From Dehalococcoidia bacterium (GTDB lineage Bacteria; Chloroflexota; Dehalococcoidia; GIF9; UBA5629), in the NCBI GenBank assembly GCA_016783155.1, contig JADHXB010000006.1, forward strand, positions 1 to 35,911: 35,911 nucleotides of DNA, given 5' to 3'. The notes beneath the pieces were generated by a model. That model searched no databases. It was not told the DNA's origin and saw only the letters and a list, made by a program, of their open reading frames with translations. Within the stretch, counting starts at the first letter, position 1. Every line of letters starts with the position of its first letter. Positions 1-35,911 of the stretch are shown here, one piece after another. Position numbers and translations under genes: made by a program.

Positions 1-2903
1 AGACCAGCTGAGCGGCGCATGGTCTGTAAACGCCGTACCACCTCGCGAGCGATTCCTTCAGCCTCCAACTCTGGCGATAATTCAGTAGCTACCGCGACCC
101 AGTAGTCACCCTCAGCAGCAGAAGCATAACCGGGGTCATCGCTAACCTCTTCCCCTTCACGGAATTCTACTTCCTTAACATTAACTTCGTCTAATATCTG
201 ATAGGTTAGCCTTTGCAAAGCCTTCTTTTCGCCGGCTGACCTTACCTTGACCAATGCCCTGGACAGTGGCTGGCGCACTTTTATGCCGGCTTTAGCTCTA
301 GCGGCACGCCCAAGGCTGCACACCGTCATAGCCAGACGGGTGGCTTCAACCAGTTCCGCGTCTATTTGAGTTCGATCCGGAACAGGAAAATCAGCCAGAT
401 GTACGCTTTCCACAGCTTTGGAATCAACAGAGCACACCAGATTCCGGTACATCTCTTCGGCAACAAAGGGCGTAAAAGGAGCTAGAAGCTTGGACAAGGT
501 AACAAGACAACCGTACAGCGTGGTATAAGCTGCCAGTTTGTCAGCATCGCTCTGGCTTTTCCAGAAACGGCGACGGCTACGCCTGACATACCAGTTGGAA
601 AGCTCATCTACAAAAGTCTCGACCTTCCGTCCTGCTGATGTAGGGTCATAATTGCTCAGAGCTTCATCTACATCAGCTACAAGCTGGTTCAGCCTGGAAA
701 GAATCCATCTATCCAAGTCGGAAAGCAATGGTGTGCCTGCTGATTTGGGGTCAAAGCAGTCAATATTGGCATAGATGACAAAAAAGGAATATATATTCCA
801 CAGGGTAAGCAGGAAATTGCGCAACACCTCAGCCACAGCGTCACTAGAAAAGCGGCGGACATTGCCAGCCGGGGCAGCCGTAAATAGATACCAGCGTAAA
901 GCATCAGCGCCGTAGCTATCAAGTACCGACCATGGGTCAACCACATTGCCCCTGGCCTTGCTCATCTTCTCACCTTCGGCATCCAGGATATGCCCCAGGC
1001 AGATGACGTTCTTAAAGCAAGGGCGGTCAAAAAGCAGGGTGGATATGGCATGCAAGCTGTAAAACCATCCGCGGGTCTGGTCAACTGCCTCAGAAATGTA
1101 GTCTGCAGAGAAACTCCGATTAAAAGCATCTTCGTTCTCAAATGGATAATGCCACTGGGCAAAAGGCATGGCCCCTGAGTCAAACCAGCAATCAATCACC
1201 TCAGTCTGCCGCTTCATCCTACCGCCACACTTTGAACAAGCAAAAGTAATGTCATCAACAAAAGGACGGTGCAAGTCCAGCGGCTCAACCAGCCCTTCGA
1301 GATTTGGCTTTGCTTTCAAGTCAGCGAGGCTACCGACGCATTCATAGCTGCTACAGTTTGAGCAACTCCAGATATTCAGCGGCGTACCCCAATAGCGCTC
1401 TCGGGAGAAAGCCCAGTCAACATTGTTCTCCAGCCAGTTACCAAAACGACCGTACTTTATATGCTCTGGATACCAGTTGATTTCGGCATTTCCAGAAATA
1501 AGCGCTTCTTTCTTAAGCGATGTCCTGATATACCAGGTTCTTTTGGCATAGTAGAGAAGTGGCGTTTCGCAACGCCAGCAAAACGGGTAAGTGTGGACTA
1601 TCCGCTCGCTGCGGTAGAGCAAGCTCGGTTCCCTTTCCTTGAGGTCTTCGAGAATAAGAGGGTCAGCTTCCTTGACAAACTTACCGGCAAAACGAGGATA
1701 AGTGCCGGTCATCTTGCCATCTAAATCTACAGGCTGGACAAAATCCAGCTCCTCACTTTTAAAAGCCTCAAAATCCACTTCACCGAAAGCCGGAGCAATA
1801 TGAACGATGCCCGTGCCTTCCTCCATAGACACGAAGTCAGTAGCAATTACACGGTAAACCAAGTCTTCTTTTGACTCCTGAACCTCAAACGCCGTGGTGA
1901 TACGTGTTACATCAGAGCTGATATAAGTTTGAGGCCGCCTTCTCTCTACTCCATTTTTATGAGGATTAAACAAAGGTTGGTACGTAGCATTTACAAGTTC
2001 ACTGCCCTTTAGTGTTTCTACTACCTTGTAACTACTCAGCCCAACATATTCAAGCAATGCTTTAGCGAGAATAAGATGCTCATTCTCCAACTCTACAACA
2101 GCATATTCAGCATCAGGAGCTACTGCTAAGGCAGTATTACCCGGCAGAGTCCACGGAGTTGTTGTCCAAGCCAGGAAAAAGGCAGGCTTATGCGAGAAAA
2201 GCCCTCCAAGCTTAAATACTAGTTGACGGTCACTAATTTCAGACCGCACCAGTGATTTGCTATCTAGTTTAAACTTTATGTAAACCGAGGGGTCTTCGGC
2301 ATCATCTCTGTAGCCCAGAGCCACCTCGTGGGAGCTGAGAGAGGTGCCGCACCGCGGGCAATGTGGAGTAACCTTATAGCCCTGATAAATCAAACCCTTG
2401 TCCCACAATTGTTTCAGCGCCCACCAGCAAGACTCAATATAGCTATCTTCGAGAGTCCTATAGGCATGTTCTAAATCCAGCCAGAAGCCAATGCGCTCAG
2501 TCATAGCTTCCCATTCCTTAAGATAACCGAACACACTCTCCCGACAATGGGCATTGAATTTAGCCACCCCATACTCCTCAATCTGAGCCTTGCCAGTGAA
2601 ACCCAGCATCTTCTCAACCTCCAGCTCCACCGGAAGTCCATGAGTGTCCCAACCTCCTTTACGTGGAGCATAATAGCCTTTCATCGTCTTGTATCTGGGG
2701 ATGACATCCTTAAAAACTCGCGACAGCACATGATGAATTCCGGGGCTACCATTGGCTGTAGGCGGTCCTTCATAGAGGGTAAATTGTGTGGCACCAAACC
2801 GAGTCTCGAGGCTTTTTTCGAAGATTTGGTGTTCTTTCCAGAAACTGAGGAGATTTTTTTCTAGCTGAGGAAAATTAACTTTGCTGCTTACCGGTCGGAA
2901 CAT
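1..2903 (-). CDS. ileS: Isoleucyl-tRNA synthetase, 3' end cut by window start; eukaryote-like/type-2-like
   Basis: Open minus frame from ATG (2901-2903) to the window edge, absent from the ORF track because it is unterminated. Reads MFRPVSSKVNFPQLEKNLLSFWKEHQIFEKS...YEGPPTANGSPGIHHVLSRVFKDVIPRYKTMKGYYAPRKGGWDTHGLPVELEVEK... and ...CLGHILDAEGEKMSKARGNVVDPWSVL (KMSKS-type loop). Confidence 0.95.
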   Translation of the reverse strand, partial: MFRPVSSKVNFPQLEKNLLSFWKEHQIFEKSLETRFGATQFTLYEGPPTANGSPGIHHVLSRVFKDVIPRYKTMKGYYAPRKGGWDTHGLPVELEVEKMLGFTGKAQIEEYGVAKFNAHCRESVFGYLKEWEAMTERIGFWLDLEHAYRTLEDSYIESCWWALKQLWDKGLIYQGYKVTPHCPRCGTSLSSHEVALGYRDDAEDPSVYIKFKLDSKSLVRSEISDRQLVFKLGGLFSHKPAFFLAWTTTPWTLPGNTALAVAPDAEYAVVELENEHLILAKALLEYVGLSSYKVVETLKGSELVNATYQPLFNPHKNGVERRRPQTYISSDVTRITTAFEVQESKEDLVYRVIATDFVSMEEGTGIVHIAPAFGEVDFEAFKSEELDFVQPVDLDGKMTGTYPRFAGKFVKEADPLILEDLKEREPSLLYRSERIVHTYPFCWRCETPLLYYAKRTWYIRTSLKKEALISGNAEINWYPEHIKYGRFGNWLENNVDWAFSRERYWGTPLNIWSCSNCSSYECVGSLADLKAKPNLEGLVEPLDLHRPFVDDITFACSKCGGRMKRQTEVIDCWFDSGAMPFAQWHYPFENEDAFNRSFSADYISEAVDQTRGWFYSLHAISTLLFDRPCFKNVICLGHILDAEGEKMSKARGNVVDPWSVLDSYGADALRWYLFTAAPAGNVRRFSSDAVAEVLRNFLLTLWNIYSFFVIYANIDCFDPKSAGTPLLSDLDRWILSRLNQLVADVDEALSNYDPTSAGRKVETFVDELSNWYVRRSRRRFWKSQSDADKLAAYTTLYGCLVTLSKLLAPFTPFVAEEMYRNLVCSVDSKAVESVHLADFPVPDRTQIDAELVEATRLAMTVCSLGRAARAKAGIKVRQPLSRALVKVRSAGEKKALQRLTYQILDEVNVKEVEFREGEEVSDDPGYASAAEGDYWVAVATELSPELEAEGIAREVVRRLQTMRRSAG

Positions 2904-2905
2904 GC

Positions 2906-3571
2906 TTAATGCTTCTTCAATAGAATAGCTACTTTTCGCATTTCGCCTTCACCCATGCTCTGGGTGGTGACATCCGGATGGTCAGCCAAAGCTAAATGAA
3001 TAATCCGACGCTCATCTGCAGGCATAGGCTCAAGCATTATCAAACGTCGGTTCCTTTGCACCTGCTCTGCCAAACGCAGAGCCAAGCTCTGCAATGATTC
3101 ATAACGGCGGTTTTTATAGCCAGCAACGTCAACATTTATCGGCACCCACATCTTCAACTTCTCGGCAACTATTAGCCTGACAACATACTGCAGAGAGACC
3201 AGAGTTTGACCACGGCGACCAATCAAGACACCAAGGTCATCGCCATCAATATTCAGAGTTACTGGCAATTCGCCGGTGGCTGATTGAGTCACAGAGACAT
3301 CGGCTGTTATTCTCATGGATTTAATAAGCGCCTCCGCGACTTCCTTGGCCACCTTAACTACATCACCCTTTTCACCCTTTTCAGCCTTTTCACCGGGCAC
3401 GGGTAGAAGTCTCACTTTTATTCTGGCTTCCGCAGCCCCCATCCCCAAGACCCCAGACCTGCCTTTCTTCAAGACTGTCACTTCCACCTGGTCTTCACTT
3501 GCACCCAATTGCTCCAGTGCTACCTGGGTGGCCTCATCAACCGTTTTTCCGCTTACTTCTAGCTCTTTCAT
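2906..3571 (-). CDS. jag: Jag/KhpB RNA-binding protein (Jag_N, KH, R3H)
   Basis: Jag N-terminus (MKELEVSGKTVDEATQVALEQLGASEDQVEVTVLKKGRSGVLGMG), KH-like GRRGQTL, C-terminal R3H-like ERRIIHLALADHPDVTTQSMGEGEMRKVAI; adjacent to yidC with ATGA overlap. Confidence 0.93.
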   Translation of the reverse strand: MKELEVSGKTVDEATQVALEQLGASEDQVEVTVLKKGRSGVLGMGAAEARIKVRLLPVPGEKAEKGEKGDVVKVAKEVAEALIKSMRITADVSVTQSATGELPVTLNIDGDDLGVLIGRRGQTLVSLQYVVRLIVAEKLKMWVPINVDVAGYKNRRYESLQSLALRLAEQVQRNRRLIMLEPMPADERRIIHLALADHPDVTTQSMGEGEMRKVAILLKKH

Positions 3572-4449
3572 CTCCCAAAAAGACCTCTCCTCTTCTTCTC
3601 CTCAGATGATGCCTGCTTTATCGTCTTAGACTGCTCAGCTGCCCGTTTCAAGACCTTCGACTGTTGCTCTGCAGGTATAGGTTTTTGGGCTAGAGATGTC
3701 TTTTGAGATGGCGCCTGCTTTGGTACAGACGGAGTCCTCAAATAGCCCCAGCCACCACTAACAAAATACTGGATTATGATCCCAAGTATATTTGAAACCG
3801 TCCAGTACAGAGCCAGGCCACTGGGGAAGGACAAGGTGAAAAATCCGAACATTAGTGGCATCATCATTGTAGTCATGCTGGTCATAGACTTCTGCCTTGG
3901 GTCAGCTGAAGGTGGCGTCACCATCTTTTGCTGCACCCACATAGTGCCACCCACCAGTATAGCCAGGATTAGATTAGGGTCTGGCCGCGACAGTCGAAGC
4001 CAGAGGAAATGCTCATTTAACGGCACTGCCTGACCAACCGCCGCCCAGGAGTAAAGATGCTGTGACAAATTCAGCAAGTTCTCCGGCGTAGCCGCCAATG
4101 CCTGCATAATAGACTGGTACAGGGCAATCCATATAGGCAACTGGATAAGCATAGGCCAAAGACAGCCAAGGGGATTTATCCCGGCTTCCTTATACAGCTT
4201 CATCGTCTCCTGCTGCAGTTTCTCTTTGCTTTTGGCGTATTTCTTCTGGAGCTCTTGAATTCTCGGCTGCAGCGACTGCATGGCTTTAGTAGATTGAGTC
4301 TGCCTTACTGTAAGCGGAAACAATATCAGTCGGACAATAACAGTAAGAACGATGATTGCTAATCCGAAGTTGCCACCCAACACAGTACACATAGCAATCA
4401 AGCTATTGAGTACCGGCTCAAGGATAATAGTATTCCACAGTTCAGCCAT
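3568..4449 (-). CDS. yidC: YidC/Oxa1 membrane protein insertase
   Basis: Oxa1-type hydrophobic core (LFPLTVRQTQSTKAMQSLQPRIQELQKKYAKSKEKLQQETMKLYKEAGINPLGCLWPMLIQLPIWIALYQ); operon context. Confidence 0.96.
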   Translation of the reverse strand: MAELWNTIILEPVLNSLIAMCTVLGGNFGLAIIVLTVIVRLILFPLTVRQTQSTKAMQSLQPRIQELQKKYAKSKEKLQQETMKLYKEAGINPLGCLWPMLIQLPIWIALYQSIMQALAATPENLLNLSQHLYSWAAVGQAVPLNEHFLWLRLSRPDPNLILAILVGGTMWVQQKMVTPPSADPRQKSMTSMTTMMMPLMFGFFTLSFPSGLALYWTVSNILGIIIQYFVSGGWGYLRTPSVPKQAPSQKTSLAQKPIPAEQQSKVLKRAAEQSKTIKQASSEEKKRRGLFGR

Positions 4450-4457
4450 AGTTAACT

Positions 4458-5705
4458 CTACTCAATTTCAGAATAACAAAAGCTCCAGACCTTCTCCCCG
4501 CTTTGCACATCTATACAATAGACACAGCGATTACTAGCATGGACATAAACCATGTTTCCTTCGGCATAAAGGGGAGCCTTTACCGGAACCTTTACCGAGG
4601 CGTCGACAGGCACAGGATCATGCTCCGGCTTTCCGCTGTCAGCCTTTAGCATGTACACCATCCCTGATTCTGAGGCTACTACAAGAATATTATCTACCAG
4701 CACCGGTGTTGACGCAATCGGGCCATCAGCAGTAAATTGCCACAGCTCCTCACCTGTACTAGCACTCAGGGCATATATTTTATTGTCTAGGCAACCAGCA
4801 TAAACCACACCATCCTTAACTACCGGAGTCGACCAGAACCAATTATCTCCGCCAAACGTCCACTTCACATCACCATTGGTAACATCAACAGCGTAAAGCT
4901 GATTGTCGAAAGCGCCGAAAAAGACATCATCTCCAGCAACTGCAGGGGACGAGGCAGCGGCTGCTGGTAATTCAATCTCCCATATAAGACTACCATCTAT
5001 TCTAGACAGGGCAAAAAACTTATGCGCATAGTTACTAATATAGACAACATTGTCTTTAATTGCTGGAGATGTCCATATTTTACCCTCAGTATCAAATGGT
5101 TGCTTCCATTTGTTACTCTCTCCATAAACCACGCCTAGCGCATAGACTTCACCTTCAGAGGTGCCCACATAGAGAGTATCCTCGACCACTACCGGGCTGC
5201 CAACAATAGCACCTATTGATTGAACACCACTCGGATAAGCCCACTCACCCTTTGACCGCAGTGGGACACCTTCCGCGTAACCGGGAGCCAGCCTATTTAT
5301 GGCCATCAGCTTGCCGCTGTCACCGGCATAGGTGCCAACACAAACCAAGTCTCCAATCACCACTGGTGTAGCATAGATACCTGCCCTCGGTGATGCTGGA
5401 ACGCAAGCGGGACCGCATATTGCCCCCGGAGACCCCGCAGTGGGAATGGGCAAGACCCATTCACCTTCACTTGGGAAAGGCAACCCCTGACTCCGAGCCG
5501 AAGGATCTATTGCCAACACTCTGCTATCCATCGACCCAAAATAAAGAATGCCATCATCACCGGCAAATCCAGACCATCCTTGGTGCGCTGGCCCACCACA
5601 GCCAATAGCGATTAGACCTAGCATAATAACGGAGAGTATCAGACTTAATACCTTCCTTATTTTGATTGTAAAGAAACCGGTCACATCGTTCACCATTAAC
5701 AACAA
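4458..5705 (-). CDS. PQQ-binding-like beta-propeller (BamB-like repeat) putative lipoprotein
   Basis: Repeated blade motifs (DGILYFGSMDSRVLAIDP, VEDTLYVGTSEGEVYALG, VKDGVVYAGCLDNKIYALSASTGEELWQF, VDVTNGDVKWTFGG); N-terminal hydrophobic segment followed by AIGC, lipobox-like. Confidence 0.85.
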   Translation of the reverse strand: MLLMVNDVTGFFTIKIRKVLSLILSVIMLGLIAIGCGGPAHQGWSGFAGDDGILYFGSMDSRVLAIDPSARSQGLPFPSEGEWVLPIPTAGSPGAICGPACVPASPRAGIYATPVVIGDLVCVGTYAGDSGKLMAINRLAPGYAEGVPLRSKGEWAYPSGVQSIGAIVGSPVVVEDTLYVGTSEGEVYALGVVYGESNKWKQPFDTEGKIWTSPAIKDNVVYISNYAHKFFALSRIDGSLIWEIELPAAAASSPAVAGDDVFFGAFDNQLYAVDVTNGDVKWTFGGDNWFWSTPVVKDGVVYAGCLDNKIYALSASTGEELWQFTADGPIASTPVLVDNILVVASESGMVYMLKADSGKPEHDPVPVDASVKVPVKAPLYAEGNMVYVHASNRCVYCIDVQSGEKVWSFCYSEIE

Positions 5706-5717
5706 AAACTAATAAAT

Positions 5718-5927
5718 TTATGGCACTGGGTCATAGCCACCGCTAGACCATGGGTGACAACGCGCTAAACGTCTAGTCGTCAGCCAGCTCCCTTTAAGAA
5801 ATCCGTGTCTCTCAATTGCCTCATAAGCATAATGAGAACACGTGGGAGCAAATCGGCAAGCAGGTGGAGTAACCCGTGATACCGTAGATTGATACAGCTT
5901 AATTAACTCCAACACGAAGCGTTTCAT
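5718..5927 (-). CDS. yidD: Membrane protein insertion efficiency factor YidD
   Basis: [62 protein letters not shown], classic YidD (DUF37) signature. Confidence 0.95.
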
Positions 5928-6258
5928 CTTTATCTGTTAAATGAGCTCGGAGTAGCAGCTTTTCCATCGACTTTTTGAGTTGATGATAGTCAGCAGCCGC
6001 TGCATTTGGCCGAGCAATAAACACTATATCCCATCCTGGTTTTACACTTGTTAAGCGAGCAATCTCTTTCAGCAAACGCCGCACTCTATTACGAACCACC
6101 GCCTTGCCGACCTCCTTAGCTACCGAAAACCCATACCGGCTAAACTCAAGCTCGTTAGGTAATGCCTTTATAACTATGAGACTATCTACCCAAGCTTTAC
6201 CTGATTTATAAACAATCAAATACTGGGCTCTTTTTGTTAAAGCCCATTTTTTTGCCAT
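5899..6258 (-). CDS. rnpA: Ribonuclease P protein component
   Basis: [28 protein letters not shown] motif; position between rpmH and yidD. Confidence 0.94.
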
Positions 6259-6262
6259 GCTG

Positions 6263-6403
6263 CTAAACTGGCGTCAATTTCCATCGCCCCTTGAGCCGCC
6301 TTGATTTCAATACCTTCTGCCCTCCTCGGGTTGCCATCCTAGCCCGGAAGCCATGCTTACGCTTCCGTGATATTTTCTTAGGCTGATACGTTCTCTTAGG
6401 CAC
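6263..6403 (-). CDS. rpmH: 50S ribosomal protein L34 (46 aa, GTG start)
   Basis: Not in the ORF track. Reverse complement reads [46 protein letters not shown], canonical L34; GTG start overlaps the rpsR stop (GTGCCTAA). Confidence 0.95.
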
Positions 6404-6716
6404 TTTGCTCTTCCTTGGAAGCTACAACTTTATTTTCAAAAACTCCCTTAGGACCAATATGATCCGGAGTATAAGGCAATAAAGCTAGGTAGCGAGCTCT
6501 CTTTATGGCTAATGCCACGCGTCGCTGGTGCTTGGCACAAACGCCCGTCCGACGGCGCGGCTCAATTCTAGCCCGGTCAGAAACATACCGCCGTAATCTT
6601 GAGATGTCCTTATAATCTATTTCAGCCCTGTCAGTGCAAAAAGGGCAGACTTTGGGCTTGAAAACAAAGCGACGTCCCTTTTCTCTTGTCTCTCTAATCC
6701 CCGCACCTTCCTCCAT
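6396..6716 (-). CDS. rpsR: 30S ribosomal protein S18
   Basis: [61 protein letters not shown]. Confidence 0.95.
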
Positions 6717-6752
6717 GCTCTAATCTATGCCTCCTTCTTAAAAGATACACTA

Positions 6753-7193
6753 CTAAAAAGGTAAATCTTCAGGCGCTACCTCTTCTTCAGAAGCTTCCAC
6801 AGCAGCTTCAACAGTGGCTTCCACAGGAGCTTCCTCACCAGGGAGTGGGGCTACCGCCTGCCTATCAAGGAACAGCACTCTATTAGCTATCACCTCAACG
6901 GTGACACGTTTCTGACCGTCCCGCCCTTCCCAGGAACGAGTCTGTAAACTGCCTTCAACGTAAACTCGCTGTCCTTTAGTCAAAAACTGATTGCAACTCT
7001 CAGCCTGCTTCTTCCAAGCAACTACAGTAAACCACTCTGTCTCTTGCCTTCGCTCCCCTTCAGACGTCGTGTAAACTCGACTAGTCGCAACACGGAACGA
7101 AGTCACCGGGTTGCCACTCGGTGTGAAGCGCATCTCCGGATCAGTGCCCACGTTCCCAATAAGCATAACTCTGTTTAAACTCACCATAGCCAA
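6753..7193 (-). CDS. ssb: Single-stranded DNA-binding protein
   Basis: LNRVMLIGNVGTDPEMRFTPSGNPVTSFRVATSR...TEWFTVVAWKKQAE; acidic C-terminal tip PEDLPF. Confidence 0.96.
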   Translation of the reverse strand: MAMVSLNRVMLIGNVGTDPEMRFTPSGNPVTSFRVATSRVYTTSEGERRQETEWFTVVAWKKQAESCNQFLTKGQRVYVEGSLQTRSWEGRDGQKRVTVEVIANRVLFLDRQAVAPLPGEEAPVEATVEAAVEASEEEVAPEDLPF

Positions 7194-7205
7194 CCTCCTT
7201 ACACC

Positions 7206-7502
7206 TTAATCCGCCGATCTTATCAAGAGATGACGCAGAATCTTCCCGGAAAGCCGAAGACTCGCTTCTAGCTCCTTGGTCAAAGCTGGCTTCATTTTAA
7301 CCTTAGCCAACACATAATTCCCCTCCATAGACCGCTTTATAGGATAAGCCAACTTTCTTCTACCCCACTGATTTACCTCATCCACACTACCACCGACCTT
7401 ATTAACTAGCTCGCTCAGCTTGGTTATGAAGTCAGACATTTCCTCATCAATCACTTCCGGACTGATTATAAGCACCAGTTCATAACTAGACATTCGTATC
7501 AC
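7206..7502 (-). CDS. rpsF: 30S ribosomal protein S6
   Basis: SSYELVLIISPEV...GGSVDEVNQWGRRKLAYPIKRSMEGNYVLAKVKM; adjacent to ssb and rpsR. Confidence 0.94.
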   Translation of the reverse strand: MIRMSSYELVLIISPEVIDEEMSDFITKLSELVNKVGGSVDEVNQWGRRKLAYPIKRSMEGNYVLAKVKMKPALTKELEASLRLSGKILRHLLIRSAD

Positions 7503-7525
7503 CCTCGAAATTCAAAAGTTGACAC

Positions 7526-7555
7526 ATTATAGCATATCAAGGAAAATAGCCACAA
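7526..7555 (-). promoter_or_regulatory. Predicted sigma70-type promoter for the rpsF operon
   Basis: Minus strand TTGTGG (7555-7550) - 18 bp - TATAAT (7531-7526), preceded by TGC (extended -10). Confidence 0.55.
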
Positions 7556-7630
7556 GCCTACGAGCAAAGCTAGCCGCCCCTTGCATTTTATTCGCTTCTG
7601 GCTTATATTTCTTACAAAAAGGAACCGTCT

Positions 7631-8731
7631 TTGGAAATCTGCATCATCGGGCTGCCCAAGAGCGGCAAGACAACGATTTTCAATGCCTTAACCAAGGGAA
7701 AGGCTGACACTAAAACTTACGCCACAACTGCCGCAACTCCTAACATTGGAGTGTCTAAGGTGCCAGAACCTAGACTGCAAGTTCTGGACAGAATATTCCA
7801 TCCTAAGAAGGTAACGCCGGCTGAGGTCAAATATGCTGATATTGCCAGCGCAGCTAAAGGCTTAGACAAGGGAGATGGAATTGGTGGCCAGTTCCTTAAC
7901 TATCTAAGTAACGCTGATGCATTGCTCCAACTAGTCCGAGCCTTTGAGGATGAAAACGTGCCTCATGTAGATGGTAGTATCGACCCGAAACGCGATATAG
8001 CTACGATAGACTTGGAGCTTGTCTTCTCTGATTTGACCATAATTGATAGAAGGCTGAAGCGACTTGAAGATTCTTTGAAGGGTGCTAAGCCATCAGAACG
8101 CGACCTGCTCCTGAAAGAGCAAGCTCTACTTCAAAAGATCAAGTCAGAATTAGAAAAGGATGTACCGATCTGGCAGCAAGGTTTAACTGCTGAGGAATTT
8201 AGAAGCCTGGCCAACTACCAGTTTCTCACTGCCAAACCTATGCTATTGGTCATCAACGTTGGAGAGAATCAGTTAGCACAGGCTTCTTCCCTCGAAGCTG
8301 AAATACGCTCAGCATACTCCCACTCTCAATTCGAGGTAGTCGTCTTATGTGGTAAGTTGGAAATGGAATTAACCCAACTCAGCGATGATGAAGCTGTAGA
8401 ATTTCGTAATGCTCTGGGCCTGACTGAGCCGGCAGTTGATCGCATAATCAGACTTTCCTATCAACTCCTGGGGTTAATCTCTTTCTTCACCACCGTCTCC
8501 GAGGAATTAAAATCCTGGACAATCACCAAAGGAACAACTGCCTTAAAAGCCGCTGGCAAAATCCATTCCGACATCGAAAAGGGATTTATACGGGCGGAAG
8601 TTGTAGGTTTTAACAATTTAGACAAATGCGGCAGCCTGGCTGAAGCCCGAAAACACGGCCTGCTCAGACTAGAAGGCAAAACCTACACCGTGCAAGACGG
8701 TGATATAATAACCTTCCTGTTTAACATTTAG
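7631..8731 (+). CDS. ychF: YchF/Obg-like P-loop ATPase with C-terminal TGS-like region (TTG start)
   Basis: MEICIIGLPKSGKTTIFNALTKGKA, PAEVKYADIASAAKGLDKGDGIGGQFLNYLSNADALLQLVRAFED, C-terminal GFIRAEVVGFNNLDKCGSLAEARKHGLLRLEGKTYTVQDGDIITFLFNI. Confidence 0.88.
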   Translation: MEICIIGLPKSGKTTIFNALTKGKADTKTYATTAATPNIGVSKVPEPRLQVLDRIFHPKKVTPAEVKYADIASAAKGLDKGDGIGGQFLNYLSNADALLQLVRAFEDENVPHVDGSIDPKRDIATIDLELVFSDLTIIDRRLKRLEDSLKGAKPSERDLLLKEQALLQKIKSELEKDVPIWQQGLTAEEFRSLANYQFLTAKPMLLVINVGENQLAQASSLEAEIRSAYSHSQFEVVVLCGKLEMELTQLSDDEAVEFRNALGLTEPAVDRIIRLSYQLLGLISFFTTVSEELKSWTITKGTTALKAAGKIHSDIEKGFIRAEVVGFNNLDKCGSLAEARKHGLLRLEGKTYTVQDGDIITFLFNI

Positions 8732-8858
8732 AGGAAACCGCCCTCATTCAAAATTATGTCACTTCAAGAGAACTATAAGTGGTGTCGCCATCTTCAACAT
8801 CCTCATCTTAGATGGTATAATACTCCCACAGAGAGCAATTCGAACAACAAGGAGGGAT

Positions 8859-11126
8859 ATGAAACAAGGGACAAAGGTTATTGTTTGGTTTGACGAAGTA
8901 ACCAAGGATGACATTCCTCTAGTAGGTGGCAAGGGGGCCAACTTGGGTGAGATGGTTCATGCTCGGATACCGGTGCCGCCAGGTTTCATCGTCACCGCAG
9001 ATGCCTATTTCAAATTCCTAAAAACTAGCAAGGTTATAGACGAAATCAGTGGATACCTTGAAGGCTTGGATGTTAACGATAGCAAAAAGCTTCAAGAAAT
9101 ATCAACCATCATTAAGGATAAGATTTCCAGCATACCTATGCCGCCTGACACGGTTAAGGAGATTAAAGACGCTTATCACAAACTAGGCCAAGGACTGGTA
9201 GCTGTCCGTTCCTCAGCCACAGCCGAGGACTTGCCCGAGGCTTCTTTCGCCGGGCAACAACGCACCTTCCTCAACATTCAAGGGGAAGATGCGGTAGTGG
9301 CGGCAGTACAAGGCTGCTGGAGTTCCCTGTTTGAACCAAGGGCTATATTCTACAGACAGCAGCAAGGTTTTGACCACCTCAAGGTTGGTATTGCCGTACC
9401 AGTGCAAATAATGGTGCAATCGGAGGCATCAGGAGTCCTATTCACGATAGAGCCACTGAGCAACGACACAATGAAAATCCTCATTGAAGCAATTTACGGG
9501 CTGGGTGAAGCTATTGTTTCCGGTGAAGTCACTCCTGACCAGTATTTGTTGGATAAGAGCAAAATTAGGATTCTTGACAAGCAAATTCACAAACAGGAAT
9601 GGCAACTGGCAAAGAATACAAAGGCACCAGCAGGCGAACTGGAACAGAACATTAAGATAAATGTCCCAGCCTCAAGACAAACTCTACAAAAGATAACCGA
9701 CGAGGACATAGTCGCTTTAGCCAAATTGGGCAAGACTATTGAGAACTTATATAAAACCCCACAGGACATTGAGTGGGCAAAACAAGGAACACAGCTATTC
9801 ATCCTTCAAACGCGGCCTGTGACCACCCTGAAACCAAAAGAAGAGATTAAGACAGCTCCTAAAATAGAAGCTCAAGCAATTTTAACCGGCGTTGCAGCCA
9901 GTCCAGGTATAGCCGTTGGCAAAGTTAGAATTTTACCTGAATCATCACAGATAAATAGAATTCAAAATGGTGACGTTCTTGTAGCCGAAATGACAACTCC
10001 GGACTTTGTACCAGCAATGAAACGGGCTGTTGCTATAGTCACTGACCGTGGCGGTAGAACTGCTCACGCTGCCATTGTCAGCCGTGAGCTAGGTATCCCT
10101 TGCGTCGTGGGTACAGAGGTGGCAACCAAAACTCTAAGCGATGGCCAGGAAATCACTGTGGATGGCTCACGGGGAGAAGTCTACGCTGGCAGGGTAGCAG
10201 AGCCAACAAAAACCGCTCCTGTAGTTGTTACTCAGAAACGAATAAAGACAAAAACCAAAGTCTATGTAAATCTGGCTGAGCCAGAACTAGCCGAGACTGT
10301 GGCTGCAAGACATGTAGATGGAGTCGGCTTGCTTAGAGCTGAGTTTATGATTGCACAGATTGGTGGGCATCCTAGATACATGCTGCACGAGGGGAAGGGA
10401 GAGCAGTTCATGGAAATGCTGGCTCGAAACATTACCACTTTCGCTAAGGTTTTCCACCCTCGGCCTGTAGTTTACCGGACTACAGATTTCAAAACCAACG
10501 AGTACAGGAACCTGCGCGGTGGGGACAAATATGAGGAATTTGAGGAGAATCCCATGCTCGGCTACCGTGGCTGCTCCAGATATACACGAGAAACTGAGGT
10601 TTTTAGACTCGAAGTAGAAGCTATCAAGAAAGTAAGCCAGTACTACGATAACCTATATGTCATGATTCCATTCGTCCGCTTCGTAGATGAAATGGCCAGG
10701 ATAAAGAGGTTCCTCGTAGCCGAGGGGCTATATCAGTTCCCCAATTTCAAATTGTGGATGATGGTCGAAGTGCCATCAAATGTCTTTCTCATAGACAAAT
10801 TTATAGACGTTGGCATTGATGGTGTCTCCATCGGTTCTAACGACTTAACTCAATTAATTTTAGGGATAGACAGAGACAACCCCAAGCTAGCCCCACAATT
10901 TGATGAGAGAAACGAGGCAGTGCTCATGGCTATAGAAAAAGTCATTAAGGTTTCGGTCAGCAAGGGCATCACTTCTTCCATCTGCGGACAAGCACCTTCA
11001 GTCTACCCAGAACTTACCGAGAACCTGGTGAAATGGGGCATCACCTCAGTTTCAGTAAGTCCTGACATGATTGACGAAGCAAGACGTATTATTGCTGCTG
11101 CTGAAGCGAAACTTAGCCAGACATAG
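8859..11126 (+). CDS. ppsA: Phosphoenolpyruvate synthase (pyruvate, water dikinase)
   Basis: N-terminal VWFDEVTKDDIPLVGGKGANLGEM, VRSSATAEDLPEASFAGQQ, catalytic-His region DRGGRTAHAAIVSRELGIPCVVGT, C-terminal GIDGVSIGSNDLTQLILGIDRD and SSICGQAPS; aaggagg SD upstream. Confidence 0.95.
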   Translation: MKQGTKVIVWFDEVTKDDIPLVGGKGANLGEMVHARIPVPPGFIVTADAYFKFLKTSKVIDEISGYLEGLDVNDSKKLQEISTIIKDKISSIPMPPDTVKEIKDAYHKLGQGLVAVRSSATAEDLPEASFAGQQRTFLNIQGEDAVVAAVQGCWSSLFEPRAIFYRQQQGFDHLKVGIAVPVQIMVQSEASGVLFTIEPLSNDTMKILIEAIYGLGEAIVSGEVTPDQYLLDKSKIRILDKQIHKQEWQLAKNTKAPAGELEQNIKINVPASRQTLQKITDEDIVALAKLGKTIENLYKTPQDIEWAKQGTQLFILQTRPVTTLKPKEEIKTAPKIEAQAILTGVAASPGIAVGKVRILPESSQINRIQNGDVLVAEMTTPDFVPAMKRAVAIVTDRGGRTAHAAIVSRELGIPCVVGTEVATKTLSDGQEITVDGSRGEVYAGRVAEPTKTAPVVVTQKRIKTKTKVYVNLAEPELAETVAARHVDGVGLLRAEFMIAQIGGHPRYMLHEGKGEQFMEMLARNITTFAKVFHPRPVVYRTTDFKTNEYRNLRGGDKYEEFEENPMLGYRGCSRYTRETEVFRLEVEAIKKVSQYYDNLYVMIPFVRFVDEMARIKRFLVAEGLYQFPNFKLWMMVEVPSNVFLIDKFIDVGIDGVSIGSNDLTQLILGIDRDNPKLAPQFDERNEAVLMAIEKVIKVSVSKGITSSICGQAPSVYPELTENLVKWGITSVSVSPDMIDEARRIIAAAEAKLSQT

Positions 11127-11159
11127 CATTGCAACGAAGCAGGAAAATAAACTTAAGTT

Positions 11160-12197
11160 TTGATGGTCAATCTGAACATTCGGCAGCGGATAGAGGAATC
11201 TGAAAACAGCCTTTCCTCATACGCGGCAAAAAGCAGGTTTAGCCGAGGCAGACTCAAATGGGAGGAACCTTGCCCAATACGCACAGATTTTCAGCGGGAC
11301 CGCGACCGCATCATTCACTCCAAGGCTTTTCGTCGCCTCAAGCACAAAACCCAGGTCTTTATTGCACCATCGGGTGACCATTATGTAACACGGCTGACAC
11401 ATACTTTAGAGGTTTCACAGATCGCCAGAACTATATCCAGAGCGCTGAACCTTAACGAGGATTTGACAGAGGCTATTGCTTTAGGACATGACTTAGGCCA
11501 CACCCCATTTGGTCATGTCGGTGAGCAAGTTCTAGATGAGCTTTGCCCCGGTGGATTCAAGCATAACGAGCAGAGTTTAAGGGTAGTCGATTTACTGGAA
11601 AAAGACGGTCAAGGACTGAACCTAACCTGGGAAGTGAGAGATGGCATCTTGAATCATTCCAAGAGCGGGATTGAGATACTTGGAGAAGGATGGACAGATA
11701 TTGGTACTATCGAAGGCCAGGTAGTAAAGATGGCTGACATTGTTGCTTATGTCAACCACGATACTGCCGACGCAATCAGAGCTGGCGTTATAGCTGAAAA
11801 CGAGCTGCCTGCCTCCGCAATCAGGCTTCTCGGTCACACTTCTTCTCAGCGGATTAACACACTGGTCTCCGACATCGTCAGCTATTCCTTGGCTCATATG
11901 GGCGACGTCAACCTGACAAAGGCGGTCATTGGAATAAATACAGAAATCCTAGAAGCAGCTAACAGCTTGCGTGAGTTTCTTTTTGACAAGGTGTATAATC
12001 CCAGCTTAGCTAATAAAGATACAGCAAAGGCACAAAAAGTAATACGTCTGCTGTACTCCTATCTCCTGAAACACGAAGCTACGTTGCCAAGAGAATATGC
12101 CCTGCGCGATGACACTGTAGAACGGAAGATTGCTGACTATATTGCCGGCATGACAGACCAGTATGCAATAAGGACTGCCAAAGAAATCTCATGCTGA
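11160..12197 (+). CDS. dgt: Deoxyguanosinetriphosphate triphosphohydrolase-like HD protein
   Basis: FQRDRDRIIHSKAFRRLKHKTQVFIAPSGDHYVTRLTHTLEVSQIARTISRALNLNEDLTEAIALGHDLGHTPFGHVGE (HD-domain dGTPase signature). Confidence 0.93.
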   Translation: MMVNLNIRQRIEESENSLSSYAAKSRFSRGRLKWEEPCPIRTDFQRDRDRIIHSKAFRRLKHKTQVFIAPSGDHYVTRLTHTLEVSQIARTISRALNLNEDLTEAIALGHDLGHTPFGHVGEQVLDELCPGGFKHNEQSLRVVDLLEKDGQGLNLTWEVRDGILNHSKSGIEILGEGWTDIGTIEGQVVKMADIVAYVNHDTADAIRAGVIAENELPASAIRLLGHTSSQRINTLVSDIVSYSLAHMGDVNLTKAVIGINTEILEAANSLREFLFDKVYNPSLANKDTAKAQKVIRLLYSYLLKHEATLPREYALRDDTVERKIADYIAGMTDQYAIRTAKEISC

Positions 12198-12250
12198 AAG
12201 GAAAAACTGCTTTTAGCCAGGAGTTTGAAACAGGTGATTGAGTTTTTGAA

Positions 12251-14116
12251 ATGAGTGTGATTGATGATGTAAAACAGAGACTGGATATTGTGCAGGTCGT
12301 CTCTGAATATACAAACTTACAGAAATCGGGCCGAAGTTATAAGGCATTATGTCCGTTTCATAGTGAAAAGACCCCATCGTTTTTTGTATTCCCCGAGCGG
12401 CAGAGCTGGCACTGTTTTGGAGCTTGTGGTACCGGTGGAGATATCTTCTCATTCATCATGAAGAAAGAAGGCGTTGATTTTACACAAGCACTACATCTTT
12501 TAGCTAATAAGGCAGGAGTTTCCTTGGTTGCTCTGACAACCCCAGAGAAGCAGACTCAAAACAAAGAGAGGGAAAGATTATTTGAAATAAATGAAGCCGC
12601 CGCCGAATATTACCACCACCTGTTGTTGAACACTTCTGTGGGCGAGATAGCAAGGAACTATGTGGCTAAACGAGGGCTATCACCTGAGACAATTAAGAGC
12701 TTCCAGCTAGGTTTCGCGCCAGACGGCTGGGAAACTATAAAACAGTACTTAAAGGGCAAAGGATACGAGGAAGCAGATCTGTTAGCTGCTGGTCTATTGG
12801 TAGAACGGGATGACAAAAACAGCTACGACCGATTTCGCAGTCGTTTAATATTCCCTATTCGGAACATCCAGGGAAAGGCTATAGGCTTTGGTGGCAGGGC
12901 ACTAGACGATTCTCTGCCTAAATATCTAAACTCTCCCCAAACACCAGTTTTCGACAAGAGCAGCAGCCTCTACGGGATTGACCATGCCAAAATAGCCGCA
13001 CGTCAGAAAGACCAGGCAGTAATTGTAGAAGGTTATATGGATGTTCTAACAGCCCACCAGCATGGATATGATAACGTAGTTGCCTCCATGGGGACATCTA
13101 TGACTGACAAGCAGCTGGCTATTCTTAAAAACCTGACCAAGAATTTAATACTGGCTCTTGATGCAGACACCGCAGGAGAAGAAGCCATCTCACGAAGCGG
13201 TGAGATGATAGATAAGATGCTACCAGTACCACCATCATTTTACGGGTGGGTAAAATATGAGGATGCTCACAACGCGGAAGTAAAGATTCTAGTCTTACCT
13301 CAAAACAAAGATCCAGACGATATAATCAAAGAAGATGATTCACAGTGGCAAAAGCTGATAATAGATGCTAAACCCATGATTGGCTTCATCCTTGAAACAG
13401 TAATTGCTAAAGTTGATCTAGCAAGTGCCAGAGATAAGTCTCTGGCTGTAGAAAAACTTCTGCCGCTGCTTTTCGAGATGCATGACCCGTTGCGGCAAGC
13501 CCACTATGTGGAAAGACTTGCCAAATTATTGAAAATTGATGAGCGCATTTTAGTCGATACATTGAGACGGTTCAGCATTATCGAAAGAAAACGAAAAACA
13601 ACCAAAAACATGAAGGCTTACACACCTATAGTCCCCGCTATCATTTCATCCAGTCCCCTTGAGCAATATTGCTTAGCTTTGTTGCTTCAGTATCCGGAGC
13701 TTAAGGCAGAAAGTGCGGGACTATCACCTGACTATTTTGAGAGCAGCGAAAACAAAGTGTTGTTTGTAAAATGGAAGCAAAGTGATGACCTTGCCTCTCT
13801 TGAGAATAGGCTCGACAGCGCTCTTCAAGAGTATTTGCAGAGCCTCATGTCTAGAGTCTTCCCCCCAACACTCAAAGAGAGCGAGGCAATTCGGCGTGAA
13901 ACCATCGATGACTGTGTTCTTCGCCTACAAGAGAGAAGGTTGAGAAACTTAGAGGTTGAAAAACAAGAACTTTTGGCTATTGAAGCTGAGACGGGTGGAA
14001 CAGCAGCACAATTAGCTAAACTAGAAGAGCAAGGCTTGGAAGTCAGTAAACAGCTTAGAGAGGTCTTCACCAAGCAAAAACATCGCCGACAATTAGCAAG
14101 GAGGGATGGGCAATGA
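12251..14116 (+). CDS. dnaG: DNA primase
   Basis: CHC2-type zinc finger [30 protein letters not shown]; Toprim [29 protein letters not shown] and LALDADTAG. Confidence 0.97.
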
Positions 14117-15681
14117 CCTCAGATAGCGATGAAAGGCTTCTGTCCTATTTCCCTAGGAAACGCAGAAGCAAATTGGACTCCGAGGATATTCTTGGCGTTG
14201 ATGATGAATCACTTATAAACCCGGATAATACTTGGGAAACTTTCGACAAATATGAGTCTGAAGAAGATACTGCCCAAATCGCTTTCCCATGGGAAGACGA
14301 AGAGGATGCTGAACTTGAAAATGAATTGGCAGGTAAGGAAGAGAAAGAGGATGAGTCACCGATTGGTCTTGAACTAGAGCATGTTGAGCACGAAACCATT
14401 GATGACCCAGTTCGTATGTATCTCCACGAGATTGGCAAAGTCTCACTGCTCACTGCAAACGATGAGAAGGTGTTGGCTAGCAAAATTGAGGAGGCCAAAT
14501 ATCTGGAAAAGATTGAAGCGCTTTACTTTCAGCGCCATGGCGAATATCCGTCAACAGTTGATATAGTAATATACTTGCTCCGTCATTTGCTTGCATCACA
14601 ACCATTGATCTCCATTCTTAGCAAAAGACTTAAGCTCGCTGCTACAGACAACTTCATCATGAGAATTCACGATCCAAAGCTGCGGTCAGCCATTGATAAA
14701 GTGATTGACCAAGAATTAGTGGAAGCTATTGCTAAGGACACCAATAAAAGCGCTCCCGAGGTTGAACAAAATTTTATAAGCTTCTCTACAGACAGTCGAC
14801 TCCTACCCGCAGAATTAGTCAAGCTCATAGGAGAAAAAACTACCTGGAAGCAGTTAGAATCTCTGGTCGCCGAGCCCGTCAAGCCCGAATTCCTCTCTCA
14901 GCTCCATGCACATACTCAGGAATTTAAAGCCCATTTCACTAAAGTAAAAAAAACAGCAAGGAAATCAGAAAGACACCTTACTGAAGCAAATCTACGCTTG
15001 GTGGTCAGCGTAGCCAAGAAATATGTAGGCCACGGGATGCCACTCCTTGACCTTATCCAAGAAGGGAATATCGGGCTAGTCCGCGCTGTGGAGAAATTTG
15101 AATATCGAAAAGGGTATAAATTCAGCACTTATGCTACTTGGTGGATTAGGCAAGCTATTACCCGAGCTATAGCTGACCAAGCCCGCACCATTCGTATCCC
15201 GGTGCATATGGTAGAAACTATCAATAGACTGCTAAAAGTCAACCGCCGCTTATCTCAAGAATATGGGCGTGAACCAAGTTACGAGGAAATTGGTAAGGGC
15301 ATGGAAATATCTTCAGACAGAGTAAGAGAAATCCTGAAGTTATCTCAGATGCCGATATCTTTAGAGATGCCCATAGGCGAAGAGGAAGACAGTCACCTCG
15401 GCGATTTCATTGAAGACCGAGCTACCTTACCACCAGCCGATGTCGCCTCGCAAGAATTGCTTAAGACACAATTAAACAAAATACTCTCTGAACTCACTGA
15501 CAGAGAGAGAAAGGTCATACTACTCAGATTCGGTTTGGAGGACGGACGAGCCCGAACCTTAGAGGAGGTCGGCAAGGAATTTAATGTAACCCGAGAGCGA
15601 ATCCGTCAAATCGAGGCTAAAGCACTCCGCAAACTACGTCATCCCAGCCGAAGCCGAAAGCTTAAAGACTATCTGGAATAA
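14113..15681 (+). CDS. rpoD: RNA polymerase primary sigma factor
   Basis: [72 protein letters not shown], region 4 [43 protein letters not shown] overlap with dnaG. Confidence 0.97.
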
Positions 15682-15716
15682 GCCAGCATAATATCCTGGC
15701 TGCTAGGAGGAACTAA

Positions 15717-16322
15717 ATGAGACTGATTAAAGGGATAATCATGGTCATTGGCGTAATCGGGGTTATGGTCATCTTTGCCCTGATTATAGGCTACTATCTT
15801 TACTCGCTTTCGCCTCCAATCCAAGCGAAGGTAATACCAGTGATGGGAAGCCCCGAAGCAGTCCAAAGTTTTGACCAGAAACTAGATGCGCTCGAAAGCC
15901 AAATCAAAGCCGCGGTTAACGCTGGGGAAAGTAAACAGGTAAGCTTGGTAATCACCGAGAACGAAATCAATTCCAAGTTTGCTCAAATGCTAGCCGAAGG
16001 CAAGCTGTCACCATTGAAACGTGTATTGATTAACTTCGGTGACGGCTATTTCTTAACTTATGCGGTGGTAGATACTCCTGGAATGGACGCTAGAACGGGC
16101 TTAATGGGACGAGTGGAGATTATAGAAGGTAAACCCAAAGTAGTAATAGATGAGTTCAATTTGGGCAAATTACCCCTACCGAAATCTGTAAACAGCAGGG
16201 CTGAACAACTGATGAATATCATAGTAAGCCTGCAATTACCTGAGGTGTCTCTGAATATAACCAGTGTTGAAATCAAAAATCGCGAGTTGACTGTCACTGG
16301 AACTACCAAAACCATGAAGTAA
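15717..16322 (+). CDS. Hypothetical protein with N-terminal transmembrane anchor
   Basis: Hydrophobic N-terminus IIMVIGVIGVMVIFALIIGYYLYSL then soluble region; aggagg-type SD upstream (ctaggagg); 201 codons, no confident family. Confidence 0.75.
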   Translation: MRLIKGIIMVIGVIGVMVIFALIIGYYLYSLSPPIQAKVIPVMGSPEAVQSFDQKLDALESQIKAAVNAGESKQVSLVITENEINSKFAQMLAEGKLSPLKRVLINFGDGYFLTYAVVDTPGMDARTGLMGRVEIIEGKPKVVIDEFNLGKLPLPKSVNSRAEQLMNIIVSLQLPEVSLNITSVEIKNRELTVTGTTKTMK

Positions 16323-16330
16323 AAGTTACC

Positions 16331-17662
16331 TCACCGCCCCAGCATACCCATCAAGTTTTTAGGCAGTTTTCCTTGTGCCGCCATTTTAGCTAGTTTTTGC
16401 ATCTGGTAGAATTGATTCAGCAATTGATTGATGTCCCTGGTTGTTGTTCCACTGCCCTGCGCGATACGCCGCCTTCGACTCCCATTAACAATAGCTGGGT
16501 TACACCTCTCTTCTGGAGTCATTGATAGGATAATAGCCTCAATTTTTCGCATCTGGCTCTCCTCACCACCTTGAGGGATACTGGAGGCAAGTTTCGAAAA
16601 ACCAGGTAACAATTCAACTAATTGAGTTAGTGACCCCATTTTCTTAAGCTGACGTAACTGCCCCAAAAAGTCTTCAAGATTGAACTCCATGGTGCGCATC
16701 TTTTTCTCTAGCTGCTTGGCATGCCGCTCGTCAAAAACCTTCTCTGCCTTCTCAATGAGAGTAAGTACATCCCCCATACCCAAAATGCGAGATGCCAAGC
16801 GATCTGGATAAAAAGGCTCAAGTGCACTTGCTTTTTCGCCGGTGCCAATGAATTTTACTGGAATTCCCGTGACGAACTTGATGGAAAGAGCAGCACCACC
16901 CCGAGCATCCCCATCCATCTTAGTCAAAATAAGCCCGGTCAAGCCGATACTCTTGTTGAACTCCTCAGCTGTGTTTACTGCATCCTGACCGGTCATAGCA
17001 TCAACTATCAATATCACCTCTGAAGGGTGAATTTCAGATTTCAGTTGTGCCAGTTCCTTCATCATTGCTTCATCAACGTGAAGACGTCCTTGAGTATCAA
17101 TAATCACCCAAGTAGCTGCCATCTCTTGGGCTCTCTTTAGAGATCGGCGGCAGATAGCTAACGGTGCCGCCTTAGCATTCTCACTTGAGACCGGTATGTC
17201 CAACTGTTTACCCAGCATCACTAACTGATCAATAGCAGCCGGTCGGCGCGTATCAGCAGCCACTAGCAAAGGATGCTGTCCAGTGCTTTTAAGATGCAGA
17301 GCCAACTTAGCTGCTGTAGTAGTCTTCCCCGAACCCTGCAAACCGACAAGCATGGCAATAGAAGGTGGCCGACTAGCTGCCACAAGATGATTACGCTCCT
17401 TACCTAAGATATTTATGAGTTCTTCGTTAACAATTTTTATGATTTGCTGAGCTGGAGTGAGACTCTCCAATACCTGGGTGGTCAAAGCCCGCTCCCTTAC
17501 ACCAGCAAGAAAACTTTTCACCACTTTAAAATTAACATCGGCTTCCAGAAGAGCTAAGCGTATCTGCCGCAAAGCTTCATCAATATCTTTTTCACTGAGC
17601 CTCCCCCTACTGCCGAGGCTACTGAATACCTTGCCTAGTTTTTGGGTCAGGACTTCAAACAT
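16331..17662 (-). CDS. ffh: Signal recognition particle protein (SRP54)
   Basis: GLQGSGKTTTAAKLALHLK, VAADTRRPAAIDQLVMLGKQ, WVIIDTQGRLHVDEAMMKEL, LTKMDGDARGGAALSI, Met-rich M domain. Confidence 0.97.
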   Translation of the reverse strand: MFEVLTQKLGKVFSSLGSRGRLSEKDIDEALRQIRLALLEADVNFKVVKSFLAGVRERALTTQVLESLTPAQQIIKIVNEELINILGKERNHLVAASRPPSIAMLVGLQGSGKTTTAAKLALHLKSTGQHPLLVAADTRRPAAIDQLVMLGKQLDIPVSSENAKAAPLAICRRSLKRAQEMAATWVIIDTQGRLHVDEAMMKELAQLKSEIHPSEVILIVDAMTGQDAVNTAEEFNKSIGLTGLILTKMDGDARGGAALSIKFVTGIPVKFIGTGEKASALEPFYPDRLASRILGMGDVLTLIEKAEKVFDERHAKQLEKKMRTMEFNLEDFLGQLRQLKKMGSLTQLVELLPGFSKLASSIPQGGEESQMRKIEAIILSMTPEERCNPAIVNGSRRRRIAQGSGTTTRDINQLLNQFYQMQKLAKMAAQGKLPKNLMGMLGR

Positions 17663-17676
17663 CAGCCATCTATAGC

Positions 17677-17705
17677 ATTCTACTTAGGACTGTCTCTACA
17701 GTCAA
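17677..17705 (-). promoter_or_regulatory. Predicted sigma70-type promoter for ffh
   Basis: Minus strand TTGACT (17705-17700) - 17 bp - TAGAAT (17682-17677). Confidence 0.55.
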
Positions 17706-17765
17706 TTGTGATACAATAAAAGCAGGGTTGCAAACCATAAAGCCAACCTCTGCGATAATTTAAGT

Positions 17766-18530
17766 ATGTTTGAAGCTTCTCCATTCAGGCTGAACATGTT
17801 CCAGCTGTGTCCACAGCAATACAAGTTCTATTACGATCCTGAAATCAGAAAAGCCTACAGAAAGCCACGGCCTTATTTCACTATGGGTGACCACGTACAC
17901 GCCGCGCTAAAAGATTTCCTCTCCGTGGTCCCGGTTAGTGAGCGAAATCCGTCAAAACTTGAAAATCTGCTGCGAGAGAAATGGCGGCGTTATCGCAAGG
18001 GATTCAATGACAGGAAAGATGAGAAAAGATGGGGTGAAAAAGCTCTCAACCAGCTACGCTGGTTTGCTCAAAATCAGGACATATCAGGTACGCCATTTAT
18101 GGTAGAAGATTATCACAGTGTTGAAGTTACCAGTAACATAATTTTAAAAGGCAAAATAGACCGGGTGGATAAGGAAGCCGACGACAGTCTGCACATCATC
18201 GATTATAAGACCGGTAAGATGCCGGCTGAAATAAATCAAATTCAGCTCCACATTTACGCCCTTATTCTTTCCAGGAAACAAGACTTGCCGCTCAAAAAAG
18301 CTTCTTATCTTTACCTGGGAGCTGGCAAATTCCGAACTATCGAGCTGACCGCCACCGATTTAGCACAAGCCACTTCCTATATAACCGACATGGTTGACAG
18401 GATATGCAAGGAAAGAGAATATCCAGCCACCCCCAATACCTACTGCTGGAACTGTGATTTCCTCGAGATATGCCCCAGTAAAGCAGAGGCAGCCAAATTC
18501 ACCGCCAACGAAGACGAGTTAGATTTCTAA
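17766..18530 (+). CDS. PD-(D/E)XK (RecB/Cas4-like) nuclease with probable Fe-S cysteine cluster
   Basis: FQLCPQQYKFYYDPEI, ILKGKIDRVDKEADDSLHIIDYKTGKMP (GxxDRxD...IIDYKTG), QIQLHIYALIL, C-terminal YCWNCDFLEICPSKAEA. Confidence 0.88.
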   Translation: MFEASPFRLNMFQLCPQQYKFYYDPEIRKAYRKPRPYFTMGDHVHAALKDFLSVVPVSERNPSKLENLLREKWRRYRKGFNDRKDEKRWGEKALNQLRWFAQNQDISGTPFMVEDYHSVEVTSNIILKGKIDRVDKEADDSLHIIDYKTGKMPAEINQIQLHIYALILSRKQDLPLKKASYLYLGAGKFRTIELTATDLAQATSYITDMVDRICKEREYPATPNTYCWNCDFLEICPSKAEAAKFTANEDELDF

Positions 18531-18546
18531 TAATTAATGCAGAAAC

Positions 18547-19371
18547 ATGATTCCAGTCAGACTCGCACTCAAAAACTTCATGTGTTACCGAGACAATATG
18601 CCACCATTGTCTTTCGACGGCATACACGTGGCCTGTCTTTCCTGTCTTTGTGGTGATAATGTTAATGGTAAATCAGCACTTTTTGACGCCATAACCTGGG
18701 CACTATGGGGCAAATCCCAAACCAGGAATGACGATGACCTGGTTCACCTGGGACAATCCGAGATGGAGATAGAGCTAGAGTTCTTCTCCAGCGAACAACG
18801 ATATCGAGTCATCCGCAAGCATACTAAGAAACCCAGCAAGACACGTGCTGGACAGACTATCCTAGAACTTCAGATAGCTAACAATGGAGCTCTCAGGCCT
18901 ATTTCTGGTAATTCGCTGCTGCAAACCCAGCAGAAGATAATCGAGATTCTGAACTTGGATTACGAGACATTCAAGAACAGCGTCTTCCTTCGCCAAGGAC
19001 ATGCTGACGAATTCAGTATCAAGCGCCCTGGGGAGCACAAAGAGATACTCGCCAACATCCTCGGCTTATCTCATTATGATGAGCTTGAGAGAAGAGCCAA
19101 AGACATAGCCAACGATAGAAAAATCGAAGCGGGTATGCTTGAGAATGCTATCAATGAAATCGAACTTCAACTTGCAACTAAACCTAAACATGAGGATGAG
19201 ATTAGAAAAATACAGAACGAAATCAACCAACTTGAAGCAGGCAGAAAATCTGCAAACGTATGTTTGACACACACAAGCAATGAAAGCTACCATACATGCT
19301 TGTTCGCCTCGAAAAATCGAAGACAAATAAGGAAGGCCAAAGAAATCCTCTGTGAACACAAAGCTATATGA
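18547..19371 (+). pseudogene. sbcC: Truncated SbcC/Rad50-like ATPase (N-terminal half only)
   Basis: LALKNFMCYRDNMPPLSFDGIHVACLSCLCGDNVNGKSALFDAITWALWGKSQTRNDDDLVHLG, Q-loop VFLRQGHADEFSIKRPGEHKEILANILGLSHYDELERRAK; no C-terminal signature or Walker B half; last ~45 aa lack coiled-coil character. Confidence 0.8.
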
Positions 19372-19930
19372 GATTAGATGGCATGGGCGGGGCGGACAGG
19401 GAGCTGTAACAGCCGCTAAGATAGTGGCACAGGCAGCCTATCTTAAAGGATGCCAAGGGGTAACCGCGGCACCATCATTCGGCGCTGAAAGAAGGGGCAT
19501 TCCAGTAAGTGCCTTAACCAGAATTTCCACAGAACCAGTAATGGTCATATCTCAAGTGGAAAAACCAAATGCGGTAGTAGTTCTGGACCACACCTTACTG
19601 AAATACAAGGAAGTAATCAGCGGCTTAAGCAGCGGGGGATGGCTGGTAGTAAATTCATGGCAACATCCCAAGGAACTTAACATCAAAGGCGATTTTAACA
19701 TTGCCACCGCCGATGCCACTAAAATCTGCCGGGAACTGGGGCTGATGGTCGGCGGACTTCCAATGGTGAATACTGCCATGTTAGGCGCTTTTACCCGTGC
19801 TACACAAATAGTGGATATGCCCAGCATTAAAAAAGTAATCAGGGAAAGATTTACCAATAACGCTGTTGACATTAACCTCGCAGCCATTGAGAAGGCATAC
19901 GAGATAACCAAACTAGAGAGAATAAAATAA
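19352..19930 (+). CDS. porG: 2-oxoacid (pyruvate):ferredoxin oxidoreductase gamma subunit (GTG start)
   Basis: EIRWHGRGGQGAVTAAKIVAQAAYLKGCQGVTAAPSFGAERRGIPVSALTRIS; followed by delta, alpha and beta subunits. Confidence 0.93.
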   Translation: MNTKLYEIRWHGRGGQGAVTAAKIVAQAAYLKGCQGVTAAPSFGAERRGIPVSALTRISTEPVMVISQVEKPNAVVVLDHTLLKYKEVISGLSSGGWLVVNSWQHPKELNIKGDFNIATADATKICRELGLMVGGLPMVNTAMLGAFTRATQIVDMPSIKKVIRERFTNNAVDINLAAIEKAYEITKLERIK

Positions 19931-19939
19931 CACAAGACC

Positions 19940-20215
19940 ATGAGAACCAGGGATTGCAAGCATATCTGCGATGAGTCATCACCAGCTATTGGCGAAGCCG
20001 GCAAGACCGGCGAGTGGCGCAGCCTGACGCCGGTGATACACCATAACAAGTGCATCCCGGCTAAGCAAAAGAAGCAATCATGCTTTCTATGCTGGCTTTA
20101 TTGTCCAGATGCTATCATCAAGAAAACCATACCCATCCAGATAAACCTGGAATACTGCAAAGGATGCGGAATATGCGTGCAGGTATGCCCGGCAAAAGCT
20201 ATAACCATGGCATAA
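19940..20215 (+). CDS. porD: 2-oxoacid:ferredoxin oxidoreductase delta subunit (ferredoxin-type)
   Basis: CIPAKQKKQSCFLCWLYCPDAII and YCKGCGICVQVCPAKAITMA: two 4Fe-4S motifs; PorD-type W-R-x-LTPVI preceding. Confidence 0.92.
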   Translation: MRTRDCKHICDESSPAIGEAGKTGEWRSLTPVIHHNKCIPAKQKKQSCFLCWLYCPDAIIKKTIPIQINLEYCKGCGICVQVCPAKAITMA

Positions 20216-20228
20216 TGAAGAAAAGGCT

Positions 20229-21482
20229 ATGCCCAAGACAAGAAGAGCCAGTGCTTCTTTGACAAAGAAAGCTAACAAAGCCAACATACGACTGCTGGAC
20301 GGCAATCAAGCTGCGGCCGAGGGTGCCAAACTCAGCCGTGTCCAGGTCATTGCCGCCTACCCAATCACGCCACAAACACCTGTTACCGAAGCACTGTCTG
20401 AATTTGCCGAGAGAGGCGATCTCAAGGCTGAATACGTCGCCGTCGAGAGTGAACACAGTGCCATGGCCGTATGTACTTCAGCCTCCATGGTAGGAGCCAG
20501 AACCTTCACCGCCACAAGCGCCCATGGTTTAGCCTACATGCATGAGATGCTGCACTGGGCGGCCGGAGCACGTCTCCCGGTGGTGCTCGCCTGCGTTAAC
20601 CGTGCCATCGGAGCACCCTGGAATGTACTCAACGACCAACAAGACTCCATATCCCAGCGTGATACCGGCTGGATACAAATATATGCCCGAAACAACCAGG
20701 AGATTTTGGATTCTATCATCCAAGCCTATAAGATTGCGGAAAGTGTGTACGTGCCTGTTATGGTCTGCTTCGACGGCTATGTTCTATCCCATACCGAAAT
20801 GCCGGTGGATGTACCATCGCAAGAGGACGTGGATAGATTTCTACCTCCATATAAACCGCACACCATACTTGATCCGGCCAATCCCAAGAACTATAACCTC
20901 GTAACCCTCGCCGACCCCAGAGCTAACGCTGATGGTGTTCTCTGCCACGGATATATGGAGTTAAGATATCTCCTCCAGGAAGCTTTGCAAAACTCCGCAG
21001 AAACAATAATCAAGGTAGGACAAGAATTCGGCGAGTTATTTGGCAGGAACTACGCCAACATGTTCTGGAAAGATAACCTGGACGATGCTGATATAGTCAT
21101 TGTCGCCATGGGCAGCCTGGCGATGGAAGCAAAGGTGGCTATGGGCATGCTTCGGGAGGATGGACTTAAGGTCGGTGTTCTGGGCTTGAGGATGTTCAGA
21201 CCATTTCCTAAAGCCGCTTTGGTAAAAGCACTCGAAAAAGCTCGCCTGATTGTGGTTTTTGATAAGAATATCAGCTACGGCTCTGAGGGAGCTACCTCCT
21301 CAGAAATCAAGTCAGCTCTTTATGGGAGTCAGATAAAAGCAGCTGTAAGAAACTTCATCGTCGGACTGGGTGGTCGCGATATCAAAGCAAGAGAATTAGC
21401 AGACGCAGTACGAAAATCGCTGCCTTCACTGAAAACAGGCGCTTTAAACATCGAATATCCTGAATGGATATGCTACATTTAA
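20229..21482 (+). CDS. porA: 2-oxoacid (pyruvate):ferredoxin oxidoreductase alpha subunit
   Basis: LDGNQAAAEGAKLSRVQVIAAYPITPQTPVTEALSEFAERGDLKAEYVAVESEHSAMAVCTSASMVGARTFTATSAHGLAYMHEMLHWAAGARLPVV. Confidence 0.95.
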   Translation: MPKTRRASASLTKKANKANIRLLDGNQAAAEGAKLSRVQVIAAYPITPQTPVTEALSEFAERGDLKAEYVAVESEHSAMAVCTSASMVGARTFTATSAHGLAYMHEMLHWAAGARLPVVLACVNRAIGAPWNVLNDQQDSISQRDTGWIQIYARNNQEILDSIIQAYKIAESVYVPVMVCFDGYVLSHTEMPVDVPSQEDVDRFLPPYKPHTILDPANPKNYNLVTLADPRANADGVLCHGYMELRYLLQEALQNSAETIIKVGQEFGELFGRNYANMFWKDNLDDADIVIVAMGSLAMEAKVAMGMLREDGLKVGVLGLRMFRPFPKAALVKALEKARLIVVFDKNISYGSEGATSSEIKSALYGSQIKAAVRNFIVGLGGRDIKARELADAVRKSLPSLKTGALNIEYPEWICYI

Positions 21483-21495
21483 GAGGTTTTTAATT

Positions 21496-22398
21496 TTGAA
21501 AGTTAATGCTGTCAACCTGACTGAAACGGAATACGTACTGCCCGGCAACAGGACATGTCCGGGCTGCGCCTTAACTCTTGCCTATCGCCACATTCTAAAG
21601 GCATTAGATGGCCAGGTCATTGTAACGGTGCCAGCCAGCTGTCTCACCGTATTGCATGGCATGTACCCAATAACGTCGGTCAATGTGCCTTGTGTGAATA
21701 CGCCGTTTGCTTCCACCGGAGCATCGGCAACTGGACTGGTTGCCGGACTCAGAGCTACGGGCAGAAAGGAAATTACCGTATTGGCAATGGCCGGCGATGG
21801 CGGCACTCATGACATAGGAATCCAGTCGTTAAGCGGGGCTGCGGAAAGACAGGAGGATTTTATATACATCTGCTATGACAACGAAGGCTATATGAACACT
21901 GGCAATCAACGCTCAGGCTCAACGCCTCTCGGTGCTATCACAGGCACCACGCCTATCCTTGGCAAGCGTCAGAACCCGAAGGACATAGCTGCCATAATGG
22001 AAGCTCATTGCCTGCCGTATATCGCCACTTCCAATTCCTCTTATCCCCTAGACCTATACGAAAAGGTCAGAAAAGCAAAAGAGATAAAGGGCACCAGGTT
22101 CATTCATGTGTTTGCACCTTGCGCTCCCGGATGGCAATTCCCCTACAGCGATACCATCAAAATCGGCCAGCTGGCAGTAGAAACAGGGTTGGTTGTGCTC
22201 TATGAGGTTGAAAACGGCATTTTTCGCCTTACTTCTGCCAGCGAGTCCCTTGCCCGAAAGGGTAATCTAAAGCCAGTAAGAGAATATTTAGCTAAGCAGG
22301 GAAGATTCAAGAACATTGCCGAAGAGCAAATCTCTCAATTGCAGGACTGGGTAAACACCCGATGGGAGTGCTACATTGACCGAGCAACTAACTTTTAG
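21496..22398 (+). CDS. porB: 2-oxoacid (pyruvate):ferredoxin oxidoreductase beta subunit (TTG start)
   Basis: GNRTCPGCALTLAYRHILKAL, AMAGDGGTHDIGIQSLSGAAERQEDFIYICYDNEGYMNTGNQRSGSTPLGAITGTTP (TPP-binding). Confidence 0.95.
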   Translation: MKVNAVNLTETEYVLPGNRTCPGCALTLAYRHILKALDGQVIVTVPASCLTVLHGMYPITSVNVPCVNTPFASTGASATGLVAGLRATGRKEITVLAMAGDGGTHDIGIQSLSGAAERQEDFIYICYDNEGYMNTGNQRSGSTPLGAITGTTPILGKRQNPKDIAAIMEAHCLPYIATSNSSYPLDLYEKVRKAKEIKGTRFIHVFAPCAPGWQFPYSDTIKIGQLAVETGLVVLYEVENGIFRLTSASESLARKGNLKPVREYLAKQGRFKNIAEEQISQLQDWVNTRWECYIDRATNF

Positions 22399-22533
22399 CC
22401 TTCAAACGACACCTCAGACTCAACATCCTAAGACACTTAGAAAATAATTTACCGTTTTTTCACCCGGCAAAGCAGTTTTGTCGAGCTCCACACTGACACC
22501 ACACAAAAACCGCTCTGAACCATAGACTAGGAG

Positions 22534-22563
22534 ATGACAGCCTAACTACAAGGATAGTATAAT
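22534..22563 (+). promoter_or_regulatory. Predicted sigma70-type promoter for lysA
   Basis: ATGACA (22534-22539) - 18 bp - TATAAT (22558-22563), ~35 nt upstream of the lysA ATG. Confidence 0.5.
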
Positions 22564-22597
22564 GCTTATATCTGTTGATAGCTGTGATTTTGTTTAA

Positions 22598-23923
22598 ATG
22601 CACCAAAGCGATTTATCGAAGCTTTCCCTGTTTCCACTAACAAAGGATATTGACAGTCGCGGTCACCTTCATATCGGTGGCTGTGACTGCGTTGAGCTGA
22701 CTAAGAAATTCGGCACGCCCCTCTATGTCTTCGACGAGGTCACTCTTCGCTCCAAGTGCCAGGAATTCAAGACCGAGTTCACCAAGCGCTATTCGAACAC
22801 ACTGATTATATACGCATCTAAGGCTTTCCTGAACCGGGCTCTAGCTATCATTTTCAAAGAAGAAGGCCTGGGATTAGATGTCGTTTCCGGTGGAGAATTG
22901 AGCGTGGCGCAATCAGTAGATTTTCCCTGTGAAAAGGTATGTTTCCATGGAAATAATAAGACTGCCGATGAGCTGAAGCTGGCTCTGGATTGGGGAATCG
23001 GACGAATCGTAGTTGACAATTTCGATGAGCTGGAACTGCTTAACTCATTGGCCCATAAGACGGGAGCTAAACAGACTATTCTAGTCCGCCTTAATCCGGG
23101 AGTTGACCCACATACTCACCGACATACTACGACCGGCATACTGGATAGTAAATTTGGCTTTCCTCTAGCCACCGGACAGGCTGAGACGGCAGTAGTCAAG
23201 GCTATGTCAGCCACCAACCTTGATCTCGTGGGACTCCATTTTCACCTCGGCTCACCAATACCCGATACTTCTTCTTATCAGACAGCCATAAGCCTTGTCC
23301 TTAACTTCGCCAAGGAGATGAAAGCCAAGTGTGATTTTCACCTTGCTGAACTCAGCCCCGGTGGTGGTTTTGCCGTCAAATACACAGTAGACTCTAAGAC
23401 ACCAGGCATAGCTGATTATGCAGAAGCTATAACCGCCAAGGTGAAAAGTCTAGCCACTGAGCTTGACTTGACATACCCAAAGCTAATTATCGAACCCGGG
23501 AGAGCCATCGTAGCACAGGCAGGTGTGGCTTTATATACTGTTGGTTCGGCAAAAGAGATTCCCGGAGTGCGGAAATATATATGTGTAGACGGCGGTATGG
23601 GAGATAATATTCGCCCGGCTCTTTACGAAGCACGGTATGAAGTTTTAGTGGCAAACAAGGTAAGTGATAACGAACCAACCAATGTTACCATCGCTGGCAA
23701 ATATTGTGAGTCAGGTGACATTCTGGCCAGAGATGTGAGCATGGCTCCCTTCTCAACAGGAGATATCATCGCTATACCAGTCAACGGCGCTTATTCTATC
23801 CCCATGTCAAGCAACTATAATATGATTCCCAGGCCAGCCATTGCAATGGTCAAAGACGGCAAAGCTCGCCTCATTCGAAAGCGCGAAAGCTACAAGGACT
23901 TAATGAGACTAGACTCAATTTAG
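22598..23923 (+). CDS. lysA: Diaminopimelate decarboxylase
   Basis: FGTPLYVFDEVTLR, YASKAFLNRAL (PLP Lys region), GLHFHLGSPIPD, LSPGGGFAVKY, EPGRAIVAQAG, CESGDILARD. Confidence 0.95.
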   Translation: MHQSDLSKLSLFPLTKDIDSRGHLHIGGCDCVELTKKFGTPLYVFDEVTLRSKCQEFKTEFTKRYSNTLIIYASKAFLNRALAIIFKEEGLGLDVVSGGELSVAQSVDFPCEKVCFHGNNKTADELKLALDWGIGRIVVDNFDELELLNSLAHKTGAKQTILVRLNPGVDPHTHRHTTTGILDSKFGFPLATGQAETAVVKAMSATNLDLVGLHFHLGSPIPDTSSYQTAISLVLNFAKEMKAKCDFHLAELSPGGGFAVKYTVDSKTPGIADYAEAITAKVKSLATELDLTYPKLIIEPGRAIVAQAGVALYTVGSAKEIPGVRKYICVDGGMGDNIRPALYEARYEVLVANKVSDNEPTNVTIAGKYCESGDILARDVSMAPFSTGDIIAIPVNGAYSIPMSSNYNMIPRPAIAMVKDGKARLIRKRESYKDLMRLDSI

Positions 23924-23930
23924 AAGAGAT

Positions 23931-24971
23931 ATGTGGCAAACAATTGGTCAACCAAAAGCTTTAGCCTTACTTGAACGTAGCCTTCAAACTGGTGAATTGG
24001 CCCATGCTTACCTTATTGTAGGAGCACCACACATAGGCAAGATGACCTTAGCATCCGATTTAGCCAAAGCAGTGAACTGTCAAGGGAAGGAGTCACCATG
24101 TGGTGAGTGCCAGTCCTGCCGCAGGATTGCAGATGGAAAGCATGCCGATATTACAATCATAAGTTTGAACTCAGCCAAAGGCTCAGGAGAGACAAAATCA
24201 AGGGTTGAGATCAGCATCGATGATATTAGAGAACTTCAACACAGTGCCAGCCTGCCGCCGTACGAGGGAAAGTGCAAGGTCTTCATTATCGATGGTGCTG
24301 AATATCTATCTACCGAAGCAGCCAACTGCTTGCTCAAGACTATAGAAGAGCCGCCGCCTCACATAATGATACTTCTCCTGACTGCCGAAGAGTCACAGCT
24401 CCTGTCCACTGTAGTCTCGCGCTGTCAGCGGATAGAATTAAAGCCAATTTCAAGCGAGGAAACAGAAAGGGTGCTTATCGAGTCCCACGGCGTTGATAGT
24501 GATAGGGCAAAACTCTTAGCCCGATTGTCCCAGGGTTGCCTCGGTTGGGCACTAAGAGTCTCAATAGACGATAGTTATCTCGCACAGCGGAATCAAAGGT
24601 TAGCGGAGATGTTTTCTATCTTAAGCGCTGGCTGGGAAGAGCGCTTCAGCTGCGCTGCTAAGCTCGGTAATGAGCGTAAGTCAGCCGAAGAGACAATAAA
24701 ACTTTGGCTTGTCTGGTGGAGAGATGTGATGTTGACTAAATGCGGCTGTAAACACACCACCAATATTGACTACATCTCAAAGCTTGAGAAGTGGGCACAG
24801 GTGCTAAGTTTATTGGAGATCAGGAATTTCATCGATAGCTTGCGACAATCTTTAAACCAAATTGCCGTAAATGCCAACCTTCGCTTGATATTCGAGATAT
24901 TAATGCTTAACATGCCTAAAAAGGAGGGGGCACTGGGTAATACAACACTACCCACGCCCGTGAGCCAATAA
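23931..24971 (+). CDS. holB: DNA polymerase III delta' subunit
   Basis: LAHAYLIVGAPHIGKMTLASDLAKAVNCQGKESPCGECQSCRRIADGKHADITII, VFIIDGAEYLSTEAANCLLKTIEEPPPHIMILLLT, STVVSRCQRIEL. Confidence 0.93.
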   Translation: MWQTIGQPKALALLERSLQTGELAHAYLIVGAPHIGKMTLASDLAKAVNCQGKESPCGECQSCRRIADGKHADITIISLNSAKGSGETKSRVEISIDDIRELQHSASLPPYEGKCKVFIIDGAEYLSTEAANCLLKTIEEPPPHIMILLLTAEESQLLSTVVSRCQRIELKPISSEETERVLIESHGVDSDRAKLLARLSQGCLGWALRVSIDDSYLAQRNQRLAEMFSILSAGWEERFSCAAKLGNERKSAEETIKLWLVWWRDVMLTKCGCKHTTNIDYISKLEKWAQVLSLLEIRNFIDSLRQSLNQIAVNANLRLIFEILMLNMPKKEGALGNTTLPTPVSQ

Positions 24972-25804
24972 TGCCAGAAATAGCCGGAGTTCGCTTTCAT
25001 CAAGCCGGTAAGGTCTATTATTTTGACGCTGCGGATATCCCTCTGGAAGTAAATGACAATGTGGTGGTTGAGACCAGCCGTGGCCACGAATTGGGCAAGG
25101 TGGTTATCTCACCAAAACAAGTCATCTTCAGTGAAATAACTGAACCACTGAAACCAGTGATCCGTAAGGCACAAGCCGAAGACATAGAAAAAGCCCAACA
25201 GCAACAAAAAAGGGCAACTAATGCCATAGCCAAATGCCGAGAGCTAGTAGAAAAACTCAAATTACCAATGAAACCGATCTCAGCTCAGTATAATTTAGAT
25301 AGAAGCCATCTCACCATCTTCTTCAGCGCCGAAAAAAGGGTTGATTTTCGTGAGCTTGCTCGAGAGCTAAGCCGCGATCTGAAAACCCGCGTTGAATTAA
25401 GACAAGTTGGGGCTAGAGACGAGGCAAAGTTAATCGGTGGCTTAGGTAAATGTGGTTTCCCCTTATGCTGTACCACCTTCCTCAGCGAGTTTGAGCCAGT
25501 TTCCATCAAGATGGCTAAGGAGCAAGATATCGCGCTCAACCCGATGAAAACATCTGGTGTCTGCGGCCGACTTCTCTGCTGTTTGAACTATGAATATGAG
25601 CAATACCGAGCTATGAAAGAAAAAATGCCATCATTGCGCCAGGAGGTGTCCACAGCCTTGGGAAAGGCTAAAGTAGTCAGTTGTAATCCACTTAAAGAGA
25701 CGGTAACAGTAGAATTAGAAACGGGTGTTACCGTAGAATTACCGCTCAGCCAGATAGATTGGCGCGAAAAGCCAGCAGACGATAAGCAGCAGACAAAAAG
25801 TTAG
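24971..25804 (+). CDS. ricT: PSP1/RicT (YaaT)-family protein
   Basis: VGARDEAKLIGGLGKCGFPLCCTTFLSEFEPVSIKMAKEQDIALNPMKTSGVCGRLLCCLNYEYEQYRAMKEKMP: PSP1 cysteine signature; TAATG coupling with holB. Confidence 0.94.
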   Translation: MPEIAGVRFHQAGKVYYFDAADIPLEVNDNVVVETSRGHELGKVVISPKQVIFSEITEPLKPVIRKAQAEDIEKAQQQQKRATNAIAKCRELVEKLKLPMKPISAQYNLDRSHLTIFFSAEKRVDFRELARELSRDLKTRVELRQVGARDEAKLIGGLGKCGFPLCCTTFLSEFEPVSIKMAKEQDIALNPMKTSGVCGRLLCCLNYEYEQYRAMKEKMPSLRQEVSTALGKAKVVSCNPLKETVTVELETGVTVELPLSQIDWREKPADDKQQTKS

Positions 25805-25806
25805 AT

Positions 25807-26310
25807 TTATTGAGGAATGTATTTTTGCCACTCAGTATGCACACGGAGATGCTGGAAGGGCACATAGAAGCCATCGTTGTGTGGTGATCTGGGTTGATGA
25901 AGGAGTGGCATTCCGGCCTCAATGGGAGTCCTTCCAGCCTTCCGACGATTACAAGGTATGCAGGCACTTACCACATTTTCCCAGCTATGCTCCCCACCAC
26001 GCCGCCTTGGTCTAACATGGTCTAGAGTGAGGTCCTTACTTTCTCGACCGCAATATTGACAAACATACTTGTCACGATTGAAAACCTCAAGCTTGGTCAA
26101 CTTCCGTTGCTGCCACGGCCGCCTGATAAAATAAACGAGGCGAATCACAGAGGGGATGTCGAAGGCATCATCAACAGAATGAAGGCTACCACGCCCGTTC
26201 TCTAAAACCTCAGCCTTGCCACGAAACAGCAAAATTACAGCCCTGCGTACTCTGCAGACATTAAGCGGTTCATAATTCTGATTAAGTACCAAGACTGGTG
26301 AGTTTACCAT
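25807..26310 (-). CDS. HNH endonuclease family protein
   Basis: DKYVCQYCGRESKDLTLDHVRPRRRGGEHSWENVVSACIPCNRRKAGRTPIEAGMPL. Confidence 0.92.
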   Translation of the reverse strand: MVNSPVLVLNQNYEPLNVCRVRRAVILLFRGKAEVLENGRGSLHSVDDAFDIPSVIRLVYFIRRPWQQRKLTKLEVFNRDKYVCQYCGRESKDLTLDHVRPRRRGGEHSWENVVSACIPCNRRKAGRTPIEAGMPLLHQPRSPHNDGFYVPFQHLRVHTEWQKYIPQ

Positions 26311-26368
26311 GTTTCTTTCCTAGCCAATTTGGGCTATTTTAGCAAGAAAATCTTTGACCTACAACAGC

Positions 26369-27799
26369 CTAAGACAAGCGGCCTCGCCGTTGATAGCGTT
26401 GCTGGGGCTTGGATTCACTAACACGCGGGGCTTTTATATCACCTCGATAATCAGGTGCATTGATATTTAAGACGAGACTGAGGCTAGGGTCAACCATACG
26501 AGAGCTAATGCGTCTCTCAATCTCATCCAAGGAAAAACAGGTGGTAATCACCGTGGCTAACCTGGCATTATAGCGATAGTTTATTAGCTGATACAGCTTT
26601 TCCTGAGCCCATGGCGTGGCTGCTTGTTCACCAAAATCATCAAGGATAAGTACCGGAGCCTTTTTAATTTCCTCAAAGGATTTATCATAGGAAGCTCTGC
26701 TCTCGGGATTAAAAGTAGAGCGCAAATAATCGAGGAGGTCAGTAACCACAATAAACAGGACTGATTTACCCTCCCGGCGCAGATGATTGGCAATGGCAGC
26801 TGCCAGGTGTGTTTTGCCACAACCGTTGACGCCCATGAAAATTAACCAGCCTTCCGGAGATTTAGCAAAGTTGACGGCATTTCGGTGGGCTTGCTCCAAG
26901 CTCTGGCGCTCTTCAGGCGACAGATTCAACGACTTATAATCAAAATTGTTGAAGTTCTTTTTACGCAATGCCTCTAGCTCTATGCTACTAAGCTGCTCCA
27001 AAGTCAGTGCAGATTTCCCCTGAATTACACATATATTGCATAGCTCGGGGTCAGCTAGATGCCCCCGTAACCTTTCATCAAACTCTTCAATCGGCACATC
27101 GGTTGTTATTACTGTAGGCAAGCAAGAATTGAAACGGTAATTGAGCAACTGCTCCAATTTTCCCTTAGCCCAAGGGGTGGTAGCTGTCATAGTTAAGTCA
27201 TCCAAGATCAAAAGCGGTGCATTTTTCACGCGCTCAAACAATTCGTCATGAGCAATATCACTGCTGGGACTGAAGGCATTCCGAAGGTGGTCCAGGAGGT
27301 CAGCGGCACCTATGTAAAAAGCGGGCTGCTCCAGGCTCAGTCGGTAATTGGCGATGGCACAGGCTAGATGTGTTTTACCACAACCGCTCGGGCCAACCAG
27401 GATCAACCATCCCTCCGGCTCGCTGGCGAAGGATTTGGCAGCTTCGTAGGCCCGCGTGAAATTCTGCTGTAATGCTGTTTCATCATATCTGCCAGCCAGC
27501 AAGAGGTTATCGAATGTTAGCCGAGACAAGACACCAAGATTACTGTAACGTTGAAGTTGAGCCAGCTTCTCCCTTTTCAACTCCTGACGCCTGCACTTGC
27601 AGGGCACAACTCGACTGAAATCAGGACGTCCCGAAGCTGATAGAGGATGTACGAAACCAGCTCCTTTACATATTGGGCAAGCTGAGTCAGACGAGCTTTT
27701 TTCTACCGACTCACCGCTTGACCATGTGTCCGTACTTGCCCCTGACGTACTTCTCGCGGTCGTCCTCTTTTTTAAAATCTCTCCGAGGTTTTCCATCAT
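26369..27799 (-). CDS. Tandem AAA+ DnaC/DnaI/IstB-like helicase loader (two ATPase domains, N-terminal Zn-binding Cys motif); start probably 27799 or 27796, ORF opens at 27838
   Basis: N-terminal CPICKGAGFVHP...VVPCKCRRQELK; two Walker A motifs (GPSGCGKTHLACAIA and GVNGCGKTHLAAAIA) and two Walker B motifs (APLLILDDL and APVLILDDF) in duplicated domains. Confidence 0.9.
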   Translation of the reverse strand: MMENLGEILKKRTTARSTSGASTDTWSSGESVEKSSSDSACPICKGAGFVHPLSASGRPDFSRVVPCKCRRQELKREKLAQLQRYSNLGVLSRLTFDNLLLAGRYDETALQQNFTRAYEAAKSFASEPEGWLILVGPSGCGKTHLACAIANYRLSLEQPAFYIGAADLLDHLRNAFSPSSDIAHDELFERVKNAPLLILDDLTMTATTPWAKGKLEQLLNYRFNSCLPTVITTDVPIEEFDERLRGHLADPELCNICVIQGKSALTLEQLSSIELEALRKKNFNNFDYKSLNLSPEERQSLEQAHRNAVNFAKSPEGWLIFMGVNGCGKTHLAAAIANHLRREGKSVLFIVVTDLLDYLRSTFNPESRASYDKSFEEIKKAPVLILDDFGEQAATPWAQEKLYQLINYRYNARLATVITTCFSLDEIERRISSRMVDPSLSLVLNINAPDYRGDIKAPRVSESKPQQRYQRRGRLS

Positions 27800-28430
27800 C
27801 TTTACCTTCGACAGCCCATCGTTCCAAAATACGAGCAATATATTTCCAGCTACGCTTATTTAAGGAAACAGCCTCCTTAAAAGCACTCTCAATCCAATCT
27901 GCCGGGTAAAGCTTCTCTGCCTCTTGAAGCTCCTCGGCAATCATGGGCGTAAGCATGCCTATGTTTTGTTCATAAAGGCTGAAAATGTCCGGCGGCGTAG
28001 CTTCCGCTACCTCACCTTTCCTGTGTGCCAAAACCAACTGGGGAAAATCGCCTTGCTGAATTTTACTGATCGCCTCCTTCGCAGCTTCGCTATTAATGAA
28101 ATAAACATCTTCAGGTTGCCCATCTCTGTCAAGCCTCAGGTGGAGCATGGTACCATGCTCCACCGCTTGTTCCAGCGCCAGACGAAGTACCTCATCTTTG
28201 GGTTTAGTTCCTTCACCTATACCACTAATAAGGACAGGGTCAGACAAGAGCTCGTTATAGGTTACAAACTGAGGATAACCACGACGACGACTGAGCAACC
28301 AGAAAACGTGCAATATAGTTTTGAGCTCGGCAACACCATCGATCTTCGGCATTACCACGGTGAAGAATAAATTAGGTATTGGAGTAACCTCAGCCCTTGC
28401 TGGAAAACCAGAAAACGGTTTCTTAGTCAT
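27711..28430 (-). CDS. DnaD-like replication protein
   Basis: C-terminal DnaD-like segment SLYEQNIGMLTPMIAEELQEAEKLYPADWIESAFKEAVSLNKRSWKYIARILERWAVEG...YVRGKYGHMVKR; lies between dnaB and the loader. Confidence 0.85.
   Translation of the reverse strand: MTKKPFSGFPARAEVTPIPNLFFTVVMPKIDGVAELKTILHVFWLLSRRRGYPQFVTYNELLSDPVLISGIGEGTKPKDEVLRLALEQAVEHGTMLHLRLDRDGQPEDVYFINSEAAKEAISKIQQGDFPQLVLAHRKGEVAEATPPDIFSLYEQNIGMLTPMIAEELQEAEKLYPADWIESAFKEAVSLNKRSWKYIARILERWAVEGKDDGKPRRDFKKEDDREKYVRGKYGHMVKR
28139..28164. repeat. Perfect 26-bp palindrome within the dnaD-like CDS
   Basis: GGTGGAGCATGGTACCATGCTCCACC equals its own reverse complement; both strands encode VEHGTMLH. Confidence 0.97.
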
Positions 28431-28451
28431 GCTTCTTCATCCCCACAATAC

Positions 28452-29843
28452 TTAAGCTGCTTCCAGCTCTGGTTGTGCATCTTCGAACCTGGCTGTCTTA
28501 GAATCAAAACGTAATTTGACCTCACCTGTAGGACCATTACGATGTTTGGCTATAATGATATCAGCCTTATCTTCTTCATAGGGCTCTATCCCCATGTCAT
28601 GAGTTTTTCCCCATTCATCTTTAGTGAAATACATTGCATCACGAGAGATAAATAGAACCACGTCAGCATCTTGCTCGATACTGCCGCTATCCCTGAGGTC
28701 GGAAAGTTGAGGTTTGTGCGATGTTCGCCATTCTATAGCTCGGCTAAGTTGTGAAATAGCCAATACAGGTGCATCTATCTCACGAGCCAGTGCCTTCAAC
28801 GAGCGTGTTATCTCACTCAGCTCCTGTACTCGACCTTCCCTTCTTGACTCTCCCTGTATTAGCTGGAGATAATCAACAATAACCAGGTCAACAGTGTGCT
28901 CACGATGAAGTCGCTGTGCCTTACCTCGCATCTCCACTACCCGCATTTGGGGTGAATCATCAATATATATCGGCGCTTCGGAGAGGATACCGCTGGCTTC
29001 CATAATTCTTCTCTCTTGTTTTTCTGTATATGTCCCCAACCGGACACTTCTAGAATCTACGTTGGCCTCATTAGCCAAAAGGCGCTGGACGACCGCCTGT
29101 CGAGACATCTCTAAGCTAAACATAGCCACACAGGCTTTCTGGTTAACAGCCGTGTTTCTGGCAATGTTTAGAGCTAAAGTAGTCTTACCTGCGCTTGGTC
29201 TAGCACCCAGAACAATCAAGTCAGAACGTTGTAACCCCCCTAACATATCATCTATGGCAGCGAAGTATGTAAGGACGTGCGGAATCGCCTCTTCCCTAGG
29301 CTGAGCTGGTCCAGCTTCTTCGAAATACTGACTGAGAACCTGGCGAATAGGCACAAAATCCTGACGGCTTTGCCGCTGCCTTGTCTTAAACAGAATGTCC
29401 TCCGCCCTATTTATAGCAACATCAACCTCAGAATCAGCTTCATAACCAAGAGCAGTAATCTGGCTACCGGCGCTGATAAGTCGTCGCATTACGGCCAATC
29501 TGGACACAATCTGTCCGTAATACTCAATATGAAGGGATGTCGGTACCATGGAGATCAAATGGCTTAAATAAGCAGCCCCACCAGCCTCTTCTAGCCTGCC
29601 TTTCTGGGCTAGTTCGTGAGCTACGGTTATCTGATTTATGCCCTCATTACGTTGGTAAAGGCTGAAACAGACATCATAAACCCACTGATTTTCCGGCGTA
29701 AAGAAGTCATCCGGCCTAAGGAAATTAGAAATCTTGAATATGCCCTCACTATCAATAAGCAGAGAACCAAGCACTGCTTTTTCAGCTTCAACATCATGTG
29801 GGGGCGAGTTTTCGCTAATCATTTTGAGTCGTCTCTTCCTCAA
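28452..29843 (-). CDS. dnaB: Replicative DNA helicase DnaB (start may be internal Met at 29822)
   Basis: [72 protein letters not shown]-like [40 protein letters not shown]. Confidence 0.97.
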
Positions 29844-30279
29844 TAACCACTTTAACTTTAAATTTAGCCTCAGTACCTGTGCCCAAGTTAATAATTACGT
29901 CATAGCTGCCGAGATGATGCAAAGGCTCCTCTAGCTCAATTTTTTTCTTGTCGATCTCGAAACCAGCGAGACTGGAAAGTTCACCAGCTATACTAGCAGT
30001 GGTAATAGCACCATGAAGGCGACCTTTGGTGCCTGCTTTAGCCTTGAAATGTAATTCTTTCCCCTCCAGCTCCTGAACTATCCTGCTCAGTTCCTCACGC
30101 TGGCGAGCCTGACTCTCTCCCTTCTCATCAGACAGGACTTTAGCTGCCTTTATTGCCGAGGATGTTGCCGGTAAAGCCATGCCTTTAGGAAAAAGGAAGT
30201 TCCTGGCATAGCCATCAGCAACTTCTTTTATCTCCCCCCTCTTCCCCTTAGGTGCATCCTTTAGAAAAATAACCTTCAT
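29815..30279 (-). CDS. rplI: 50S ribosomal protein L9
   Basis: [39 protein letters not shown], canonical L9 N-terminus. Confidence 0.96.
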
Positions 30280-30300
30280 TCTCTAACTCCTATCTAGATT

Positions 30301-30320
30301 GAAATTGGTTTAACAATTTC
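30301..30320 (-). promoter_or_regulatory. 7-bp perfect inverted repeat just upstream of rplI SD (possible operator or RNA hairpin)
   Basis: GAAATTG-gtttaa-CAATTTC, ending ~21 nt upstream of the rplI ATG. Confidence 0.35.
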
Positions 30321-30484
30321 CAAGGATACCAGAAGATGCAAGCTGTAACCATATTTTATAATTTCTGCCTAAATTTTGCCTAGCGTTAGCAAGGTGTTTC
30401 AACAGCAAATTCCAAAATTTTTTTGCTGCAGACTAGTAGCCGCTGGCCGCAGCGCAAAGCTTAAAAACACATGCCCTAAGACAA

Positions 30485-31696
30485 CTAGCCTGAGAATTCA
30501 TCCTTAACCCCGGCTAGAGCTTGAGGTTCACTTAGAAGGTCAACAACCGTCATAGCTAGAGCCTTAGCTGCATCTAGCAGCCCATTATGACCTGACTCGG
30601 AGGCAGCAGCTACGGCAAAATCTGCCGAATGCAGTAGCACGTCGGGGGAAACGATAGCAACGGAGGGATGAATGGCAGGTATAACCTGACTGACATTACC
30701 CATGTCAGTGCTACCGAAACCGAAGTGAGGTTCAAAAGGTTCCACCTTTCGACCCAAAGATTCCAGGTTCTGAGCAAATAGCTGCGCCAAGGCCAAGTTA
30801 TTTTTCATTGGAGCATAAACTATCTCACTCCACCTATAATCCAATCTGGCACCTGTAGCTAGAGCCGCCCCTTCGAAGCAATTTAGAACCTTTTGCTTCA
30901 ACTCACCAAGGTAAGCATCATCCGTAGCACGGACGAGGAATTTAGCTGCTGAATATGCTGGGACTACATTAGCCGCCTCACCACCATGCGTAATTATGCC
31001 ATGAATCCGAGCCCTGTCCTTGATATGCTGGCGAATCGAATTGACAGCATTGAACGACAAAATCATAGCCTCGAGAGCATTTACCCCCCGTTCAGGATAG
31101 GCGGCAGCATGAACTGCCTTGCCAAAGAATTCGACCTCCAGGCCAATACAGGCCAGCGCTTCAGCAGTCGCCACATTATGCGCCCCAGGGTGAATTATCA
31201 TAGCTACATCAACTCCATCAAAAACACCTTCCCTCAACATGGGCACTTTACCACCAAAAAGCTCCTCTGCGGGTGTACCGAAAACGACAACTGCTCCACC
31301 ACAATTGTCGATAACGCATTTACAAGCCACAGCAGCTCCTACCGCTGAAGCAGCTATTATATTGTGTCCACAGGCATGTCCAATTTCAGGCAAGGCATCA
31401 TATTCAGCAAACAAAGCGATTACAGGTTTATTGCTGCCATAAACTGCCTTAAAAGCGGTAGCTAAACCCCCAACACCGTTTTCCACCTGAAAGCTGTTTC
31501 CTGCCAAGTAATCGGTCAACCAAGCCGATGCCCTCTTCTCTTCAAAACCCAGTTCGGGGTTGGCATGAATCTTGAGGCTTAATTTAATGAGTTCCTGACG
31601 CTGCTGCTCTACCTGCCTGTTTACCTCGGACCTAAGTGACGCCTTTGTCAAAGTCTTTTTCACCACTCCTTGACTTGCCCCCCCACAAGTAGCCAT
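30485..31696 (-). CDS. M20-family amidohydrolase/peptidase
   Basis: ALFAEYDALPEIGHACGHNIIAASAVGAAVA, VVFGTPAEELFGGKVPMLREGVFDGVDVAMIIHPGAHN, GFGSTDMGNVSQVIPAIHP. Confidence 0.92.
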   Translation of the reverse strand: MATCGGASQGVVKKTLTKASLRSEVNRQVEQQRQELIKLSLKIHANPELGFEEKRASAWLTDYLAGNSFQVENGVGGLATAFKAVYGSNKPVIALFAEYDALPEIGHACGHNIIAASAVGAAVACKCVIDNCGGAVVVFGTPAEELFGGKVPMLREGVFDGVDVAMIIHPGAHNVATAEALACIGLEVEFFGKAVHAAAYPERGVNALEAMILSFNAVNSIRQHIKDRARIHGIITHGGEAANVVPAYSAAKFLVRATDDAYLGELKQKVLNCFEGAALATGARLDYRWSEIVYAPMKNNLALAQLFAQNLESLGRKVEPFEPHFGFGSTDMGNVSQVIPAIHPSVAIVSPDVLLHSADFAVAAASESGHNGLLDAAKALAMTVVDLLSEPQALAGVKDEFSG

Positions 31697-31772
31697 TATA
31701 CTCCAAGCGGCCGGTACATTCTACCTAAGTTCAATCGGATACAAGCCATTCTCTGCCGATAATTACACTAGC

Positions 31773-31801
31773 TTGACTTTAAAAATATCTCAACTTATAA
31801 T
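31773..31801 (+). promoter_or_regulatory. Predicted strong sigma70-type promoter for the yceD-rpmF-fabD-like operon
   Basis: TTGACT (31773-31778) - 17 bp - TATAAT (31796-31801). Confidence 0.65.
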
Positions 31802-31829
31802 GAATCAAGTTCTTAAATCTTAAGACAAA

Positions 31830-32339
31830 ATGTACATTAACGTTGCTCAGTTACTCAAGGAACCAACAGGCTCAAGCCGTAGCTTCCAAATAGACGAGAG
31901 CCTTGGTACGGACGACATAAATTCTGTTAAGGGTGAGGTAACCTTAATCCGCACCAATCGCGGTATCATGGCTAAAGCTGAGATGACAGCAGGCGTGACA
32001 GGAATTTGCAGTCGGTGCCTCAAACCGATTGACTATGATGTAAACTATGACTTTAACGAGGAATGTCTCCCTAGCGTAAGTACTTCCGAAGGTTTATCTT
32101 CACCTGATCAGACCGATAATATTAATATAGACGAGAGCCACATGCTGGACTTAAGCGAAATAATACGCCAATATACCTTGCTGACTATGCCGATCAAGCC
32201 GCTTTGCCGTCCAGACTGTGCTGGAATCTGCCCATCCTGCGGACATAACCTTAATCAAGGCTCCTGCCAATGTCCGTCTCATGCCCACGACCAGCGCTGG
32301 TCCAAACTAATCCACTTGGGGAGGGAAAGTAAAACCTAA
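31830..32339 (+). CDS. yceD: YceD/DUF177 family protein
   Basis: TGICSRCLKPIDYDVNYDFNEECLP, CRPDCAGICPSCGHNLNQGSCQC; immediately upstream of rpmF. Confidence 0.93.
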   Translation: MYINVAQLLKEPTGSSRSFQIDESLGTDDINSVKGEVTLIRTNRGIMAKAEMTAGVTGICSRCLKPIDYDVNYDFNEECLPSVSTSEGLSSPDQTDNINIDESHMLDLSEIIRQYTLLTMPIKPLCRPDCAGICPSCGHNLNQGSCQCPSHAHDQRWSKLIHLGRESKT

Positions 32340-32540
32340 ATGGCGTTACCGAAGAGAAAATATGCAAAATCACGGCAAGGGAAAAGGCGCAGTCACCTCG
32401 CCCTGAGCATCCCTAAACTGGTTGATTGCCCTCAATGCCATGCTCCCAAATTACCTCATCATGTCTGTCCCACCTGCGGTACCTATGCAGGAAGGGAAGT
32501 GATTAAGACTAAGGCCCCAAAGAAAACACCCGGCCAATGA
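32340..32540 (+). CDS. rpmF: 50S ribosomal protein L32 (zinc-ribbon type)
   Basis: MALPKRKYAKSRQGKRRSHLALSIPKLVDCPQCHAPKLPHHVCPTCGTYAGREVI. Confidence 0.96.
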   Translation: MALPKRKYAKSRQGKRRSHLALSIPKLVDCPQCHAPKLPHHVCPTCGTYAGREVIKTKAPKKTPGQ

Positions 32541-32640
32541 TTCCTAGCCTTGGAGACATAACCGGCGCGGAAAAATGTTGGACAAGTGAGGCAAAGAAAA
32601 TGATTGCCCCCTTAGTGAACTTGAATTACAAGGAGGAAAC

Positions 32641-33585
32641 ATGGTAGAAGCAATAAAAGTCGCTTATGTTTTCACCGGACAGGAATCTCATTCTGTAGGC
32701 ATGGGTTTAGACCTTTATGTTCATTACTCTTCAGCCAGGGAAGTTTTCGATGAAGTTGACAAAGCTTTGGGTTTCCCTCTGTCGCATCTATGCTTTGAAG
32801 GCCCTGAAGACGACCTCAAGCAGACCGTCAATGTCCAGCCAGCCGTATTAGCCACAAGCATTGCCTGCCTGAGAGCAGCTCAGGAGGTTAGCAACAATGG
32901 CATACCAGAGCCAACCTTCGTCGCTGGACATGACATGGGCACCTACGCAGCTCTGGTAGCTGCTGGTGCTCTCAGTCTGTCTGATGCCGTGCGCTTGATT
33001 CGCGAGAGAGGACGATTAATGAACGAAGCCGGGCAGAGAACAGCCGGCGGCATGGTATCTATGGCCGGCCTGGATATAGAAGTCTTCAAGAACATCTGCT
33101 TCTCCACAGGTGTTGAGATTGCCTATATAGACGCTCCGGACCAGGTCACCATCAGCGGCACTCAGGAAAGCCTGACCAAAGCCAAGAGGCTAGCGCAGAT
33201 AAAAGGGGCTCGCCGCATTATACCCCTAAGAGTAAGCGGGCCTTTCAATTCCTCGCTTATTGAGCCAGCCATAACAAGATTAAGAAATGCCATTTCCGAG
33301 TTTACCTTCAATAAACCATCAATTCCGGTTGTGGCTAATGCTACTGCCCAGCCGCTTACCGACCTGGAAGCGATAAAGGAGGAGCTGGTTAGCCAGATTG
33401 TCCGCCCAGTTCAATGGCAGCAATCTATTGAAAATATGATCGCCCGAGGAGTAACCACCTTCTTTGAGATGGGGCCTGGTGAGGCACTGACCAAGTTGAT
33501 TAAGCGAATCAGCCCCGGAGCACAGACCTTTAACATCAGCAGCGCTCAAACCATCAGTGAAATAACAAGCTGGCGCAGAGGATAA
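32641..33585 (+). CDS. FabD-like malonyl-CoA:ACP transacylase homologue lacking the Ser-His catalytic dyad
   Basis: FabD fold landmarks retained (VFTGQESHSVGMG, QPAVLATSIA, RERGRLMNEA, RPVQWQQSIENMIARGVTTFFEMGPGEALTKLIKRI), but GHSxGE reads GHDMGT and the VSGPFHS-type motif reads VSGPFNS. aaggagg SD upstream. Confidence 0.92.
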   Translation: MVEAIKVAYVFTGQESHSVGMGLDLYVHYSSAREVFDEVDKALGFPLSHLCFEGPEDDLKQTVNVQPAVLATSIACLRAAQEVSNNGIPEPTFVAGHDMGTYAALVAAGALSLSDAVRLIRERGRLMNEAGQRTAGGMVSMAGLDIEVFKNICFSTGVEIAYIDAPDQVTISGTQESLTKAKRLAQIKGARRIIPLRVSGPFNSSLIEPAITRLRNAISEFTFNKPSIPVVANATAQPLTDLEAIKEELVSQIVRPVQWQQSIENMIARGVTTFFEMGPGEALTKLIKRISPGAQTFNISSAQTISEITSWRRG

Positions 33586-33899
33586 CAACTGGCACACCAT
33601 AATGTATGGGCTGCGCTTAATCAGATTGTTAGAACTCAGGGTGCGAATAGCCAAGATGCTGAAACGCAGCCCACCCTACAGAACCACTACCACCTGTGAT
33701 AACTGCGTCAAGAAATCCACCTTAATCTCCAATGCCCTCAGCCTATTTATCGATTATATCCGTCACGATTTCCAAAAGGTCGACCCACAATCCAGGAAGC
33801 ACATTGTAAATCAAGGCAATTCTTCAACCTGCCACCACAACCACCCAAGGCAAAAAATGGCGTTACTTGCCATCTATGTCTTGAGGAATTAATATCAGA

Positions 33900-34352
33900 A
33901 TGACTGGATTTAGACGTAAGGCCAGGATTATTGCCCTACAAACATTTTACGAGCTTGACTGTTCTACTCACAAGCCGAAGGAGATTCTGACTCGCTTACT
34001 GAAAGAAAAAGCCCTGCCTGATGAAGCCGCCGATTTTACCAGAAGCCTGGTTAACGGGGTTCTTCAGAACAAGAAGGACATAGATGATGTGATTCAAAGG
34101 TTCGCTCCCTCCTTTCCCGTCAATCAAATAGCCACCATAGACAGAAATATTCTCCGCCTTGCCATTTTTGAGATTTTATTCGATAATAGAGTTCCGGTTA
34201 AAGCGGCTATTAATGAAGCCGTTGAGCTGGCTAAGAGTTTTGGTAGTGATGCTTCTAAAAAATTTATCAACGGGGTTTTGGGTTCAGTAGTTACTGCCTG
34301 TATACAGCAAGGGGAACAACAAAAAGGGATTGAGGGAACTGAGCAAGCCTGA
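33900..34352 (+). CDS. nusB: Transcription antitermination protein NusB
   Basis: RRKARIIALQTFYELDCS, LVNGVLQNKKDIDDVIQRFAPSFPVNQIATIDRNILRLAIFEILFDNRVPVKAAINEAVELAKSFGSDASKKFINGVLGSV. Confidence 0.96.
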   Translation: MTGFRRKARIIALQTFYELDCSTHKPKEILTRLLKEKALPDEAADFTRSLVNGVLQNKKDIDDVIQRFAPSFPVNQIATIDRNILRLAIFEILFDNRVPVKAAINEAVELAKSFGSDASKKFINGVLGSVVTACIQQGEQQKGIEGTEQA

Positions 34353-34369
34353 ATCTCGAGAGGAAACGA

Positions 34370-34627
34370 ATGGCACTCATTTCAGAAAAGCTTAAGAAAA
34401 TGATTGCGGAGCAACTCGGCGTTGACGAGGAATCAATAGAGCCTTCAGCATCCTTCGTTGACGACCTCAATATTGACCCCCCGGATTTAGCCGAGCTTAT
34501 CACAGCCATCGAACAGGAATTCAGCAGGCCGGGACGAAAGCTGGAGATATCAGACGAAGATACCGATAAAATCGTTACCGTTCAGGACCTCATAGACTGC
34601 CTCCACGACTACGGCATAGAAGACTAA
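34370..34627 (+). CDS. Acyl-carrier-protein-like protein lacking the phosphopantetheine serine
   Basis: ISEKLKKMIAEQLGVDEESIEPSASFVDDLNIDPPDLAELITAIEQEFSRPGRKLEISDEDTDKIVTVQDLIDCL: ACP four-helix pattern, but the DSL motif reads DPP. Confidence 0.92.
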   Translation: MALISEKLKKMIAEQLGVDEESIEPSASFVDDLNIDPPDLAELITAIEQEFSRPGRKLEISDEDTDKIVTVQDLIDCLHDYGIED

Positions 34628-34749
34628 GTGTCCTTGGGAATCTCCATCTTAGCATTATAACCAAAGTACCATTCTAAACCTCTTGTTCTGCAGCAATCTG
34701 CCCAACCATAGGGATGCAGTCCACGGCGCCTGGTGTGCTGGCTGTCGGT

Positions 34750-35911
34750 TCACCTTTTCGTTTTTCTACAAGCCGCTATTACCACTATGGGAATAATGCC
34801 TAGCAAAGCCATGACGAACATTGCTGCAAAACTCCACCAGTAATTCCCGGTAATATCTCGAAGGAGGCCGACGAGAGCAGGGGCCAATACATTACCGAAA
34901 CCCTGGCAGGTTAATATAATGCCGAAGCCGACGCCACGAACTCGCTCAGGAACGATATCGGCAGGCATGGCAAATGATGCTGGAGTAAACAGTGCTATAA
35001 ATATCCCCATAGAAACGGCCAGCAGAGCAGCATGGTTTGTAAACCGGGGAATCAGAAACAGCATCAGGGCTATTCCTGCTAAGCCGATTACTGCGAACAG
35101 CCATTTTTTACCTATTCGATCAACCAGCTTGCCTACCAGCGCTGCCAGTACAATGGACCCGAACATGGGAGCGCTGGCAATGAGGCCAGCCTGAGCAACG
35201 TCTTTACCACTGCTGATAAAGTAATCCGGTGCATAGGTGAAGTATGAAATTGTGCACCCGGCAAAAAACGCCCATGCTATACCAACACACCATATTTTCC
35301 ATCCGGCTTCCTTTATTGCACCAAGCAGATTGCTCGATTCTAGCGTTTCCGATTGCTCGCCCTTTTTATCTCTGATAAAACTAATAAACAGCAGCAAAGC
35401 GACGGCACATAAAACAGCGCTGCCCCAGATTGGCACCTGCCATCCCAGACCATAGGCTAAAATGCCAGCAAAGTTCAGTGCCAGTATGGTACCCAGCGGG
35501 AAAGCGGTGTGGTATACTCCCATCGCCAGTCCTATCTCACGCCCGGCGAACCATGCCGTGATTATCTTTGGCAGTGCTACCACTACACCTGTCGCCCCCA
35601 GTCCAACTATCAGACGGCCAAGACTCAACACCAAGTAGCTATTTCCCATAGCTACTATAACTGTTCCCAGCATCATAATTGCCAGTGACACAGTGCCCGT
35701 TATCCTGACACCGAAGCGGTCCACCAGCAATCCACCGGGGATAGAAAGGACAATTGCCGGAAATAAAGCCAGGCTCATAAGCACACCAGCCTCGGCGTAG
35801 GAAATATGAAACATGTCAATTAAAATTCCCAAAATAGGCGGGATGCTCTGGAGTACAACCGCAAAAATCAAATAACAAAATGCGGCTGCCGCTATTATTT
35901 TCCAGCGATAT
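34750..35911 (-). CDS. MFS transporter, 5' end cut by window end
   Basis: MFS signature LSIPGGLLVDRFGVRITGT, ALVGKLVDRIGKKW; the frame stays open to the window edge (YRWKIIAAAAFCYLIFAVVLQS...), so the TTG at 35871 is probably not the true start. Confidence 0.88.
   Translation of the reverse strand, partial: YRWKIIAAAAFCYLIFAVVLQSIPPILGILIDMFHISYAEAGVLMSLALFPAIVLSIPGGLLVDRFGVRITGTVSLAIMMLGTVIVAMGNSYLVLSLGRLIVGLGATGVVVALPKIITAWFAGREIGLAMGVYHTAFPLGTILALNFAGILAYGLGWQVPIWGSAVLCAVALLLFISFIRDKKGEQSETLESSNLLGAIKEAGWKIWCVGIAWAFFAGCTISYFTYAPDYFISSGKDVAQAGLIASAPMFGSIVLAALVGKLVDRIGKKWLFAVIGLAGIALMLFLIPRFTNHAALLAVSMGIFIALFTPASFAMPADIVPERVRGVGFGIILTCQGFGNVLAPALVGLLRDITGNYWWSFAAMFVMALLGIIPIVVIAACRKTKR

Follow-up and report, generated by a model that had tools for sequence, protein, structure and literature searches.

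In a family of uncultured Dehalococcoidia (Chloroflexota), an acyl carrier protein (ACP1) and its partner, a malonyl-CoA:ACP transacylase homologue (FabD1), have lost their catalytic residues, and sequence comparison indicates that both have very probably been maintained under purifying selection, as a pair without catalysis whose function is independent of fatty acids. The window analyzed here, meaning the whole stretch of DNA at its full length of 35,911 nucleotides (positions 1–35,911 of contig C13), belongs to a 1.45 Mb source genome that is 77% complete. Its family is designated f1, and the ACP1 counts refer to genomes G000–G028, which yielded 26 orthologues.

Loss of the Phosphopantetheine Serine in ACP1

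The ACP1 gene is located at positions 34370–34627 of the forward strand and encodes a protein of 85 amino acids. It was assigned by Pfam and NCBIfam profiles, by family alignment, and by a predicted model. Matches to the PP-binding family (PF00550, E 5e-10) and to the NCBIfam acyl carrier protein model NF002148 (E 3e-22) were both above cut-off, and the model showed the four-helix ACP fold, with the E. coli and B. subtilis ACPs among its best PDB matches. Sequence and fold thus both place the protein in the acyl carrier protein family, and it is the orthologue of the housekeeping ACP at the ancestral yceD-rpmF-fabD-nusB-acp locus.

The open reading frame contains SFVDDLNIDPPDLAELITAIEQEF, and the start of helix II reads NIDPPDL. 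In the original prediction, the DSL motif was reported to be replaced by DPP, with proline at 34478–34480 in place of serine and the next leucine also changed to proline. The codons at 34475–34483 (forward strand) agree: GAC (34475–34477) encodes D36, CCC (34478–34480) encodes P37, and CCG (34481–34483) encodes P38. In the alignment, these three residues replace Asp-Ser-Leu, and Pro37 occupies the position of the serine that bears 4'-phosphopantetheine in a functional holo-ACP. With this serine absent, the view that holo-ACP cannot be formed by the normal route is borne out at the level of sequence; ACP1 is a genuine ACP orthologue that should be unable to carry phosphopantetheine. The rest of the protein, which had been described as intact, indeed retains the modelled ACP fold and a net charge of −16; among the orthologues, D39 and E42 are retained and D36 is mostly retained.

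Sequencing or assembly error as the source of DPP was ruled out by an independent contig, L109, and by 21 relatives with proline. Over the final 2,002 bp of the window, contig L109 shows 99.6% identity and specifies the same ACP1 protein, so the DPP triplet is not an assembly error. This contig belongs to the NIOZ-UU13 series, which is presumably of Black Sea origin. Despite its near-identity to this part of the window, it is recorded under a Planctomycetota MAG (NIOZ-UU13), where it was probably mis-binned.

The alignment of homologues, suggested earlier as a check for conserved proline, revealed proline at the phosphopantetheine site in 22 of the 26 family ACP1 proteins, glycine in one (G016), alanine in one (G017), and serine in two, so that 24 of 26 lack serine. 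The proline variants were DPP, DPS, DPE, DPD, DPN, APP, GPS, and EPS. Serine was kept only by G010 and G021, as DSA and DSS. Aligned orthologues of families f2 and f3 and of other families of the class carry DSL, and the f4 genome G032 has two ACP copies, one of the DSS and the other of the DSL type. When 84,980 species genomes were scanned with two patterns, one of them containing proline, serine-less proteins came from the window's group only; the distant matches carry serine. In genome G019, the ACP1 gene (L049; L022, positions 1498–1752) has an in-frame TAG codon (DDIA*FFTT), while the gene of its sister genome G005 is intact. The other 25 family copies are intact open reading frames.

Within the serine-less clade, only P37 (18 of 19) and A41 (19 of 19) were newly fixed, while residue 38 drifts freely among P, S, D, E, and N. 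Helix II of ACP1 is predicted by the model to begin at residue 37. The first turn of a helix behind an aspartate is a position that suits proline (helix-capping). Since Pro37 lies in this first turn behind Asp36, the site looks refitted to a protein that stays in the apo form, and not decayed.

FabD1, the Inactivated Partner

The FabD1 gene (32641–33585, forward strand) encodes 314 amino acids and scored 282.8 bits against TIGR00128, above the cut-off of 260.9. The predicted model has the FabD fold (pLDDT 91, TM-score about 0.9 to FabD structures), so that membership in the FabD family is indicated by sequence and fold alike. The GHSxG nucleophile and the catalytic histidine of an active FabD are both missing. 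Motif alignment placed Asp98 (32932–32934, forward strand) at the nucleophile serine, giving GHDMG for GHSLG, and Asn203 (33247–33249, forward strand) at the catalytic histidine of AFHS, giving GPFNS for GAFHS. In addition, Glu15 (32683–32685, forward strand) occupies the glycine position of the GQGSQ loop, where Glu or Asp was found in 19 of the 19 dead copies aligned.

Across the family, the nucleophile serine was lost in 20 FabD1 copies, and 17 of those 20 had lost the histidine as well. The FabD at the yceD-rpmF-nusB-ACP1 locus is live in G007, G010, and G021. Live FabD has 142 conserved positions, of which 86 were kept in at least 90% of the dead copies and nine were lost (kept in at most 30%); five of these nine (G15, Q17, S98, L99, and H203) fall within the three catalytic motifs. 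The net charge of dead FabD1 (−3.5) was close to that of live FabD (−3.7); no newly basic FabD1 was found, and hence nothing that points to a new surface for RNA binding.

In the phylogenetic tree, the dead f1 FabD1 proteins group together in a single clade (98/93), with the live FabD1 of G007 next to it. A possible parallel case was observed in the sister-family genome G032 (L060/L177), where a FabD1 without catalytic serine and histidine lies beside the DSS-type ACP and a second, live FabD-ACP locus is present. A single origin of dead FabD1 including that of G032 was not rejected (AU p 0.39), and the losses in G032 may be shared or independent.

Genomic Neighbourhood

The pair shares its locus with yceD, for the 23S rRNA accumulation protein (31830–32339, PF02620), and rpmF, for ribosomal protein L32 (32340–32540, TIGR01031), and nusB (33900–34352, TIGR01951) ends 17 bp upstream of ACP1; all three are on the forward strand. 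Wherever the contig extends far enough, the FabD1-ACP1 pair adjoins rpmF and nusB. Since the yceD-rpmF-nusB neighbourhood is ancestral, being present in outgroups positive for fatty-acid synthesis (FAS) as well, it provides weak evidence for function.

Two gene fragments were also observed in the window. Between fabD1 and nusB (33602–33892) lies what is left of a radical SAM gene, with 61% identity over 44 residues to the beginning of the G001 gene; the gene is intact in G001 and was found also in G003, G004, G007, G008, and G030. At 18547–19371, an SbcC/Rad50-like open reading frame of 274 amino acids covers only profile positions 1–226 (of 1043) and overlaps the next gene (19352), corresponding to a truncated SbcC.

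Fatty-Acid Synthesis Genes in the Family

Several f1 genomes have a separate live FAS cluster with the order ACP2 (DSL)-FabF-AcpS-FabK-FabD2 (GHS/AFH)-enoyl-CoA hydratase-PlsX-FabF, the gene families of which were confirmed for G002, a single-contig genome of the window's genus. In most FAS-positive relatives, this cluster is sited away from the FabD1-ACP1 pair; in G007, G010, and G021, it lies, whole or in part, inside the yceD-rpmF...nusB-ACP1 locus.

In other members, these genes were missing. The ketosynthase (KAS, PF02801) was not found in 17 of 30 f1 genomes, compared with 1 of 54 sister-family genomes (Fisher p 7e-9). Among the 17 f1 genomes lacking it, no AcpS or other phosphopantetheinyl transferase was found in 15, and no PP-binding protein other than ACP1 in 13. 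In thirteen draft relatives with ACP1, no KAS, AcpS, or other PP-binding protein was found, the pattern of FAS absence with ACP retention known for the mitochondrial ACP (mACP) of Plasmodium. The genomes are mostly or all MAGs, and FAS absence is read from drafts; four of the FAS-lacking genomes (G003, G014, G018, and G022) are 92–98% complete with at most 2% contamination.

No KAS was found in the window's own 77% complete draft genome, in which AcpS and a second ACP are present. As to the canonical acpP raised in the original prediction, this second ACP bears the serine but is located in an unrelated cluster. This cluster (L140, G000:C9, positions 7712–17024) combines the ACP (KAKSVNF) with AcpS, a phosphotransacylase, a butyrate-kinase-like protein, an AMP-binding ligase, and a CocE-like hydrolase.

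When mapped on an f1 tree of neighbouring non-FAS genes, the presence of FAS changed eight times, a count in which gains and losses are formally inseparable. The FabD2 proteins of the relatives cluster broadly as their host genomes do, which favours repeated loss, and FAS appears to have been lost repeatedly in f1. PlsY was present in 60 of 60 genomes searched and FakA in 52 of 60, so that outside fatty acids may be usable via acyl-phosphate. Most f1 genomes encode 3–7 PlsY-type acyltransferases, and G007 encodes 11, compared with mostly 1–5 in sister families. Replacement of fatty acids by archaeal-type lipids was rejected, as GGGPS (PF01884) gave only weak C-terminal fragments, just over the cut-off in 1 of 60 genomes.

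Selection on the Pair

The dN/dS ratios, determined by the NG86 method for genome pairs, ranged from 0.04 to 0.17 for ACP1, except for one near-identical pair with four changes (0.46), and from 0.03 to 0.165 for FabD1. In pairs lacking FAS, the FabD1 values were 0.034 (G009/G020), 0.051 (G014/G022), 0.027 (G025/G026), and 0.082 (G018/G026), in each of these four pairs below the value for NusB. Among 28 genome pairs, which are not independent of one another, 26 showed stronger conservation of dead FabD1 than of live FabD2 (mean 71 versus 59%). In genomes with both copies, conservation of ACP1 (57%) was about equal to that of ACP2 (61%) and NusB (58%). The dN/dS values and the conservation of FabD1 exclude plain decay and indicate a function independent of transacylation and phosphopantetheine.

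The original prediction concerned ACP1, and its interpretation was incomplete rather than wrong; the inactivated FabD nearby, the live second FAS cluster in relatives, the absence of FAS genes elsewhere, and the strong purifying selection go beyond it.

Discussion

Taken as a whole, the explanation considered likely is that the dead pair is retained for a task outside FAS, with binding as the lead mechanism. Fatty-acid synthesis in f1 is encoded by the cluster that brings its own set of live proteins (ACP2, FabD2, FabK, FabF, and AcpS) and seems to be absent from many members, while ACP1 and FabD1 at the ancestral locus lost their catalytic residues yet stayed under purifying selection. Both proteins would then act by binding, and the retention of FabD points to a role involving FabD itself.

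Two observations from human mitochondria bear on the nature of this role. Human MCAT, bound to intermediates of the mitoribosomal small subunit, holds rRNA elements apart (PMC9892005), and mtACP is part of the MALSU1 assembly module of the large subunit (PMC11452305). These are FabD and ACP homologues that bind in ribosome assembly, apart from catalysis, and human MCAT (structure 8csp) is a match of FabD1 in sequence and fold. This precedent, together with the ribosomal neighbourhood, makes ribosome assembly the lead mechanism: FabD1 and ACP1, singly or as a complex, may bind rRNA or a protein partner in ribosome or rRNA maturation. The proposal is drawn by analogy and is put forward tentatively as a hypothesis; MCAT and mtACP, unlike the f1 pair, also keep their role in FAS.

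The main rival is Fe-S assembly, in which ACP1, with or without FabD1, would bind and stabilise cysteine desulfurase through a surface independent of phosphopantetheine. The serine-less mitochondrial ACP of Plasmodium falciparum, which has no phosphopantetheine and was retained after the loss of FASII, serves this very role with Isd11-Nfs1 (Falekun et al. 2021, PMC8547962). In E. coli, the contacts of ACP with IscS involve Asp35, Asp38, and Ser36 (PMC13343975), and the equivalents of the two aspartates, D36 and D39, are mostly kept in ACP1. However, the S36T substitution in E. coli ACP abolishes IscS binding, and IscS is stimulated by acyl-ACP only (PMC13343975). As binding in E. coli needs Ser36, the rival is weakened; it also leaves the parallel retention of dead FabD unexplained, and it is considered unlikely.

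New chemistry, with a different group attached to ACP1 or with a ligand or metal newly bound in a remodelled FabD1 pocket, would account for the constraint on pocket residues 15, 98, and 203 within subclades, with Glu or Asp at 15 in all dead copies aligned and Asp or Gly at 98 and Asn or Tyr at 203 in most. However, these residues vary from subclade to subclade, and no new nucleophile was fixed in ACP1, where only P37 and A41 are new; such chemistry is improbable. About as improbable is a regulatory part for the dead pair, as a decoy or an allosteric partner for live FAS enzymes: many f1 genomes contain both the dead pair and the live cluster, but the pair is also kept, with dN/dS of 0.03–0.12 in most pairs, in genomes where no FAS genes were found. 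That the pair is a functionless relic, decaying after FAS moved or was lost, is scarcely credible, because the missing catalytic residues and the in-frame TAG of G019 are set against 25 intact ACP1 frames, dN/dS far below one, the newly fixed Pro37, and the stronger conservation of dead FabD1 compared with live FabD2.

A non-catalytic pair, possibly acting in ribosome maturation, can be compared with known systems. Retention of a serine-less ACP after FAS loss is already known from apicomplexan mitochondria. ACP1 resembles the Plasmodium protein, its nearest known parallel, in lacking the phosphopantetheine serine, in its retention where FAS genes are missing, and in the non-FAS function proposed for it. 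In contrast to that protein of a eukaryotic organelle, for which no dead FabD is described, ACP1 comes from a free-living bacterial lineage, its serine was replaced mostly by proline, and FabD was inactivated too. E. coli ACP is a moonlighting hub that binds SpoT, MukB, and IscS (PMC3340395, PMC8602292, PMC13343975); unlike ACP1, it is still a FAS carrier, and its interaction with IscS, at least, needs Ser36. The housekeeping AcpP and FabD of FAS-II share orthologous sequence, fold, and neighbourhood with ACP1 and FabD1, whereas the attachment serine and the catalytic serine and histidine are present only in the former. A limited search of open-licence literature returned no bacterial lineage with FabD and ACP both inactivated under selection, and likewise no report of a serine-less bacterial ACP or of FAS loss in Dehalococcoidia.

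In a broader and rather doubtful extension, FabD and ACP would have served bacterial ribosome biogenesis since ancient times, independently of fatty acids, in the role seen later for MCAT and mtACP, and f1 would preserve both solely for that role, as a pseudoenzyme and pseudo-carrier pair, after FAS had split off or been lost.

For the family itself, the apparent repeated loss of FAS raises the question of where membrane lipids come from. Beyond the family, with active sites erased and selection strong, these bacteria represent a natural experiment in which what ACP and FabD do outside FAS is separated from fatty-acid synthesis. The reasons for the moonlighting partnerships of ACP and FabD (in mitoribosome assembly, in Fe-S assembly, and with MukB and SpoT) thereby become testable, as does the question of whether these roles are older than mitochondria.
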